From assembly GCF_025154015.1 (NCBI RefSeq), contig NZ_JAOAMV010000001.1, forward strand, positions 620,001-684,000: 64,000 nucleotides of DNA. The letters are read 5' to 3'. This stretch comes from Tsuneonella litorea. GTDB taxonomy: Bacteria > Pseudomonadota > Alphaproteobacteria > Sphingomonadales > Sphingomonadaceae. Position 1 is the stretch's first letter, and every line of letters begins with the position of its first letter. Made by a program: the position numbers and the translations under genes. Positions 1 through 64,000 of this stretch are shown piece by piece. The notes under the pieces were generated by a model. That model worked only from the letters and a program-made list of their open reading frames with translations. It was not told where the DNA came from and did not search any database.

Positions 1-139
1 CGAGGCCGCGCTGACGCTGCACTTCCGCGACGGGCCGCTCGAGGTGGCCCCACTCGCGGGGGCGCAGCACAAGCCGCGCCGGGTGCCGCCGGCGCGACGG
101 GCGGAACCGCCCGCCGGTCAGGACGATTTGTTCGGGTGA
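1..139 (+). CDS. xseA: Exodeoxyribonuclease VII large subunit, C-terminal end (partial)
   Basis: Only the last 45 codons are inside the window (first full codon at base 2, TGA at 137-139). The tail contains GPLEVAPL and ends QDDLFG, which resembles the strand-rich C-terminus and variable tail of sphingomonad XseA. XseA is the nuclease subunit of exonuclease VII, which degrades single-stranded DNA in repair. The identity also rests on the next gene being DUF2093, which is often found beside xseA in alphaproteobacteria. None of the catalytic region is visible, so this is a context-supported call. Confidence 0.6.
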   Translation, partial: EAALTLHFRDGPLEVAPLAGAQHKPRRVPPARRAEPPAGQDDLFG

Positions 140-163
140 GCGCGAGATGATAGAGGCGATGCC

Positions 164-364
164 ATGCTGATGAATGCAAGCGATCGGGCGGCCCAACTGA
201 TCTACGGGCCCAACGGGTTTCGCGTCATGCGGCCCGGCAACCACGTCGTCTGCGCGGCAAGCGGCGTTCCGGTGCCGCTCGAGGAACTGCGGTACTGGAG
301 CGTGGAGCGGCAGGAGGCCTACGCCAGCGCCGAACTCGCAACGCGGAGGCTCATCTCCGGGTGA
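164..364 (+). CDS. DUF2093 domain-containing protein
   Basis: This 66-residue protein matches the small DUF2093 family of alphaproteobacteria: it has the pattern LIYGPNGFRV, RPG, a C-x8-P segment and the highly conserved ending LRYWSVERQEAYAS. The function is not known. There is no signal peptide or membrane segment. It starts 24 bases after xseA and its TGA overlaps the GTG start of the following M23 peptidase by four bases, so the three genes are probably one transcript. ATG at 164 is used; the in-frame ATG at 170 is an equally possible start. Confidence 0.85.
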   Translation: MLMNASDRAAQLIYGPNGFRVMRPGNHVVCAASGVPVPLEELRYWSVERQEAYASAELATRRLISG

Positions 365-1275
365 AGCGTCGCGCGGTCGTAACCCTGTCGCTGGTCGTGG
401 GTGCCTGCGTCCCGGCGGGCGCTCCGCCCGCGCCGGACAGCACCGCGATTGTCCAGCCGGTGCGCAAGCCGACCCCCGCGCCCACGCCCTCTGCCGCCGC
501 GGTGCCCGCGCTCTCCGGCCCGAGCACGTTCGTGTTCGACGGACAGCTCACCCAGGGCGGCTGGATCCGCGGGCAGGCGCCCGCCGGCACCCGCAGCGCA
601 AGCCTCGGCGACACGGCGCTTCGGCTCGACGCCGAGGGGCGGTTCTTCGCCGCGTTTGACCGCGATGCCGGCCCGTCGCAAACGCTGACCGCGCGGCTCG
701 CCGACGGTCGCGTGGTCGAGAGCCCGCTGACGGTCAGCCCGCGGGCGTGGAACATCGAGCACATCGACGCCGCGCGCCTCCCGGGCGGGCCGACCGAGGC
801 GTTCATGCGGATTCGCCGACCCGAACTGGCGCGCATTCGTGCCGCCCGCGCCACCGATCACGACGTCGATGGCTGGCGGCAGGCCTTCGTCTGGCCGGTC
901 AAGGGGCGCATCTCGGGGCGGTTCGGCGCGCAGCGGATCTATCGCGGCGAGCCGGGTTCGTACCACTCGGGCCTCGACATCGCGCCTGGGGGTGGCACGC
1001 CTTACGTTGCGCCCGCCGACGGCATCGTCGTGCTGGCGGCGACCAGCCCGTTCTCGCTCGAGGGCAACCTGCTGATGATCGACCACGGCGGCGGGCTCAA
1101 CAGCGCGTTCCTGCACTCGGACCGGCTGGTGGTGAGCGAAGGGCAACGGGTCAAGCAGGGGCAGCTGCTCGGCTACGTCGGCGCGAGTGGGCGAACGACC
1201 GGGCCGCATCTTCACTGGTCGCTCGAATGGCAGGGCGCGCGGCTCGACCCGCTGCTGTTCCTCCCGCCGCAATAG
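361..1275 (+). CDS. M23 family metallopeptidase (LytM-type), probable lipoprotein
   Basis: A 304-residue protein with an N-terminal export signal that ends in a lipobox-like V-G-A-C at about residue 16, followed by a proline/alanine-rich linker. The C-terminal half is an M23 (LytM) domain. It has the zinc-ligand motif H-x3-D in YHSGLDIA and the second motif HLHWSLEW close to the end. Such proteins are peptidoglycan endopeptidases or, when degenerate, activators of amidases in the periplasm. Both expected zinc motifs are intact, so it may be active. The start is GTG at 361, overlapping the DUF2093 stop by four bases, which implies translational coupling. Confidence 0.9.
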   Translation: MKRRAVVTLSLVVGACVPAGAPPAPDSTAIVQPVRKPTPAPTPSAAAVPALSGPSTFVFDGQLTQGGWIRGQAPAGTRSASLGDTALRLDAEGRFFAAFDRDAGPSQTLTARLADGRVVESPLTVSPRAWNIEHIDAARLPGGPTEAFMRIRRPELARIRAARATDHDVDGWRQAFVWPVKGRISGRFGAQRIYRGEPGSYHSGLDIAPGGGTPYVAPADGIVVLAATSPFSLEGNLLMIDHGGGLNSAFLHSDRLVVSEGQRVKQGQLLGYVGASGRTTGPHLHWSLEWQGARLDPLLFLPPQ

Positions 1276-1285
1276 GAAGGGCGGG

Positions 1286-1831
1286 TCAGTCCACCCGCTT
1301 GACGCGAATGCCGCGGCGGCCCGCGATGTTCGCCATATAGCTTCCCATCGCCGCCTTGCGGATCACGATCTCCTCGCCGCGGGTCGGGTCGCGGTAGAGG
1401 ACCTGGCTGTCGGTCTGTTGCCAGCGGGCACCGTCGGGAAGCACGAAATACCATTTGCCCGGGGCGTATTCGCCGGCCCGCGCAATCGTGCTGGTCAGGG
1501 TCTGGAACTCCTCGCTCTCGTCGTCGTCGCCCCCGAAGATGCCCAGCTTGGGAAGCGTGAACCCGAACAGGCCCTTGCGGGTTTCGCGCACCGCCTCGCG
1601 GTCGGCGAAGGCGATGTCCCTGGCCGCTTCGGCAGCGGCGAGCGCGGCCGACGCCGCATCGAAGCACGCGAGCCTGCGGTCGGCCTCGGCGATCTCACGG
1701 CAAGAGTAGATGCCTTCGATCACGGCCGGGGTGGCGGTTGGCTGGGGATCGCGCGCGGCCGCGGTGCCTCCGCCGAACGCGCCGGCGACAACGGCGCCGG
1801 TGACAAGGGCACAGGTGACAAGGCGTTTCAT
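1286..1831 (-). CDS. Hypothetical exported protein
   Basis: The ATG at 1831 gives 181 residues beginning MKRLVTCALVTGAVVAGAF, a typical Sec signal peptide, with probable cleavage after AAA. The reading frame stays open upstream, but the extra 22 residues would spoil the signal peptide. The mature part has two cysteines (YSCRE and LACFD, about 16 residues apart), a short acidic patch GDDDESEE, and ends RGIRVKRVD. The spacing CRE..R-L-A-CFD resembles small sphingomonad periplasmic proteins, but I cannot name a family. It is convergent with the M23 gene, with a 10-base gap. Confidence 0.7.
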   Translation of the reverse strand: MKRLVTCALVTGAVVAGAFGGGTAAARDPQPTATPAVIEGIYSCREIAEADRRLACFDAASAALAAAEAARDIAFADREAVRETRKGLFGFTLPKLGIFGGDDDESEEFQTLTSTIARAGEYAPGKWYFVLPDGARWQQTDSQVLYRDPTRGEEIVIRKAAMGSYMANIAGRRGIRVKRVD

Positions 1832-1902
1832 CGTCGGCAACCCGTTTCTCCCGGCCGTTTTCTGGCTTGCGACCCCGGCATAGCATTGGCCAGACAACGC
1901 GA

Positions 1903-1937
1903 AAAGGGCGCGCGGACCGAGGTCTCGCGCGCCCTTT
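1903..1937 (-). terminator. Rho-independent-type terminator of rpmB
   Basis: A perfect 12-base inverted repeat (AAAGGGCGCGCG at 1903-1914, its complement at 1926-1937) encloses a loop that itself contains a GACC/GGTC pairing. It lies 22 bases past the rpmB stop on the minus strand, and the minus-strand hairpin ends in TTTTCG. The position and stem strength support a terminator, although the T tract is short, as is usual in this genome. Confidence 0.75.
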
Positions 1938-1958
1938 CGAGCAGCCCTGGGACCGCAA

Positions 1959-2249
1959 TCAGGCGGCGGTCTTTTCCGCCTTCTTCAGCTCGCGCTTCAC
2001 CTTGAGCGCGCTGGCCGAAAGCTTGTCGTCGCTGGTCTTCAGCAGCCACGCATCGAGCCCGCCGTTGTGCTCGACCGAGCGCAGGCCCTGGGTCGAAACG
2101 CGGAACTTGAAGCTGCGGTCGAGCTTCTCGCTCATCAGCGTCACGTTCTGCAGGTTGGGCAGGAAGACCTTCTTGGTCTTGTTGTTGGCGTGGCTCACGT
2201 TGTGGCCGACCTGGCGGCCCTTGCCGGTGAGTTCGCAGATGCGGGACAT
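1959..2249 (-). CDS. rpmB: 50S ribosomal protein L28
   Basis: A 96-residue basic protein that begins [10 protein letters not shown] and contains the L28 hallmarks [10 protein letters not shown] and FLPNLQNV. Alphaproteobacterial L28 is normally 90 to 100 residues, so this is full length. It is a structural component of the large ribosomal subunit. It is a stand-alone gene with its own terminator downstream, as is usual for rpmB without rpmG in this group. It is divergent from tadA, with about 96 bases between the two start codons for both promoters. Confidence 0.97.
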
Positions 2250-2345
2250 GACAAATCTCTTCGATAAGCTGGTTCGGCAGTGCCGGGAAAGGCGCGCGCT
2301 TAGCGAGGCACTCGCGAATCGTCAAGCACCTGCTAGGGAACCGCG

Positions 2346-2801
2346 ATGACCCGCTGGCCGCTTCCCGAACCGATGAAACGCGCGCTCGCGCTCGCGCAGG
2401 CAGCGGCCGAGGCGGGCGAAGTGCCGATCGGCGCGGTCGTCGTCAAGGACGGGCGCGTGGTGGGGGAGGGCCGCAACGCGCCGCGCGGTCTGCACGATCC
2501 CACCGCGCACGCCGAGATCGCTGCGATTCGGATGGCGGCGACCGTGCTCGGCAACGAGCGGCTGACGGGCTGCGAGATGTTCGTCACGCTCGAACCGTGC
2601 GCGATGTGTGCCGGCGCCATCGTTCACGCGCGGATCGCGCGGCTGACGTACGCGGCGCCCGATCCCAAGGGCGGCGCGGTCGCCCACGGCGCGCGGGTGT
2701 TCGACCATCCCCAGGCGCTCCACAAGCCCGAGGTCGTGAGCGGCATCGGCGAGGCCGAGGCGGCCGAAATGCTGCGCGGGTTCTTCCGCGAAAGGCGCTA
2801 G
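2346..2801 (+). CDS. tadA: tRNA-specific adenosine deaminase (TadA-type nucleoside deaminase)
   Basis: A 151-residue deaminase of the cytidine/deoxycytidylate deaminase fold. The zinc-binding and catalytic residues are visible: HAE at residues 55-57 and PCAMC at 84-88, with the PIGAVVV strand before them. TadA converts adenosine 34 to inosine in the anticodon of tRNA-Arg(ACG), allowing it to read CGN codons. The length and the LTGCEMFVTLEPCAMCAGA block match TadA better than guanine deaminase. The gene ends in a four-base convergent overlap with the RNase T2 gene. Confidence 0.92.
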   Translation: MTRWPLPEPMKRALALAQAAAEAGEVPIGAVVVKDGRVVGEGRNAPRGLHDPTAHAEIAAIRMAATVLGNERLTGCEMFVTLEPCAMCAGAIVHARIARLTYAAPDPKGGAVAHGARVFDHPQALHKPEVVSGIGEAEAAEMLRGFFRERR

Positions 2802-3532
2802 AGCCCGCGCCAGATCTTTATCGGCGCGCCGTCCCTGGCGCCCAGTCGCCGGCGGTCGCACGCCCTCGGCATGAAGTCATTGCCGTAGCAGAGCCGCAGT
2901 TCCTGCAGCCAGCCGCGCGCGTTGAGCTTCACGCCGACCGCATCGCGCGGCCACGCGGGGTTCGCGTAGGTCCACCGATCGCGCAGCATCCCGGCGGTGA
3001 GGCCCGGCTCCTTCGACAGCCGGTCGAGGTCGGGCAGGCGCAGGCTGTCCCACAGGATGCGGGTGACGCGGAAATAGGTTTCCGGGCGGCGTACCATGCA
3101 GGTGCCGTGCTTGGCCCACTCGATCGCCTGCATCCGGGCCGAGGGCATCATGCACAGGTTCCGGCGAACCTCGGCGGGCGAGGGCCTGCGCGGGCTCGGG
3201 CACCACTGCGGCCAGCCGGAGAGACCTTCGGGCCACAGGCCGTGGACGACCAGCCCGAACCGCCCGCTCCGGCCGGAACACTGCATGGCATCGGCGGCGC
3301 GCGTCTCGCGCCCCTTGCAGAACTCGGGCGCCCAGCTGAGCGCAAGGGTGTAGCCGGTGATGGGTACTCGGCGCACGGGGCCGTCGGGGCGCACTTGCGG
3401 GACCTCGACGCCTGGGGGAACGCGGCACTGATATGCCTGCGCCGCGGCCGGGGCGGCGGCCAATGCGCACAGGGCGGCAAGGCTAGCGGAAAACCGCAGG
3501 GTCTGGCTCGCCCGCTTTCGAGAACCACCCAT
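2798..3532 (-). CDS. Ribonuclease T2 family protein, exported
   Basis: The ATG at 3532 gives 244 residues starting MGGSRKRASQTLRF with a signal peptide ending near AAAQA. Both catalytic blocks of RNase T2 are present: VHGLWPEG (catalytic H97) and EWAKHGTC (E138, H142), and several cysteines suit a disulfide-bonded periplasmic enzyme. RNase T2 cleaves single-stranded RNA with little base preference through a 2',3'-cyclic phosphate and acts in the periplasm or outside the cell. Its start lies within the 3' end of the preceding membrane-protein gene (50-base overlap), suggesting a shared transcript. The reading frame is open further upstream, but those residues have no signal character. Confidence 0.9.
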   Translation of the reverse strand: MGGSRKRASQTLRFSASLAALCALAAAPAAAQAYQCRVPPGVEVPQVRPDGPVRRVPITGYTLALSWAPEFCKGRETRAADAMQCSGRSGRFGLVVHGLWPEGLSGWPQWCPSPRRPSPAEVRRNLCMMPSARMQAIEWAKHGTCMVRRPETYFRVTRILWDSLRLPDLDRLSKEPGLTAGMLRDRWTYANPAWPRDAVGVKLNARGWLQELRLCYGNDFMPRACDRRRLGARDGAPIKIWRGL

Positions 3533-3905
3533 CGGCCGCAGGCACGAACAGCATGATCGCCGCGACGAAGCCAAGCGCCATCGCGGCAAGCCAGGTCGAC
3601 GAGACGAAGTCGGCGGCGCCGGCCTGCCACACGATCGCAAGCGCCCACGCCGCCTTTGCGAAGAGGAATGCCGGCACCAGCCAGCGCGCAAGGCGAAACG
3701 CGAAGAACCACACGAGGCCCGTGGTCATCAGCGCGATCGTCAGCCGCACGCTCGATCCGATGATGGCGGCGTCGCGGATCGCGCGCGGCAGCGCGGGATC
3801 GCTGAGGCCCGCCATCCCGTCGGCAAAGCTCAACAGCGCGGCGCCCGCAAACAGCGCCGCGAAGGCCCGGATCGGCCACGGTCGGGGACCCGTGCGCGCG
3901 CTCAC
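3483..3905 (-). CDS. Small integral membrane protein, unknown function
   Basis: A predicted 140-residue protein from GTG at 3905, which overlaps the nadC stop by four bases (GTGA). It has about four hydrophobic stretches: RAFAALFAGAALLSFA, a segment around LTIALMTTGLVWFFAF, LVPAFLFAKAAWALAIV and LAAMALGFVAAIMLFV. A conserved-looking aromatic/arginine border (FAFRLARW) lies in the middle. I do not recognise the family. Tight coupling to nadC upstream and overlap with the RNase T2 gene downstream suggest a nadC-membrane protein-RNase T2 transcript. The strand and frame are supported by hydrophobic periodicity and by the conserved stop/start overlap. Confidence 0.65.
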   Translation of the reverse strand: MSARTGPRPWPIRAFAALFAGAALLSFADGMAGLSDPALPRAIRDAAIIGSSVRLTIALMTTGLVWFFAFRLARWLVPAFLFAKAAWALAIVWQAGAADFVSSTWLAAMALGFVAAIMLFVPAADGWFSKAGEPDPAVFR

Positions 3906-4771
3906 AACGGGGTGAAGTCCAGCCCGATGTCGGCGGCTGGCGCGCTCTGCGTCAGGCGGCCGACAGAGACATAGTCGACCCCGGTCGCTGCCTTCGCCTT
4001 GATCGTACCGAGGTTGATGCCGCCGCTCGCCTCGGTCGGGACTCGCCCCGCGACCAGCGCGACGGCCTCGCGCAGGGTCGGCGGGTCCATGTTGTCGAGC
4101 AGCAGGCGCGTGGCGCCGGCCGAGAGCGCGGGCTCGATCTGGTCGATCCGGTCGACCTCGCAGATGATCTCGCGCACCCCGGCATCGACCGCGCGGCGCA
4201 CCGCTTCGCCGACCGAGCCGGCCACGAGAACGTGGTTGTCCTTGATCATCGCCGCGTCCCACAGGCCCATCCGGTGGTTCGCCGCGCCGCCCATGCGGGT
4301 CGCGTATTTTTCCAGGTGGCGCAGGCCGGGGATCGTCTTGCGGGTATCGAGCAGCGTACAGGCGGGGTTGTCCATCGCGCGGACGTATTCGCGGGTCATC
4401 GTCGCGATGCCGGAAAGATGCTGGACGGTGTTCAAGGCGCTGCGCTCGGCGGTGAGCATGGCGCGGGCATTGCCGGCGAGCCGCATCAGATCGGTGCCGG
4501 GCGCGACCGCCTCGCCCTCGCCGACGAGAAGCGCGATGTCCATGTCCGGGTCGAGCGCGTGGAAGAACGCCTCTGCCACCGGCAGCCCGGCGACAACGAT
4601 CGCGTCGCGGCTGTCCATCACGCCCGAAAACCGCGCGTCAGCCGGGATCACGCTCTCGCTGGTGACGTCATGCCCGCCGCCCGCAAGCCCCGCACCGAGA
4701 TCCTCGGCGAGCGTTTCGCGCACGAAGCGATCGAGGTCGAAGCCCTCGAGATGCCAGCCTTCAGTGGACAA
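3902..4771 (-). CDS. nadC: Nicotinate-nucleotide pyrophosphorylase (carboxylating)
   Basis: A 289-residue quinolinate phosphoribosyltransferase, which makes nicotinate mononucleotide from quinolinate and PRPP in de novo NAD synthesis. Typical blocks are AEDLG, the QHLSGIAT helix, the active-site LLDTRKTIPGLR, EKYA and IKDNH, and the C-terminal barrel residues EVDRI, LLLDNM and EASGGI. Length is normal. The only usable start is TTG at 4771, because an in-frame TAG lies just upstream; it overlaps the response-regulator gene by 11 bases. nadA and nadB are not nearby, so the pathway is split in this genome. Confidence 0.95.
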   Translation of the reverse strand: MSTEGWHLEGFDLDRFVRETLAEDLGAGLAGGGHDVTSESVIPADARFSGVMDSRDAIVVAGLPVAEAFFHALDPDMDIALLVGEGEAVAPGTDLMRLAGNARAMLTAERSALNTVQHLSGIATMTREYVRAMDNPACTLLDTRKTIPGLRHLEKYATRMGGAANHRMGLWDAAMIKDNHVLVAGSVGEAVRRAVDAGVREIICEVDRIDQIEPALSAGATRLLLDNMDPPTLREAVALVAGRVPTEASGGINLGTIKAKAATGVDYVSVGRLTQSAPAADIGLDFTPL

Positions 4772-5567
4772 AGCGGGCTACGACGTCGCGGTAGCTGCGG
4801 CTCACCTTCACCTCGGCCCCGCTCTCGAGCACCAGGAAGCACTCGCCGTTGGTGTGCGGGCGGACCTGGCGGACCTGGTTGAGGTTGACGATCGTCGAGC
4901 GGTGGACGCGCTGGAAGGTCCGCGGATCAAGGCGGCGTTCGAGGTCCTTCATCGTCTCGCGCAGGACGAGGCTGTTGTTGCCGGTGGAAATGACCATGTA
5001 GTCGCCGGCGGCCTCGATGTGCTCGATGGAGTCGATCTCGACGCGGAAGATCTGGCCGCGGTCCTTGATGTTGATGAGCTTCTCGTAGCGGTCGGCGCTC
5101 TCGCCCGGGTTCTCGTCCGCGGCGGCGAATTCCTCGGCCGCGTCGGGGGCGACTTCGCTGAGCACGTTCTTGAGCTTTTCGGCCTCCTCGGCGCTGCGCT
5201 TTTCGGCGAGCCGCTGGCGCACGCGCTCGACGGTGTCGGCGAGCTTGTCCTCGTCGACCGGCTTCATCAGGTAATTGACCGCGTTTGCCTCGAACGCGCG
5301 GATCGCGTGCTCCTCGAACGCGGTGACGAAGACGAACAGCGGCGGCTCGATCTCCATCACGCCCTTGACCACGCTGAACCCGTCGAAACCGGGCATCTGG
5401 ATGTCGAGGAAGACGAGGTCGGGTTTCTCGGTCTTGATCGCGCGGATCGCCTCGCGCCCGTTGGCGCAAGTGCCGATCACCTCGACGTCGTCGAACTTGT
5501 CGAGGCGGAGCTGGAGGCCCTGGATGGCGAGCTTCTCGTCGTCGACGATCAGGGTGCGAATGGTCAT
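4761..5567 (-). CDS. LytTR-family response regulator
   Basis: A 268-residue two-domain regulator. Residues 1-125 form a receiver domain with phospho-acceptor D55 in FLDIQMPGFDGF, acidic pair D9/D10, T in VFVTAF and K in LMKPVDE. A charged, helical linker rich in Glu and Ala follows. The last about 100 residues are a LytTR DNA-binding domain (YMVISTGNNSLVLRETMKD, RVHRSTIVNL). LytTR proteins bind paired direct repeats with a beta-sheet fold instead of an HTH. The gene overlaps the upstream kinase gene by four bases, which makes the two a cognate pair. Confidence 0.93.
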   Translation of the reverse strand: MTIRTLIVDDEKLAIQGLQLRLDKFDDVEVIGTCANGREAIRAIKTEKPDLVFLDIQMPGFDGFSVVKGVMEIEPPLFVFVTAFEEHAIRAFEANAVNYLMKPVDEDKLADTVERVRQRLAEKRSAEEAEKLKNVLSEVAPDAAEEFAAADENPGESADRYEKLINIKDRGQIFRVEIDSIEHIEAAGDYMVISTGNNSLVLRETMKDLERRLDPRTFQRVHRSTIVNLNQVRQVRPHTNGECFLVLESGAEVKVSRSYRDVVARFVH

Positions 5568-6772
5568 GCGGCAGTTCCAATCGATCGCGGTGCGGACCGC
5601 GGAGCAGTAACGGGTTCGGCGGGCGCGGGTTTCACCCTGCGGGCCGATTCCTCCCTTTCGGCGGCTTCATAGGGGATCTCGATGATCACCGTGAAACCGC
5701 CTTCGGGCGGATTGCGGATTTCGAATCGGTGGTCCTCACCATAGGCTTGGGCAAGACGGTCGCGGATGTTGGCAAGGCCGACGCCGGTCGACACCGTCCT
5801 GCCCACTCCCGCAAGCGCGCTCGAGTAGCTGGCGCGCGGCGGTCCCTCGCGCAAGCCCGGCCCGGTGTCCGACACGGCGACGCGCAGCCGCCGTCCGACG
5901 AGTTGCGCGGTCAGCGAGATGCACGCGCCTTCCTCCTGCGGGCTTACCGCGTACTTGATCGCGTTCTCGACCAGCGGCTGGAGCAGCATCGACGGAAGAC
6001 AGGCGTCCGCGGCCTCGGGATCGACGCGGAACTCGGTGCGCAAGCGCTCCTCGAACCGCATCCGTTCGATCCCGAGATAGAGCTGCAGCGTTTCGACCTC
6101 CTGCGCGACGGTAACCTTGCTGCCCGGCTCGCTGACCAGCGTGTGGCGCAGGAAGGCGCTGAGGCGGGTGAGCATCGCGTTCGCCGGCTCGGTCTGCTTG
6201 AGCAGGACCAGCGTGGAGATCGAGTTCAGGGTGTTGAACAGGAAGTGCGGGTTGAGCTGGTAGCGCAGCATGGCGAGCTGCGCGCTCGTCGCCTGGGCTT
6301 CGAGCCGCTCGAGCCGGTCGGCCTGTTCCTCGACCTGGAGGAAGAAGTTGATCGCGTAATAGAGCGCCGACCACGCCCCCAGCAGCGTGCCGTCGAGGAA
6401 CACGAGGCCGACGATCCGCTGGGCGAAAGTCATCTCGCGGATGCCCGAATAATAGATGCCCTGCAGCCACGAATCGATCGCCGCATAGATCGCCACTGCG
6501 GCGACCAGCACGACCCCCGACATCGTCCAGGTGACCACCGGGCGGCGCTGGATCAGCTGCCCGTAGATCACGCTCAGGATCAGGCTGATGGCGAAACCGG
6601 TGATGACCTGGACCAGCACGACCAGCAGCAGGTCCCACGGCTGCTGGTTGGCAAGCGCGGACATCGAGCGCAGCACCAGCACGCCCCCCCAGCCCGCGAA
6701 CTGCAGGTTCCAGAAGGCGGCGTTCTTGTTGTCGAAGAACGGCGCGGGGCGGAAAGGCAGCATCATCGGCAT
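5564..6772 (-). CDS. LytS/YpdA-like sensor histidine kinase
   Basis: A 402-residue membrane kinase. The first about 145 residues hold four hydrophobic segments with short loops and no large periplasmic domain. A coiled-coil linker (VEEQADRLERLEAQ) leads to the His_kinase domain with phospho-acceptor H176 in NPHFLFNTLNSIS, followed by a HATPase_c domain with LVENAIKYA and DTGPGL. This is the NPHFLFN class that pairs with LytTR regulators, and its partner is the next gene (four-base overlap). The stimulus is unknown. The upstream HD-domain gene is divergent and could share the control region at 6773-6869. Confidence 0.93.
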   Translation of the reverse strand: MPMMLPFRPAPFFDNKNAAFWNLQFAGWGGVLVLRSMSALANQQPWDLLLVVLVQVITGFAISLILSVIYGQLIQRRPVVTWTMSGVVLVAAVAIYAAIDSWLQGIYYSGIREMTFAQRIVGLVFLDGTLLGAWSALYYAINFFLQVEEQADRLERLEAQATSAQLAMLRYQLNPHFLFNTLNSISTLVLLKQTEPANAMLTRLSAFLRHTLVSEPGSKVTVAQEVETLQLYLGIERMRFEERLRTEFRVDPEAADACLPSMLLQPLVENAIKYAVSPQEEGACISLTAQLVGRRLRVAVSDTGPGLREGPPRASYSSALAGVGRTVSTGVGLANIRDRLAQAYGEDHRFEIRNPPEGGFTVIIEIPYEAAEREESARRVKPAPAEPVTAPRSAPRSIGTAA

Positions 6773-6869
6773 CGCAAGGCCCCTCTAAACTAGTTCGAGC
6801 GACGCGTCAGACAAGTTTTGCCATCGGGGGCGCCGATGGAGTAAGTGCAGCGGCAGGGAGATTCAGGCG

Positions 6870-7493
6870 ATGGGCGTTACCGAAGAAACCTTGGAAGACA
6901 TGGCGCACGGCGCAGCCGAGCGCGCGAAGTTCCGCGAGATGAAGGAAGGAACCCAGGAAGACTGGGCGATCATCGGCGGCGAGTACATGAATTTCGCCAA
7001 GGGGTTGCCCGACCGGGTGCTCGCACACCTCAAGCTGCTCGACGGCGATTTCGGCGGCTTCCCGGTGTGCCGGCTCGAACACTCGCTGCAGACCGCGACC
7101 CGCGCGCACCGCGACGGGCGCGACGAGGCCTATGTCGTCATGGCGCTGCTGCACGACATCGGCGACACGCTGGGCACCTACAACCACCCCGAGGTCGCGG
7201 CATCGATCATCAAGCCGTTCGTGTCCGAGGAAGTCCACTGGATCTGCCAGAACCACGGGCATTTCCAGGGGTACTACTACTTCCACTACCTCGGCATGGA
7301 CCGCGAATCGCGCGAGCAGTTCCGGGACCACCCCTTCTTCGACGCCTGTGCCGAGTTCTGCGAAAAATACGACCAGGCCGCGTTCGACCCGGACTACGAC
7401 AGCGAGCCGCTGGAGTTCTTCGAGCCGATGGTGCGCCGGGTGATGGCCCGGCCGATCAACTCGCTCTACGCCAAGGCTGCCGAAGCGGCCTAG
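6870..7493 (+). CDS. HD-domain protein (PhnZ/inositol-oxygenase-like fold suspected)
   Basis: A 207-residue soluble protein with the HD signature ALLHDIGD (H95-D96), preceded by LEHSLQTATRAHRDG (H71, H80) and followed by H106 and a cluster HWICQNHGHFQGYYYFHY (H123, H129, H131, H139). This order of histidines is seen in HD proteins related to the di-iron oxygenases PhnZ and inositol oxygenase, as well as in ordinary metal-dependent phosphohydrolases; sequence reading alone cannot separate the two. It has no signal peptide. It is divergent from the LytS-like kinase and ends in a four-base convergent overlap with the PDZ-M48 gene. The substrate is unknown. Confidence 0.8.
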   Translation: MGVTEETLEDMAHGAAERAKFREMKEGTQEDWAIIGGEYMNFAKGLPDRVLAHLKLLDGDFGGFPVCRLEHSLQTATRAHRDGRDEAYVVMALLHDIGDTLGTYNHPEVAASIIKPFVSEEVHWICQNHGHFQGYYYFHYLGMDRESREQFRDHPFFDACAEFCEKYDQAAFDPDYDSEPLEFFEPMVRRVMARPINSLYAKAAEAA

Positions 7494-8467
7494 TCGCCGG
7501 TGTCGCGCCGGAAGTGCGTCCGCCAGTCGGCGGCGCCTTCGCGCGTCATCAGCGCCTCGACCTGCGGCAGCTCGCCGCGCACGAACCCCGCGCGTTCGTC
7601 CCACCCGTCATGGGTGCGCGCGCGAAAGATCCAGCCCCCGTTGCGCGGTCCCCAGCGGTGGAAGAAGCGCGCCGCGGCTTGCGGATCGTAGCCCGCGTTG
7701 GCGAGCAGCCAGGGCATCAGGCGGTCGGCCTCGCGCTCGGTCACGCGGATGTTGCTGCGCTTGCGGCCCACCTGCTTGAGCCAGCCGCGGTGCCGCAGCA
7801 GGTTGTGCGCCAGTTCGTGCGCGATCGCCGCGGCGAACAGCTCCTCGTCGTAGCCGGTCCCGGCGAACCCGCGGCCGATCAGCACCCGCTGCCCGTCGGC
7901 GATCGCCTTGCCGCCGCCGTCGACCAGCTCGAACCGCGAGCGGCAGGCCGGCACGCCCGCGATCGCCGCGTCGCCGGTCGATCCGTCCGCCTTTCGCCAC
8001 GCGATCCGCACCGCGCCGTCCCGAGCGAGCGCCGCCTCGAGCCTGTCGTTGAGCGCGGCAAGGCGCTGCCACGAACCGGCCTTGGCCTGGGGCAGCGCCG
8101 CCATCGGTTCGCCGTCGATGGCGATCACCTCGTCGTTGGGCGATAGCCCGGCCGCCGCGGCGGGCGCGCCGGGGACCACCGCCTGCACCGCGACATCGCC
8201 CGCGATCCCCGCGGCCGCCCGCATCCGTTCGGGCGCGGCGTAGCTCGCCATGTCCTGCAGCAGCAGCCCGATTGCGGGCGCGGCGTCGCAGAACCGGGCA
8301 TTGCCCACGGCGAGCTTCCAGCCGATTGCCTGGAGCCGGAGATCTTCCTCCTGGAGCTGGGCCAGGCCTGCGCGGTCCTCGACGAGGCCCGCCCGCGCCG
8401 GTGGTCCGGGCGGTGCCAGCGCCAGTGCCAGCACCAGCGCGGCGAGCCGGGCGGCGCGACCGGTCAA
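7490..8467 (-). CDS. M48 family metallopeptidase with PDZ domain, exported
   Basis: A 325-residue protein with a signal peptide, a PDZ-like region at about 90-170 (VVPGAPAAAAGLSPNDEVIAI) and an M48 zinc-peptidase core. The zinc motif HELAH is at 217-221, and the third-ligand region EREAD is at 244-248. It is expected to work in the periplasm on misfolded or unassembled envelope proteins. The start is a TTG at 8467 that overlaps the stop of the DsbA-like gene (TTGA), so translation is probably coupled. Two M48 genes flank one thiol oxidoreductase here, which hints at a common envelope quality-control role. Confidence 0.88.
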   Translation of the reverse strand: MTGRAARLAALVLALALAPPGPPARAGLVEDRAGLAQLQEEDLRLQAIGWKLAVGNARFCDAAPAIGLLLQDMASYAAPERMRAAAGIAGDVAVQAVVPGAPAAAAGLSPNDEVIAIDGEPMAALPQAKAGSWQRLAALNDRLEAALARDGAVRIAWRKADGSTGDAAIAGVPACRSRFELVDGGGKAIADGQRVLIGRGFAGTGYDEELFAAAIAHELAHNLLRHRGWLKQVGRKRSNIRVTEREADRLMPWLLANAGYDPQAAARFFHRWGPRNGGWIFRARTHDGWDERAGFVRGELPQVEALMTREGAADWRTHFRRDTGD

Positions 8468-9168
8468 GCGCCCTTGCGCGCGGCCTCGACCGCTTCGGCC
8501 AGCCGCTCGCGCCCGATGGCGCCAGCGAAGACCCGCGTGCCCGCGACCCAGCTCGGGGTGCCGTCAAAGCCCAGCTGGCGGGCGAGTTCCCGGTTCTTCT
8601 GGATCTCGAACGCGGCCGCCTGCGACCCGGCAAAGGCGCGGGCGGCTTCCATGTCGAGCCCGGCGGCTTCGGCGGCGATCCGGATCGTCGCCTCGCTCGG
8701 CGGCCCGTGGGCGAACATCGCGTCGTGGAAGGCGGTGTACCTGCCCTGCCGGGCGGCGGCGAGCGCCATGCGCGCGGCGGCATCGCTGCCTTCGAATATC
8801 GGCCACTCGCGCATCACCACGCGCAGGTCCGGGTTCGCCGCGACGAGCGCCTTCACGTCGGCGACCGACTGGCGGCAGAACGTGCAGCCGTAGTCGGTGA
8901 ATTCGACCAGCGTCACCGACCCTTCGGGGTTGCCGAGAACCGCGCCGGGAAAGGGGCGGTGGACCTCGTCGGAAACGTCCGCGAGCCGGGCGCCTGCCTC
9001 GTTCGCCTGGTACGCCTCGACCATGTCGGGCAGGATCTCGGGATGGGCGAGCAGCCAGTCGCGCGTCGCCGCCCCGCCGAGACCCGAAAGCGCGAACAGC
9101 CATGCGCCGAGGAAGCCGAAGACCAGCGCGACGAGCGCGGTGGGAAGGAGCGCGAGCAGACGGTTCAT
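8464..9168 (-). CDS. DsbA-family thiol:disulfide oxidoreductase, membrane-anchored
   Basis: A 234-residue protein with an N-terminal hydrophobic anchor (residues 4-27), a helical linker (LLAHPEILPDMVEAYQ) and a thioredoxin-fold domain with active site C95-T-F-C98 in FTDYGCTFCRQ. The cis-proline loop appears as FDGTPSWV. The architecture matches the DsbA/BdbD-like (Thioredoxin_4) family, which introduces or shuffles disulfides in the periplasm. It overlaps the PDZ-M48 gene by four bases and follows the BepA-like peptidase gene after 12 bases, so all three look co-transcribed. Confidence 0.93.
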   Translation of the reverse strand: MNRLLALLPTALVALVFGFLGAWLFALSGLGGAATRDWLLAHPEILPDMVEAYQANEAGARLADVSDEVHRPFPGAVLGNPEGSVTLVEFTDYGCTFCRQSVADVKALVAANPDLRVVMREWPIFEGSDAAARMALAAARQGRYTAFHDAMFAHGPPSEATIRIAAEAAGLDMEAARAFAGSQAAAFEIQKNRELARQLGFDGTPSWVAGTRVFAGAIGRERLAEAVEAARKGA

Positions 9169-9180
9169 GCGGCGGTGGGG

Positions 9181-10533
9181 CTACTTGCGCTTCTTGTCGC
9201 GTTCAAGTTCGGCGCGCGCCTGCAGTTCGATGTCCTGCGCCCGGATCCAGTCGGGGCTACCTTTGTCGAGGCCCGCGAGCGCCGCCTGCGCGCTGCGCAG
9301 GGCATCGCCGAAGCGGCCGGTCATCGCCTGCTGTTCGGCGCTCGCCAGGCGCGCGCGGGGCATATCGCCCTGGGCGGCATAGATGACGCCGAGCTGGTAC
9401 CACGCGAACGGGTTGAAGCGGTCCCGCGCCACCGCCGCCTTGAGCACCGTCTGCGCTTCGGCATAGTTGTCGGGATCCTCGGTCGCGATCAGCGCGTGGC
9501 CGAACGTGGCCGCGATCAGCGGCTGGTTGTTCGTCAGCGCGGTCGCCTTGCGCAGCGGTTCGATCGCGTCGGCGGGCCGCCCCGATTCGAGCAGCACCTG
9601 GCCCTCGAGCTCGAGGAAATAGGGGTTGTCGGGCTGCGCCGCGATCAGCGCCTCGGTTTCCGCCAGCGACTTGTCGACCAGCGCGTCCTTGTGAAACGCG
9701 TAGGCCCGGGCATAGCGCGCCGGCAGGCTGGTATCGGTCAGGGGATACCTGCGCAGCGTCTTTTTCGGTTCGTCGATGTAGCCGGCGAGCTTGGCCTTCG
9801 CGAGTTCGAAGCGGGCCTGGAGCGCCGGGTCGGCCGGTTTCGACCATGCCGGATCGGCCTGGTAGGCCTCGGTCAGCCGCGCGATGCGGTCGCCCGACAG
9901 CGGGTGGGTGGAGACGAACGCATCCTCGTCGGACGGGTTGCGACCGTAGCGGAACTCCATGTTCTGGAGCTTCTTGAAGAAGGCGAGGCTGCCGCGGCCC
10001 GACAGGCCCGCTTTCGACAGGTACTCCGCGCCCGCCGCGTCGGCCGAGCTTTCCTGCATCCGGCTGAACGCGAGGTACTTGCCGAGCGCGGCGCGCTGCC
10101 CGGCCATCATCACCCCCATCGCGGCATCGCCCGCGCCCGCGGCCGCGGCGGCCGCGGCCAGCACCATCGACAGGATCGAGATGCCGGTCGCCTCGCTCGC
10201 GCCGCTCGAATTGATCACGTGACCGCCGGTGATGTGGCCGATCTCGTGCGCGATCACGCCCTGCACTTCCTCGGCCGTGTCGGCCGCCTCGATCAACCCC
10301 GAATGGATGTAGACCGCCTGCCCGCCGGCGACGAAGGCGTTGAGGCGCTGGTCGCCGACGAGGACGACTTCGACGCTGCCCTTGCCCAGGCCCGCCGCCT
10401 CGGCCAGCGGGTCGGCGAGGTCCTGCAGCAGCGCCTCGGTTTCCGCATCGCGCAGGATCGATTGCGCCGCGACCGGCTGCGCGGTCAGCAACAGGGCTGC
10501 AACGACGGCAAGGATGCGGGCGAAGAGGCGCAT
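9181..10533 (-). CDS. BepA-like M48 metalloprotease with TPR region
   Basis: A 450-residue exported protein (signal peptide ending AAQS). The M48 core carries HEIGH at 96-100 and the downstream acidic motif ESSAD at 161-165, with an alanine/glycine-rich helix between them. From about residue 240 onward, helical repeats (FNPFAWYQLGVIYAAQGD is typical) form TPRs. This is the layout of E. coli BepA (YfgC), which helps assemble or degrade outer-membrane proteins such as LptD. It is the first gene of a probable three-gene unit with the DsbA-like and PDZ-M48 genes, and disulfide formation is part of LptD maturation in E. coli. Confidence 0.9.
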   Translation of the reverse strand: MRLFARILAVVAALLLTAQPVAAQSILRDAETEALLQDLADPLAEAAGLGKGSVEVVLVGDQRLNAFVAGGQAVYIHSGLIEAADTAEEVQGVIAHEIGHITGGHVINSSGASEATGISILSMVLAAAAAAAGAGDAAMGVMMAGQRAALGKYLAFSRMQESSADAAGAEYLSKAGLSGRGSLAFFKKLQNMEFRYGRNPSDEDAFVSTHPLSGDRIARLTEAYQADPAWSKPADPALQARFELAKAKLAGYIDEPKKTLRRYPLTDTSLPARYARAYAFHKDALVDKSLAETEALIAAQPDNPYFLELEGQVLLESGRPADAIEPLRKATALTNNQPLIAATFGHALIATEDPDNYAEAQTVLKAAVARDRFNPFAWYQLGVIYAAQGDMPRARLASAEQQAMTGRFGDALRSAQAALAGLDKGSPDWIRAQDIELQARAELERDKKRK

Positions 10534-10545
10534 GGGCGGACCGGT

Positions 10546-11472
10546 CTAGCGGGGTTCGCGCTGAACCGGAACTGAAGACCCCGGGGCCGTCGCGGATCGC
10601 AGGAAGGCCACCATGGGATCGCGCACGATGCCGCCTTGGGCGAACGGTCGCGACAGGCCCATGACGATGCCCGCGTGGCCCATGCCGGGAAACGCGCGCT
10701 CCTCGACCCGGCCCCCCGCTTCGCGCGCGGCCTGGGCAAGGCGGCGCGAATTGCGGATCCGCACGACGTCGTCGGCGGTGCCGTGAAGCAGCAGGATCGG
10801 CGGCGCGTCTCCCCGCGCGAAGCGGATCGGCTGGGTGCGCGCGGGATCGGGCGCATAACCCAGCGCGTTGCGCGCCGAATCGCTGGTGAAGGGGTAGAAA
10901 TCAGCCGGCCCGGCCAGGCTCGCGACCCCGCCGATGGCGTCTTCAGGTACCCCGGCGCCGGCCAGCCACTGCGGATCGAGCGCCAGCATGAGCACGTTGT
11001 ACGCACCTGCCGAATGTCCCGCCAGCGCGATCCGGCCGGTACGGACGCCATGGCCGCCGGCGTGGTCGCGCGCCCAGCGGACCCCGGCGGCGGTGTCCTC
11101 GAGCATCGCCGGAAAGCGCCCCCCATCCTGCACCAGGCGATAGCCGACGAGCGCGGTCGCGAAGCCCGCATCGCCCAGGGTGCGCGCCACGAAGCGGTAG
11201 TCCTTCGTCGTCCCCGAATGCCAGCCCCCGCCGTAGACCCACACCACCAGCGGCCAGCCGCCGGCGGGCGCCGCGCGGTCCGGCACCCACAGTTCGACGT
11301 TCTGGTTCGCGGCCGCGCCGTATGTGCCCTCGGCGGCAAGGCGCACGCCGGTCTCGCGCGCGAAGCGGGCGTCGATCCATTCGAGCGTGGCGGCCGAGCC
11401 TTGCGCGACGGCCCAGCGCCAAACACCCCAGCCCGCGAGCGCGAAGAGCCCGAGCGCCAGCGCGGTTCCCAT
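10546..11472 (-). CDS. Alpha/beta hydrolase, probable carboxylesterase
   Basis: A 308-residue protein whose N-terminus is a hydrophobic anchor or signal (MGTALALGLFALAGWGVW). It has the oxyanion motif YGGGW at 80-84, the nucleophile elbow GHSAGAYN (S154), an aspartate in the GTADD segment and a histidine in PGMGHAG. This is the hormone-sensitive-lipase/BD-FAE-like type of esterase. The natural substrate is unknown. The ATG at 11472 has a good GAGGAG ribosome site seven bases upstream. An in-frame GTG at 11499 overlaps the phosphatase stop and is an alternative start adding nine residues. Confidence 0.85.
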   Translation of the reverse strand: MGTALALGLFALAGWGVWRWAVAQGSAATLEWIDARFARETGVRLAAEGTYGAAANQNVELWVPDRAAPAGGWPLVVWVYGGGWHSGTTKDYRFVARTLGDAGFATALVGYRLVQDGGRFPAMLEDTAAGVRWARDHAGGHGVRTGRIALAGHSAGAYNVLMLALDPQWLAGAGVPEDAIGGVASLAGPADFYPFTSDSARNALGYAPDPARTQPIRFARGDAPPILLLHGTADDVVRIRNSRRLAQAAREAGGRVEERAFPGMGHAGIVMGLSRPFAQGGIVRDPMVAFLRSATAPGSSVPVQREPR

Positions 11473-11495
11473 CAGCCAACTCCTCGTTCGCGGGG

Positions 11496-12614
11496 TCACT
11501 CGCCGCCTTCCTGGCGGACCGTCCGGACGATCTGCGCGGTTTCGCCGCCGGTGGAAATCCCGATCGCACGCAGGAAGTCGTTGCCGCTGGCGAAGTCGTC
11601 GCCGAGCCACAGCGGCACGCCCGAAGCCTCGATCAGCGCCTTGCCCGCAATTTCCTCGGGAGAGAGCGGGCCGGCGCCGGTGCGGATGAACACCGCGGCG
11701 ATCCGTCCCGGGTTCTCCTGCACGGCGTCGGCATAGGCCGGCAGGTCGTCCTGCGTGTCGTCGCCGATCAGCGCGAACCGCAGGCCGGGATAGAACGCGA
11801 GCAGCTTGCCCAGCGCGGCGCGCTTGTGCGCTCCGTGGCTTGCCGAACCGAAGGTCGCGCGGTTGAGGCCCCAGTCGCGCAGCAGCAGCGGCCCCAGCGG
11901 CAGCCCCCGGGTCTGCTGGAACGCGACGAGATAGGAGAACAGGTTCCACGGCGACGAGGAGATGTAGAAGAACGGCCGGTGCGTCGCGGTGTAATGCGTC
12001 CCGGCGCCACCCGGATCGGCAAGTAGCGCCTGGCCGCCGACCGCGCCTCCGCCCAGGGCGCCATAGAACGCATCCGCACCGGGTACGGCGATCCGCTCGC
12101 CCGGCAGTTCGGCGAGCACGCGGCGCCAGTTGCGGGCGACCGAGCGCAGGCCCCCGGTGATGCCGGTCTCGACGATCGTGTCGTCGATGTCCGAGATGAC
12201 CGCGAGATGGGTCGCGGTGCCCGGGGCAAGGACGTAGCCGTCGCAGCACTGCGGCCCCTCGGTCGTCAGCCAGTGCAGGCAGACCACTTCCCACGCCGGG
12301 TCCTGCGCCAGCGGCCAGGCCGGGTCCAGCGGCAGGTCGAAATGGACGTAGCCTTCCCGGTCGGTCACCGCGTGGTGCTCGATGGTGGCGCCGAGCGGGT
12401 CCCGCAGTTCGAGCCGGACGGCGAGACCGGGCACCTCGCGCGAGGCGAACTGCGCCAGCATCGTGCGCATGGCCCGCAGGCGCCCGCGCTTCTCGAACCG
12501 ATCCCGGTGCGGCCGCGCGATGCGCAGCGCGCGCGCCGAGATCGTCAGCCGCGTTTCGCTGCGGTAGCCGAAATAGGGCTGGAGGCGGACAGGCGCGCGA
12601 CTGAACAGGGCCAT
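11496..12614 (-). CDS. App1-like phosphatase (DUF2183)
   Basis: A 372-residue protein with the conserved head LTISARAL, a central beta-rich part (DREGYVHFDL) and a HAD-like phosphatase domain with catalytic motif DIDDT at 142-146. Further motifs are FYISSSPWN and LIGDDTQDD. This is the App1 family; yeast App1 is a phosphatidate phosphatase, and bacterial members are uncharacterised. There is no clear signal peptide, so a cytoplasmic or membrane-surface role in lipid metabolism is the likely inference. It precedes the esterase gene with a short gap or overlap depending on the start chosen there, so the two may act on lipids together. Confidence 0.88.
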   Translation of the reverse strand: MALFSRAPVRLQPYFGYRSETRLTISARALRIARPHRDRFEKRGRLRAMRTMLAQFASREVPGLAVRLELRDPLGATIEHHAVTDREGYVHFDLPLDPAWPLAQDPAWEVVCLHWLTTEGPQCCDGYVLAPGTATHLAVISDIDDTIVETGITGGLRSVARNWRRVLAELPGERIAVPGADAFYGALGGGAVGGQALLADPGGAGTHYTATHRPFFYISSSPWNLFSYLVAFQQTRGLPLGPLLLRDWGLNRATFGSASHGAHKRAALGKLLAFYPGLRFALIGDDTQDDLPAYADAVQENPGRIAAVFIRTGAGPLSPEEIAGKALIEASGVPLWLGDDFASGNDFLRAIGISTGGETAQIVRTVRQEGGE

Positions 12615-12673
12615 CGGATCGGCGCTAGCGAGCGCGGCGCGACGATTAAACCCCTATCTTCGAAAGCGTCCGG

Positions 12674-14506
12674 TCAGGCGACGAGCTTCCTCGCCGCCTT
12701 TTCGACGAGCGCCGCATCGGCGATCTCGCCGAGCACGACCACGTCGCCATCCACCCGGCGGATCATCACCAGCGCGAATTCCTCGCCCTCGCTCTCGATG
12801 TCCTCGAAGCCCAGCGGAGCAATGTCGCGCAGCTTGCGCGCCAGCGCCTCGCGCGGCGTTTCGCGGGCGGTGTCCTCGCCGTCGTCGGCGCGGCGCAGCG
12901 CGCGCTCGGCCTGGACCACGCCCTTGAGGCCGCCTTCGGCCTGGCCAAGGAAACCGGCGAGCGCGCCGCGCTCGATCCCGAGCCGGTGCGCATGGGTCAG
13001 GACGGCGGCATATTCGGTCAGGCGCGTCTTGTCGTAGTCGGCACCGAACACGAGCTTGACCACCGGGGTCATCGGCGCGCGGTCCTGCACCGTCAGCCCG
13101 CTGTCTGCGATCAGTTCGGCGAATTCCTCGGGCTCGGCCTGTGCCGCGAGGCTGACGTCGTAGGCGCGGCCAACCGCGGCATAGAGCGCGGTGCGGCTGC
13201 GATCCTCGCAGCTGCGCGCGGCCAGCGCCAGTTCGCGCGCTTCGGCGAGGCAATCGTAGAGGCCGGCATCGCCGCTGTCGGCAGGATCGAAGGCCGGCGC
13301 GACGGCCGCGGTGCCCGTTTCGGGCTCGGGTTCCGGCTCGACCACGTCGACCAGTTCGAGCGGCGCGTCGGCGGAGTCCTCGACCGCATCGACGAGTTCG
13401 AGCGGCTCGGCTTCATCGCGATGACCGCCCGCTTCGTCCTGCGCCGAGTGTTCCGTGTCGCCTGCGGGCGTAGCCGGGGCCACCTGGGCGTCCTCGTGGC
13501 CGAAGCAGACTTCGGGCAGGGCCTCGAGCGGGGTGGGGCGGTTCAGCCACTTGGCCACCGGGTCCTCGTCCGCATCGTAATCGTCCTCGTCGTCCTCGTC
13601 GAAGCCGTCGGCTGCGGTGCGCGCGCCGCCCAGGCCCAGCAGCGAAGCGAACCGGCTCGGCCCCTCCGGCTCGTCGTCGACCGCTTCGATCGCCTCGGAG
13701 AGATCGCCGTCGTCGTCCTCCTCGTCGCTTTCGTCGTCGTTGCCGAAGGCGGGCAGGGGAAGCGGATCGGCGCTTGCCGGCTTCTTCGCCAGCGGAGAGG
13801 AGGCGTCCTCGTCCTGGCGGGCTTCGGCGGCGGATTCGGCGGCGGATTCGGCTCCGGGGCCATCGGCCCAGTCGGTCACCGGGTCCGCGCGGTGCGGGAC
13901 GCCCTCGTCAGCCTGGAGAGCCTGGTCGATCTCGAGCAGCAGTTCGTCGCTGGTCTGCTGGTCGGCCATCTGCTTCCAGTTGATCACCCCGTAGATGAAG
14001 TCGATCGTGTCATCGTCGCTCGAGAATGGCAGCAGGATCCCGCGATAGAGAATCGTGCTCCCGCGCTGGTTGACGAATTCCGCCTCGAATCCGATCGGCG
14101 CCTGGTTGGCGAGGATCTGCATGTAATGGTCGGTGATGCGGGTGAGCAACGAGCGGTGCGGCACGTCGCTCAGCTTGTCGATCGCTCTGTCGATGTCGCA
14201 CTCCGCGGCGAGCTGGTCGCCGAGGAAGCGGATCGACGGGTCCTCGATCCCGTTGGTGAAGTCGAGCAGCACCGAATTGGGCCCGAAATCGGGCAGCGCA
14301 TCGGGATCAAGATCCTCGATCGAGGGAAAGTTGCGATCGGCCAGCAGGCTCGCCCAGTGGTTGTAGGCACGCACCTGCATCCGGCGCTCGTCCTGGCCGA
14401 CCGGGCTGGGCGGCGGCTCGCTCACGGCCTCGTCGTCGCCGAGGCCGTAATCGGTCCCCTCGGCGTCGAAATCGACCGATCCGAGATATCCCCGCAGGTT
14501 GTCCAT
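12674..14506 (-). CDS. Large acidic protein with PAS-like N-terminal domain
   Basis: A 610-residue protein, very rich in Asp, Glu and Ala. Residues about 38-195 form a folded part (YNHWASLLADRNFPSIEDLD, LLDFTNGIEDPSIRFLG, GVINWKQ), which resembles the PAS_5-type domain seen in alphaproteobacterial proteins. A long acidic, low-complexity linker (ESDEEDDDGDLSE and similar) spans roughly residues 210-410. The C-terminal part is helical (DCLAEARELALAARS, LTEYAAVLTHAHRLGIE) and ends with a short beta segment. There is no signal peptide or membrane segment. The function is unknown; a scaffold or sensor role is only a guess. Confidence 0.7.
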   Translation of the reverse strand: MDNLRGYLGSVDFDAEGTDYGLGDDEAVSEPPPSPVGQDERRMQVRAYNHWASLLADRNFPSIEDLDPDALPDFGPNSVLLDFTNGIEDPSIRFLGDQLAAECDIDRAIDKLSDVPHRSLLTRITDHYMQILANQAPIGFEAEFVNQRGSTILYRGILLPFSSDDDTIDFIYGVINWKQMADQQTSDELLLEIDQALQADEGVPHRADPVTDWADGPGAESAAESAAEARQDEDASSPLAKKPASADPLPLPAFGNDDESDEEDDDGDLSEAIEAVDDEPEGPSRFASLLGLGGARTAADGFDEDDEDDYDADEDPVAKWLNRPTPLEALPEVCFGHEDAQVAPATPAGDTEHSAQDEAGGHRDEAEPLELVDAVEDSADAPLELVDVVEPEPEPETGTAAVAPAFDPADSGDAGLYDCLAEARELALAARSCEDRSRTALYAAVGRAYDVSLAAQAEPEEFAELIADSGLTVQDRAPMTPVVKLVFGADYDKTRLTEYAAVLTHAHRLGIERGALAGFLGQAEGGLKGVVQAERALRRADDGEDTARETPREALARKLRDIAPLGFEDIESEGEEFALVMIRRVDGDVVVLGEIADAALVEKAARKLVA

Positions 14507-14613
14507 CGCTTGTCGCTACCCCCGTTGCAAAGGCGCGGCATGGCACGCCCGATGCGATCGGGAACGGTTGTGCCGGGGTGTGGTAAACATCCCGTTAAGT
14601 GGATCGCCGGTTT

Positions 14614-14637
14614 GTCGGTGGGCACGCGGCCACCGAC
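14614..14637 (-). terminator. Hairpin downstream of the DUF2141 gene, possible terminator
   Basis: Eight-base perfect arms (GTCGGTGG at 14614-14621, CCACCGAC at 14630-14637) enclose an eight-base loop. It lies 23 bases after the stop of the DUF2141 gene on the minus strand and upstream of the next gene. There is no T tract, so termination is plausible but weakly supported. Confidence 0.4.
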
Positions 14638-14659
14638 CGCCGCCGATCGCTCTTGGGCG

Positions 14660-15112
14660 TCAGAGCATGTAGCGCATCTTGATCGTCAGCTTCTGGTCGC
14701 TGTCGGCGACCGGGAACACCGCGTCGGCGAACCTGGGCGGCGCCATCCGCACCGGCGCATCGCGCGAGAAGCCGAAGCCTTCCCTGGGCATCATGCCAAG
14801 CGCGCGGTCGGCCTTGCCGTTGCCGTTCTCGTCGTGGAGCAGGGCGACGGCATAGCGCCCGGGCGTCACGCCCTTGAACGTAAGCGTCAGACTGCCTTCG
14901 CTGGCCGGGACGACGAGACGGTATGATGCCGGGTCGCCGGCGCACCTCGGAAACCGCTCCGCGTCGGTCGTCATGCAGGCCCGCACCACGCCCTTGGCCG
15001 AGCGCAGGTCGGTCACCGTCACCGTCACCGTGCGGGTCGGCGCGGCCGCGCCGAGCGCCAGCGCGACGGTGGCGAGGATCAGGGCTGCGCCAGGCCGCGA
15101 TCGGTGCCGCAC
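14660..15112 (-). CDS. DUF2141 domain-containing exported protein
   Basis: A 150-residue protein from GTG at 15112, chosen because it gives a clean signal peptide (RHRSRPGAALILATVALALG, cleavage near AAA). The mature domain has the DUF2141 pattern: VTVTDLRSAKGVVRACM, FKGVTPGRYAVALLHDENGNGKAD, and MMPREGFGFSRDA before the closing strands. These small beta-sandwich proteins are periplasmic, and their function is unknown. The start lies 34 bases inside the 3' end of the sterol-desaturase-type gene. That gene pair is common in sphingomonads, and the overlap suggests one transcript. Confidence 0.82.
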   Translation of the reverse strand: MRHRSRPGAALILATVALALGAAAPTRTVTVTVTDLRSAKGVVRACMTTDAERFPRCAGDPASYRLVVPASEGSLTLTFKGVTPGRYAVALLHDENGNGKADRALGMMPREGFGFSRDAPVRMAPPRFADAVFPVADSDQKLTIKMRYML

Positions 15113-15792
15113 AGCTTGTCCCAGACGCGGAAATAGAGGCCGTAGTTGCATTGGTAGAGGTCGTGATGCCGTTGGTGGTGGCTGGCGGTTATCAGCCATG
15201 CGCCCAACCTTGAATGAACGATCCAGCGGGGAAACATCTCCCACCCCATGTGATTGGTCACCCCCATCACCGTCATGATCGCGAGCACGAGGCCGAGCAT
15301 CGCGACGTGGATCGGCACCAGGAAGACCAGCGCCGGGATCACCACCGCGCCGGTCAGCGCCTCCCACGGGTGGAAGCTCATCGCCGCCCATGCGGTCGGC
15401 GGGCGGCTGGCGTGATGGACCGCGTGCATCGCCTGGAACGGCCGGGGGCGGTGCATCCAGCGATGGGTCCAGTAGAACCAGGTGTCGTGCGCGAAGAGGT
15501 AGGCGAGCACGCTCGCCGGCAGGTACCACAGCGGCCAGTCGCTCCAGTCGGAGTAGATGCGCGTCCAACCCCGCTCCTGCCAGCCCCATGCGACCACGCC
15601 CGCGGGGATGCCGTAGATCGCGGCCGCGGCGAGCGACCAGCCGATCTCGCGGCGGATCTGCGCGTCGAGGCCGGCGTAGTGACCGGGCCGCACGCGCCCC
15701 GTGGCCCAGGCGAAGGCGCCGCTGGTGACGAGGTAGCGCACCGCGACGATCGCGGTCATCGCAAGGGCGGAAAGAAGAATGGCGAGCAGCAT
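15079..15792 (-). CDS. Sterol desaturase/fatty acid hydroxylase superfamily protein
   Basis: A 237-residue integral membrane protein with about four hydrophobic segments and the di-iron histidine boxes of this superfamily: HDTWFYWTHRWMH (102-114), HAVHH (123-127), H181 and HHQRHH (205-210). Members hydroxylate or desaturate sterols, fatty acids or carotenoids at the membrane with oxygen. The substrate cannot be read from the sequence; there are no crt genes nearby, so a carotenoid hydroxylase role is not supported by context. It is followed directly by the DUF2141 gene. Confidence 0.88.
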   Translation of the reverse strand: MLLAILLSALAMTAIVAVRYLVTSGAFAWATGRVRPGHYAGLDAQIRREIGWSLAAAAIYGIPAGVVAWGWQERGWTRIYSDWSDWPLWYLPASVLAYLFAHDTWFYWTHRWMHRPRPFQAMHAVHHASRPPTAWAAMSFHPWEALTGAVVIPALVFLVPIHVAMLGLVLAIMTVMGVTNHMGWEMFPRWIVHSRLGAWLITASHHQRHHDLYQCNYGLYFRVWDKLCGTDRGLAQP

Positions 15793-15853
15793 CGCGCCCC
15801 CGGCTTAGGCGCGGCGACGGGCGCTGGCTAGGTTCGCCAGGCGCGAAGCCGTC

Positions 15854-16348
15854 CTAGATGGCCTGGCCCCACGGCGCGCAGTGCGGATCGGCGGCGACGA
15901 GCTGGCGGCGCAGCGCGGTGCGGGCGAGCCGCTCGACCTCGACCTTGCGGCGGGCGGCGGCGAGCGGGTGGCTCGGCGCGGGGCGGACGATCTCCGCGTC
16001 GTAGCCGTCGGCCACGATCACTCCGCAGCAGTCGGGCTGGAAATCGAGCCCGTCGAGGATCGTGCGGTCGATCCCTGGCGCAACCCCCCAGTAGAACCGG
16101 TCGCAGAAATCGAGATAGTCGGGCCACTTGCCGTCGCCGACGAGGTCCGCGCGGCTGACCTTGATCTCGACGATAACGATGCGTCCCTTCGGATCGACCC
16201 CCATCAGGTCGGCCCGGCGCCCGTTCCGGAGCGGCATTTCGGGCAGGCACCAGATGTCGTTGCGCGCGAACAGGCGGCATATTCCGCGCGCCACCGCGAT
16301 GGCGTCATGACGGTCGGCGGCGAGTGCGAGCGCGGGCGAGTCGGGCAT
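15854..16348 (-). CDS. mmcB: MmcB family DNA repair protein
   Basis: A 164-residue protein matching MmcB, a PD-(D/E)xK-like nuclease-fold protein of alphaproteobacteria. The core motifs are RRADLMGVD and IVIVEIKVSRADL, with D...ExK spacing, followed by WPDYLDFCDRFYWGV and CCGVIVADG. In Caulobacter, mmcB was described as SOS-regulated and needed for mitomycin C resistance. A sequence fitting the alphaproteobacterial LexA box lies 13 bases before its ATG (see the site at 16361-16375), which agrees with that regulation. It appears monocistronic. Confidence 0.9.
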   Translation of the reverse strand: MPDSPALALAADRHDAIAVARGICRLFARNDIWCLPEMPLRNGRRADLMGVDPKGRIVIVEIKVSRADLVGDGKWPDYLDFCDRFYWGVAPGIDRTILDGLDFQPDCCGVIVADGYDAEIVRPAPSHPLAAARRKVEVERLARTALRRQLVAADPHCAPWGQAI

Positions 16349-16360
16349 CGCACCTTGGTG

Positions 16361-16375
16361 GAACAGATGTGGAAC
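16361..16375 (-). promoter_or_regulatory. LexA-box-like site upstream of mmcB
   Basis: The plus strand reads GAAC-N7-GAAC, that is GTTC-N7-GTTC on the strand of mmcB, which is the direct-repeat LexA box established for Caulobacter and other alphaproteobacteria. It sits 13 to 27 bases upstream of the mmcB start codon, a position that would block transcription or early elongation. The match to all eight fixed bases is seen directly; binding is inferred. Confidence 0.7.
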
Positions 16376-16447
16376 GCCGTCAACGGCCTGTTTGCGGCGT
16401 GCGCTTCCCGTTTCTGCCCGCCGGGCGGATGCCGGCTGGCGCCGCGA

Positions 16448-16843
16448 TCACGCCTTGCGCAGCGGTCCCATGCGGCCCTGTTCGGGCACCAGCGCGAGCA
16501 GCGCGGCACGCGCCTGGTGGTATTCGCGCCAGAGCGTGAGCGCGGCGGGGGTCGGGTCCTGTCCGCGCGCCGAGACGGCGAGCAGCGCCTTCACCCCCGG
16601 GGTCATCATCGCGGCAAGGTCGGCGACGCCGTTGGTGGCGAGTTCGAGCCGCCAGCCGCCGGCGTCCTTGATCAGCGCGGGAAAGTTGCGGACCTGCGCG
16701 CTCGGCGGTTCCGCCGCCAGCCCGGCGAGGGCCGCGACCGCGCCGGCTGCGTCCTGCAGGGCGGCCCACTGCACGCTCATCGCACTCGGTCCCCGCAGGG
16801 CCGCGCCTTCTGCGCGAGCGAAATCGGTCGGAGTCGCGTTCAT
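16448..16843 (-). CDS. Hypothetical protein
   Basis: The ATG at 16843 gives 131 residues, beginning MNATPTDFARAEG. The protein is mostly helical and alanine-rich, with the motifs RGPSAMSVQWAALQDAAGAV, PALIKDAGGWRLEL and ALTLWREYHQARAALLALVPE. There is no signal peptide, membrane segment or known catalytic motif. I do not recognise the family. Translation from upstream in-frame codons is possible but would add an unstructured head. It is divergent from the DUF885 gene, with about 120 bases between the starts. Confidence 0.6.
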   Translation of the reverse strand: MNATPTDFARAEGAALRGPSAMSVQWAALQDAAGAVAALAGLAAEPPSAQVRNFPALIKDAGGWRLELATNGVADLAAMMTPGVKALLAVSARGQDPTPAALTLWREYHQARAALLALVPEQGRMGPLRKA

Positions 16844-16965
16844 CGTGACCCGAGCGTTAACCCGAGTCGCTTGCCAAATCGCTAATGCAGCCGGGGGGCT
16901 GGCCATGGGTGCAAGTCTGCGTCAAGAGCCCGGCGATTGAACCGGAACCGAAGGAAACATCCCCC

Positions 16966-18771
16966 ATGGGTCGCATTGGTCGCATCACCACCATTTCACT
17001 GGGAGCTTTGGCGCTCGCCGCCTGCGCCGCCCAGCGCGCGCCGCTGGACAGCGCGCAGGCATCCGCCCCCGCCGAGGCGCGGGACATCGACGCGCTGTTC
17101 GCGACCTACGACGAGCGCCAGCTCGCGCTTTCGCCGTTGTCCAAGGCCTATCGCGGGATCCGGGACGAGGATTACGGCAAATGGGGCGACTTTTCCGACG
17201 CCGGCGCGATCGCCCAGCAGGCGCTGCTCCAGGACACCGCCGCGCGGATGCGCGCCGCCTATTCGCCGGGTGCGCTGCCGGCCGACGACGCGCTCAGCTT
17301 TCGCCTGTTCGACGCGATGGCCAGGCGGAGCGCGCGGTCGTTTCCGTTCCGCGAATACGGCTACGTGTTCGACCAGATGAACGGCGCGCAGAGCGACCTT
17401 CCGGCCTTCCTCATCAACATCCACTCCATCGCCGACGCTGGCCAGGCCGAAGACTACGTCGAACGGATCGAAGGCCTCGGCCCGGTGCTCGACACGCTGG
17501 CCGCCGAATCGCGCGAGCGCGCCGGCAACGGGGTGATGCCGCCGCGCTGGGTCTATGCCTACGTCATTTCCGATATCGAGAACCTCCTGTCCGCGGGCCG
17601 TGACAATGCCGTGCTCACGGACTTCGCGGGCAAGGTCGGCAAGCTGTCGATCCCGCAGGCGGAAAAGACCGCGCTCGAGGCGCGTGCACAGGCGGCGTGG
17701 ACCGGCTCGGCGCGGCCGGCCTACGAGCGCCTTCTCGCTGAAATGGAGCGCCAGCAGGCGATCGCGGGCACCGACGACGGCGTGTGGCGCTTTCCGCAGG
17801 GCCGCGCCTATTACGATGCGCTGCTGGCGAACTACACCACTACCGATCTGACCGCAGACCAGATCCACGCGATCGGCCTGCGCGAGATCGCCCGGATTCA
17901 CGACGAGATGCGCGCGATCATGCGCCAGGTCGGGTTCGAGGGCACGCTCCAGCAGTTCTTCGAATACGCGCGCACCGATCCGCGGTTCTTCTTCAAGACG
18001 CGCGAGGACTACCTCGCCGCGGTCAAGGCCGTGCAGGACAGGATCGAGCCGGTGCTGCCGCAATATTTCCAGACGCTTCCCCAGGCGCCGCTGGTGGTCA
18101 AGCCGGTCGAGGCGTTCCGCGAACAGAGTGCGGGCAAGGCATTCTACCAGAGCCCCGCGCCCGACGGCTCGCGGCCCGGCACCTACTACGTCAACCTCTA
18201 CCGGCTCGAGGACATGAGCCGCAACGAGCTCGAGGCGCTGTTCTACCACGAGGGGCTGCCCGGACATCACCTGCAGCGCGCGATCCAGACCGAGCTCGGC
18301 GACGACATGCCGGCGTTCCGGCGGTTCGGCGGGGTGACCGCGTACAGCGAGGGGTGGGGCCTCTACGCCGAGGAACTTGGCAAGGACATGGGGTTCTACA
18401 CCGATCCCTATTCGGACTTCGGCCGGCTGGGTATGGAGCTGTGGCGCGCCGCGCGGCTGGTGGTCGACACCGGCATCCATTCCAAGCGCTGGAGCCGGGA
18501 GCAGGCAATCGAATACCTGACGCAGAACACCCCCAACCCCGACGGCGACATTCGCAAGGCAATCGAACGCTACGTGGTCTATCCGGGGCAGGCGACCGCT
18601 TACATGATCGGCAAGCTCAAGATCATGGAACTGCGCGAAAGAGCGCGGAAGGAGCTCGGCCCGGCGTTCGACATCCGCGCCTTCCATGAAATCGTGCTGG
18701 GGAGCGGGCCGGTGCCATTGTCGATCCTCGAGGAGAACGTCGACGCCTGGATTGCCACCCGGGGCGGATGA
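16966..18771 (+). CDS. DUF885 family lipoprotein, probable zinc peptidase
   Basis: A 601-residue protein from ATG at 16966, with a signal peptide and lipobox L-A-A-C near residue 20. DUF885 proteins are predicted M32-like metallopeptidases; the zinc-site region reads FYHEGLPGHHLQ, followed by YSEGWGLYAEELG, which supplies the third ligand. The C-terminal RYVVYPGQATAYMIG segment is also typical. It should be anchored in the envelope facing the periplasm. An AAGGA ribosome site lies about 11 bases upstream of the start. Length (about 600) matches the family. Confidence 0.9.
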   Translation: MGRIGRITTISLGALALAACAAQRAPLDSAQASAPAEARDIDALFATYDERQLALSPLSKAYRGIRDEDYGKWGDFSDAGAIAQQALLQDTAARMRAAYSPGALPADDALSFRLFDAMARRSARSFPFREYGYVFDQMNGAQSDLPAFLINIHSIADAGQAEDYVERIEGLGPVLDTLAAESRERAGNGVMPPRWVYAYVISDIENLLSAGRDNAVLTDFAGKVGKLSIPQAEKTALEARAQAAWTGSARPAYERLLAEMERQQAIAGTDDGVWRFPQGRAYYDALLANYTTTDLTADQIHAIGLREIARIHDEMRAIMRQVGFEGTLQQFFEYARTDPRFFFKTREDYLAAVKAVQDRIEPVLPQYFQTLPQAPLVVKPVEAFREQSAGKAFYQSPAPDGSRPGTYYVNLYRLEDMSRNELEALFYHEGLPGHHLQRAIQTELGDDMPAFRRFGGVTAYSEGWGLYAEELGKDMGFYTDPYSDFGRLGMELWRAARLVVDTGIHSKRWSREQAIEYLTQNTPNPDGDIRKAIERYVVYPGQATAYMIGKLKIMELRERARKELGPAFDIRAFHEIVLGSGPVPLSILEENVDAWIATRGG

Positions 18772-19024
18772 CGCGCCGGGGTCCGACCTTGCCAGGCGCT
18801 CGATCGTGCGATCCCGCATCGCGGCCGCGACGAATTGTCGGGTTGACCCGTGCCGTGCAGCCGTGATCTAACGAAAGGGCATCAGGAGTGGGGCGTGTCG
18901 CCCTCGCCAACCTGCCAATCCGGGCAAGGTGGCTCTCGCGAAGAGGATGCGGCCGATGGCAACCAAGCGGTGTTTTCCTCTCGTGCGCGTGTTCAACCTC
19001 CTGCTGGCAAGGGAGTGACGGCGC

Positions 19025-19324
19025 GTGGACGTTCATTGGAAATCGGGCGATCTTGCCCTCTGCATCAAACACAGCCGCTGGCGCGATCGGGCGACGGGCG
19101 AATATGTCGATCACGGGCCCCGCGCGGGCAGCGTCCATGTCGTGCGCGCAGTCGGACAAAGCGACTTTCCCGACGCAGGCATGGCGACCACCCTCCTCTT
19201 CGCCGAATGGGGCGGGGATCAATTTGCCGCCTACCGCTTCGTAAGGCTGGATCCGGGCGAAACCACCGAATCGCACGCGGCGAGCCGGGTTGCCGTACCG
19301 ATTGCCATCGGCGTCGATGGCTGA
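19025..19324 (+). CDS. Small hypothetical protein (GDLALC type)
   Basis: A 99-residue protein from GTG at 19025 with GGGAG as a ribosome site nearby. The pattern GDLALCIK...W, GPRAGSVHVVRAV, LLFAEWGGDQFAAYRFVRLDP resembles short proteins often seen in phage-like or accessory regions of alphaproteobacteria; I recall this pattern but cannot confirm a named family. There is no signal peptide. It stands alone, in the more base-balanced part of the window that leads to tRNA-Arg. The function is unknown. Confidence 0.6.
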   Translation: MDVHWKSGDLALCIKHSRWRDRATGEYVDHGPRAGSVHVVRAVGQSDFPDAGMATTLLFAEWGGDQFAAYRFVRLDPGETTESHAASRVAVPIAIGVDG

Positions 19325-19440
19325 CGGGCGGGTCCGGGAGGCCTGGCGAGAAGGCAAACGATGACGGCCGCCGGAAGCGGCCATTCCCGTGCAAACTCGG
19401 CTAAGTCCTGCAATTCAGGCCACTGCGCGCGACCGCCTTC

Positions 19441-20211
19441 TCAGAGGTCGGATTTCCTGGTCGCTACGACCCGATATGCGAAACACAGGCTGTTGCGGGA
19501 AGTCTCGGTCGGCGTGCGCGAATTGAAGAACAGGAAGGCCGGCAACAGCGCGAGCTTCGCGAGGAAGGAATGCGTCAGCGCGGATCGGCCCAGCTCGTAG
19601 GCCATCCACGCATAATAATCGCCGACCTGGTCCAGGCGTTCGATCTCGAATCCGGCCTGCGGGAGAATCGTTTCATACCAGCGGTCGCTCAATCCGGTCT
19701 GGAAGAAGAACGGGTCCATGTGGCGAAGGCACGCGCTGGGCGCTGTCAGGATCAGGGTACCGCCGGGTTTCAGAAGTCGCGCGAACTCGCGCACGGCTTC
19801 GATGGGGTAGGGAATGTGTTCGAGCACCTCGGTGCAGAGTATCGCGTCGAAATACGCGTCGCGTTCGTCGATCGACCAGATGTCACCGACGTAGTCGAGC
19901 TTGCCGTACCGATAACCCTCGTCGGCGTATCCCGAAACCTCGTTGCCCTCGAGAAAGGGGGTCACGAAGGTTCGCTTCGCTTCGTTCTCGAACGCGCCGA
20001 AATCCTGCGCCTTGTAGGTGAGGTGCGCGCAATGCGCCCTGAATCGCTGACTGCCGCATCCCGCGTCGAGTATCGTGCCGCCAGCGGGCAAGGCGGCGAG
20101 CTGCTCGATGATATACGCATCGAGATTGCTCTGGAAATCGAAGTGCTTCAACAGTCCGTTCAGGCCGGGGACGCGCCGAACAAGGTTCTTGATGCTCGCT
20201 GCCGCTCTCAT
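19441..20211 (-). CDS. Class I SAM-dependent methyltransferase
   Basis: A 256-residue protein from ATG at 20211. The SAM-binding motif I is ILDAGCGSQRF, motif II/III region is FDAILCTEVLEHIPYP and the later strand is LKPGGTLILTAPS. The domain spans about residues 35-180. The C-terminal part has a hydrophobic stretch (LAKLALLPAFLFF). It fits the Methyltransf_11 group of uncertain substrate, often in polysaccharide or lipid loci, but no such genes are adjacent. GC content is lower than in neighbours (about 58-63% in lines I counted, versus high sixties around petB). It may be acquired DNA. Confidence 0.85.
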   Translation of the reverse strand: MRAAASIKNLVRRVPGLNGLLKHFDFQSNLDAYIIEQLAALPAGGTILDAGCGSQRFRAHCAHLTYKAQDFGAFENEAKRTFVTPFLEGNEVSGYADEGYRYGKLDYVGDIWSIDERDAYFDAILCTEVLEHIPYPIEAVREFARLLKPGGTLILTAPSACLRHMDPFFFQTGLSDRWYETILPQAGFEIERLDQVGDYYAWMAYELGRSALTHSFLAKLALLPAFLFFNSRTPTETSRNSLCFAYRVVATRKSDL

Positions 20212-20480
20212 CGAGCCAGCCCGGTGTGACGTCCGATCGGGCGCGTTGCCCCTCGATCGGCGTCTGCACTGCAGATGCCCGCGACAAAGGTTTCGAACTG
20301 GGCGCAAGGCCCGCTCACCGGCGCGTCAGTCCGCACGCAGCGTAACGGGGGTAATTCCCGCATGCCCGTCCGGCATAAACGCGGCGTCAGCGAAAACTGC
20401 CTGCGGTAATCGAAAGGCAGGCTGCGACATTGCACGATCGGCGGAAAAGGAACCTCCCAAATCGACTTCCCCGAAGAAAG

Positions 20481-20496
20481 GTTCGACCTGTCGAAC
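20481..20496. repeat. Palindrome GTTCGAC-CT-GTCGAAC
   Basis: Perfect seven-base arms with a two-base centre. It lies 270 bases upstream of the methyltransferase start, in non-coding DNA. The form suits a dimeric repressor operator. It does not have the direct-repeat spacing of an alphaproteobacterial LexA box. Confidence 0.6.
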
Positions 20497-20543
20497 GGTT
20501 CCGGACATCTGCAGCATGATCCTGCATCGCGACTGTTAACCCG

Positions 20544-20560
20544 TTGAATAATTTATTCAA
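20544..20560. repeat. 17-base AT-rich palindrome TTGAATAA-T-TTATTCAA
   Basis: Perfect eight-base arms around a single central T, in otherwise GC-rich DNA, preceded by GTTAACCCG. It could be an operator or a hairpin. No coding gene touches it. Confidence 0.6.
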
Positions 20561-20665
20561 GAGGCGGGCGAGTGCAACGCGGCCTCAGATACAGTGACGG
20601 CCCATCAATTGCTGTTGAAAGCCAACCATCGGCCTACGATGCGACGTTCCCCGACGATCGGACGA

Positions 20666-20742
<77 letters not shown>

Positions 20743-20804
20743 TTCGGTCGCGGGCGCTTAGCAAAGCGATCTGCTGTGCGCCAGCGGCTTGTCGATCGAA
20801 ACGG

Positions 20805-21206
20805 TCAGCCCGGGATCACCGCGCTCGCGCCCTGGCCGTCGCCTTCGGGGGCGGCGATGATGTCGCGGGTCACGCGGCCCTTGGCGACCGTGTTCGTCTG
20901 CGGGTCGCCGACCGCGGTGCGGATGCCGGGTTCGGCGACGCCGGCACGGTCGAGCGCGCTGGTCTCCACCGCGCTGCGCGGAGCGGGACCGCCGAAAAGC
21001 GCATCGAGCGCCTGTTCGGCCGCGGTGCCCTCGGTCGGGCGCGGCGCGCCCGGCGAAGGGGGGACAAGGCTGAAGTCGGGCGGCACCACCAGCGGCGCCT
21101 GGCGCTGCACGGCGAATTCGTCCGGCCGCTCGCGGTTGAGGATGCCGCCGCTGCCGCAACCGGCAAGCGCGAGGCACGAAAGGGCGATGAAGACGGTCTT
21201 GCGCAT
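20805..21206 (-). CDS. DUF3035 domain-containing lipoprotein
   Basis: A 133-residue protein from ATG at 21206, with signal peptide and lipobox L-A-G-C ([19 protein letters not shown]). The mature part has the DUF3035 pattern [27 protein letters not shown] and a helical [11 protein letters not shown] segment. The function is unknown. It follows lspA after five bases; the lspA-DUF3035 order is usual in alphaproteobacteria and it is the last gene of the minus-strand run that starts near 29.7 kb. The protein would itself be a substrate of LspA. Confidence 0.88.
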
Positions 21207-21211
21207 GGAAT

Positions 21212-21745
21212 CTAGCTCTCGTTTCCGAGTTTCGGGGCCGGGTCGGCCGGTTTGTCGGCTGCCTTGTCGCCTACGAAGAGCGATCGGGCAAGGATGATCA
21301 GCACGCCGATAGTGATGGCGGCATCGGCGATGTTGAAGATGAGGAACGGGCGGAAGTCGCCGAAGTGCAGGTCGAGGAAATCGACGACGTAGCCGTACTC
21401 GTACCGGTCCTTGATGTTGCCGAGCGCGCCGCCGAGGATCAGCGCGAGCGGCACGATGTCGGCGAGCTTCCTTTCGCGCACCAGCCACACCGTGACGACC
21501 GCCGCGATCACGCCGGTCACCCCGACCAGGATCCAGCGCATCTGGTCCGTATCGGCGGTGAACATGCCGAGCGAGACGCCGTAGTTGTGCGTCAGGGTGA
21601 ACTGGAAGAACGGCAGCAGGTAGTGCGACTGCCCAAGGCCGAGCTGCAATCCGTCGAGGATGTAGGTCTTCGTCGCCTGGTCCGCGGCGAACAGCACCAC
21701 CGCGATGGCGAGGCCGACCAGCCGGTTGCGGGTGAGCGGGCTCAT
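21212..21745 (-). CDS. lspA: Lipoprotein signal peptidase (signal peptidase II)
   Basis: A 177-residue membrane protein with four transmembrane segments. It carries the conserved LspA blocks [29 protein letters not shown] (catalytic Asp region) and [11 protein letters not shown] (second catalytic Asp). It cleaves signal peptides of prolipoproteins at the lipidated cysteine in the inner membrane. ATG at 21745 overlaps the ileS stop by four bases, the classical ileS-lspA coupling. Confidence 0.96.
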
Positions 21746-24645
21746 GCCGGCACCTCTTCGCCCACGACGTCGGCGCAGCGCGCGCAGAGGTCGCCGTCCG
21801 CGTCCACTTCGGGCAGCAGCCGCCAGCAGCGGCCGCACTTGTGGTCCTGGGTACGGGTGACGGTCACCGCGTCCCCATCGCCCCGGCGGACTGTCGCGGT
21901 GATGAACAGTTCGGCGAGCTGGTCGTCGGAGAACCCTTCGGGCACCGCGGCGGAGGGAACGGACACCTCGGCCTCGAGCCCCGAACGCACGACCTTGTCG
22001 CGGCGCAGCGGCTCGATCGCCTCGGTCACGCGCTCGCGCAGGTCGCGGACGGCATCCCACTTTTTGTCCGAAGTGTCCGCGTGCTCGATCTCCGGCCATT
22101 CCAGCAGGTGCACGCTGCCGCCCTCCGGATAGCGCGTGCCCCAGACTTCCTCGGCGGTGAACACGAGGACCGGGGCGGCATAGCGGACGAGCGCGTGGAA
22201 CAGCGTGTCGAACACCGTGCGCACCGCGCGGCGCCTGGTGCTGCCGGGCACGTCGCAATAGAGCGAATCCTTGCGGATATCGAAGTAGAACGCCGACAGG
22301 TCCTCGTTGCAGAAGTCGATCAGTGTGCGGACGTAGGTGTTGAAGTCGTAGGTCTCGGCCGCCTCGCGCAAAGTGGCGTCGACGTCGCCGAGCAGCGCGA
22401 GGACGTACCGTTCGAGCTCGGGTATCTCTGCGGCCGGCAACCGCTCGGCCTCATCGAACCCGTCGAGCGCGCCGAGCAGGTAGCGGAAGGTGTTCCTGAG
22501 CTTGCGGTACTGGTCGGCGACGCCTTTCAGGATCTCGTCGCCGATGCGGTGGTCCTCGGTGAAGTCGACCGAGAGCGCCCACAGCCGGATGATGTCGGCG
22601 CCATAGGTTTCCATGACCTTGATCGGATCGACCGTGTTGCCGAGGCTCTTGGACATCTTCATGCCCCTGGCGTCCATCGTGAAGCCGTGGGTCAGGATGC
22701 GGTCGTAGGGCGCGCGGCCGCGGGTGGCGCACGATTCGAGCAGCGAGGACTGGAACCAGCCGCGGTGCTGGTCGGACCCTTCGACGTAGATGTCGGCCGG
22801 CCAGCTCAGGTCGGGCCAGCGGGCCTTGTCCTCGAGCACGTAGGCGTGGCTGGTGCCCGAATCGAACCACACGTCGAGGATGTCGGACACCGGCTCCCAC
22901 TCCTCGTGGTCGTATTCGTCGCCGAGGAAACGGTGCGCGGTCTCGGGCGTCCAGGCGTCGATACCCTCGGCGCGCACGGCATTGACGATGCGCGCGTTCA
23001 CCGCCTCGTCGACGAGGTAGTCGCCGGTCTTGCGGTTGACGAAAAGCGTGATCGGCACGCCCCACGCGCGCTGGCGGCTCAGCACCCAGTCCGGCCTGCC
23101 CGCGACCATGCTGCTGATGCGGTTGCGGCCCTTTTCGGGAGTGAACTGGACCCGCTCGATCTCGGCCAGCGCGATCTCGCGCAAGCTGGGCGAGCCGGCG
23201 GTGGCTTCCTCGTCGATCGTGTCGTCGCCACCCTCGTTCTCCCAGCGCTGCTCGGCGCTGCTCAGCGCGGGCAGGTGCGCGAGCGGCTTGTCCATCGGCA
23301 CGAACCACTGCGGGGTGCAGCGGTAGATGACCTTGGCCTTCGATCGCCACGAGTGCGGGTAGCTGTGCTGGTAGTCCTGCGATGCGGCGAGCAGCGCGCC
23401 GGCCTCGCGCAGGTCCGAACAGATCGGTCCGTCGGGGGCGTTGAACTTGGGGTTGATGACCGACCCTTGCCCGCCGAGCCAGCCCCAGTCGCTACGGTAC
23501 TTGCCGTCGCCCTCGACCGCGAACTTCGGGTTAAGCCCGTGCGCCTTGCACAGGTCGAAATCGTCCTCGCCGTGGTCGGGCGCCATGTGGACGAGCCCGG
23601 TGCCGCTGTCGGTGGTGACGAAGTCGCCCGGCAGGAACGGCCGCGGCTCGGCGAAGAACCCGCCGAGGTGGTGCATCGGATGGCGGGCGACGGTGCCGGC
23701 GAGGTCGGCGCCTTTGAAGGTGGCGAGCTGACGAAAGCGTCCGGTCAACTCAGAACGTTCGTCATCGATCTCGCGCGAAATGCCCATACGCTTGGCAAGT
23801 TCGCCAACCAACTCCACTTCCGCAACGACAAGACCCCTGCCGAGCTCATAGAGGCCATATTCGACCTCCGGCCCATAGGCGATCGCCTGGTTCACCGGGA
23901 TCGTCCACGGCGTGGTGGTCCAGATCACCGCGTGCGCGCCGACGAGTTCGGGTATCGGGCTTTCCACGATCTCGAACGCCACATCGATCTGCGTGGAAAC
24001 GATGTCCTCGTACTCGACCTCGGCCTCGGCCAGCGCGGTCTTTTCGACCGGGGACCACATCACCGGCTTGGCCCCGCGATAGAGCTGGCCGCTTTCCGCG
24101 AACTTGAGCAGCTCGGCGACGATCGTCGCCTCGCTCTCGGGCTGCATCGTCAGGTAGGGATTGTCCCAGTCGGCCATCACGCCGAGGCGCTTCAGTTGCC
24201 CGCGCTGCACGTCGACCCAGTGCTGCGCATACGCGCGGCACTCGGCGCGGAATTCGAGCAGCGGGACCTCGTCCTTGTTCTTCTTCGCCTTGCGGTACTG
24301 TTCCTCGACCTTCCACTCGATCGGCAGGCCGTGACAGTCCCACCCGGGCACGTAGGGCGCGTCCCTGCCCAGCAGGTTCTGCGTGCGGCAGACCATGTCC
24401 TTGATCGTGTGGTTCAGCGCGTGGCCGATGTGCATGTCGCCGTTCGCGTAGGGCGGGCCGTCGTGGTACATGAACTTGGGTCGGCCGCGGCGCACGTCGC
24501 GCAACTGCTCGTAGAGCTTCTCGGCCTCCCACCGCGCGGCAATGGCCGGCTCCTTCTGCGGCAGCCCGGCCTTCATCGGAAAGTCGGTCTTCGGCAGGAA
24601 GACGGTGTCGCGGTAATCGCGTTTGGGGTTGTCGGCTTCGCTCAT
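21742..24645 (-). CDS. ileS: Isoleucyl-tRNA synthetase
   Basis: A 967-residue class Ia synthetase. Motif HIGH is at 72-75 in YANGDMHIGHALNH and the KMSKS loop is intact (GMKMSKSLGNTVDP). The editing domain lies between them (TTPWTIPVNQA, GTGLVHMAPDHGEDD). The C-terminal zinc ribbon has CGRCW and CARC cysteine pairs, so it is the bacterial type with a zinc site. It charges tRNA-Ile. It precedes lspA with a four-base overlap and follows ribF after about 48 bases, the common ribF-ileS-lspA order. Confidence 0.98.
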   Translation of the reverse strand: MSEADNPKRDYRDTVFLPKTDFPMKAGLPQKEPAIAARWEAEKLYEQLRDVRRGRPKFMYHDGPPYANGDMHIGHALNHTIKDMVCRTQNLLGRDAPYVPGWDCHGLPIEWKVEEQYRKAKKNKDEVPLLEFRAECRAYAQHWVDVQRGQLKRLGVMADWDNPYLTMQPESEATIVAELLKFAESGQLYRGAKPVMWSPVEKTALAEAEVEYEDIVSTQIDVAFEIVESPIPELVGAHAVIWTTTPWTIPVNQAIAYGPEVEYGLYELGRGLVVAEVELVGELAKRMGISREIDDERSELTGRFRQLATFKGADLAGTVARHPMHHLGGFFAEPRPFLPGDFVTTDSGTGLVHMAPDHGEDDFDLCKAHGLNPKFAVEGDGKYRSDWGWLGGQGSVINPKFNAPDGPICSDLREAGALLAASQDYQHSYPHSWRSKAKVIYRCTPQWFVPMDKPLAHLPALSSAEQRWENEGGDDTIDEEATAGSPSLREIALAEIERVQFTPEKGRNRISSMVAGRPDWVLSRQRAWGVPITLFVNRKTGDYLVDEAVNARIVNAVRAEGIDAWTPETAHRFLGDEYDHEEWEPVSDILDVWFDSGTSHAYVLEDKARWPDLSWPADIYVEGSDQHRGWFQSSLLESCATRGRAPYDRILTHGFTMDARGMKMSKSLGNTVDPIKVMETYGADIIRLWALSVDFTEDHRIGDEILKGVADQYRKLRNTFRYLLGALDGFDEAERLPAAEIPELERYVLALLGDVDATLREAAETYDFNTYVRTLIDFCNEDLSAFYFDIRKDSLYCDVPGSTRRRAVRTVFDTLFHALVRYAAPVLVFTAEEVWGTRYPEGGSVHLLEWPEIEHADTSDKKWDAVRDLRERVTEAIEPLRRDKVVRSGLEAEVSVPSAAVPEGFSDDQLAELFITATVRRGDGDAVTVTRTQDHKCGRCWRLLPEVDADGDLCARCADVVGEEVPA

Positions 24646-24693
24646 GGCGAGAGGGCCGCTAGCGGAAGGCGGCGCCGTAGGAAAGTTTTTGGT

Positions 24694-25620
24694 TCACCCG
24701 AGCAGTTCGCGCGCCCGGTCGCAGTCCGCTTTCATCTGCGCCATCAGGGCGTCCAGCGAATCGAACTTCGCCTCCGGCCGCAGGAAATGGTGGAATGCCA
24801 CCTCGATCTCCTGACCGTAGAGATCGCCCGAAAAGTCGAAGAAGTGGGGCTCGAGCAGTTCCTTGGGCGGATCGAAGGTCGGCCGCACGCCGATGTTGGC
24901 CGCGCCCTTCAGTTCCTGCCCGGTGCTGAGCACCCTGCCCGTCACCGCGTAGATGCCGAAGCGGGGGCGCAGGTACTGCTCGAGCGGCAGGTTGGCGGTG
25001 GGATAGCCGATCTCGCGCCCGCGCTTGTCGCCGTGCTGGACGACGCCGCGGATCGCGAACGGGCGGGTGAGCAGGCGCGTCGCGGCCAGGCAGTTGCCCG
25101 CCTGGAGCGCGGTGCGCACCCGGCTGGAGGAAACCGGCTCGCCGCTCTCCATCACCGGTGGAACGGCCCGTGTCTCGATGCCGGCCTCGCGCCCGAGGTC
25201 CGCGAGCACCTGGCGATTGCCGCCCCGGCCCTTGCCGAACGTGAAATCCTCGCCGGTCACCACGCCGGCGGCGCCGATCCGTTCGTGGAGGAGCACGTTC
25301 ACGAAGTCCTGGGCGGTGGTGCTCGCCAGCTCGCGGTCGAAATGGAACACCAGCATCGCGGTTGCGCCCGCGGCGAGATAGAGTTCGTGCCGCTGTTCGA
25401 GCGTGGTGAGGCGGAACGGCGGTGCGTCGGGCTTGAACAGGCGCACCGGGTGGGGATCGAAAGTGGCGACGATGCTCGGCCGTCCCTCCTCGCGCGCCCA
25501 GCCGATCGCCTCGTTGGCCACTGCCTGGTGGCCGAGGTGGAACCCGTCGAAATTGCCGAGCGCGATGATCGCGCCGCGCAGCGATTCGGGCATCGGCGCG
25601 CGATGGTCGAGCCACCTCAC
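24694..25620 (-). CDS. ribF: Bifunctional riboflavin kinase/FAD synthetase
   Basis: A 308-residue enzyme making FMN from riboflavin and FAD from FMN. The N-terminal adenylyltransferase domain has ALGNFDGFHLGHQ and VVTGEDFTFGKGRGG, then SSSRVR. The C-terminal kinase domain has HGDKRGREIGYPTANL and GAANIGVRPTF. GTG at 25620 is preferred as it overlaps the dipeptidase stop by four bases and gives the normal N-terminal strand before the P-loop-like motif; ATG at 25593 is a shorter alternative. E. coli RibF has 313 residues. Confidence 0.95.
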   Translation of the reverse strand: MRWLDHRAPMPESLRGAIIALGNFDGFHLGHQAVANEAIGWAREEGRPSIVATFDPHPVRLFKPDAPPFRLTTLEQRHELYLAAGATAMLVFHFDRELASTTAQDFVNVLLHERIGAAGVVTGEDFTFGKGRGGNRQVLADLGREAGIETRAVPPVMESGEPVSSSRVRTALQAGNCLAATRLLTRPFAIRGVVQHGDKRGREIGYPTANLPLEQYLRPRFGIYAVTGRVLSTGQELKGAANIGVRPTFDPPKELLEPHFFDFSGDLYGQEIEVAFHHFLRPEAKFDSLDALMAQMKADCDRARELLG

Positions 25621-26795
25621 GGCTCGACCCTCCTGGGGGCGATCCCGGCACGGATGACCCGCAGCGCGTTGAGCCCCATCGCCTTGCGGATTTCGCCTTC
25701 CGAGAACCCCTCGTCGAGCAGCGCCTGGGTCACCTGCGCGAGCTGCCCCGTGTCGAAGCGCACCGTGGTCGCCCCGTCGTAGTCGCTGCCGAGCGCCACG
25801 TGGTCGATCCCGACGAGGTCGCGCACGTGCTTCATCGCCCGCGCCGCGGCGCGCGGATCGGTCGAACAGACCGCCCCTTCCCAGTAGCCGATGCCGATCA
25901 CGCCGCCCCTGCGAGCGATCCCGCGGATCTCGGCGTCGGTCAGGTTGCGGTTGACCTTGCACGTCGCCTGCACCCCGCCATGGCTCGAGACCACCGGGCG
26001 CCGCGCCATCGCCAGGATGTCGGCGACGCAGGCGTGGCTGCAATGCGCGACGTCGACGATCATGCCGAGCTGTTCCATCTGCCGGATCGCCTCGCGCCCC
26101 TTGTCGGTGAGGCCGCCCTTGTCGAACCCGTGCATCGACCCGGCAAGGTCGTTGTCGAAGAAGTGTGTCAGGCTCGCCATGCGAAAGCCCGCGGCGTGGA
26201 GCTTGTCGAGCCGGGCGAGATTGCCCTCGAGGTCGTGCAGCCCCTCGATCGAGAGCATCGCGCCGACGGGGCGCGCGGCGGCATCGCGCGCGGCGACCAG
26301 ACCGTCGACGTCGGCCGGTCCCGCTACCGGCACCAGCTTTCCCCCCGAGCGGCTTTCCGCGTCCCTCAGCTTGGCCGCATGGTAGAGCGAACGGCGATAG
26401 AGCGAGGTCCAGGTATTGGGCGGCTGGAGCTGCGCGAAGACCAGCGGGGTGATGTTGTCGGTATCGCCCCCGTTGGCGTCGTAGTTCTGTCCCTTGGGCG
26501 TCTTCGTCACGCTCGAGAATACCTGCAGCGCGACGTTGCCGCGTTCCAGCCGCGGCAGGTCCATGTGTCCGCGTTCGGCGTCCGACAGCAGGTTACGCTT
26601 CCACAGCAAGGTGTCGGAATGCAGGTCGACGATCGTCAGCGTGGCGTGCAGCGCCTTCGCCTCGTCTGAGACACGGACCAGCGGTTTGCCGTCGATCCTG
26701 TTCATCGCATTCTCGGCCAAGCCGGGTCCCAGCACGAACAGTCCGCCAAGCGCGGCGACGACGAGCAGCGCGAGGGCGATGTGCCACTTTCTCAC
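25617..26795 (-). CDS. Membrane dipeptidase (M19 family)
   Basis: A 392-residue protein from GTG at 26795 (four-base overlap with the folA stop). An N-terminal hydrophobic segment (WHIALALLVVAALGGLFVLG) exports or anchors it. The M19 zinc-peptidase features are VDLHSDTL (first metal ligands H and D), MLSIEGLHDLEG (Glu), MIVDVAHCSHACV, VVSSHGGV and ALGSDYDG. M19 enzymes cleave dipeptides, often with low stereo-specificity including L-D forms. The gene is embedded in a run of housekeeping genes, which suggests a general salvage role. Confidence 0.92.
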   Translation of the reverse strand: MRKWHIALALLVVAALGGLFVLGPGLAENAMNRIDGKPLVRVSDEAKALHATLTIVDLHSDTLLWKRNLLSDAERGHMDLPRLERGNVALQVFSSVTKTPKGQNYDANGGDTDNITPLVFAQLQPPNTWTSLYRRSLYHAAKLRDAESRSGGKLVPVAGPADVDGLVAARDAAARPVGAMLSIEGLHDLEGNLARLDKLHAAGFRMASLTHFFDNDLAGSMHGFDKGGLTDKGREAIRQMEQLGMIVDVAHCSHACVADILAMARRPVVSSHGGVQATCKVNRNLTDAEIRGIARRGGVIGIGYWEGAVCSTDPRAAARAMKHVRDLVGIDHVALGSDYDGATTVRFDTGQLAQVTQALLDEGFSEGEIRKAMGLNALRVIRAGIAPRRVEP

Positions 26796-27277
26796 GATAC
26801 GCGCTCCAGCCTGACAAAGCTGTAGGCCGGCGTCTCGCCGTCGGCGACGTGGTCCTCGCGCCAGGTTTCGCGCCATTCGGAGCCGAACGGGGGAACGCGG
26901 GTATCGCCGTCGACGTCGGCGTGGACTTCGGTCAACTCGATGCGGCTCGTGTGCGGCAGCATGAGCCGGTAGATCTCCGCTCCGCCGACGATCGAGACAT
27001 CGCCCTCACCCGCCAGCGCAAGCGCCTCCGCGGCCGAGTGGGCGACCTCGGCGCCGGCGGCGCGCCAGTCGCGGCTGCGGGTCAGCACGACGTGGCGTCG
27101 GCCGGGCAGAGGCTTGCCGAAGCTTTCGAAGGTCCTGCGGCCCATCACCATGGGCTTGCCCAGGGTAAGCGTCTTGAACCTCTTGAGGTCGGCGGGAATG
27201 CGCCACGGCAGCGCCCCGTCCCTGCCGATGATCCCGTTGTCGGCGCGCGCGAGAATGGCGGTTACCTGGCGTGCCAT
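26792..27277 (-). CDS. folA: Dihydrofolate reductase
   Basis: A 161-residue DHFR, which reduces dihydrofolate to tetrahydrofolate with NADPH. Signature blocks are ADNGIIGRDGALPWRIPADLKRFK, KPMVMGRRTFES, RRHVVLTRS and the nucleotide-binding SIVGGAEIYRLML. Length is normal. The start (ATG at 27277) lies 16 bases inside the end of purK, and the stop overlaps the dipeptidase start. thyA is not in the window. Confidence 0.96.
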   Translation of the reverse strand: MARQVTAILARADNGIIGRDGALPWRIPADLKRFKTLTLGKPMVMGRRTFESFGKPLPGRRHVVLTRSRDWRAAGAEVAHSAAEALALAGEGDVSIVGGAEIYRLMLPHTSRIELTEVHADVDGDTRVPPFGSEWRETWREDHVADGETPAYSFVRLERVS

Positions 27278-28317
27278 GTGCGCGTCACGTGGCCCATCTT
27301 GCGGCCCTCGCGCGCCTCGGACTTGCCATAGAGGTGGAGGTGCGCGTGCGCGTCCGCCAGCGCCGCGTGCGCGGTCGATACGTCGCCGATGAGGTTGTCC
27401 ATCACCGCGCGGGACACCACCGTCGCCGTGTCGCCGAGCGGCAGGCCGGCCACCGCGCGGACGTGGTTCTCGAACTGGCTCGTCGCCGCGCCCTCGATCG
27501 TCCAGTGGCCCGAGTTGTGCACCCGCGGCGCCATCTCGTTGAACACCGGGCCGTTGCGCGTCGCGAAGAACTCCAGCGTCAGCACGCCCACATAGCCCAG
27601 CGCGTCGGCGACCTTGCGGGCGAGGCCTCGCGCGGAGTCGACCTGCGCCGCGACCGCATCGCCCGGCGGCCACAGCGATTGCGACAGGATGCCGTGCGCG
27701 TGCCGGTTCTCGGTCGAATCCCAGAACCGCACCTCACCGTCCGCCCCGCGCACGAGGATCACCGAAAATTCCGCTTCGTGCTCGACCCACCCCTCGTAGA
27801 CGCAGGGGGCTTGCGGCAGACGGATCGCCTCGGCGTCGCGCGGGGAATGCACGCGCCACTGGCCCTTGCCGTCGTACCCGTCGCGTGCGGTCTTGAGCAC
27901 GCCCGGCGTGCCGATGCGGTCGAGCGCGCGAACGAAATCCTCGGCCGAGTGGACCGCGGCGAACGGCGCGGCGCGCCCGCCCAGGTCCTCAACGAAACGC
28001 TTTTCCTTGAGCCGGTCCTGTGCGGTCTCGAGCGCGCGCAGGCCGGGGGCGATGCGGCCCTCGAGGAACTGCAGCGGGCCGGTGGGCACGTTTTCCCACT
28101 CGAAGGTGATCGCGTCGCAGGCATCGGCAAAGCGCGCCAGCGCGAGCGGGTCGGTGAACGGTGCGACGGTGACCTCGGCGGAAACCTCTGCGGCCACGCT
28201 GTCCCGCTCGGGGGTATAGACATGACAGCGATAGCCGAGCGGCGCCGCCGCCATCGCCAGCATCCGGCCGAGCTGGCCGCCGCCCAGGATCCCGATCGTC
28301 CCCCCGACAGGCAGCAT
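27262..28317 (-). CDS. purK: N5-carboxyaminoimidazole ribonucleotide synthase
   Basis: A 351-residue ATP-grasp enzyme that makes N5-CAIR from AIR, ATP and bicarbonate in purine synthesis. It begins with the PurK signature IGILGGGQLGRMLAMAA, followed by FEWENVP, LKTARDGYDGKGQW and the ATP-grasp metal site NEMAPRVHNSGHWT. The start touches the purE stop by one base (TGATG), so the two are coupled. PurE and PurK act consecutively. Confidence 0.97.
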   Translation of the reverse strand: MLPVGGTIGILGGGQLGRMLAMAAAPLGYRCHVYTPERDSVAAEVSAEVTVAPFTDPLALARFADACDAITFEWENVPTGPLQFLEGRIAPGLRALETAQDRLKEKRFVEDLGGRAAPFAAVHSAEDFVRALDRIGTPGVLKTARDGYDGKGQWRVHSPRDAEAIRLPQAPCVYEGWVEHEAEFSVILVRGADGEVRFWDSTENRHAHGILSQSLWPPGDAVAAQVDSARGLARKVADALGYVGVLTLEFFATRNGPVFNEMAPRVHNSGHWTIEGAATSQFENHVRAVAGLPLGDTATVVSRAVMDNLIGDVSTAHAALADAHAHLHLYGKSEAREGRKMGHVTRTWHAR

Positions 28318-28808
28318 CAGTCCTCCGGCGCCTCGGCGACTGCGGCGGTGCGCGCCGCGCGCCAGTCCTGCAGGCGGCGCGACAGGTCGTCGTCGCCGAG
28401 CGCGAGGATCGCGGCCGCCATCAGCCCGGCGTTGGTCGCGCCGGCCTCGCCGATCGCGAGCGTGCCGACCGGCACGCCGGCGGGCATCTGGACGATCGAC
28501 AGCAGGCTATCGAGACCCTTCAGCGCCTTCGACTTCACCGGCACGCCAAGGACCGGCAGGTGGGTGAGCGCGGCGATCATGCCGGGCAGGTGCGCCGCAC
28601 CGCCCGCGCCGGCGATCACGACCCTGAAGCCCTCGCCCGCCGCGCCCTTGCCGAACTGGTGCAGCCGGTCGGGGGTGCGGTGCGCGGAGACGACCCGCGC
28701 CTCGTGGCTCACGCCCAGCTCGTCGAGCACCTCGGCGGCGCACTTCATCGTGTCCCAGTCGGACTGGCTGCCCATCACGATCGCGACGTCTGCCCCGGAA
28801 GCGGTCAT
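28317..28808 (-). CDS. purE: N5-carboxyaminoimidazole ribonucleotide mutase
   Basis: A 163-residue class I PurE that converts N5-CAIR to CAIR. The signatures are [41 protein letters not shown] and [12 protein letters not shown] at 28808 is the natural start, five bases after the gpmA stop. It directly precedes purK in the same transcript. Confidence 0.97.
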
Positions 28809-28813
28809 GGGAT

Positions 28814-29515
28814 TCAGGTATCCTTGAGGTAGCGCCGCTCGCCCGGCGTCATTGAGGCGTCGAATTCGTAGACGATCGGCTGGCCGGTGGGAATCTCGAG
28901 CCCGGTGATGTCCGCGTCGGAAATGCCCGACAGGTGCTTGACGAGCGCGCGCAGGCTGTTGCCGTGCGCCGCGACCACGACAGTCTCGCCGGCGGCGAGC
29001 TGCGGCACGATCGCGCTCTCCCAGTAGGGCAGCACGCGCTCGATGGTGAGCTTGAGGCTTTCGGTCCGCGGCACGTCGATCCCGGCGTAACGCGGGTCGG
29101 CGGACAGGTCGTATTCGCTCCCCGCCTCCATTTCGGGCGGCGGCACGTCGAAGCTGCGGCGCCAGACGTGGACCTGCTCGTCGCCGTGCCTGTCGCGGGT
29201 CTCCTGCTTGTCGAGCCCGGTCAGCCCGCCGTAGTGCCGCTCGTTGAGGCGCCAGTCCTTGGTCTCGGGTATCCACAACCGCCCGCAGGCCTCGAGCGCG
29301 AGGTGGAGCGTCTTGATCGCGCGGGTCTGGAGCGAGGTGAACGCGACCGTGGGGAACACGCCCTTTTCCGCCAGCAGCTCTCCCGCGCCGATCGCCTCGG
29401 CCACGCCCTTGTCGGTCAGGTCGACGTCCCACCAGCCGGTGAAACGGTTTTCCAGGTTCCACTGGCTCTGGCCGTGGCGGATCAGGATCAGCGTGGACAC
29501 GCGCGGCGGCTCCAT
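28814..29515 (-). CDS. gpmA: 2,3-bisphosphoglycerate-dependent phosphoglycerate mutase
   Basis: A 233-residue cofactor-dependent mutase that interconverts 3- and 2-phosphoglycerate. The phosphohistidine loop is [10 protein letters not shown], and [26 protein letters not shown] and [14 protein letters not shown] complete the active site. ATG at 29515 is used; GTG at 29500 would remove five residues and is also acceptable. It lies between a 45-aa gene and purE with short gaps, so it is part of the long minus-strand transcript. Confidence 0.96.
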
Positions 29516-29543
29516 CGGGCGAGGGTGGTTGCGGGTCCCGCCC

Positions 29544-29681
29544 CTAGCTTTGCTCGCCCTCTTTGGAAAGGCTGGGCTTTTGTGCCGCCATTTCGCGCGA
29601 CTGGGCCTTTCGCCGGCGCAGGTTCTCGCGCAGCTTCGCGGCCAGTCGTTCCTCGCGGGTCGGTTTGTCGCTGCCGGTCAT
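29544..29681 (-). CDS. Small basic helical protein, 45 aa
   Basis: A 45-residue protein from ATG at 29681 (MTGSDKPTREERLAAKLREN). It is rich in Arg, Lys and Glu, with a predicted amphipathic helix, then AQSREMAAQKPSLSKEGEQS. Short proteins with the PTREERLAAKLRENLRRRK pattern occur widely in sphingomonads, which supports it being a real gene; the function is unknown. It lies 28 bases ahead of gpmA on the same strand. Confidence 0.65.
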   Translation of the reverse strand: MTGSDKPTREERLAAKLRENLRRRKAQSREMAAQKPSLSKEGEQS

Positions 29682-29792
29682 CGCGTTCGCGGCCTTGCCG
29701 CTGCGCGTTCCGCTTGACAAGAGAGGGGCGCACTGTAAGGCGCGCCCGCTCACCGCCGCGGCCCCGCGCCGCGCGGATCGACCGATGGTCAC

Positions 29793-29867
29793 GCTGCTGT
29801 AGCTCAGAGGTAGAGCACTCCCTTGGTAAGGGAGAGGCCGAGAGTTCAATTCTCTCCAGCAGCACCA
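29793..29867 (+). tRNA. tRNA-Thr (anticodon GGT)
   Basis: A 75-base cloverleaf with encoded CCA. The acceptor stem pairs GCTGCTG with CAGCAGC. The anticodon stem CTCCC/GGGAG holds the loop TTGGTAA, giving anticodon GGT, which reads ACC and ACT threonine codons. The T arm contains AGTTCAATTCT. It is transcribed toward the adenylate cyclase gene, which is on the opposite strand. Confidence 0.95.
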
Positions 29868-29914
29868 TCGACCCGCTTCCCTTTCGCTGTCGGCTGCATT
29901 CGATCTTTCTCGGT

Positions 29915-32900
29915 TCAGTCCGCCCAGACTCCGTCCCAGTCGCGACCGGGCGGATCGGCGGCAAGTGCCCGGGCCCGGTCGCGCATCAGCGCCGACGGGT
30001 GGTCATCCGGCGCGATCTCGAGGGCCGTTTCGAAAGTCCGCGCCGCGGCGGTCCAGTCTCTTTCCGCGAGCAGTGCGCGGGCCTTCGCATAGGTGTGCAG
30101 CAGGCTCGCCCGGGCACCTGCGTCGCTGGCCGGAAAGGCTTCGTAGATCCGCGTGGGCTGGTTGCGGCCGCGCACGCGGACAAGGTCGAGCTCGCGCAAG
30201 CCGATCGCGGGGCCGAGTTCGGTCGCGGTGTCGGCGCACACGATGGTGTGGACCTGGTATGCCTTGGTGATGGCCTCGAGCCGCGAGGCCAGGTTCACCG
30301 AATCGCCGATCACGGTGTAGTCCATCCGCTTGGGCGACCCGATCGTGCCGGCGATCACCTCGCCGGTGGCGATGCCGATACCCAGGGCAAGGGGAGGCAG
30401 CGCATCGTCCGCCCGCGAGCGATTGTACTCCGCGAGGAGCTCCTGCATCCTCAGCGCGCTCCTGACGGCGTTTTCCGCGTCGGCTCCGGTCGCGATGGGG
30501 GCGCCGTAGACCGCCATGAGCGCGTCACCGATGAACTTGTCGAGGACGCCGTCGTTGCTCGCCACCGCCTCGAACAGGCTGGTGAATACATCGTTGAGCA
30601 TGTCGACGGTCTGGCGCGGCGACAGCGCTTCGGCGGCGCCGGTGAAGTTGCGGATGTCGGCGAACAGGACGGTTGCCCGGCACGAAGTGCCGAACAGCAG
30701 GTTTTCGTCGCGCTCGAGGATTTCCTCTACCGCGCCTTGCGGCAGGAACCTGCCGATCGCGCCCTGCAGCCGCTTGGTCGCGGTGATGTTGTCGAACAGC
30801 ACGAGCACGCCGGCGGCGCCCGCTTCCCCGCGCAGGGGCACGATGCCGATATTCGCGGAAATGTGGTCCCCGCGCCCGGTGACGACGTCGAAGTCGACCA
30901 GGTTGCGGGCGCTGCCCTCGGATGCGACCTTGCCGATCTCGTCGAGAAGGCCGGGGTTCTCGCGGGCGAAGGTGTCGGCGGGCCGGGCCCCCTCGATCGC
31001 GTCGCGGGCATATCCCAGAATGTCGCAGGCGGCCGTGTTCACCTTCACTATCCGGCCGTTGCCGTCGAGGGTGAGCAACCCGCTCGACATCGAGGCAAGG
31101 ATGCTCTCGTTGTACCCTCGCTCCGAATCGACCTCAGCGAACAGCTGGGCGTTCTCGATCGCGATGGCCGCCTGCGAAGCGAAGGCTTCCATCCGGCGCA
31201 CGTCGCGTCCGTCGAACCCGTCCTTTCCGACGCGGTTGAGGGCCTGAAGGACGCCCAGGCGCCGCCCGTCGCGGGTGATCACGGGGACCGCCATCACGGT
31301 CCTGGTGATGTACCCGGTGGCGGCATCGACCGAGGCGTTGAAGCGCCGGTCGGCGTACGCGTCGGCCGCCACGATCGGTTCGCCGCCGATGTGGCAGTGT
31401 CCCGCTATGCCGTGATCGGCGGGGAAGCGCAGCTGCTGCCCCGGGATCCCTTCGGCGACGAGCGACCAGAGCTCGTTGGTCCGCTCGTCGTACATGAACA
31501 GCGAGCTGCGATCGGCGCGCACCACCCTGGTTGCGGCCTCGACGATCCGGGACAGCAGAGGCCGGAGGTCCATCTCCGTGCTGATCGCCGTACTCACGTC
31601 GAGCAGCGTGCGGAGCTCGACGTTCGACCGCTCGGCCGCGCGTGTGGCCAGCGACCAGCGCATGGCGAATACGACGACATGGGAAAACAGCAGCATCAGG
31701 ATGCCGATCGGGGCCAGGTCCGATGCCACGACCCGGTCGCGGGGCAGGAGGTCCGACTGGACGAAGGCGACCACCGCCATCGTCGCCACGAAGAAGCCCA
31801 TGCCCGCAAACAGGATGCCGGCGCCCGGTCGACCCCGGCGCGCCGCCCGGGCCACGACCGTGACGACGTAGACGCAGATCGCGATCGCCGTTGCCAGCGA
31901 TGCGAGCGAGAGAAACGACGCGGTAAGCGTGTCGCCCATGGCAATGGTCACAAGTTGCGCCAGCATGATCGCACCCATGCCCGCCGCGAGCGTTCGGGCC
32001 GCCGGGCGCCAGCTTTCGCTGGGAAACAGGCGGTGCGAGTAGCCGAGGAAGAACAGCACGCTCAGCCCGAGCGTCGAATACTGGACCGCGAGCATCCCGG
32101 TGAGGCCCAGCGCAGGGAACGCGACGAGCAGGAGGTTGTCGTAGGCCAGCCCCATCGCGGTCGGTACGAAGAAGACGCAGCTCGCTGCGAAATACAGCGC
32201 GGGAAGCTCTTCGCCGCGGTAGAAGAACACGACGATCCCGTAGGCCGCGAGGACCAGCAGCGACACGACGAACACGAAGTCCTGCGCCGCCTGCCAGGTT
32301 AGCCACCCGGCGACAGCGGCGGGCGAGCCGAGCACGGGTTCGGTCACTATCCCCGTTTCGCGGTGATGGAACGAGGCCAGCTGCACGGCGAGGTCGACGG
32401 GCCCGCCGTCGCTGGCGAAATTGGCCGTTGCGGCACGCGGATGCTGGACGGTGGTTGCTGGCGATCCCCCGAGCCGTCCGATGCCCGCGACCTGCTTGCC
32501 GTCGACGTAGACGCGTGCCGCGGAATAGAGCAACGGAATCCGCACCGCGTATTCGCCCGGCGCAAGGCCCCGGATGGTCAGCCGATAGGTCGCCACGCCG
32601 CGGGACGACGTGCTTTCGCCGGGTCCAAGGCTCCATGTTCCAGGGACGCGCATCGTGCCGGGTGCCGGCCCGTCGAAGCCCTCTCCGGCGTCCCTGCGAA
32701 ACGCCCATTCCCCCACGAGCGCGATCGCTTCGCTTCTGGGATTCCAGCCGGTGAGGTCGATGACCCCGTCGCGCGCCTGCGGAGCCTGTGCCAGCGGAGC
32801 GGCGAGAAACGGCGCGCACAACCCCGCCAGCACGGCGGCGAGGAGCAGCGCCGCGCCGATCCGCGGCAGCAGCAGTCTCACCCCGGCGGGTTCTCCGCCG

Positions 32901-32923
32901 CGCGATCGTCCTGTCTGCGTCAT
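29915..32923 (-). CDS. Membrane adenylate cyclase (7TMR-DISM, GAF, PAS, class III cyclase)
   Basis: The ATG at 32923 has a strong GGAGG site eight bases upstream and gives 1002 residues. Domains in order: signal segment (about 18-45), periplasmic DISMED2-like beta sandwich (50-200), 7TMR-DISM region of seven hydrophobic segments (205-425), GAF (445-595), PAS (600-720), class III cyclase (745-930), and a helical TPR-like tail (935-990). Metal-binding Asp residues are D756 in FADIRNF and D800 in KFIGDALMAVYGAP. K797 and the YTVIGDSVNLASR segment fit adenylate rather than guanylate cyclases. It would convert an envelope signal into cAMP. Confidence 0.9.
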   Translation of the reverse strand: MTQTGRSRGGEPAGVRLLLPRIGAALLLAAVLAGLCAPFLAAPLAQAPQARDGVIDLTGWNPRSEAIALVGEWAFRRDAGEGFDGPAPGTMRVPGTWSLGPGESTSSRGVATYRLTIRGLAPGEYAVRIPLLYSAARVYVDGKQVAGIGRLGGSPATTVQHPRAATANFASDGGPVDLAVQLASFHHRETGIVTEPVLGSPAAVAGWLTWQAAQDFVFVVSLLVLAAYGIVVFFYRGEELPALYFAASCVFFVPTAMGLAYDNLLLVAFPALGLTGMLAVQYSTLGLSVLFFLGYSHRLFPSESWRPAARTLAAGMGAIMLAQLVTIAMGDTLTASFLSLASLATAIAICVYVVTVVARAARRGRPGAGILFAGMGFFVATMAVVAFVQSDLLPRDRVVASDLAPIGILMLLFSHVVVFAMRWSLATRAAERSNVELRTLLDVSTAISTEMDLRPLLSRIVEAATRVVRADRSSLFMYDERTNELWSLVAEGIPGQQLRFPADHGIAGHCHIGGEPIVAADAYADRRFNASVDAATGYITRTVMAVPVITRDGRRLGVLQALNRVGKDGFDGRDVRRMEAFASQAAIAIENAQLFAEVDSERGYNESILASMSSGLLTLDGNGRIVKVNTAACDILGYARDAIEGARPADTFARENPGLLDEIGKVASEGSARNLVDFDVVTGRGDHISANIGIVPLRGEAGAAGVLVLFDNITATKRLQGAIGRFLPQGAVEEILERDENLLFGTSCRATVLFADIRNFTGAAEALSPRQTVDMLNDVFTSLFEAVASNDGVLDKFIGDALMAVYGAPIATGADAENAVRSALRMQELLAEYNRSRADDALPPLALGIGIATGEVIAGTIGSPKRMDYTVIGDSVNLASRLEAITKAYQVHTIVCADTATELGPAIGLRELDLVRVRGRNQPTRIYEAFPASDAGARASLLHTYAKARALLAERDWTAAARTFETALEIAPDDHPSALMRDRARALAADPPGRDWDGVWAD

Positions 32924-33096
32924 CCCCTTTCCCTCCGCGACGAGAAGGGCCCGCGGAGATTGTTTCACACCTCGCCGGCGCTGCACATCCCAAAAAGGCC
33001 GCTCCGCGCCGCTCTCGGCCGCGCAGTTCCCGGCGAAAGGTATTCGCCGCACGAATCGCCTTGCGCCGGATCGCCGTATTATCCATCTAAGTCACC

Positions 33097-33600
33097 ATGG
33101 ACGACACGGGGCAGGGCGCGAGCATCGATGAGGCCGACGAAGAGCAGGCGCTGACCCCGCTCGCGCCGAACCACGTGAAGCTGCTGCGCGCGCAGGCGGC
33201 GATCGTGACCGCGCCCTTCGTGATCGGCTCGCTCGTGCTGGAGGCGGCGGACCTGCTGCCGACCGGCGCGTTCGCCGTGCCGGTGCTCGTGGCGGCGGCC
33301 TGGGCCATCCTGCGGGTGCCGCTGCGCCGCCACGCCGCGCGCGGATACGACCTAGGCGCCGACCGGCTGCGGGTGGTGCGCGGGCTGTGGTTTCGCTCCG
33401 ACACCGTGGTCCCGTTCGGCCGGGTCCAGCACATCGACGTGACTCAAGGCCCGCTCGAGCGCGCCTGGGGCCTCGCGACGCTGGTGGTCCACACCGCCGG
33501 CACGCACAACGCCAGCGTCTCGCTGCCCGGCCTCGCTCAGGGCGACGCGGCGGCGATGCGCGAGACGATCCGCACGCACATCCGGCGCGAGATGCCGTGA
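33097..33600 (+). CDS. Bacterial PH-domain membrane protein (YdbS-like)
   Basis: A 167-residue protein with two hydrophobic segments (about 32-75) followed by a bPH_2 domain. Signature parts are YDLGADRLRVVRGLWFRSDTVVPFGRVQHIDVTQGPLER and LVVHTAGT. Such proteins pair with a larger YdbT-like partner; their role is not established. The stop overlaps the GTG of the next gene by four bases, so the two are translated together. The start is 173 bases from the divergent adenylate cyclase start. Confidence 0.88.
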   Translation: MDDTGQGASIDEADEEQALTPLAPNHVKLLRAQAAIVTAPFVIGSLVLEAADLLPTGAFAVPVLVAAAWAILRVPLRRHAARGYDLGADRLRVVRGLWFRSDTVVPFGRVQHIDVTQGPLERAWGLATLVVHTAGTHNASVSLPGLAQGDAAAMRETIRTHIRREMP

Positions 33601-35204
33601 GCGAGCCGGAAGGGGACGGCCAAGACCAGGGGCAGGAGGCCGGCCGGCCCCGTCGGACCGCGCCGCTCGGCATCCTCGTCGGCGCGCTGAGCGACATCCG
33701 CAAGGCAGTCCTGCCGGCAATCGCGGGCGCCTATGGTCTGCGCGACGAATTCGCCGGGATCGGATTCATCGCCGGGATCGCCGCGCTGGCGGTGCTGTTC
33801 GGCCTCGTCGGCGGCGCGGTCCGCTGGTTGCGCACGACCTATGCAGTCGGCGCGGAAGACATCCGGCTGGAAACCGGTCTTTTGAGCCGATCGGCACGGT
33901 CGGTTCCCTACGAGCGGATCCAGGACGTCAGCATCGAGGAACCCGTCCTGGCGCGCGTGTTCGGGCTTTCGAAGGTCACGTTCGACACCGGCGCGGGCGG
34001 CAAGGACGAGCTGGCTCTGGCATGGCTGCCGCTGGCGGAAGGCGAGCGGCTGCGCGAACTCGTGCGCGAGTGGAAGGACGAGGATGCGCACCGGACCGCA
34101 CCGGGCGCCGCATCACCGGCGGAACCGACGGGCGAAGTGCTGTTCGCCATGCCCCCGCGCCGGCTCGCCCTGTTCGGCTTGTTCGAGTTCTCGCTCGCCG
34201 CGTTCGCCGTTGCAGCGGGCGCGGCGCAGCAGTTCGACGGCTTCCTGCCGTTCGACATATGGGACTGGGAGGGCTGGCAGGCGCGGCTCGACGGCGGCGG
34301 CCACTGGCTCGCCGCGCTCGGCCCGTTCGCGCAGGCGGCGGCAGTGTCGCTCGCGTTGGCGATCCTCGTGGTGGTCGGCTTCGCAACCGGTCTGGCCCGC
34401 ACCGCCCTGCGCGACTGGGGCTTCGAGCTGACCCGCACGCCGAAGGGATTTCGCCGGCGGCGCGGGCTGCTTACCCGGACCGACGTGGTCATGCCCGCTC
34501 ATCGGGTCCAGGCGGTTGAAGTGCGCACGCGGCTGCTGCGGCGGCTGTTCGGATGGCACGAGCTCAGGTTCGTCAGTCTCGCGCAGGACGCCGATTCGGG
34601 CAGCCACACGGTCGCGCCCTTCGCCCGTATGACCGAGATCGCGCCGATTGCTGCGGCGGCGGGCTTTGCCTTGCCGGGGCCCGAGATCGAGTGGCACCGG
34701 CCAGCCAGAAGAGCGTTCGTCGATGCCGCCGTGCTGGGTTCGCTGGCACCGGTGATGGCGGCGGTGGCCCTGCTGTTCACGCCGCTCGCGCTTGCCGCGC
34801 CGCTTCCCCTGCTGGCGCTGCCGTTCGTGGCGCTGGGCCAAGTGCTCAACTGGCGCCGCGCCCGCCACGCGCTCGACGCGCGGCAGGTCTATGGCCGCCA
34901 CGGCTGGCTCGCGCCGCGGATCGACGTCGCCAGCCGGGTCAAGCTGCAATCGGTCGAGATCACCCAGGGCCCGCTTGCGCGGCGCGGCGGTTATGCCACG
35001 CTCCACCTCGGCCTCGCGGGCGGAAAGCTGTCGTTCGCGGCGGTGCCGATCGAGGAGGCGCGGCGCATCCGCGCTGCCGTGCTCGACAGCATCGCGGGAT
35101 GCGATTTCTCGCGGCTCAGCTCGGCGGATCGGCCAGCAGGTCAGCCCATTCCGGATGGCGACGGAACTGGGCATCGACGTACGAGCACTGCGGGACGATC
35201 TTGA
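33597..35204 (+). CDS. Large bacterial PH-domain membrane protein (YdbT-like)
   Basis: A 535-residue partner of the preceding gene, from GTG at 33597. It has three bPH_2 repeats, each following a pair of hydrophobic segments: AEDIRLETGLLSRSARSVPYERIQDVS, then FRRRRGLLTRTDVVMPAHRVQAVEV, then VYGRHGWLAPRIDVASRVKLQSVEITQGPL. The last about 30 residues run across the convergent acetyltransferase gene, and this tail (after CDFSRLSSAD) is probably not conserved. The function of these YdbS/YdbT pairs is unknown. Confidence 0.87.
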   Translation: MSEPEGDGQDQGQEAGRPRRTAPLGILVGALSDIRKAVLPAIAGAYGLRDEFAGIGFIAGIAALAVLFGLVGGAVRWLRTTYAVGAEDIRLETGLLSRSARSVPYERIQDVSIEEPVLARVFGLSKVTFDTGAGGKDELALAWLPLAEGERLRELVREWKDEDAHRTAPGAASPAEPTGEVLFAMPPRRLALFGLFEFSLAAFAVAAGAAQQFDGFLPFDIWDWEGWQARLDGGGHWLAALGPFAQAAAVSLALAILVVVGFATGLARTALRDWGFELTRTPKGFRRRRGLLTRTDVVMPAHRVQAVEVRTRLLRRLFGWHELRFVSLAQDADSGSHTVAPFARMTEIAPIAAAAGFALPGPEIEWHRPARRAFVDAAVLGSLAPVMAAVALLFTPLALAAPLPLLALPFVALGQVLNWRRARHALDARQVYGRHGWLAPRIDVASRVKLQSVEITQGPLARRGGYATLHLGLAGGKLSFAAVPIEEARRIRAAVLDSIAGCDFSRLSSADRPAGQPIPDGDGTGHRRTSTAGRS

Positions 35205-35424
35205 AGCCCTGCTCGCGCGCGTCGCGCACCAGTGCATCGACCAGCGCGGCGGCGACCCCCTGCCCCCCGATCTCGGGCGGCACGATCGTGTGGTCGGCGA
35301 TCCGCGCGTCCCCCCGCGCTTTCCACGTCAGCCGGCCAACCGCGTCGCTGTTGGCCACCGTGGCGCGGTATTCGCCGTGCGCCTCGTTGCCGCGGTGCGT
35401 GATTTCGAGCCCTTCGATGGCCAT
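35116..35424 (-). CDS. GNAT-type N-acetyltransferase (YjdJ/COG2388 small family)
   Basis: A 102-residue minimal acetyltransferase fold. Recognisable blocks are GEYRATVANSDAVGRLTW, IADHTIVPPEIGGQGVAAALV (acetyl-CoA-binding loop) and FKIVPQCSYVDAQFRRHPEW, all typical of the short YjdJ-like GNATs with a conserved Cys. The substrate is unknown. Its 3' end overlaps the tail of the PH-domain gene by 89 bases in convergent orientation. Confidence 0.88.
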   Translation of the reverse strand: MAIEGLEITHRGNEAHGEYRATVANSDAVGRLTWKARGDARIADHTIVPPEIGGQGVAAALVDALVRDAREQGFKIVPQCSYVDAQFRRHPEWADLLADPPS

Positions 35425-35474
35425 GCCGGTGTCTCCTTCTTGCGCTCAACGCCAGCGCGGCTAGGGGCGTTCCG

Positions 35475-36470
35475 ATGCTCTTCCTGTCCGACAACGCCGC
35501 CGCGGTCCACCCCAGGGTCTGGGAGGCGATGCGCGCCGCCGACGAGGTGCAGCCGCCCTACGACAACGACGCGCTGTCGCGGGCGCTCGACGAGCGGTTC
35601 ACCGACCTGTTCGGGCGCGAGGCCCACGTCCTGTGGGTTGCCACCGGCACCGCGGCCAACTGCCTCGCGCTCGCCACGATGTGCGCGCCGCACGGCGGTG
35701 TGGTCTGCCACCGCGCGGCGCATATCGAGGCCGACGAGGGCGGTGCCCCCGGCTTCTTCCTTCACGGCGCCAAGCTGATGCTCGCCGATGGCGCGGACGC
35801 CAAGCTGACGCCGGACGCCGTGCGCGCGGTGATCGACCCGATCGTGCCCGACGTCCACTGGGTCCAGCCGCACGCGCTGAGCGTGACCCAGGCGAGCGAG
35901 GCGGGCTGCGTCTACCGCCCTGCCGAGCTTGCCGCGCTCGGCGCGCTGGCGGGCGAACGCGGGCTCGGCTTCCACGTCGACGGGGCCCGTTTCGCCAACG
36001 CGGTCGCCCATCTCGGTTGCACGCCGGCAGAGGCGGCCGGGCCGTGCGACGCGCTCAGCTTCGGGATGATCAAGAACGGCGCGATGAACGCCGAGGCGAT
36101 CGTGTTCTTCGACTCCGAACGCGCCGCGCTGGCGCGCTGGCGCCGCAAGCGCGCGGGGCACCTGCAGTCGAAGGGCCGGTACCTCGCCGCGCAGGTCCTC
36201 GCGATGCTCGAGGGCGATCTCTGGCTCGACAACGCGCGCGCCGCCAACGCCGCCGCGGCCGAGATCGCGGACGCCTGCGGCGCGCGGCTCATGCACCCGG
36301 TCGAGGCGAACGAGGTCTTCGTGCATCTTGGCCCGGCCGAGCGCGATGCGCTGCGGGCGCAGGGCTACGCGTTCTATGACTGGGGCGCGGATGCGGCCCG
36401 CTTCGTCACCGCTTGGAACACGCCCGCCGAAGACGCGCGCGCGCTCGCGAAGGCGATCGGCCGCCTGTGA
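35475..36470 (+). CDS. Low-specificity threonine aldolase
   Basis: A 331-residue PLP enzyme of the beta-eliminating lyase/aldolase type. The start reads MLFLSDNAAAVHPRVWEAM. HVDGARFANAVAHLG carries the PLP-ring Asp (D169), and the Schiff-base lysine is K200 in LSFGMIKNGAMNAEAIVF. It cleaves threonine or allo-threonine to glycine and acetaldehyde. The usual name is ltaE or gly1; I leave the symbol blank because subtype assignment is uncertain. The EamA transporter gene starts inside its stop codon. Confidence 0.92.
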   Translation: MLFLSDNAAAVHPRVWEAMRAADEVQPPYDNDALSRALDERFTDLFGREAHVLWVATGTAANCLALATMCAPHGGVVCHRAAHIEADEGGAPGFFLHGAKLMLADGADAKLTPDAVRAVIDPIVPDVHWVQPHALSVTQASEAGCVYRPAELAALGALAGERGLGFHVDGARFANAVAHLGCTPAEAAGPCDALSFGMIKNGAMNAEAIVFFDSERAALARWRRKRAGHLQSKGRYLAAQVLAMLEGDLWLDNARAANAAAAEIADACGARLMHPVEANEVFVHLGPAERDALRAQGYAFYDWGADAARFVTAWNTPAEDARALAKAIGRL

Positions 36471-37408
36471 CCGAGGCCGCTCCGCCGCACGCGCTGCTGC
36501 GGCCGCGCATCGCGATCCCCTTCCTCGTCACCGCGCTCATCTGGGGGTCGACGTGGTACGTCATCCGCGGCCAGATCGCGGACGTGCCAGCGCAGTGGGC
36601 CGTCGCCTACCGCTTCGCGCTCGCTGCCCCGGCGATGTTCGCGCTGGCCCTGCTGACGGGCAAGTCGGTCAGGATGCCGCGCCGCGCGCACGGCCTCGCG
36701 CTGGTCATGGGCCTGTTCCAGTTCTGCGCCAACTTCACGTTCGTCTACGCGAGCGAGGCGCACCTGACCTCGGGCATCGTCGCGCTGATCATCGGGGTCA
36801 TGTTCGTGTCGAATGCCTTGCTGGCGCGGGTGCTGCTGGGACAGACGGTAACCGCGCGCTTCATTCTCGGCAGCGCAATCGCGCTTGCGGGAATTGCGCT
36901 GCTGCTCGTGAACGAGGCGCGGACCGCACCGCTCGAAGGCAACGTCGCGCTCGGCGCCGCGCTGGCGCTCGCGGGCATGATCTCGGCCTCTCTGGCGAAC
37001 GTGCTCCAGGCGGGACCCGCGGGGCGCGACGTGCCGCTCGTCAGCCTGCTCGCCTGGGCGATCCTGTACGGCGTCGGGATCGACATCGGACTGGCGCTTG
37101 CCCTCGCCGGGCCGCCGGTCCTGCCGGCATCGGGCTGGTTCTGGGCGGGCACGGCGTGGCTTGCGCTGGTCGGCACGGTGGTGACCTTTCCGCTCTACTA
37201 CCAGCTCGTGCGCGAGATCGGCGCGGGCCGCGCGGCCTACAACGGCGTGCTGGTGATCGTGATCGCGATGAGCATCTCGACCGTGCTCGAAGGCTATCGC
37301 TGGTCGGCGCTGGCGATCGCGGGCGCGCTGCTGGCGACGCTGGGGATGATCGTCGCGCTGCGGGCGCGGCAGGTCGCGGCCGCTACCCCCGCTCGGCCGC
37401 CAGAGTAG
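36467..37408 (+). CDS. EamA/DMT family transporter
   Basis: A 313-residue membrane protein with ten hydrophobic segments and two EamA repeats; the first begins IPFLVTALIWGSTWYVI. The GTG at 36467 overlaps the threonine aldolase stop by four bases, so the products are probably linked. DMT transporters often export amino acids or metabolites; coupling to threonine aldolase suggests an amino-acid or aldehyde substrate, which is an inference. The 3' end overlaps the epimerase gene by 26 bases in convergent orientation. Confidence 0.9.
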   Translation: MTEAAPPHALLRPRIAIPFLVTALIWGSTWYVIRGQIADVPAQWAVAYRFALAAPAMFALALLTGKSVRMPRRAHGLALVMGLFQFCANFTFVYASEAHLTSGIVALIIGVMFVSNALLARVLLGQTVTARFILGSAIALAGIALLLVNEARTAPLEGNVALGAALALAGMISASLANVLQAGPAGRDVPLVSLLAWAILYGVGIDIGLALALAGPPVLPASGWFWAGTAWLALVGTVVTFPLYYQLVREIGAGRAAYNGVLVIVIAMSISTVLEGYRWSALAIAGALLATLGMIVALRARQVAAATPARPPE

Positions 37409-38174
37409 CGCGCAGCCCCGCGCGATAGGTCGGATGGCGCGGCGACCAGCCGAGCACGCGCCTGGCCTTGCCATTCGCCACCCGGCGGTTCTCCGAATAG
37501 AACTCGCGCGCCATCGGCGACAGCCCGGCTTCGTCGAGCGTCTGCAGCGGCGGCGGCGCGATCCCGAGCAGGCGGCAGGCTTCCTCGGTCACGGCCGCGC
37601 CGCTCGCGGGCAGGTCGTCGGCCAGGTTGTAGGCGCCGGGCGGCGCGCCGGGGCCGCGATCGATCGCGGCGACCACCGCGCTGGCGATGTCGTCGACGTG
37701 GACCCGGCTGAACACCTGCCCGGGGAGGTCGATCCGATGGGCCCTGCCCTCGCGTACCCGGTCGAGCGGCGAACGACCGGGGCCGTAGATGCCCGGCAGG
37801 CGGAAGACCCGGGCGCCGCGGTCGAGCCAGGCCGCATCCGCGTCCGAGCGCGCGGTGCGGCGCCCCGAACCGATGGGCGAGGATTCGTCCACCCACGCGC
37901 CGCCGGTATCGCCGTAGACCCCGGTCGATGACAGGTAGCCGAGCCAGCGCCCCTCCAGCACGTCGGCATAGCGCGCCAGGACGGGGTCGCCCGCCCCGTC
38001 CGGCGGGACCGACGACAGCACGTGGCTCGCCCGGCCCACCGCGGCCCGCACCGCATCGTCGTCGTCGAACGAAACCGAACCGTCGCTCCCGGTGGCGGAG
38101 ACGGTCCACGCCGGCAGTGCCGCGGCGATCCGCTTGGCGGTATAGCCCAGCCCGAAGACGAACAGCTGCGGCAT
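37383..38174 (-). CDS. NAD(P)-dependent epimerase/reductase (YeeZ-like)
   Basis: A 263-residue SDR-like protein. It begins with a nucleotide-binding motif (LFVFGLGYTAKRIAAAL), and has YLSSTGVYGDTGG, FRLPGIYGPGRSPL and VHVDDIA, as in atypical extended SDRs of the YeeZ type. The exact substrate is unknown. It abuts the Ste24-like peptidase gene (stop at 38175, start at 38174), and the two may be co-transcribed. Confidence 0.85.
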   Translation of the reverse strand: MPQLFVFGLGYTAKRIAAALPAWTVSATGSDGSVSFDDDDAVRAAVGRASHVLSSVPPDGAGDPVLARYADVLEGRWLGYLSSTGVYGDTGGAWVDESSPIGSGRRTARSDADAAWLDRGARVFRLPGIYGPGRSPLDRVREGRAHRIDLPGQVFSRVHVDDIASAVVAAIDRGPGAPPGAYNLADDLPASGAAVTEEACRLLGIAPPPLQTLDEAGLSPMAREFYSENRRVANGKARRVLGWSPRHPTYRAGLRATLAAERG

Positions 38175-39428
38175 CTACCGGTCGAGATACCCCGCGGGCG
38201 GGCGGACCACCTCGGCGCCGGGCACGTTGTCCTTCTTCCACTGCATCGCCATGCGCACCCGCGTCTCGCCCGATGGATGGTCGAAGAACAGGAACTCCTC
38301 GACCGGCCCGGGTTCGATCTTGCGGTATTCCGAAAGCCGCATTGCGGTCGAGGCGAATCCGTCGGGCTCCCGGGCGGCTTCGAGCCCGAAGGCGTCGGCC
38401 TCGCTTTCGGCGGTCCGGATGAGGGTGTTGATCGCCGGTGTGGCAAGCAGCGCGCATACCGAAAAGACCGCCGAGAGCACCGGCAGCGAGGCGGGATCGG
38501 CGAGCTCGCGCACGCCCCATCGCTCGCCGTACCGCGCGATCAGGCGCGGCGCGATCACGCTGACGAGGAAGAAGCACACCCCGAAGACGACCAGCAGCCA
38601 GGCCACGTTGCGGAAACCATGGCCGAGGACGTAGTGTCCCATCTCGTGTCCCATGACCGCGAGGATTTCCGGCTCGCTGGTCCGGTTCAGCAGGTTGTCG
38701 TTGAGCGTGATCCGGATCGTCGGCCCCAGCCCGGAGACGTTGGCCGAGATGCGCTTGGTCTGCTTCGAGGCGTCCGAGACGTAGATGTGGTCGGCGGGAA
38801 TGTCGTACTTCGCCGCCACCGCCTCGATCTTCGAGCGGAGCGGCCCGGCTTCCATCTCGGTGTAGGTGTTGAACAGCGGCGCGATGTAGACCGGAGACAC
38901 GACCATCGCGGCGAAGGCGAACGCGCCGACGACAGCGGTCGCCCACAGCCACCAGGTGCGCGGCGCGCGCCTGATCACGGCATAGACCGCCATGATCAGC
39001 AGCGGCACGAACACCAGCGAAAGGGCAAACGAGATCGCCAGTTCGCCCAGCCAGCCGCCGAAGCCCTGGTTCATCAGGTCGTACTGCCGTTCGCGCAGGA
39101 AGCCGGTGTAGATCGCCCAGGGAAGGGTGATCGCGGTGGACAGCGCCAGATAGGCCAGCGCGGTCAGCCAGACCGCAAAGGCGCGCCGCTGGCTCCTGCG
39201 TTCGGCGAAGGCGCGCACCGCGTGGGTCACGCGAAAGCGAAGCAGCAGCCAGTCGACCAGGACCCCGATCACCGTCCCCCACAGCCCGAGCCAGTAGCCG
39301 CCTTCGAAGTAGGCGTCGGACTTGGCCCTGGCCGCGCCTTGCAGCGTGTCGAGATAGGCCCGCGTCGCAGTCTCGACGTCGAAGCCCGGATTGGCGGCAG
39401 CGGCCGCCAGCAGGTCGAACGGTGTCAT
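38175..39428 (-). CDS. M48 family peptidase, Ste24/CAAX-protease-like
   Basis: A 417-residue integral membrane peptidase with several hydrophobic segments in the first about 190 residues and two near residues 270-320. The zinc motif HEMGH is at 261-265 (VMGHEMGHYVLGH), with the third-ligand region TAESEADAFGLE near 338. An insertion reading HIYVSDASKQTKRISANVSG precedes it, as in Ste24 and eukaryotic CAAX prenyl protease 1 relatives. Bacterial members are membrane quality-control peptidases of unknown substrate. It is divergent from pepN. Confidence 0.9.
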   Translation of the reverse strand: MTPFDLLAAAAANPGFDVETATRAYLDTLQGAARAKSDAYFEGGYWLGLWGTVIGVLVDWLLLRFRVTHAVRAFAERRSQRRAFAVWLTALAYLALSTAITLPWAIYTGFLRERQYDLMNQGFGGWLGELAISFALSLVFVPLLIMAVYAVIRRAPRTWWLWATAVVGAFAFAAMVVSPVYIAPLFNTYTEMEAGPLRSKIEAVAAKYDIPADHIYVSDASKQTKRISANVSGLGPTIRITLNDNLLNRTSEPEILAVMGHEMGHYVLGHGFRNVAWLLVVFGVCFFLVSVIAPRLIARYGERWGVRELADPASLPVLSAVFSVCALLATPAINTLIRTAESEADAFGLEAAREPDGFASTAMRLSEYRKIEPGPVEEFLFFDHPSGETRVRMAMQWKKDNVPGAEVVRPPAGYLDR

Positions 39429-39581
39429 CTGGGTCCCCCCTTTTGCCTTGCGGCCGTGTCCCGGCGCGATTGCTCGGCCCCGAAGCGGTCCCTGTCAATC
39501 GCGCGCGCAGACGAGTGAACGCCTGCGTCCGACGAACGTTGGCGCACCGGCTGGACGCGCGGCCCGTAAGGTCTAAATGCA

Positions 39582-42242
39582 ATGCCCATGGATATCGCAC
39601 GCTCCCCTTCGACTCCCGATGGCAACCCCCAGATGGCCGACGCGCCGCCGCTGCCGGCCGAACCGCCGGTGATCCGGCGCGAGGACTACAAGCCGTTCCC
39701 CTGGCGCGTTCCGACCACCCGGCTGGACTTCGCGCTCGGCGTCGAGGCGACGCGCGTGACCGCGACGCTCGCGGTCGAGCCGAACCCGGACGCGGAACCC
39801 TCGAGCGAGATCCGCCTGTCGGGCGACGGGCTCGAGCCGGCGTCGGTCACGGTCGACGGGCACGGCTCGAACAGCTGGCGGATGGAGGGAAGCGACCTCG
39901 TCATCCCGCTCGAACAGGGCGCGCACGAGCTGACCATCGTCACGCAGATCGATCCTTCGGCCAATTCGCAGCTCATGGGCCTCTACGCGTCGGGCGGGAT
40001 GCTCTGCACCCAGTGCGAGGCCGAAGGGTTCCGGCGCATCGCGTTCTTCCCCGACCGGCCCGACGTGCTGAGCACCTACACCGTGCGCATGGAGGGGCCG
40101 AAGCGCCAGTTCCCGGTCCTGCTCTCGAACGGCAACCGGACTGCTGCGGGCGAGGGCGGCGATGGCAATCACTGGGCCGAATGGCACGATCCCTGGCCCA
40201 AGCCGAGCTACCTTTTCGCGCTCGTCGCGGGCGATCTCGTCGCGCGCACGGACACCTTCACGACGATGTCCGGCCGCACGGTCGAGCTGGCGATCTGGGT
40301 CCGCGGGGAAGACCTGCCGCGGACCGAGCACGCGATGGAATCGCTGAAGAAATCGATGAAGTGGGACGAGGAGACGTTCGGGCGTGAATACGATCTCGAC
40401 GTGTTCAACATCGTCGCGGTCGGCGATTTCAACATGGGGGCGATGGAGAACAAGGGGCTCAACGTCTTCAATACAAAGTACGTCCTCGCCGATCCCGAGA
40501 CCGCCACCGACGGCGACTACGACGGGATCGAGGGGGTGATCGCGCACGAGTACTTCCACAACTGGTCGGGCAACCGGGTGACCTGCCGCGACTGGTTCCA
40601 ACTCAGCCTCAAGGAAGGCTTCACCGTGCTGCGCGACCAGCTTTTCAGCCAGGACATGCAGGGCGAGGCGGTCAATCGGATCGAGGACGTCCGCCTGCTG
40701 CGCAGCGTGCAGTATCCCGAGGATTCGGGGCCGCTCGCGCACCCGATCCGGCCCGATTCGTTTCGCGAAATCAGCAACTTCTACACCGCGACGATCTACA
40801 ACAAGGGTGCCGAGGTGATCCGCATGATGCGCACCATGGCGGGCCCCGAGCGGTTCCGGCAGGGGACCGACCTCTATTTCGAGCGGCACGACGGCGAGGC
40901 GGCGACCTGCGAGGACTTCGTCCGCGCGATCGAGGACGGCGCCGGGCTCGACCTTACGCAGTTCCGCCGCTGGTACAGCCAGGCCGGCACGCCCAAGGTC
41001 GAGGTCGAACTCGAGCACGATGGGGAAACCGCGACGCTGACGCTGCGCCAGACGGTGCCGCCCACTCCCGGCCAGCCCGACAAGCAGCCGATGCCGATCC
41101 CGCTCAAGTACGCGCTGTTCGACCGCGCGACCGGCGCGCATCGCGGCGAAGAGCTGATCGTCCTCGACGGTACCGAAACCCAGATCGCGTTCGGTGGCTT
41201 CGCCGACAAGCCCGTGCTGTCGATCAATCGCGGATTTTCCGCGCCGGTCTCGATCGAACGCGACACCCCGGTCGAGGACCTCGTGTTCCTCGCCGCCAAT
41301 GACGACGATTCGTTCGCCCGTTACGAGGCGATGCAGGAACTGATCGTCGGCCATCTCGTCGCCGCGGTCGGCGAAGGCTTTTCGGGCGATGACCGCGAGG
41401 CGGGTCGCGCGGCGATCGGCCGGGCGATGACCGCGATCCTCGCCGACGCTGGGCTCGACGACCAGATGCGCGGCGAGTTGATGATGCTGCCGAGCCAGAC
41501 CTATGTCGCCGAGCAGCTTCTGGTCGCCGATCCGGGCCGCATCCACGCCGAGCGCGAGGCGCTCAAGGGGTGGCTGGGCCAGCGTCTCGAGGACGATCTG
41601 GTCGCGATGCACGCGCGCGCCAGCAAGGCGTCCGACGGGATGGATGCCGCGGCGCGCGGCGCGCGCAAGGTGAAGACGCAGGCGCTGGTCTATCTCGCCG
41701 CGGGCAATCCGGACCTCGCCGCGCAAATGGCCGCCGCGCAATACGATGCGGCGACCACGATGACCGACCGACAGGGCGCGCTGATGGTGCTCGCCGGCCT
41801 GCCGGGCATCGAGCGGACCAACAAGCTCATCGAATTCTACAATCGGTACCGGGGCAACGCGCTGGTGATCGACAAGTGGTTCAGCCTGCAGGCGAGCTCG
41901 CTCCACCCGGAAGCCATCGCGCACGTCAAGGCGCTGGCCGACCACCCGGACTTCACGCTGAAGAACCCGAATCGCGTGCGCAGCCTCTACATGGCGTTCG
42001 CGGGCAACCCGCACGCGTTTCACGATCCCAGCGGCGAAGGCTACCGGATGATCGCCGACCTGATCCTCGCTCTCGATCCGTTGAACGCACAGACCGCCGC
42101 GCGATTCGTGCCCCCGCTCGGCCGCTGGCGGCGGATCGAACCGGGGCGCGCGGCGCTGATGCGCGCGCAGCTCGAGCGGATCGCGGCGACGCCGGGCCTC
42201 TCGCGCGACACGTTCGAGCAGGTCACGCGGTCGCTGGGGTAG
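39582..42242 (+). CDS. pepN: Aminopeptidase N (M1 family)
   Basis: An 886-residue zinc aminopeptidase. The substrate-binding GAMEN motif is near residue 286, and HEYFHNWSGNRVTCRDWFQLSLKEG holds the zinc ligands H322, H326 and E345 and the catalytic E323. The C-terminal helical domain has the E. coli PepN type, including FVPPLGRWRRIEPGRAALM. It removes N-terminal residues from peptides in the cytoplasm. ATG at 39582 is used, with an AAGG site ten bases upstream; ATG at 39633 would align better with E. coli PepN and cannot be excluded. pgeF follows after five bases. Confidence 0.96.
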   Translation: MPMDIARSPSTPDGNPQMADAPPLPAEPPVIRREDYKPFPWRVPTTRLDFALGVEATRVTATLAVEPNPDAEPSSEIRLSGDGLEPASVTVDGHGSNSWRMEGSDLVIPLEQGAHELTIVTQIDPSANSQLMGLYASGGMLCTQCEAEGFRRIAFFPDRPDVLSTYTVRMEGPKRQFPVLLSNGNRTAAGEGGDGNHWAEWHDPWPKPSYLFALVAGDLVARTDTFTTMSGRTVELAIWVRGEDLPRTEHAMESLKKSMKWDEETFGREYDLDVFNIVAVGDFNMGAMENKGLNVFNTKYVLADPETATDGDYDGIEGVIAHEYFHNWSGNRVTCRDWFQLSLKEGFTVLRDQLFSQDMQGEAVNRIEDVRLLRSVQYPEDSGPLAHPIRPDSFREISNFYTATIYNKGAEVIRMMRTMAGPERFRQGTDLYFERHDGEAATCEDFVRAIEDGAGLDLTQFRRWYSQAGTPKVEVELEHDGETATLTLRQTVPPTPGQPDKQPMPIPLKYALFDRATGAHRGEELIVLDGTETQIAFGGFADKPVLSINRGFSAPVSIERDTPVEDLVFLAANDDDSFARYEAMQELIVGHLVAAVGEGFSGDDREAGRAAIGRAMTAILADAGLDDQMRGELMMLPSQTYVAEQLLVADPGRIHAEREALKGWLGQRLEDDLVAMHARASKASDGMDAAARGARKVKTQALVYLAAGNPDLAAQMAAAQYDAATTMTDRQGALMVLAGLPGIERTNKLIEFYNRYRGNALVIDKWFSLQASSLHPEAIAHVKALADHPDFTLKNPNRVRSLYMAFAGNPHAFHDPSGEGYRMIADLILALDPLNAQTAARFVPPLGRWRRIEPGRAALMRAQLERIAATPGLSRDTFEQVTRSLG

Positions 42243-42247
42243 GGACT

Positions 42248-42997
42248 TTGGCAGAGGCGCTGCGGTCGGACCTGCTGGGCGGGGTGCCGCATGGGTTCAT
42301 GACCCGTCGCGGCGGCGTATCGACCGGCCCGGTCGCCAGCCTCAACTGCGGTTTCGGCGCCGACGACGATCACGAAGCGGTGGAGGAAAACCGCCGCCGC
42401 GCGGCCGCTGCGGTCCTGCCGGGGGCGGCGCTCGTTGGCCTGTTCCAGATCCACTCGAGCGAGGTCGTGACGGTGCGCGGACCGTGGAGCGACGCCGACA
42501 GGCCGCGCGCCGATGCGCTGGTCACCGACCGGAAGGGGCTGCTGCTGTCGGTCCTCACGGCCGATTGCGCCCCCGTTCTCCTCGCCGACCGGACGGCGGG
42601 CGTCGTCGGCGCGGCCCACGCCGGCTGGCGCGGCGCCCACGGCGGGGTGATCGGCAATACCGTCGCCGTCATGGAGGCGCTTGGTGCGCGGGCAGAGCGG
42701 ATCGCGGCAGTGGTCGGTCCGTGCATCGCGCAACCCTCTTACGAAGTGACCGACGCGTTCCGGGAGCAGTTCGCCGAGGCCGAGGCACGCTTCTTTGCGC
42801 CCGGCCGGGACGGGCATTGCCAGTTCGACCTGCCGGGCTACGTCGCGCACCGCCTTGCCGAATCGAGCGTGGGCCATGTCGCGGTGCTGAACCGCGACAC
42901 ATACGCCGAGGAGGCGGCGTTCTTTTCCTTCCGCCGTGCCACCCATCGCGGCGAGCCGACCTACGGCCGCCAGATATCGCTGATCGGCCTCGGCTGA
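42248..42997 (+). CDS. pgeF: Peptidoglycan editing factor PgeF (YfiH/laccase-domain)
   Basis: A 249-residue Cu-oxidase_4/DUF152 protein. Key parts are HGFMTRRGGVSTGP, QIHSSEVV, VLTADCAPVLLAD, VVGAAHAGWRGAHGG and VGPCIAQPSYEV; the conserved His and Cys form the zinc site. PgeF removes wrongly incorporated L-Ser from UDP-MurNAc peptides in E. coli, and purine-nucleoside-phosphorylase-like activity has also been reported. The start is TTG at 42248, five bases after the pepN stop; no ATG fits before the conserved region. Confidence 0.9.
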   Translation: MAEALRSDLLGGVPHGFMTRRGGVSTGPVASLNCGFGADDDHEAVEENRRRAAAAVLPGAALVGLFQIHSSEVVTVRGPWSDADRPRADALVTDRKGLLLSVLTADCAPVLLADRTAGVVGAAHAGWRGAHGGVIGNTVAVMEALGARAERIAAVVGPCIAQPSYEVTDAFREQFAEAEARFFAPGRDGHCQFDLPGYVAHRLAESSVGHVAVLNRDTYAEEAAFFSFRRATHRGEPTYGRQISLIGLG

Positions 42998-43011
42998 GAA
43001 CCGCGTCCTGA

Positions 43012-43043
43012 AACCGCCACAATGGCGGTTGGCAACACCGCCA
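43012..43043 (+). promoter_or_regulatory. Overlapping alternative hairpins between pgeF and petA
   Basis: The arm TGGCGGT(T) at 43023-43030 can pair with AACCGCCA at 43012-43019 or with ACCGCCA at 43037-43043, so two hairpins exclude each other. The first follows the pgeF stop by 14 bases. It could end pgeF transcription or form part of a leader for petABC. A separate six-base hairpin with a four-base loop lies at 43096-43111. No T tract follows. Confidence 0.45.
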
Positions 43044-43222
43044 ATGGAGTCTATGCGCGCCGCAAACCGGCACCGTGAGTAGCTCGAAGGGCTTCTCGCG
43101 GCGAACCGCGAAAACAGGGGCCGACGCTTCGTTCTCGCTGCTCTGCCGGTGGCATATTCAATGGTTGCGCCATCCGGCACAGCCCATCGCGAAGACGTTA
43201 CAAGGCAAGGCAGGCACGGCTG

Positions 43223-43795
43223 ATGGCTGACACGACTGGCGACGCGATCCCGGGGACCGTTACGGTCGACGATGACGGGATCCGGCGGCGCGACTTCATC
43301 AATGTAGCGGCGATCGCTGCCGCGGGCGTGGGCGGGGTGAGCGTACTCCTTCCGCTGATCAGCCAGATGGCCCCGTCCGCCGACGTGCTCGCCGAGAGCA
43401 GCACCGAGGTCGATACCGCGGCGATCGAGCCGGGCCAGGCGATCAAGGCGGTGTTCCGCAAGCAGCCGCTGTTCGTGCGCCGCCTGACGCCGCAGGAAAT
43501 CCAGATTGCCAACGCGGTCGACGTCGGCTCGCTGCGCGACCCGCAGACGCTCGAGGAGCGGACCAAGGAAGGTCATGCCGACCTGCTCATCACGATGGGC
43601 GTGTGCACGCACCTCGGATGCGTGCCGCTCGGTGCCGCGGAAGGCGAGCCCCGCGGCGAGTTCGGCGGGTATTTCTGCCCCTGCCACGGGTCGCACTACG
43701 ACACCGCGGCGCGCATCCGCAAAGGCCCGGCCCCGAAGAACCTCGAGGTGCCGGAGTACGAATTCACCAGCGACACCGTCGTCAAGGTCGGCTGA
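43223..43795 (+). CDS. petA: Ubiquinol-cytochrome c reductase, Rieske iron-sulfur subunit
   Basis: A 190-residue Rieske protein of the bc1 complex. After a twin-arginine-like RRRDFI motif and one membrane anchor (about 26-48), the soluble domain carries the 2Fe-2S ligands CTHLGC (C128, H130) and CPCHGS (C152, H155), with C133 and C154 forming the disulfide. It moves electrons from ubiquinol to cytochrome c1. Gene order petA-petB-petC with gaps of 17 and 30 bases is the usual alphaproteobacterial operon. Confidence 0.98.
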
Positions 43796-43812
43796 GGCGA
43801 GAGAGAGCAACC

Positions 43813-45132
43813 ATGAGCTTCCCCTGGGCCCAACAGTATCAACCGGTTAACCCGTTCATGCGCTGGATGGACGAGAAGCTGCCGCTTCCGCGTCTCGTCT
43901 ACAACGCGATCGGCGGCGGCTACCCGGTGCCGCGCAACCTCAACTACATGTGGAACTTCGGCGTTCTCGCCGGCTTCTGCCTCGTGCTGCAGATCGTCAC
44001 CGGCATCGTGCTGGCGATGCACTACGCATCGAACGCCACGGTGGCCTTCGCCTCGACCGAGCACATCATGCGCGACGTCAACTGGGGCTGGATGCTGCGC
44101 TATGCGCACGCCAACGGCGCCTCGGCGTTCTTCGCGGTGATCTACCTGCACATCTTCCGCGGGTTCTTCTATTCGTCGTACAAGGCCCCGCGCGAGATGG
44201 TCTGGCTGCTGGGCGTCACCATCTTCCTGCTGATGATGGCGACCGGCTTCATGGGCTACGTGCTGCCGTGGGGCCAGATGAGCTTCTGGGGCGCCAAGGT
44301 CATCACCGGCCTGTTCGGCGCGATCCCCGTCGTCGGCGAGCCGATCCAGATCTGGCTGCTCGGCGGCTACGCGCCCGACAACGCCGCGCTCAACCGCTTC
44401 TTCAGCCTGCACTACCTGCTGCCGTTCGTGATCGCGGGCGCGGTGATCCTGCACATCTGGGCGCTGCACCTCACCGGTTCCTCGAACCCCACCGGCGTCG
44501 AGGTCAAGGGCGAGAGCGACACGATCCCGTTCCACCCGTACTACACGGCGAAGGACGGTTTCGGGCTCGGCGTGTTCCTGCTGATCTACTGCGCGGTGCT
44601 GTTCTTCGGCCCGAACATGTTCGGGCACCCCGACAACTACATCGAGGCGAACCCGCTCTCGACCCCGGCGCACATCGTCCCCGAATGGTACTTCTGGCCG
44701 TTCTACGCGATCCTGCGCGCCTTCACGGTCGACCTGCACATCCCGTTCACCAGCATCGTCATCATCGAGGCCAAGCTGCTCGGCGTGCTGGCCATGTTCA
44801 GCGCGATCCTGCTGTGGTTCTTCCTGCCCTGGCTCGACAAGGGTCCCGTGCGCAGCGGGCACTACCGGCCGCTGTTCCGCAAGTTCTTCTGGTTCGGCCT
44901 GATCCCGGCGATGCTGGTGTTGTTCTGGTGCGGCGGCGCGCCGGCCGAAGAGCCGTACGTGATGCTCAGCCAGATCGCGACCGCATACTACTTCCTCCAC
45001 TTCCTCGTGGTGCTGCCGATCGTCTCGATGATCGAACGGCCCGAGCCCTTGCCGTACTCGATCACCGAGGCGGTGCTGGGCGAGGACAAGGACGCGGTCC
45101 TCGGCGAGAACGCCGAACCGGTCGGCGTCTGA
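43813..45132 (+). CDS. petB: Cytochrome b of the bc1 complex
   Basis: A 439-residue multi-spanning cytochrome b with eight expected helices. Visible features are [21 protein letters not shown], the heme-ligand helices ([22 protein letters not shown] and [25 protein letters not shown] region), [16 protein letters not shown] and PEWY in [11 protein letters not shown] at the Qo site. It forms the quinol-oxidising and quinone-reducing sites. The start is ATG at 43813. It is the second gene of petABC. Confidence 0.98.
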
Positions 45133-45162
45133 ACGACAGGCTTTAGGGAAAGCGACACGACA

Positions 45163-46050
45163 ATGATCCGTCTCTTCGGAATCCTCATCGGCCTGTTCTT
45201 CGCGGTCATGGCGCTGTGGGCCTTCGGCACGGGCCTTGGCACCGTGATTTCCGACGGCCAGCTCAAGGAAGCGACCGCCGAGCACGAGTTCCACCTGCAC
45301 CCGCGTGACGCCGAGCTCGCCTCGGACGGCGCGTTCGGCAAGTGGGACCTCGCGCAGTTGCAGCGCGGTTTCCAGGTCTACAAGGAAGTCTGCTCGGCCT
45401 GCCACAGCCTCAAGTTCGTCGCCTTCCGCGACCTTGCGGCGCTCGGCTACAGCGAGGCCGAAGTGAAGGCGATCGCAGCGGGCTTCCAGGTCCCCGGCGT
45501 CGATCCGAACACCGGCGAGGCAACCACCCGCCCCGGCCTGCCGACCGACTACTTCCCCTCGCCCTATCCGAACGCAGTGGCGGCGGCGGCGGCGAACAAC
45601 AACGCCATTCCGCCTGACCTCTCGCTGATGACGAAGGCACGGCACGACGGCAGCAACTATGTCTATTCGCTGCTCACCGGCTATCGCAACGTCGATACCT
45701 TCAGCATCGACGGCAAGAAGGTGAAGGAGGAATTCCCCGAATTCGCCACCCCGCCGAACACGCACTTCAACCCTTACTTCGCCAACCTCAACATCGCGAT
45801 GGCGCCGCCGCTCACCGCCGATGGGCAGGTGACCTACGCCGAAGGACAGCCGGCGCCGACGGTCGACCAGATGGCGCGCGACGTTGCCGCCTTCCTGACC
45901 TGGACTGCCGAGCCGAAGAAGGTGAAGCGCACCCAGGTCGGCTGGCCGGTGCTGGGCTTCCTGCTGTTCGCGACGATCCTCGCGTGGATGGCGAAGAACC
46001 AGGTCTGGGCTGCGATCAAGCCCAAGAAGGCCAAGGTGGTCCAGGGCTGA
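45163..46050 (+). CDS. petC: Cytochrome c1
   Basis: A 295-residue membrane-anchored c-type cytochrome. An N-terminal hydrophobic segment acts as signal or anchor. The heme motif is C77-S-A-C80-H81. The axial methionine is probably in NIAMAPPL, preceded by FNPYFANL. A C-terminal anchor (VLGFLLFATILAWMAK) holds it in the membrane. It receives electrons from the Rieske protein and passes them to soluble or bound cytochrome c. It is the last pet gene; apt follows after 25 bases. Confidence 0.98.
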   Translation: MIRLFGILIGLFFAVMALWAFGTGLGTVISDGQLKEATAEHEFHLHPRDAELASDGAFGKWDLAQLQRGFQVYKEVCSACHSLKFVAFRDLAALGYSEAEVKAIAAGFQVPGVDPNTGEATTRPGLPTDYFPSPYPNAVAAAAANNNAIPPDLSLMTKARHDGSNYVYSLLTGYRNVDTFSIDGKKVKEEFPEFATPPNTHFNPYFANLNIAMAPPLTADGQVTYAEGQPAPTVDQMARDVAAFLTWTAEPKKVKRTQVGWPVLGFLLFATILAWMAKNQVWAAIKPKKAKVVQG

Positions 46051-46075
46051 TCGCCCGGTCAGGGATACCGCGGGC

Positions 46076-46612
46076 GTGAGCCCCGACGATCTCAAGCATC
46101 TCGTGCGCTCGGTGCCCGACTTCCCGGCACCGGGCGTTCTTTTTCGCGACATCACCACCCTTATCGCGCACGGTGACGGCCTGCGCGCGGCGGTTGGCCA
46201 CCTCGCCGACCGGGCGCGATCCCGTGGCGCCGAATCCATCGCCGGCATGGAAGCGCGCGGGTTCATCTTCGGGGCCGCGGTGGCGATCGAGCTCGGCGTC
46301 GGATTCGTCCCCGTGCGCAAGCCCGGCAAGCTGCCGGTCGCGACGATCGGCATCGACTACGACCTCGAATACGGGACGGATCGGCTCGAGATCGACCCCA
46401 CCGCGATTCGTCCCGGCCAGCGGATCGCCATTGTCGACGACCTCATCGCCACCGGCGGCACCGCGCTGGCCGCGGCCGCGCTGCTGCGCCGTGCCGGGGC
46501 CACCGTGGCCGACGCGCTCTTCGTCATCGACCTGCCCGATCTCGGCGGGGCGGAGCGCCTGCGTGCCGCGGGCCTGGCTGTCGATGCGCTGATGGCGTTT
46601 CCCGGGCACTAG
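46076..46612 (+). CDS. apt: Adenine phosphoribosyltransferase
   Basis: A 178-residue type I PRTase that makes AMP from adenine and PRPP. It starts at GTG 46076, 25 bases after petC. Key parts are VPDFPAPGVLFRDITTL, GMEARGFIFG, VRKPGKLP and the PRPP loop IVDDLIATGGTA. Length is normal. Position behind petABC is shared in many alphaproteobacteria, and it is likely in the same transcript. Confidence 0.96.
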   Translation: MSPDDLKHLVRSVPDFPAPGVLFRDITTLIAHGDGLRAAVGHLADRARSRGAESIAGMEARGFIFGAAVAIELGVGFVPVRKPGKLPVATIGIDYDLEYGTDRLEIDPTAIRPGQRIAIVDDLIATGGTALAAAALLRRAGATVADALFVIDLPDLGGAERLRAAGLAVDALMAFPGH

Positions 46613-46694
46613 CCGATTGCCTCCTTTCGGGGACCCCAACGGGCTTCCGCGCATTTGAACTGCAAGCCGCATTCGTGCGACAACGCAGGGGTTC

Positions 46695-48560
46695 ATGGAA
46701 CAGCAGGCACTCGTGATCGCGCTCGTGGGCGTGCTCGGGATCGGCGCGCAGTGGGTGGCGTGGCGAACGGGCTGGCCGGCGATCGTCCTCATGCTGGCCG
46801 CCGGGTTCCTGGCCGGGCCGGTGTTGCACGTGTTCGACCCCGAGCGGGTATTTGGCGAGATGCTGGCGCCGATGATCTCGATCGGCGTCGCCCTGATCCT
46901 CTTCGAAGGCGGCCTCAGCCTCAATTTTCGCGAACTGCGCCATGCCGGCGAGGCGGTGTGGCGCCTGTTCGTGTTCGGCGTGCCGCTCGGCTGGCTGCTG
47001 GGCAGCGTGGCCTTGCACATGGCGGGCCTGGTATGGCCGGTGGCGATCCTGTTCGCCGGCATCCTCGTGGTGACCGGGCCGACAGTCGTCATGCCCATGC
47101 TCCGCCAGGCGAACGTCCAGCCGCGGCCCGCCGCGATTCTCAAGTGGGAAGCGATCGTCAACGATCCCGCGGGCGCCATGTGCGCGGTGATCGCCTACGA
47201 ATACTTCCGCCTTTCGGCCAACGGCGCGCTGCTGTTCGAGGTTGTCCCGCCGATGATCGTCGCGGCGGTGATCGCCGCCGCGCTTGGCTATTTCGCCGCG
47301 CTGGCGATCGCCTGGAGCTTCCCGCGCGGGCTGGTCCCCGAGTACCTCAAGGTCCCGGTCCTGCTGACGGCGGTGATCGCGGTCTTCGTCGCCGCCAACC
47401 TGATCGAGCACGAAGCGGGGCTGATCTCGGTCACCGTCATGGGCGTGGCGCTTGCCAACATGAACGTTTCCTCGCTGCGCAGCATCCATCCCTTCAAGCA
47501 GAACGTGGCGGTGCTGCTGGTGTCGGGCATCTTCATCCTGCTGTCGTCCAGCCTGCAGTTCGAGGAGCTGCGCTACCTCGAGTGGCGCTTTGCGCTGTTC
47601 CTGCTGGCCCTGTTGTTCATCGTGCGACCGGCGACCGTGCTGATCAGCCTGCTGGGCAGCTCCCTGCCCTGGAAGGAACGCCTGTTCGTCGCCTGGATCG
47701 CGCCGCGCGGGATCGTGCTGGTGGCGATCGCCGGCCTCTTCGCGCTGCGCCTCACCGAACTCGGGTATGCCGACGGCAACATCCTCATCGGCCTGTCGTT
47801 CGCGGTAGTGGTGACAACCGTCATCGCGCACGGATTCACGATCGACCTCGCGGCGCGGCTGCTTGGCATCAAGGGCGCCAGCCGTCCCGGGCTGCTGATC
47901 GTCGGCGCCACCCCGTGGACGATCGCGCTGGCCCGCGAGATGAAGGAAATCGAAACCCCGGTCACGATCGCCGATTCGAGCTGGGAACGCCTTGCCCCGG
48001 TGCGCCAGGCCGGTCTGCCGTTCTATCACGGCGAAATCCTCCACGAGGCGACCGAGCACCACCTCGACCTGTCGCCGTTCCATGTCCTCGTCGCCGCGAC
48101 CGAGAACGAGGCCTACAACACGCTTGTCTGCAACGAATTCGCCTATCTGTTCGGGCGCGACGCGGTCTATCAGGTCGGTGAGGAAGGCGAGGAAGACGAT
48201 CCCCGCCGCCTGCCCGAAAGCCTGCGCGGCCGCGCACTGTTCAAGTCGGGCATGGGGGTCGAGGACCTGATGGAACGCCAGCGCGCCGGCTGGGTGTTCC
48301 GCAAGACCCGGCTCAGCGAGCGGTTCGGGTTCGACGACGCCAAGGAAAAGCTCCCCGACGCGGGCCAGATGCTGCTGCTGGTGCGGCCCGACGGTACGCT
48401 CCGGTTCTTCACCCACGCGAGCCAGCCGGCGCCCCGCGCCAAAGATACCGTCGTCTCCTACTCCCCGCCGCCGGAACGTTCGGCGGAGGCCGCGGCGGCG
48501 AAGAAATCGCCGAAGAAGGCCAAGCCCGGCGCCGCGCCCGGCGCGTTGCCCGCGAAATAG
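46695..48560 (+). CDS. Cation:proton antiporter with RCK-type C-terminal domain
   Basis: A 621-residue protein. The first about 395 residues have roughly twelve hydrophobic segments of the CPA1/NhaP type, with FEGGLSLNFRELR, ILVVTGPTVVMPMLRQ and AIVNDPAGA (the transport-site Asp pair). The next part is a TrkA-N-like RCK domain (GLLIVGATPWTIALAREM, HVLVAATENEAYNTLV), which usually senses nucleotides. A lysine/alanine/proline-rich tail ends it. It exchanges Na+ or K+ for H+ in the inner membrane. The ion is not determined. Confidence 0.9.
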   Translation: MEQQALVIALVGVLGIGAQWVAWRTGWPAIVLMLAAGFLAGPVLHVFDPERVFGEMLAPMISIGVALILFEGGLSLNFRELRHAGEAVWRLFVFGVPLGWLLGSVALHMAGLVWPVAILFAGILVVTGPTVVMPMLRQANVQPRPAAILKWEAIVNDPAGAMCAVIAYEYFRLSANGALLFEVVPPMIVAAVIAAALGYFAALAIAWSFPRGLVPEYLKVPVLLTAVIAVFVAANLIEHEAGLISVTVMGVALANMNVSSLRSIHPFKQNVAVLLVSGIFILLSSSLQFEELRYLEWRFALFLLALLFIVRPATVLISLLGSSLPWKERLFVAWIAPRGIVLVAIAGLFALRLTELGYADGNILIGLSFAVVVTTVIAHGFTIDLAARLLGIKGASRPGLLIVGATPWTIALAREMKEIETPVTIADSSWERLAPVRQAGLPFYHGEILHEATEHHLDLSPFHVLVAATENEAYNTLVCNEFAYLFGRDAVYQVGEEGEEDDPRRLPESLRGRALFKSGMGVEDLMERQRAGWVFRKTRLSERFGFDDAKEKLPDAGQMLLLVRPDGTLRFFTHASQPAPRAKDTVVSYSPPPERSAEAAAAKKSPKKAKPGAAPGALPAK

Positions 48561-48579
48561 GACCAAGGAAAGGCAAGCC

Positions 48580-49194
48580 ATGCGCCCCAATCCGATGATC
48601 GCCCTCCCGTTCGCCTTCGCCCTCGTGCTATCCGGGTGCGATCGCGGGGGACCCGACCCGGCCCCCGCGCCGAGCGCAACGGCAACCACCGCCGGCTCCG
48701 GCGAAAAGGTGTCGATCATCCGCGACGACGTCGGGATCGATCGCGAGCCCACTGCGCCGCTTGCCCCGCTCGAGGTCGTCATCGGCTTTGCCGCGGGCGG
48801 CACGGAGCTGACCGACGCTGCGGTCGCCCAGCTGCGCGATGCGCTTGCATCGGAGCAGATGAAGGCGGGGGGAGCCATAACGCTCGGCGGGCATAGCGAT
48901 TCGGCGGGGTCAGACACCGCGAACCTGCGCGCCTCGAAGAAACGCGCAGAGGCAGTGCGCGACTGGCTTGTCGAGCACGGGGTCGAGGAAGAGAGGATCG
49001 TGGTGATTGCCTTCGGCGAACAGAACCCTGCCGTCCCCAATGCCAGGCCCGACGGCACACCCGACGCAGAGGGCCGGGCGAAAAACCGGCGTGTCGAAAT
49101 GACCATCGCGGTTCCCGAAGGGACGCCGCCGGCGGCCCCTGCCAGCGACAGCGGGACGCTGGTCGACGAACTGACCGGTGCGGCAGAGGATTGA
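48580..49194 (+). CDS. OmpA family lipoprotein
   Basis: A 204-residue protein with a lipobox L-S-G-C (MRPNPMIALPFAFALVLSGC). A proline/alanine-rich linker follows, then an OmpA-like peptidoglycan-binding domain with VVIGFAAGGTELTD, ITLGGHSDSAGSD, LRASKKRAEAVRDWL, VIAFGEQNP and GRAKNRRVEMTI. It lies 19 bases after the antiporter gene. It should tether the outer membrane or an envelope complex to peptidoglycan. Confidence 0.92.
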   Translation: MRPNPMIALPFAFALVLSGCDRGGPDPAPAPSATATTAGSGEKVSIIRDDVGIDREPTAPLAPLEVVIGFAAGGTELTDAAVAQLRDALASEQMKAGGAITLGGHSDSAGSDTANLRASKKRAEAVRDWLVEHGVEEERIVVIAFGEQNPAVPNARPDGTPDAEGRAKNRRVEMTIAVPEGTPPAAPASDSGTLVDELTGAAED

Positions 49195-49251
49195 CGGAAT
49201 GGCCGGGGGCGTGGCAAGCGCGCCTTCGCCGGACGCCCGGAGGGTTCCCGA

Positions 49252-49325
49252 GCGGGTATAGCATAGTGGTAATGCTCCAGCCTTCCAAGCTGGCTAGAGG
49301 GGTTCGATTCCCCTTACCCGCTCCA
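49252..49325 (+). tRNA. tRNA-Gly (anticodon TCC)
   Basis: A 74-base cloverleaf with encoded CCA. The acceptor stem pairs GCGGGTA with TACCCGC. The anticodon stem CCAGC/GCTGG encloses CTTCCAA with anticodon TCC, reading GGA and GGG. The T arm includes GGTTCGATTCC. Confidence 0.96.
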
Positions 49326-49355
49326 CGGTCCCTTCTTGCCTTGCGCCTTCGCTGG

Positions 49356-50231
49356 TCAGAGGCGCGCCGGGCCTTGCGTCGTCACACCCATGTTGTCGAT
49401 CAGTCGCGTGCCGCCGATGCGGGCGGCGACCAGCAGGCGCGCGGGCGCGTCTCCCAGTGTTTCCGCCGGTTCGAGCGAGGTTGCGTCGACGAGGCTGACG
49501 TAATCGATCGAATCGAAACCCGCCTGCAGCAGGTGCGCCTCGATCGCCGCGAGCGTCGGGGCAACCGCGCTTCCGGCGAGAAGCGCGTCGATGCCCTCGC
49601 GCATAGCCTGGGGCAGCGCCGCCGCCCGGGCGCGGCCTTCGGGCGAAAGGTACCGGTTGCGGCTCGACAGCGCGAGGCCGTCGCCCTCGCGCACCGTGGG
49701 CACGCCGACGATCGCATCGACGTGCGGCGCGCTGAGGTCGAGGTCGCGCGCCATGCGGCGGATCACCGCGAGCTGCTGCCAGTCCTTCTCGCCGAACACG
49801 GCCACGTCGGGCCGGACCTGGTTGAACAGTTTCAGCACGACGGTGGCCACTCCGTCGAAGTGGCCCGGCCGCGCCGCGCCGCAGAGGCCCTCGCTCACGC
49901 CGGCGACCGAAACGTTGGTGGCGAACCCGTCGGGGTACATCGCCGCGACGCCGGGCGCCCAGACCAGCTCGACCCCTTCCGCTTCCAGCAGGCGGCAATC
50001 CTCGGCGAACGTGCGCGGATAGGCGTCGAGGTCCTCGTTCGGGCCGAATTGCTTCGGATTGACGAAGATCGACGCCGCCACCGCATCGGCGTGCTTTCTG
50101 GCCTCGCGCACGAGCGCCAGGTGGCCCTCGTGGAGCGCGCCCATCGTCGGCACCAGCGCGAGCCGCTTGCCCCCTTGCCTGAGGGCGTCCACGGCGCTTC
50201 TCAACACTTCCAGCGTGGTCGCTGTTTGCAT
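49356..50231 (-). CDS. panC: Pantoate--beta-alanine ligase
   Basis: A 291-residue enzyme forming pantothenate from pantoate, beta-alanine and ATP. Signature parts are LALVPTMGALHEGHLALV, IFVNPKQFGPNEDL, HFDGVATVVLKLFN, VFGEKDWQQLAVIRRM and GLALSSRNRYLSPEGR. ATG at 50231 begins MQTATTLEVLR, which aligns with E. coli PanC, and has a GGAGGG site ten bases upstream; the frame stays open to an ATG at 50264. It is divergent from mipZ. panB and panD are not in the window. Confidence 0.96.
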   Translation of the reverse strand: MQTATTLEVLRSAVDALRQGGKRLALVPTMGALHEGHLALVREARKHADAVAASIFVNPKQFGPNEDLDAYPRTFAEDCRLLEAEGVELVWAPGVAAMYPDGFATNVSVAGVSEGLCGAARPGHFDGVATVVLKLFNQVRPDVAVFGEKDWQQLAVIRRMARDLDLSAPHVDAIVGVPTVREGDGLALSSRNRYLSPEGRARAAALPQAMREGIDALLAGSAVAPTLAAIEAHLLQAGFDSIDYVSLVDATSLEPAETLGDAPARLLVAARIGGTRLIDNMGVTTQGPARL

Positions 50232-50301
50232 GGGGCTTTGTCCCTCCGCTATCCTTGCGGTCATGCCAACGCCCTAGCGGGCACTATTCGGGAATGCACG
50301 C

Positions 50302-51111
50302 GTGTCCAAGCCGGCTCACAGGATCGTCTTCGCCAACGAGAAGGGCGGCACCGGCAAGTCGACCACCGCAGTCCACATCGCGGTGGCGCTGGCCTATCGC
50401 GGCGCGAGGGTCGCCGCAATCGACCTCGATCCGCGCCAGAGGACGCTCTACCGTTACCTCGAAAACCGGGCCGAGACGGCGGCGCGGCGGGGAATCGACC
50501 TGCCCACCGCGCGGTTCGAGGTGTTCGAGGGCGGCTCGCCCGAAGAGCTCGAGGCGCTCACCACCTCGCTCTCCGATGGCTGCGACTTCGTGGTCTTCGA
50601 CACGCCGGGGCGCGACGATCCGCTCGCCCGCCACGCCGCGACCGAGGCCGACACGCTGGTCACCCCGTTGAACGACAGCTTCGTCGACTTCGACCTGATC
50701 GGGCAGGTCGACGCCGAGACGTTCAAGGTCCGCAAGCTGTCGTTCTATGCCGAACTGATCTGGGAAGCGCGGATCAAGCGCAGCCGCAGCCAGATCGAGC
50801 AGAACCGGCGCGAGATGGACTGGGTCGTCGTACGCAACCGCACCGGCCACGTCGAGGCGCGCAACATGGCGCGCATCGAGGCGGCGCTGAAGGAACTGTC
50901 GAAGCGCGTCGGCTTCCGCGTCGCGCAGGGGCTTTCCGAACGCGTGATCTACCGCGAGCTGTTCCCGAGCGGGCTGACCCTGCTCGACAAGGGACACCTG
51001 GGTGAACTCGGCACCAGCCACCTCGTCGCGCGGCAGGAACTGCGCACCCTCGTCTCGGCGCTCAACCTTCCTGTGCCCGCCCGGCGCGAACCCGAACTGG
51101 CGCTGGCCTGA
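50302..51111 (+). CDS. mipZ: Division-plane positioning ATPase MipZ
   Basis: A 269-residue ParA/MinD-type ATPase. It has the deviant Walker A NEKGGTGKSTT (K14, K19), switch region FDTPGRDD, and the MipZ-like RKLSFYAELIWEARIKRSR helix and VVVRNRTGH. In Caulobacter, MipZ binds ParB at origin-proximal sites and inhibits FtsZ assembly near the poles, placing division at midcell. The start is GTG at 50302. A small J-domain gene and pgmG follow on the same strand with gaps or overlaps under 25 bases. Confidence 0.95.
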   Translation: MSKPAHRIVFANEKGGTGKSTTAVHIAVALAYRGARVAAIDLDPRQRTLYRYLENRAETAARRGIDLPTARFEVFEGGSPEELEALTTSLSDGCDFVVFDTPGRDDPLARHAATEADTLVTPLNDSFVDFDLIGQVDAETFKVRKLSFYAELIWEARIKRSRSQIEQNRREMDWVVVRNRTGHVEARNMARIEAALKELSKRVGFRVAQGLSERVIYRELFPSGLTLLDKGHLGELGTSHLVARQELRTLVSALNLPVPARREPELALA

Positions 51112-51132
51112 CGCGCGCGCTAGGTCGCGGCG

Positions 51133-51420
51133 GTGATCAAGCTCCTCCTCGTCGCGGGCCTCGTCTCGCTCATCGTCCGGATCGCGACCCATCGCTGGCC
51201 GTGGGAATACCTGTCGGCGAAACCCACCCGCGCGCAGGCGGTGCTGCGGGCGCGCAAGCTGCTGGGCGTGCCGCACGAAGCGGGTCGCGGCGAAATCCTC
51301 GAGGCGCACCGGCGGCTGATCGCCCGGGTTCATCCCGACCGCGGCGGCACCAGCGACCAGGTTCACGCGGCAAACGACGCGCGCGACCTGTTGCTGGGCG
51401 AGCTGCCTGATGGCCGCTGA
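51133..51420 (+). CDS. Membrane-anchored J-domain protein
   Basis: A 95-residue protein from GTG at 51133. An N-terminal hydrophobic segment (IKLLLVAGLVSLIVRI) is followed by a J domain containing AVLRARKLLGVP, ILEAHRRLIARVHPDRGG; the HPD motif is intact. This is the TIM14/Pam18-like small DnaJ type that stimulates Hsp70 at a membrane. It ends within the start of pgmG (11-base overlap). Confidence 0.9.
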   Translation: MIKLLLVAGLVSLIVRIATHRWPWEYLSAKPTRAQAVLRARKLLGVPHEAGRGEILEAHRRLIARVHPDRGGTSDQVHAANDARDLLLGELPDGR

Positions 51421-52834
51421 GGAACCCGGCTTGAGCCACACCTTCGATCCCACCGCACTTCGCGAATACGACATTCGCGGGATCATCGGCGAAACGCTGG
51501 GAGCGGAGGACGCGCGCGCGATCGGCCGCAGCTTCGCGACGATGCTGCGCGAGGCCGGCGGCCGGACGGTGGCAGTGGGTTACGACGGTCGGGTGAGCAG
51601 CCCGATGCTCGAGCACGCGCTGGTCGAAGGGCTTACCGCGTCGGGCTGTGACGTGGTGCGGATCGGCATGGGGCCGACCCCGATGCTCTATTACGCAGAG
51701 GCGTCAGCCGAAGAGGTGGATGGCGGCATTCAGATAACCGGCAGCCACAATCCCGCCAATTACAATGGCTTCAAGATGGTATTCCTGGGACGGCCGTTTT
51801 TCGGGGAGGATATCATCGAGCTCGGTCGACGTGCGCAGGCCGGCGCCTGGGCCGACGGGCAGGGCGAGGTCACCTCGCGCGAGGTCCTCGAGGATTACGT
51901 CGAGCGGCTGCTCCTCGGCCTGGAGGGGATCGACCGCGATGCGCTGGCCGGTCTTCGAATCGGTTGGGACGCGGGCAACGGCGCCGCGGGGCCCGCGCTC
52001 GAGGCGCTCGCCGCCCGGCTGCCGGGGGAGCACCACCTTCTCTTCACCGAGGTCGACGGGTCGTTTCCCAATCATCATCCTGATCCTACCGTTTCCGAAA
52101 ACCTCGACGACCTGCGGCGCCTTGTCGCGTCGAAGAACCTCGACTTCGGAGTGGCTTTCGACGGCGACGGCGACCGGATCGGCGCGATCGACGGCGAAGG
52201 CCGGGTCATCTGGGGGGATCAGTTGCTCATGATCTTCGCTGAAGATCTATTAGGGAGACTACCTAACGCCCCGGTCATCGCCGATGTGAAGGCGAGCCGG
52301 GCGCTGTTCGAGCGTATCGCCCAGCTCGGCGGCAGGCCGCTGATGTGGAAGACCGGGCACAGCCTGATTAAGTCCAAAATGAAGGAGATTGGCGCCCCGC
52401 TTGCGGGCGAGATGAGCGGCCACGTCTTTTTCGCCGACGAGTATTACGGGTTCGACGACGCGCTCTATGCCGGCGTGCGGCTGATCGCCGCCTCGGCGCG
52501 GCTCGGCAAGTCGGTCACCGCGCTGCGCAGCGAGATGCCGGCGATGGTCAACACGCCGGAGTTGCGATTCCATGTGGCCGAGGCGCGCAAGTTCGCCGCC
52601 ATCGACGAGGTCAAGGCGCGGCTTGCGGACTCATCCTTTGATGTAAACGACACCGATGGAGTCCGGGTGACGACCCCCGACGGCTGGTGGCTGCTGCGCG
52701 CGTCCAACACCCAGGACGTGCTCGTCGCCCGCGCGGAGAGCGAGAGCGAAGAGGGCCTCGAACGCCTCGTCGCCCAGATCGACGCGCAACTCGAGGCATC
52801 GGGCCTGGAGCGTGGGCCGCAGGCGGGGCATTAG
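51410..52834 (+). CDS. pgmG: Phosphomannomutase/phosphoglucomutase (PgmG/AlgC type)
   Basis: A 474-residue alpha-D-phosphohexomutase. The phosphoserine is S112 in ITGSHNPANYNGFK, the magnesium loop is DGDGDR with D251, D253 and D255, the sugar-specificity loop is GEMSGHVFF, and the phosphate-binding loop is LRASNTQDV. It interconverts mannose-6-P/mannose-1-P and glucose-6-P/glucose-1-P for surface polysaccharides; in sphingan producers the gene is pgmG. Parts have unusual codon use, notably CTA-TTA-GGG-AGA-CTA at 52247-52261. Confidence 0.93.
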   Translation: MAAEEPGLSHTFDPTALREYDIRGIIGETLGAEDARAIGRSFATMLREAGGRTVAVGYDGRVSSPMLEHALVEGLTASGCDVVRIGMGPTPMLYYAEASAEEVDGGIQITGSHNPANYNGFKMVFLGRPFFGEDIIELGRRAQAGAWADGQGEVTSREVLEDYVERLLLGLEGIDRDALAGLRIGWDAGNGAAGPALEALAARLPGEHHLLFTEVDGSFPNHHPDPTVSENLDDLRRLVASKNLDFGVAFDGDGDRIGAIDGEGRVIWGDQLLMIFAEDLLGRLPNAPVIADVKASRALFERIAQLGGRPLMWKTGHSLIKSKMKEIGAPLAGEMSGHVFFADEYYGFDDALYAGVRLIAASARLGKSVTALRSEMPAMVNTPELRFHVAEARKFAAIDEVKARLADSSFDVNDTDGVRVTTPDGWWLLRASNTQDVLVARAESESEEGLERLVAQIDAQLEASGLERGPQAGH

Positions 52835-52894
52835 GGTCCCGAACCAATTCCGCGGGGGCGCCGGTGTCAGCGGGTTCGACGCCCCCGCGGACCC

Positions 52895-53509
52895 TCAGCC
52901 GGCGGGCGCGTCGAGGACCACCACGAGGGGCGTCTCGCTGGCAGCGGGATCAGTCTGGGTGGCCGGCTCTTCGATCCGAGCCGATTCGATGTCCGCCGGC
53001 TGCGCGACCCGCTCGCTGGCAGGCACGAGCGAGGCGGTCCCGCGCTGCTTCTTCGGCGCACGGGTCCAGTCGGCGACTTCGTAGCCCATTTCCCCCATGC
53101 AGGTGGTCATGTGCTTGCGATAGCTGCGCTCGCGGCCGCCGCGGATCGCGCGGTTCATCCCGAACGCGGCGGCAAGTCCGATGATCGGCATCGCCGCCGC
53201 AGCGGTGGCGCCCGCCGAGGCGAAAGTGCTTCCGCCAAGCCCGGTGAAGGCGAGGTTGGCGCCGCCGAACATCCCGGCGACTCCCGCGCCGCTGGTCGCG
53301 GCCGCGGCGGCAAAGCCGGCCTTGCGCCCGTGGCGCACCATCTGGTCGCAACTCTGGTAGATCTCCGTCTCGCTGGAAGCGAGCGATGCGCGTTCCGGCG
53401 CTTGGGCGACCGGGCGCACCTGAGCGGAAAACTGCCTGGGCTTGGTCGAACAGCCGGCGGCCGCAACCGCTGCGGCGATGCAGAGGGTGGTCGAAAGAAA
53501 GCGGGTCAT
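52895..53509 (-). CDS. Lipoprotein with glycine/alanine-rich core, unknown function
   Basis: A 204-residue protein from ATG at 53509 with lipobox A-A-A-G-C (MTRFLSTTLCIAAAVAAAGC). A segment with two cysteines (YQSCDQMVRHGRK and HMTTCMGEMGYEV) brackets a Gly/Ala-rich hydrophobic stretch (about 70-115) that could be a membrane-spanning glycine-zipper region. The tail is Pro/Ala/Glu-rich. I do not recognise the family; the pattern of a lipoprotein with a glycine-zipper-like part is seen directly. It is divergent from the HTH protein with about 140 bases between starts. Confidence 0.7.
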   Translation of the reverse strand: MTRFLSTTLCIAAAVAAAGCSTKPRQFSAQVRPVAQAPERASLASSETEIYQSCDQMVRHGRKAGFAAAAATSGAGVAGMFGGANLAFTGLGGSTFASAGATAAAAMPIIGLAAAFGMNRAIRGGRERSYRKHMTTCMGEMGYEVADWTRAPKKQRGTASLVPASERVAQPADIESARIEEPATQTDPAASETPLVVVLDAPAG

Positions 53510-53647
53510 GGCGTCCTCCTGTCTAGGGGTGACACAGATGTGCACCGCCTCCACCGATGCGCGCAGGCGAAGCGCGCGGTGCAGCGCAATGCACGGCGAT
53601 GCACCTGCCGTCTTGTCAGCGGGCGTCGCGCGGCGCATTCATCGGCG

Positions 53648-54544
53648 GTGGACCACGTGGGGGAATTCGCCGGAAAGCTGGGAGTTGCCCTCAAGGCGAC
53701 CTCTCTCAGCCGCGTGGCAGTCGCCCAGGCGCTCGGCGTGGATAAGTCGCTCGTCGGTCGCTGGCTCTCGGGTGCGGTCCATCCCACCGAACACAACCTG
53801 GCTCGCCTGACCGCGCTCCTTGCCGACCGCCACGCGGGCTTCCGCATGACCGATTGGGACGCCGATCTGGACGGGTTCGCCGGGCGATTCGGGATCGCGC
53901 TGCCGCGTCGGGGCGCCGACCCGGGCGTCATGCTGCCGCACCTGCGCCCCTTGATCGAGATCGCGCGGGAAGAGACCGGGCGGCGGGGCGCGACGTACGA
54001 AGGGTTCTTCCGTACCGCGCGTCCCTCGCTGCTCGTAGCCGACACGGTGTTCCACGAATACGGGGTGGTGCGGCGCAACGAGGCGGGTCTCCTCGACGTC
54101 GCAATGCGCGGATCGGGCCTGCTGTTCGAAGGCTGGGCGCTGCCCGCGCACAACAACCTGTTCGTGTTCCTTTACGACAGCACCGGCCTCTCTCCACTCT
54201 CGATAGTGTTCCGCGGGGTTGCGCTGCCCAAGGCGATGGTGCTCGACGGGATCATGCTGCTCGCGGCGCTCGACGCTGGCCGGACGCCAGCGGCAATGCC
54301 GGTACTGCTCGAGCGCGTGGGCGACCTGACCGACGACCCGGAGGCCGATTACGCGACGATGATCGCGATGGAAGCCGAGATGCCAGCGCCGCTCGATCCG
54401 GTGCCCGACGCGGAGGTCCGCCGGCGGCTGTTCCGCGATGCCGGGCCGGTCAGCAGCGAACAGGGGCGCGGTGACCGAGTGCTCGCGGTGACCGCGTCGG
54501 ACGCGCAGTCTCGCGGAGCGGCTGGTCCCGGCCTGCGCGGATGA
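53648..54544 (+). CDS. Helix-turn-helix domain protein with uncharacterised C-terminal domain
   Basis: A predicted 298-residue protein from GTG at 53648 (GTG at 53657 is possible too). Residues about 1-60 form an HTH (LSRVAVAQALGVDKSLVGRWLSGAVHPTEHNLARLTALL), of the Cro/C1 type. The rest contains YEGFFRTARPSLLVADTVFHEYG and FEGWALPAHNNLFVFLYDSTGLSPLSIVFRGVAL, which may be a sensory domain. No ligand is suggested. It probably regulates nearby or unlinked genes. It is divergent from the lipoprotein at 52.9-53.5 kb. Confidence 0.72.
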   Translation: MDHVGEFAGKLGVALKATSLSRVAVAQALGVDKSLVGRWLSGAVHPTEHNLARLTALLADRHAGFRMTDWDADLDGFAGRFGIALPRRGADPGVMLPHLRPLIEIAREETGRRGATYEGFFRTARPSLLVADTVFHEYGVVRRNEAGLLDVAMRGSGLLFEGWALPAHNNLFVFLYDSTGLSPLSIVFRGVALPKAMVLDGIMLLAALDAGRTPAAMPVLLERVGDLTDDPEADYATMIAMEAEMPAPLDPVPDAEVRRRLFRDAGPVSSEQGRGDRVLAVTASDAQSRGAAGPGLRG

Positions 54545-54556
54545 CGGACGCAAAGA

Positions 54557-54582
54557 AGAGGGCCCGCCGAAGCGGACCCTCT
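54557..54582. terminator. Terminator hairpin between convergent genes
   Basis: Eleven-base arms with one mismatch (AGAGGGCCCGC at 54557-54567 against GCGGACCCTCT at 54572-54582) enclose the loop CGAA. It lies 13 bases beyond the HTH gene stop and 17 bases before the end of the convergent BON gene, so it can end transcripts from both sides. Confidence 0.7.
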
Positions 54583-54599
54583 GATCATTTCAGCCTGGG

Positions 54600-55478
54600 T
54601 CAGGCGTCGAAGGAGTGCGACTCGGTGTCATTCGACCGGTCCCGGACGCGCAGGTTGTTCTGCACGTGGCCGACGCCGGAAATGTCTTCCACAAGGTCTT
54701 CCGCCCTGCGCTTTGCGCCGCGGTGATCGACGGTGCCGTCGAGCGTCACCTCGCCATCCTTGACGGTTACCTGGATGTTGCGGGCGTCGAGCCGCCAGTC
54801 GTCGGTCAGGCAGTCGCAGGCGTCCTCGAGGATGCGTTCGTCCGACCGGGTGTAGTTGGCCGGGCCCGATCCGCGGTGATCCATACGGCGCCGGCGGGCG
54901 GCGTCCTCGTCGCCGAACCAGCTCGCGATCTCGTCGCCTGCCTTTTCGAAGAACCCGCGTTCGCTGCCGTCATCGTAGCGGTCGTAATCGTCGTAATCGC
55001 GGCCGTAACGGTCACGCCGGCCATAGCTGCGCTGGCCGTAGCCGTAGCCGGGGCGCGCGCCATAGGAGCGCCCGCCGCGACGCGAGAAGTCGCGCCCGTC
55101 CTGGCTCTCAGACGTGTAGTAATCCAGGCCGTTGTCGTAGCGCGCGGGTCCGTAGTCGCGATCGCGGGCGTAATACCGCTGGTCGCTGCCCATCCGCCCC
55201 CGGTCGCCTTGCGCGCGATAGTCGTCGCGCTGGAACGGCCGGTTGCGCGAGGGCGCACGCCAGGTCACTTCCTCGTAATAGACCACCGGGCGGCGGCCCT
55301 GGTCGCCCATCTGGCTTCCGCGCCAGCCGTCCTGCGCGGACCCGTCCTGATCGTAACCGCTCGAATCCTCGAACTGCTCGGCCTGGCGCGAACCGTTGTA
55401 GTCGGTCCCGTCGTCGTAATCCTGGTTGATGTTGCGCGAACCGCTGCTGCGGTCGCGGCGACGATTGCGGTCGTCCAT
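54600..55478 (-). CDS. BON-domain protein with long disordered Tyr/Asp/Arg-rich head
   Basis: A 292-residue protein from ATG at 55478. Residues 1-185 are low-complexity and rich in Asp, Arg, Tyr and Gly (YGRDYDDYDRYDDG), with no signal peptide. The conserved part starts near 187 with GDEIASWFGDEDAARRRR and continues into a BON domain (SDERILEDACDCLTDDWRL, VTVKDGEVTLDGTVDHRGAK, VGHVQNNLRV). BON domains bind phospholipids or act in osmotic protection in other proteins. This C-terminal arrangement is common in alphaproteobacteria; the long head is variable. Confidence 0.85.
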   Translation of the reverse strand: MDDRNRRRDRSSGSRNINQDYDDGTDYNGSRQAEQFEDSSGYDQDGSAQDGWRGSQMGDQGRRPVVYYEEVTWRAPSRNRPFQRDDYRAQGDRGRMGSDQRYYARDRDYGPARYDNGLDYYTSESQDGRDFSRRGGRSYGARPGYGYGQRSYGRRDRYGRDYDDYDRYDDGSERGFFEKAGDEIASWFGDEDAARRRRMDHRGSGPANYTRSDERILEDACDCLTDDWRLDARNIQVTVKDGEVTLDGTVDHRGAKRRAEDLVEDISGVGHVQNNLRVRDRSNDTESHSFDA

Positions 55479-55730
55479 GCTGGGTCTCCTTGTCGCTGCC
55501 GTGGTCTGGGGCGCGCCGGGCCGGCAGCGGTGCCGCGGGGCCGCGCCCATCGTGACAGTTGACCAACGGCCGAGCGGCGCGACCGTTTCCCCGTCCGTCG
55601 CAGGCCCGTTGCGCTTCGGCGAATCTCAAATGCTTGAAATCTATCCAATATAAGTTCCAATCGGCGAACCCATCGACCGCGGCCGCTCGGCGGGCTGGAG
55701 CTTTGTGCGCTCTCGTGCTTTGGCCCTCAC

Positions 55731-58211
55731 ATGGCTGGCCGTGTCCCACCCGAGATCGAGACCTGGTTCGCCGGCCGCGGCTGGCGCGTGCGGCGGCACC
55801 AGGCAGAGATGCTCGCGGCGAGCGACGCGGGACGTCACGCGCTGCTCGTCGCCGATACCGGTGCGGGCAAGACGCTCGCCGGGTTTCTCCCGACGCTGGC
55901 GGCATTTACCCCAACGCGGCTCGACGGGGCCGCGCCGCCCGAGGGGCTGCATACGCTCTACGTTTCGCCGCTGAAGGCGCTGGCGCACGACGTGCAGCGC
56001 AACCTCGTCGCCCCGGTCGAGGAAATGGGCCTGCCGATCCGGATCGAGACTCGCAGCGGGGACACCCCTTCCGATCGCAAGAAGCGCCAGCGGTCGCGCC
56101 CGCCGCACGTGCTGCTGACGACGCCCGAATCGCTCTCGCTGCTGCTCAGCTATCCCGACAGCTTCGGGCTGTTCGCGGGCCTGAGGCGCGTCGTGATCGA
56201 CGAGGTCCACGCCTTCGCCACCGGCAAGCGCGGCGACCTGCTCGCGCTGGCGCTCACGCGCCTGCAGGCCATCGCGCCTGAGATGAAGCGTACGGCGCTC
56301 AGCGCCACGCTCGCCAATCCGGAGGGCTTTCGCGAGTGGCTCGCCCCGTGGGGCGAGATCGACACGGTCGAACTGGTCGAGGGAGAGCCTGGCGCCCCCG
56401 CCGAGGTCGAGATCCTGCTGCCGGTGGAAGAGCGGGTCCCGTGGGGCGGCCACGCGGCGACCTGGGCCATACCCCAGCTCTACGAGGAGATCCGCCGCAA
56501 CCGGACGACGCTGATATTCACCAACACCCGCTTCCTGGCCGAATACGTGTTCCAGAACCTGTGGAACGCGAACGAGGACACGCTGCCGATCGGCATCCAC
56601 CACGGCTCGCTCAGCAAGGAAGCGCGGCGCAAGGTCGAAGGCGCGATGGCGCGCGGCGAACTGCGTGCGCTCGTCGCCACCGCCAGCCTCGACCTCGGGA
56701 TCGACTGGGGGGACATCGACCTCGTCGTCCAGATGGGGGCACCCAAGGGCTCGTCGCGCCTGCTCCAGCGGATCGGGCGCGCGAACCACCGGCTCGATTG
56801 CCCGAGCCGGGCGATCCTGGTGCCGGGCAACCGGTTCGAGTTCCTCGAGGCCACCGCCGCCAAGGATGCGGTCGACGAGGGCCAGCGCGACGGCGAGGAC
56901 TTCCGTCCCGGCGGACTCGACGTGCTCGCCCAGCACGTGATGGCCTGCGCTTGCGCCGCCCCGTTCGACGAGGCCGCGCTGCTCGCCGAAGTGCGTTCGA
57001 GCCTGGCCTATGCCTGGCTCGACCAGGAGGACTGGGAACGCGTGCTGACCTTCGTCGCGACCGGCGGCTATGCGCTCAAGGCCTACGACAAGTTCCAGCG
57101 CATCGTGAAGGACGGCGATGGAAGCTGGCGGTTGAGCCATCCCGAACACGCGGCGCGGCACCGGCTCAACGCCGGGATCATCGTCGATTCCGAGATGCTC
57201 GACGTGCGGTTCCGCAACGGGCGCTCGCTCGGCAAGGTCGAGGAACGCTTCGCCGCTTCGCTGCGCCCGGGCGACACTTTCCAGTTCGCGGGCATCAACC
57301 TCGAGGTCGAGCGGATCAAGGACATGGAGCTGACCGTGCGCGCATCGTCGAAGGCGGCGATGATCCCGAGCTATGGCGGTCAGCGCCTGCCGCTCACGAC
57401 GCATCTTGCCGAGCGGGTGCGGGCGATGCTGGTCGACCGGGCGAGCTGGGCCCGCTTTCCCGACGACGTGCGCGAATGGCTGGAAGTGCAGGACTGGCGC
57501 AGCGCGATGCCAGGCCCCGACACGCTGCTCGTCGAAAGCTTTCCGCACGCGAAGAAGCACTACACGGTATTCTACACCTTCATCGGGTGGAATGCGAACC
57601 AGTCGCTGGGGATGCTGATCACCAAGCGGATGGAAGAGCGCGGGCTCTCGCCGCTGGGCTTCAATGCCAACGACTATTGCCTCGCGGTGTGGAGCCTCAG
57701 GCCGGTCATCGACCCCGCGCCGCTGCTGTCGCCCGACATCCTGCAGGACGAGTTTGTCGAATGGGTGCAGAACTCGCACCTGCTTCGACGCGCCTTCCGC
57801 GAGGTGGCGGTAATCGGCGGGCTGGTCGAGCGCCAGCACCCGGGCAAGCGCAAGACTGGCAAGCAGGTGACCTTTTCGACCGACCTCATCTACGACGTGC
57901 TGCGCAAGTACGAGCCCGACCACGTGCTGCTCCAGGCCGCCTGGGCCGATGCGCGGACGCGAATGACCGACATCGGACGGCTCGGCGACCTGCTGGACCG
58001 AGCTGCCGACGAACTCGTGCTGGTCGAACTCGACCGGGTCAGCCCGCTCGCGGTGCCGGTGATGACGCTGATCGGGCGCGAGACGATGCCGCAGGGCTCT
58101 GTCGACGACGAACTCGTGCTCGAGGCCGAAACGCTCGCCTCCGCGGCGATGCGAATGGAGGATGCGGCGGACTACCGCGGGGAGGACGAAGACGTAGCCG
58201 GCGCCGGCTGA
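55731..58211 (+). CDS. Ligase-associated DNA damage response DEXH-box helicase (Lhr-like)
   Basis: An 826-residue SF2 helicase. It has Walker A ADTGAGKT near residue 41, DEVH box (VVIDEVHAF), SATL motif III, and motif VI RIGRANHRLDCPSRA, followed by an Lhr-type WH and beta-rich core (MIPSYGGQRLPL, HYTVFYTFIGWNANQSLGMLI). In many bacteria it sits with an ATP-dependent DNA ligase, an exonuclease and the endonuclease PdeM; none of these is adjacent here. It probably repairs alkylated or crosslinked DNA. It overlaps the GNAT gene by 40 bases in convergent orientation. Confidence 0.92.
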   Translation: MAGRVPPEIETWFAGRGWRVRRHQAEMLAASDAGRHALLVADTGAGKTLAGFLPTLAAFTPTRLDGAAPPEGLHTLYVSPLKALAHDVQRNLVAPVEEMGLPIRIETRSGDTPSDRKKRQRSRPPHVLLTTPESLSLLLSYPDSFGLFAGLRRVVIDEVHAFATGKRGDLLALALTRLQAIAPEMKRTALSATLANPEGFREWLAPWGEIDTVELVEGEPGAPAEVEILLPVEERVPWGGHAATWAIPQLYEEIRRNRTTLIFTNTRFLAEYVFQNLWNANEDTLPIGIHHGSLSKEARRKVEGAMARGELRALVATASLDLGIDWGDIDLVVQMGAPKGSSRLLQRIGRANHRLDCPSRAILVPGNRFEFLEATAAKDAVDEGQRDGEDFRPGGLDVLAQHVMACACAAPFDEAALLAEVRSSLAYAWLDQEDWERVLTFVATGGYALKAYDKFQRIVKDGDGSWRLSHPEHAARHRLNAGIIVDSEMLDVRFRNGRSLGKVEERFAASLRPGDTFQFAGINLEVERIKDMELTVRASSKAAMIPSYGGQRLPLTTHLAERVRAMLVDRASWARFPDDVREWLEVQDWRSAMPGPDTLLVESFPHAKKHYTVFYTFIGWNANQSLGMLITKRMEERGLSPLGFNANDYCLAVWSLRPVIDPAPLLSPDILQDEFVEWVQNSHLLRRAFREVAVIGGLVERQHPGKRKTGKQVTFSTDLIYDVLRKYEPDHVLLQAAWADARTRMTDIGRLGDLLDRAADELVLVELDRVSPLAVPVMTLIGRETMPQGSVDDELVLEAETLASAAMRMEDAADYRGEDEDVAGAG

Positions 58212-58630
58212 AGCCACTGCGCCATGCCTTGCGAGTGGGGAGCTACCGGCGCGAATCCGAACTGGGCATAGAGCCGGTTCGCCTCGCCGTCCGCGATCAG
58301 GCTGACGTATGCGGGGGCAGATAGCCTTGCGGCGAGTGCCTCGAGCAAGAGCGAGACGATGACCTTGCCGATACCCCTGCCCTGATGCGCGGGATCGACT
58401 GCGATGTCGCAAACCTGGAAGAACAGGCCGCCGTCGCCGATCACCCGGCCCATCCCAACGGCGGAGAGCCCGTGGCGGACAACCACTCCGGCAACGGTGC
58501 CGGGCAATCCCGCGCGGGCAGCTTCTTCGCTGAAGGGGGACAGGCCCGCGACGACGCGAAGGCGCAGGTAGTCGGCGAGAGAAGGGGTCTCGCAATCACT
58601 GGCATATCCCGGGGGCAGTCGAACGTTCAT
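58172..58630 (-). CDS. GNAT family N-acetyltransferase
   Basis: A 152-residue acetyltransferase. The acetyl-CoA loop is VDPAHQGRGIGKVIVSLLLEAL, followed by APAYVSLIADGEANRLYAQFGFAPVAPHSQGM. The head SLADYLRLRVVAGLSPFSEEAA matches the GNAT group with a conserved Tyr/Arg pair. The target is unknown. It is convergent with the helicase gene and lies downstream of the exbD2 terminator on the same strand. Confidence 0.9.
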   Translation of the reverse strand: MNVRLPPGYASDCETPSLADYLRLRVVAGLSPFSEEAARAGLPGTVAGVVVRHGLSAVGMGRVIGDGGLFFQVCDIAVDPAHQGRGIGKVIVSLLLEALAARLSAPAYVSLIADGEANRLYAQFGFAPVAPHSQGMAQWLQPAPATSSSSPR

Positions 58631-58783
58631 TCGGCAGGACGTCTAGGCGTTCCGAAACCGCGTCGCCAGTGGTGGAGGCGGCATGGGAAGCGCCGCGGGC
58701 ACCAGGCGCGTGCTCGTCAAGGGTGGCGCGCGATCGCGCGGCGGATTGGTCCACGCCGAAAGCGGGTCACGCGGACAAACGAA

Positions 58784-58809
58784 AAGGGGGCGGATCGCTC
58801 CGCCCCCTT
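58784..58809 (-). terminator. Rho-independent terminator of the tonB-exbBD operon
   Basis: A perfect 11-base inverted repeat (AAGGGGGCGGA at 58784-58794 and its complement at 58799-58809) has a four-base loop. It lies 31 bases after the stop of the last exbD gene. On the minus strand the stem continues into TTTTCGTTTG, a reasonable T-rich tail. Confidence 0.85.
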
Positions 58810-58839
58810 GTCAATTCATCCGCCCTGGGTCGGCGCGGG

Positions 58840-59283
58840 TCAGGCGGGTGCCTTGCCGAACTCGCGGTACTTCTCGTTGCCCACGAACCCGAACTTGGTG
58901 ACGCCCGACGCCTTGATGACGTTGAGCACCCGGATCGACAGGTCATAGCTCGCCTGCTGGTCGGGCTCGAACTGCAGCTCCGGCTCGGGCTGGATCGCCT
59001 TGGTCGCCTCGAGATTGCGGACCAGCTCGCCCTGGTCGATCGCGGTGCCGTTCCACAGGATCTCGTTCTGCGGGGTGAGCACGATCTTGTTCTTGATCGG
59101 GTCGATCATGTCCGGCGGCGGCGGCTCGTTGTTGGGCACCGGCAGGTCGATGTCGACCGAGTGCGTCGCCACGGGGATGGTAATGATGAACATGATCAGG
59201 AGCACGAGCATGACGTCGATCAACGGCGTCGTGTTCATCTCCATCATCGGCGAGCCATCGTCCTTGCCGCCTGACATTGCCAT
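58840..59283 (-). CDS. exbD: ExbD/TolR-type biopolymer transport protein (second copy)
   Basis: A 147-residue protein with one membrane segment (PLIDVMLVLLIMFIITIPV), whose Asp is the proton-carrying residue, and the usual MEMNTTPLID lead. The periplasmic part has IKNKIVLTPQNEILWNG and VLNVIKASGVTKFGFVGNE. It works with ExbB and TonB to power outer-membrane transport. It follows the first exbD gene after 42 bases, so two different ExbD subunits are encoded. Confidence 0.93.
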   Translation of the reverse strand: MAMSGGKDDGSPMMEMNTTPLIDVMLVLLIMFIITIPVATHSVDIDLPVPNNEPPPPDMIDPIKNKIVLTPQNEILWNGTAIDQGELVRNLEATKAIQPEPELQFEPDQQASYDLSIRVLNVIKASGVTKFGFVGNEKYREFGKAPA

Positions 59284-59325
59284 GCTGGGTTACTCCTGAA
59301 TTCGCTTCGTCGGATCGCGGCTGGT

Positions 59326-59859
59326 TCAGCCGTTCGGATCGACCGGGTTCGAGATGAAGCCGACGGTGGGATAGCCCGCCGCCTGCACGTTGTAGATGGC
59401 CCCCGCGATGCAGCGCCACGGCGCGTTGACGTCACCGCGGATGTGGACCTGCGGGATCGCCTCGGGGTTCTCCATCAGCGCCTCGGGTCCGCCGGCCGCT
59501 TGGACGATCGCGTCGAGACGCTCGAACGCCTGGTCGTAGAGTTCCTTCGAATCGACCGGGGTGGTGTTGTTGAAATACACCCGGCACTGGCCGTTGCGCG
59601 ATGCGCCCTCGAAGCCCGGTTCGCCCGCGCTGCGGCCGGCGTCGTCGGTCGTGCTCACGGTCAGGAGCAGGTTCTCGACCTTGTCCTTCGATTCGCTGGA
59701 CGGCATCACCGGAATCTTGAGCTTCTCGATCGTCTGGATCGCGACCGGCACCGCGATGAGGAAGATGATCAGAAGCACCAGCATCACGTCCACCAGCGGC
59801 GTGGTGTTGATGTCCGACATCGGCGTCTCGATGCCGCCGCCTCCGCTAGAAATCGCCAT
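59326..59859 (-). CDS. exbD: ExbD/TolR-type biopolymer transport protein (first copy)
   Basis: A 177-residue ExbD paralogue, with SDINTTPLVDVMLVLLIIFL carrying the transport Asp. Its periplasmic domain is longer than in the second copy, with an insertion including TTDDAGRSAGEPGFEG and two cysteines (GQCRVYF, WRCIAGAIY). Different ExbD paralogues may serve distinct TonB-dependent systems. It is preceded by a strong intercistronic hairpin. Confidence 0.93.
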   Translation of the reverse strand: MAISSGGGGIETPMSDINTTPLVDVMLVLLIIFLIAVPVAIQTIEKLKIPVMPSSESKDKVENLLLTVSTTDDAGRSAGEPGFEGASRNGQCRVYFNNTTPVDSKELYDQAFERLDAIVQAAGGPEALMENPEAIPQVHIRGDVNAPWRCIAGAIYNVQAAGYPTVGFISNPVDPNG

Positions 59860-59896
59860 GGGCTTCCTGTCCTATCTCAATTCGTTCGTACGGTTG

Positions 59897-59927
59897 GCGG
59901 GGGAAGGGCTTGCGACCCTTCCCCCGC
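59897..59927 (-). promoter_or_regulatory. Strong hairpin between exbB and exbD
   Basis: A perfect 12-base inverted repeat (GCGGGGGAAGGG at 59897-59908, complement at 59916-59927) with a seven-base loop lies eight bases past the exbB stop. No T tract follows on the minus strand. This fits partial termination or an mRNA stabiliser that sets more ExbB than ExbD. Confidence 0.6.
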
Positions 59928-59935
59928 GGAACCGG

Positions 59936-60718
59936 TCAGGTGCGCGGCGCGGCCGGCTTCGCCGGAGCGGTCGCGGCTGCCTTGGCTGCCTGCTGGGTCG
60001 ACGTCTGCGTGATCACCGCCGGCTTCACGGCACCCTTCGAGTTGATGTTCGCGAGGATGTCGGTCGAGAAGCCCGAGAGCAGCTCGGCGATCCGCTTGTT
60101 GCGGCTCTGGAGCCAGTTGTAGGCAAGCACGGCCGGAACCGCGACGAGCAGGCCGATGGCGGTCATGATCAGCGCTTCGCCGACCGGTCCGGCGACCTTG
60201 TCGATCGAGGCCGAACCGGCGAGGCCGATGTTGATCAGCGCGCGGTAGATGCCGATGACGGTGCCGAGCAGGCCGACGAACGGAGCGGTCGCGCCCACGG
60301 TCGCGAGGAACGGCAGGCCGCCAGCGAGCTTGGCGTTGATCGAGGCTTCCGAACGCGCGAGCGAACCGTGCAGCCAGTCATGTGCTTCCATGGCGTCGGT
60401 CATCTTGCCGTGCGATTCCTCGGCGGTCAGGCCGTCGTCGACGAGCTGGCGCCACGCACTGTTCTTCTCGAGCTTGTTGGCACCTTCGCGCAGGGTCGGG
60501 GCGCGCCAGAACTGGGTGCGCACGCCCTTGTACTGGTTGAAGATCTTCTGCTGTTCGATCCACTTGGTGATGAGGATGTAGAACGAGCCGACCGACATGA
60601 TCACGAGCACGCCGAAGATCGACCACGCGATCACGCCGCCCTGCTCAAGCGCCTCGTAGAAGCCGAACTGGTTCTTCGGCGCTGCGCCACCGGCGGCGGC
60701 GAGAAGTTCGATGTACAT
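59936..60718 (-). CDS. exbB: ExbB (MotA/TolQ/ExbB proton channel family)
   Basis: A 260-residue protein with three membrane segments. The first is GGVIAWSIFGVLVIMSVGSFYIL; the conserved core is LPFLATVGATAPFVGLLGTVIGIYRAL and ALIMTAIGLLVAVPAVLAYNWL. ExbB forms the pentameric proton channel around ExbD. It starts 48 bases after tonB and ends with an Ala/Pro-rich tail. Confidence 0.96.
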   Translation of the reverse strand: MYIELLAAAGGAAPKNQFGFYEALEQGGVIAWSIFGVLVIMSVGSFYILITKWIEQQKIFNQYKGVRTQFWRAPTLREGANKLEKNSAWRQLVDDGLTAEESHGKMTDAMEAHDWLHGSLARSEASINAKLAGGLPFLATVGATAPFVGLLGTVIGIYRALINIGLAGSASIDKVAGPVGEALIMTAIGLLVAVPAVLAYNWLQSRNKRIAELLSGFSTDILANINSKGAVKPAVITQTSTQQAAKAAATAPAKPAAPRT

Positions 60719-60766
60719 GGGTGAAAGTCCTCTCAGATGAAACGGATGAAAAAGGGGTTCAACGGG

Positions 60767-61432
60767 TTATTGCGGAATTTCCCAGCGCACCGAACTCGAC
60801 CAGGTCCCCGAGGTCTCGTTGCCGTCGCCGTCGGTAGCCGGGTTGAAGCGCGCCCGCCGTGAAATCAGCGAACAGGTCGTGCTGTCGAGATCCGAATGAC
60901 CGCTCGAGCCGGTGACCTGGCAGTTCGAGACGCGGCCGTTCGCATCGACGGTCACGGTGAACCGCGTCACGCCTTCGCGTTCCTCGCGCAGGGCGCGGCT
61001 GGGATAGTCGTTGGCGTTGGCCCAGTTGCCGGGGTTGCCGCGCGGCGTGGGCGACTTGGGCTGGAACCGCGGCGGCGGCGGCGGCGGCGGCGCGACGGGC
61101 GCCGGCGGCGGCACGCGCAGTGCCGGAGGTGCCGGCGGCGGGATCGTCGGCTGGGTCTGGATCGGCGGTGGTGCCGGCGCGATGTTGATCGGCGGCGGCG
61201 GAGCGACCGGCGGCGGCGGCGCCACGTCGGGCTGTTCCTGCGGCGGCGGCGGTTCCTCCTCGGGCGGCGGCGGCTCCTCGATATCCACCGTCGTCACGCG
61301 CTCGACAGCCTTCTTGATCGCCGAATAGGCGAGGCCGGTCACGAGAGCATAGCCGATGGCGATATGGATGAGTGCAACGATGACAATCGCAATGATGCGA
61401 TTGGAACTCATCTGTTGGTCAGCGTAGGCCAT
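60767..61432 (-). CDS. tonB: Energy transducer TonB
   Basis: A 221-residue TonB. The N-terminal anchor (RIIAIVIVALIHIAIGYALV) includes the conserved His. The middle is extremely Pro-rich (EEPPPPEEEPPPP and similar), long enough to cross the periplasm. The C-terminal TonB domain runs from about 140 (DYPSRALREEREGVTRFTVTVDANGRVSNC) to the end. It transfers proton-motive energy to TonB-dependent receptors. It is the first gene of the operon. The proline tract is encoded by a GC-rich trinucleotide-like repeat (about 61068-61280). Confidence 0.95.
   Translation of the reverse strand: MAYADQQMSSNRIIAIVIVALIHIAIGYALVTGLAYSAIKKAVERVTTVDIEEPPPPEEEPPPPQEQPDVAPPPPVAPPPPINIAPAPPPIQTQPTIPPPAPPALRVPPPAPVAPPPPPPPRFQPKSPTPRGNPGNWANANDYPSRALREEREGVTRFTVTVDANGRVSNCQVTGSSGHSDLDSTTCSLISRRARFNPATDGDGNETSGTWSSSVRWEIPQ
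61068..61280 (-). repeat. GC-rich low-complexity repeat in tonB
   Basis: Repeated GGCGGC-type triplets, read as CCG/CCC proline codons on the minus strand, fill this part of tonB. Tracts of this kind vary in length by slippage, so the spacer length of TonB may differ between strains. Confidence 0.75.
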
Positions 61433-61456
61433 TCAGTCGCATCACTCCATCGTCGG

Positions 61457-61478
61457 TGCCGGATGCTGGCATCCGGCA
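61457..61478 (-). promoter_or_regulatory. Palindrome upstream of tonB
   Basis: Ten-base arms TGCCGGATGC and GCATCCGGCA around the centre TG, starting 25 bases before the tonB start codon. It may be an operator or a hairpin in the tonB leader; AAAAACAAAC follows on the plus strand. Confidence 0.6.
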
Positions 61479-61652
61479 AAAACAAACATCGGATGCGCGC
61501 GATTCGCAAACCATCGCGCCCCGACGCAATCCATGCTTGTCCACCCTGTCGGCCCACCGGTTCACGGCGACCGAACGGCCCGCCGGATCCCCGATGACCC
61601 GGCTGGGGGCCCCTGTCCGAAGGTTATTGTTCTTCTCCCCGGACCGCCGGAC

Positions 61653-61698
61653 CCTTAACCGCGAAGCAAACCCCAGGCAAACCCTTTTCCGGTTAAGG
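61653..61698. promoter_or_regulatory. Separated inverted repeat CCTTAACCG...CGGTTAAGG
   Basis: Nine-base arms at 61653-61661 and 61690-61698 with 28 bases between. Each arm carries TTAA and could bind one dimer, or the pair could bind a looped protein. The region lies between the two divergent start codons. Confidence 0.45.
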
Positions 61699-61779
61699 CC
61701 GGATTCACGCCTGAGCCGCTGAACGAGCGGGACGGGATCCGGTTTCCAATTTCCCGCGATGCTTCTAGGTGACCCGGCA

Positions 61780-62622
61780 ATGATCAGACTGCGTGATTCC
61801 CTCCGCCCGGCCTTTGCCGCCGCCGCGCTTGCCGTTTGTGTCGCAGCGGCTCCGCCACCCACTCCGGTCCCGCCGCCCACCTATGCCGACCTGGCCGACC
61901 TCGCCGATGCGGCCGGGCTTGTCGTCCATGCGAAGATCAAGCGGGCGATCCCTCTTTCGCCCGAGCGCGCGGGCACCCTCGCCCCGGGGCAGGCGCGGGT
62001 CTACGTGGAGGCGGAAACGGTGGCGCTGATCGCGGGCAACGCGCCGCTCGGCCAGTCGATAAAGTATCTCGTCGACGTGCCGCTCGACGCGAAGGGCAAG
62101 GTGCCCAAGCTCAAGAAACGCGAGGTGGTGCTGTTCGGGCGCGCCGTCACGGGCAAGCCGGGCGAGATCCAGCTGGTGGGACCGTCGGCGCAGGTCGACT
62201 GGGACCCGGCGCTCGAGGCACGGTTGCGCCCGGTGCTGGCCGAGCTCGTTTCGGCCGATGCCGCGCCTGCTGTCACCGGCGTGCGTGACGCGCTGTCGGT
62301 CGCGGGCACGCTTGCGGGCGAATCGGAAACGCAGATATTCCTTTCGACGAAAAGCGGCGATCCGGTGTCGCTGACCGTGGTGCGGCGCCCCGGGATGGCG
62401 CCGGTGTGGGGCGTGTCGTTCGGCGAGATCGTTGACCAGGCGGCCCGCCCGCCGGAACGCGAAACGCTGGCCTGGTACCGGCTCGCGTGCTTCCTGCCGC
62501 GCCAGTTGCCGGCCGCGGCGAACCTGGCCCAGGACGCGGAATCGCGCACCCGCGCGGCGCAGGACTATCGGTTCGTCATCGAGCAGCTCGGCGCCTGCCC
62601 GCGGACGCTTGCGCGGCAATAG
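61780..62622 (+). CDS. Hypothetical exported protein
   Basis: A 280-residue protein from ATG at 61780, with signal peptide (LRPAFAAAALAVCVAAAPP). ATG at 61759 would add seven residues. The mature protein has YADLADLADAAGLVVHAKIKRAIPL, VYVEAETVALIAG and YLVDVPLDAKGKVPKLKKREVVLFGRAV, a beta-rich pattern with a loop LKKREVVLF. This resembles proteins seen in sphingomonads but without known function. It lies divergent from tonB and 46 bases ahead of the homoserine dehydrogenase gene. Confidence 0.75.
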   Translation: MIRLRDSLRPAFAAAALAVCVAAAPPPTPVPPPTYADLADLADAAGLVVHAKIKRAIPLSPERAGTLAPGQARVYVEAETVALIAGNAPLGQSIKYLVDVPLDAKGKVPKLKKREVVLFGRAVTGKPGEIQLVGPSAQVDWDPALEARLRPVLAELVSADAAPAVTGVRDALSVAGTLAGESETQIFLSTKSGDPVSLTVVRRPGMAPVWGVSFGEIVDQAARPPERETLAWYRLACFLPRQLPAAANLAQDAESRTRAAQDYRFVIEQLGACPRTLARQ

Positions 62623-62668
62623 TTTCTCTTTGTTGGCCCCGGCGTGCGCGCTCCGATAGGAGCGGGGC

Positions 62669-64000
62669 ATGGAGACGGGAACTTCGAAAGCACCGCCGCG
62701 CCCGCTGCGCGTCGCGCTCGCCGGCGTCGGCACGGTGGGCGCGGGCGTCGTCCGGCTGCTCGACGCCAATGCGCGGCTGATAGAGGCGCGGGCCGGGCGC
62801 GCGATCCGGGTGGTCGCGGTCAGCGCGCGCGATCGCGACAAGGATCGCGGGGTCGACCTTTCGCCGTTCGCCTGGTGCGACGACATGACCGCGATGGCGG
62901 CGCGCGACGACGTCGACGCGGTCGTCGAACTGGTGGGCGGCGCCGATGGGCCAGCGCTGACCCTGGCGCGCAACGCGATCGCCGGCGGCAAGGCGCTGGT
63001 GACGGCCAACAAGGCGATGATCGCCCACCACGGCCTCGCGCTCGGCGAGGCCGCCGAAGCGGCCGGGGTTCCGCTCAAGTTCGAAGCCGCCGTCGCGGGC
63101 GGCATCCCGATCATCAAGGGCCTGCGCGAAGGGGCCGCCGCGAACGCCATCGACCGGGTGCAGGGCATTCTCAACGGCACCTGCAACTTCATCCTGTCGA
63201 CGATGGAAGACACCGGCCGCGATTTCGCCGACGTGCTCGCCGAAGCGCAGGCGAAGGGCTTTGCCGAAGCCGACCCCACCCTCGACATCGAGGGCATCGA
63301 CGCGGGGCACAAGCTCGCGATCCTCGCTGCCATCGCGTTCGGCGCGCGGCTCGATCTCGACCATGTCAGCTGCGAAGGGATCGCGCGGGTGCGCGCCGCC
63401 GACATCGCCCGCGCGCGCGATCTCGGCTTCGTCATCCGGCTTGTCGGCGAGGCGGACGTCGAGCAATCGGGGAGCGGCGGCGCGGCGCGGCTGCTCCAGC
63501 GCGTCCGTCCGTGCCTCGTCCCGCGCGACCATCCGCTGGCGCACGTCGACGGACCGACCAACGCGGTCGTGGCGCAAGGCAATTATTCGGGGCGCCTGCT
63601 GTTCCAGGGGGCAGGCGCAGGAGACGGGCCGACCGCGAGTGCCGTGGTCGCCGACCTGATCGACATTGCTCGCTGGGCGGCCAGGAACGGTTCGGCCGGC
63701 GGAGATGCCGGCGGAGAGACCGGGGGCGCCTTCTCGATCCCGGTCGGCGCGCTCGTCGCCATGGCCCCGGCCGAGCCCGGTGAGCGGCGCGGACGGACCT
63801 ACATCCGGTTCACCGTCGCCGACCGGCCCGGCGTGCTCGCCGAGATCACCGCAGCGATGCGCGATGCCGAAGTGTCGATCGAGAGCCTGATCCAGCAGGG
63901 CGAGCCCGACGAGGCGGGCGAAGTGCTGGTGGCGATGGTGACTCACGAAGGGGCCGAGAGATGCGTCAGCGAGGCGCTGCGCCTGCTCGACGGTTCGGCG
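62669..64000 (+). CDS. hom: Homoserine dehydrogenase (3' end beyond window)
   Basis: The ATG at 62669 has an AGGAG site and opens a 444-codon frame that runs off the window. The NAD(P)-binding motif is ALAGVGTVGAGVV; the catalytic part has VTANKAMIAHHG, FEAAVAGGIPIIKGL, ILNGTCNFILSTME and EADPTLDIEGIDAGHKLAIL. A C-terminal ACT domain begins at about RTYIRFTVADRPGVLAEIT and suggests feedback control by threonine. It reduces aspartate semialdehyde to homoserine for Thr, Met and Ile synthesis. Only the last few residues should be missing. Confidence 0.96.
   Translation, partial: METGTSKAPPRPLRVALAGVGTVGAGVVRLLDANARLIEARAGRAIRVVAVSARDRDKDRGVDLSPFAWCDDMTAMAARDDVDAVVELVGGADGPALTLARNAIAGGKALVTANKAMIAHHGLALGEAAEAAGVPLKFEAAVAGGIPIIKGLREGAAANAIDRVQGILNGTCNFILSTMEDTGRDFADVLAEAQAKGFAEADPTLDIEGIDAGHKLAILAAIAFGARLDLDHVSCEGIARVRAADIARARDLGFVIRLVGEADVEQSGSGGAARLLQRVRPCLVPRDHPLAHVDGPTNAVVAQGNYSGRLLFQGAGAGDGPTASAVVADLIDIARWAARNGSAGGDAGGETGGAFSIPVGALVAMAPAEPGERRGRTYIRFTVADRPGVLAEITAAMRDAEVSIESLIQQGEPDEAGEVLVAMVTHEGAERCVSEALRLLDGSA

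Follow-up and report, generated by a model that had tools for sequence, protein, structure and literature searches.

The locus lies within a window of 64 kb (the whole stretch of DNA that was analysed) and comprises the gene mmcB on the reverse strand, a direct repeat shortly before it, and the elements of a putative core promoter enclosing this repeat:

16379..16384, (-) strand: -35 element GTTGAC (family consensus CTTGAC), from the sequence and the family alignment
16361..16375, (-) strand: LexA box GTTCCACATCTGTTC, from the sequence and its conservation in the family and in named relatives
16355..16360, (-) strand: -10 position CACCAA, weak, placed by the family-wide Y at -12 and A at -11
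16346..16348, (-) strand: mmcB ATG, the predicted transcription start (leaderless mRNA) according to promoter geometry
15854..16348, (-) strand: mmcB open reading frame, 164 aa, MmcB-like DNA repair protein (PF06319)

The repeat matches GTTC-N7-GTTC, the operator motif of alphaproteobacterial LexA, and exactly 12 bases (16349-16360) separate GTTCCACATCTGTTC from the mmcB ATG. The first-pass annotation had given the sequence, strand and coordinates of the repeat correctly, while its distance of 13 bases to the mmcB start was one too long. Scanning the window for the exact motif returned two matches versus a mean of 1.66 in shuffles, with at least two in 51 of 100 shuffles. The other match (63068-63082, plus strand) is located within a coding sequence predicted to run from 62669 to the window end and is probably due to chance; thus, the gaps of the 64-kb window contain no other exact box, and the earlier annotation had noticed none in the gene-free gaps that it read by eye.

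The product of mmcB scored 134.7 bits against PF06319 (E 2.7e-39, cut-off 22). Four residues, E37, D47 and E61-x-K63, which we take to be the catalytic motif of PD-(D/E)XK enzymes, did not vary across 15 aligned homologues, among them that of the window, and the corresponding spacing pattern recurred in all 73 sequences that could be parsed from 80 named relatives tried. A profile of the 15-homologue alignment also matched PDB 3dnx (E 8.2e-66). Such invariance is as expected for a PD-(D/E)XK nuclease, the family in which MmcB has been placed (PMC9578287).

To establish how widely the repeat is retained, 119 genomes from the window's family were searched with PF06319; 113 of them, the window's own again included, contained mmcB, and these loci were handled in two batches. 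The exact box was present on the mmcB strand in 95 of the 113 genes (93 of the first 110 and two of the last three) within the approximately 430 nt scanned, and in none on the other strand, compared with one match in 113 for a reversed-motif control (none in the first 110, one in the last three). Permitting one mismatch within 200 nt on both strands gave 101 of 110 versus 6 of 110 for the control. The exact box is absent in 18 of the 113 genomes. The 17 boxless loci of the first batch comprise eight with a one-mismatch box, positioned 9-24 nt before an in-frame ATG, two with the first half only and seven with nothing recognisable; where two mmcB genes of a genus were sampled and at least one missed the box, both members missed it in three of four cases. 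By hand tally, 74 of 88 genera hold the exact box in at least one member.

The repeat was likewise found in all 80 nearest named relatives, the best 80 of those listed (Tsuneonella, Erythrobacter, Qipengyuania, Novosphingobium and others, with Tsuneonella rigui as the best listed match at 91%), a set that is biased towards near kin and overlaps the first in some species. Here, one extra true match on the opposite strand and one reversed-control match were noted. Apart from the CTTGAC element, the columns within 60 nt before the box were unconserved in the 93 aligned family members, and conservation of the box is thus not mere close kinship. The first-pass annotation had proposed a LexA operator within an SOS circuit conserved in the lineage, and the proposal is supported by these counts, both GTTC blocks being kept in related genomes far beyond the controls.

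Aligning the 93 family members on the box revealed CTTGAC at -9 to -4 before it and a Y-A pair directly behind it. With the ATG set as +1 for the 46 loci with a box-ATG distance of 12, CTTGAC occupied -36 to -31, with Y at -12 at a frequency of 0.98 and A at -11 at 0.96. In the window, TTGAC (16379-16383) is exactly in place, its TTG beginning at 16383 and hence 35 nt upstream of the first base of the ATG, and the 17-bp spacer consists of the LexA box and the two bases preceding it; the -10 hexamer CACCAA has two of six matches to TATAAT. Across the 93 loci, the box-ATG distance was 12 nt in 46, 11 in 12, 13 in 13 and 14-17 in 17, with 4, 5 and 9 nt in one each and two loci (L096 and L185) without an ATG at 3-20 nt, the start being defined as whichever in-frame ATG came closest to a distance of 12 nt, a choice that favours 12. 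In L185, the nearest in-frame start after the box is a TTG at 12 nt, followed by an ATG at 51, and a TTG start would be unusual for a leaderless message.

At least four of the five TTGAC positions matched just before the box in 57 of the 93 loci, as compared with 15% of 1395 control windows further upstream, and in 50 of these 57 the TTG is found 34-36 nt from the ATG. Among the best 80 named relatives listed, 79 contained at least four such matches, all 79 at 34-36 nt from the ATG with ties broken towards 35. A strict joint test required an exact TTG at 34-36 nt upstream of an in-frame ATG together with Y-A at 16-18 bp. Loci with the box passed it in 51 of 93 cases in the window's family and in 5 of 10 in other families, those without the box in 2 of 17 and 10 of 77, respectively. 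The usual distance of 11-13 nt between box and ATG can, we propose, be explained by the box taking up the spacer between the -35 and -10 elements. This apparent placement inside a core promoter is new here and was missed by the earlier reading, as was the prediction that the start codon itself is the transcript start.

Beyond the family, 241 genomes sampled from the class yielded mmcB in 114, including four from the window's family itself, and 87 of the 110 genes from other families were examined (one, L225, with just 221 nt upstream). The exact box was recovered in 10 of the 87, seven times on the mmcB strand and three times reversed (L207, L258 and L413), leaving 77 without it. Within 200 nt, nine of the first 70 loci have the exact motif (control: one); allowing one mismatch raises the counts to 22 of 70 and 9 of 70, respectively. 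Families with the box include f18 (three of three examined), f52 (two of two, reversed) and f4 (two of three). Thus, with 10 of 87 elsewhere, the circuit is mainly a family trait and scattered outside. By hand count, a TTG is located 35 nt before an in-frame ATG in L240, L248, L255, L256, L258 and L413, and 36 nt before it in L241, so that seven of the ten boxed loci keep the TTG-ATG spacing despite a shift of the box by a few bases or its reversal; L206, L207 and L245 are without a TTG at 35-36 nt before the ATG. In L258 and L413, the reversed box still lies between the TTG at 35 nt and the ATG.

The housekeeping promoter of Zymomonas mobilis is described as TTGNNN, a 17-bp spacer, TANNNN, a 6-bp discriminator and the start (PMC7566282), and 93% of the RpoD motifs of Caulobacter have their first base 34-37 nt upstream of the transcription start (PMC4287350). 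Transferring the Z. mobilis geometry (6 + 17 + 6 + 6 = 35) to mmcB would make the first base of the ATG the transcript start. The promoter geometry hence suggests that the mmcB mRNA is leaderless under LexA, and transcription starting on the start codon is our proposed reason for the nearly fixed box-ATG spacing. Leaderless mRNAs are common in the alphaproteobacteria, the counts being 375 for C. crescentus, 171 for S. meliloti and 119 TSS-gene pairs for Z. mobilis (PMC4117421, PMC3616915, PMC7566282), which the mmcB message would resemble in its predicted AUG at the 5' end and in having no Shine-Dalgarno sequence. LexA has 0 occurrences in the main texts of these three papers, the supplementary lists of which may contain mmcB.

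Indeed, a core Shine-Dalgarno was recognised in one of 91 mmcB leaders versus 10 of 49 window genes, the latter hand-picked from 62 calls, and pairing of the 20 nt before the mmcB ATG with the anti-Shine-Dalgarno is weaker than in shuffles of these 20 nt (median -0.9 versus -2.2). A Shine-Dalgarno sequence as the cause of the fixed spacing was consequently rejected. As the window genes' own Shine-Dalgarno signal is weak (p 0.10 versus shuffles), the missing sequence at mmcB represents modest evidence. A downstream alternative start equipped with a ribosome site was also discarded, being seen in 1 of the 73 parsed loci only (80 named tried). Over the first approximately 18 codons, the third position was the most variable in all three groups (0.65-0.71 versus 0.49-0.65), a weak bias that only slightly favours translation from the mmcB ATG.

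The promoter of lexA in the same family offers an internal comparison. A match was obtained in 44 of 44 genomes, and the exact box was present in 29 of the 30 loci examined, with TTGAC at -28 to -24 and TA at -5/-4 before it. The lexA promoter thereby shares with mmcB the motif and the CTTGAC-17 bp-TA promoter type; however, the box covers the -10 end and the predicted start rather than the spacer, and its distance to the start codon is variable (14-124 nt in 29 loci, measured to the in-frame start codon closest upstream of the domain). This variation indicates that the approach detects an ordinary leadered promoter where one is present.

It is conceivable that the box is a working LexA operator while the main mmcB mRNA starts further upstream with an ordinary leader, TTGAC and YA then representing a minor promoter. 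About half of the Z. mobilis leaderless units also possess an upstream promoter (PMC7566282), the -10 hexamer in the window is weak, and Shine-Dalgarno signals are weak in this genome anyway. Against it, the 60 nt preceding the box hold no other conserved element, a core Shine-Dalgarno is present in 1 of 91 leaders only, and the mmcB box-ATG distance is nearly fixed as compared with the 14-124 nt at lexA. We therefore consider the upstream start unlikely.

Whether the repeat is read by LexA was addressed in the window's own genome (3.03 Mb in 32 contigs), which was scanned for exact GTTC-N7-GTTC. The motif is in excess, with 81 matches versus 53 for the motif read backwards, and 33 of the 81 lie outside called genes as defined by a home-made and rough codon model. 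LexA itself is present (TIGR00498, E 8.1e-51; L042), with a box of its own 33 nt before the called start, and exact boxes also adjoin recA, uvrA, a uvrD-like helicase gene, rmuC and radA (TIGR00416). Further genes adjoining intergenic boxes are a repair-type radical SAM gene (TIGR03916) and a PA0069-type radical SAM gene. The own-genome side of the first-pass claim is hence sustained as well, by LexA together with the motif at lexA, recA, uvrA, rmuC and others. Boxes adjoin non-obvious SOS genes too, for example lolA, a glyoxalase-type gene and rpsB, and some matches at non-SOS genes are surely due to chance. When the -35 phase was assessed at the 81 sites, mmcB alone had five of six matches to CTTGAC; two in-gene sites had four and the others at most three.

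A different regulator reading the same direct repeat at mmcB was also contemplated, as LexA binding there is inferred and the inner bases differ, mmcB boxes mostly ending in TGTTC versus lexA boxes with ATTCGTTC. The same eight fixed bases nevertheless adjoin lexA, recA, uvrA and rmuC in the own genome, and in Caulobacter the SOS box is GTTCN7GTTC (Table 1 of the review PMC9578287) and mmcB is SOS-regulated, rendering this explanation highly improbable. A functionless chance match, the first hypothesis and one that fits the window alone, with two matches for 1.66 expected, is scarcely credible and was rejected by comparison of relatives, since 95 of 113 family genes and all 80 nearest named relatives listed keep the box at one position while the flanks vary.

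Aggregated, these sequence comparisons point towards the repeat being, very probably, a working LexA operator of mmcB and thereby a DNA-damage switch. In the SOS response, LexA cleaves itself upon DNA damage, which frees the promoters it occupies. At mmcB, LexA bound to GTTC-N7-GTTC would fill the spacer between the -35 element (TTGAC) and the -10 element of the one conserved promoter, and we propose that RNA polymerase cannot bind while the spacer is thus occupied. DNA damage would then, via RecA-triggered LexA cleavage, leave the mmcB promoter free, and transcription from the A of the ATG would yield a leaderless mRNA for the MmcB nuclease. LexA binding, damage induction and the exact transcript start of mmcB are what we infer from the comparisons, and to the full model, with the LexA operator in the promoter spacer and a damage-released leaderless mmcB mRNA, we attribute a probability of roughly 85%. 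Of its parts, LexA control is all but certain from the comparisons, and leaderlessness is a good prediction.

A LexA box at mmcB is already known from Caulobacter. The gene of Caulobacter crescentus shares with that of the window its name, Pfam family and GTTCN7GTTC operator, and DNA-damage control has been described there; the passages on it in that review (PMC9578287) do not mention leaderlessness. Conservation of the box in the window's family and its placement in a leaderless promoter were not found among the matches listed for the open-licence literature, which is weak evidence of absence, and no SOS study in the window's family appeared among the titles listed. The present findings would extend SOS control of MmcB, a nuclease, beyond Caulobacter to a large family, and they provide the concrete prediction that the mmcB transcript starts on the A of its own ATG. 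Moreover, two layouts of one operator in one family, in the spacer at mmcB and over the start site at lexA, constitute a natural comparison of how position determines repression and timing.

Some further genes may use a similar layout. In rmuC of the own genome (L037), 6 nt separate the box from the ATG, and the TATGTT that the box contains may serve as the -10 element. Of 41 rmuC loci matched, 30 were fetched (L259-L288), 18 of which have a box at most 45 nt from the ATG of a long open reading frame, and TA was read by eye at -13/-12 or -12/-11 in 10 of these 18 readable loci. The pattern is no more than suggestive of rmuC being partly leaderless and LexA-controlled. A PA0069-type radical SAM gene (NF033668; L044:2080-2101) similarly has an exact box followed at 6 nt by an in-frame ATG, with the rmuC-like layout TATGTT, 7 nt and ATG. 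One may speculate that a set of sphingomonad SOS genes (mmcB, rmuC and the PA0069-type radical SAM gene) is transcribed from leaderless promoters clamped by LexA, in which about 38 bp hold the operator, the core promoter and the start codon; this would allow 70S initiation of repair proteins when damage impairs normal translation initiation. The layout might then be older than the family, because in f4, f18 and f52 (seven genomes) the mmcB box, forward or reversed, precedes an ATG that is spaced 35-36 nt from an upstream TTG. As a generalisation, we regard this as doubtful.

Several additional boxes of the own genome are located at less expected genes. Two exact boxes, 240 bp apart, lie upstream of a 163-aa open reading frame (P0001; L077:2063-2317) with no Pfam or NCBIfam match. 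Another exact box (L076:2044-2058) stands 340 nt before an MzaB-like gene of the MZA anti-phage system (NF041932, E 7.4e-49, a match well below the cut-off to a protein cut by the locus end), hinting at a possible SOS link of this defence locus. In the pair of loci L059 and L004, two exact boxes are situated 1-2 kb from a TrwC-type relaxase gene, and one at roughly 0.5 kb from a gene whose match to a phage terminase is weak and below the cut-off; the mobile elements there are possibly tied to the SOS response. Finally, the exact box GTTCCCTATTTGTTC (L065:2052-2066) precedes rpsB, encoding ribosomal protein S2, by 228 nt and, if real, would make rpsB an unexpected SOS target.
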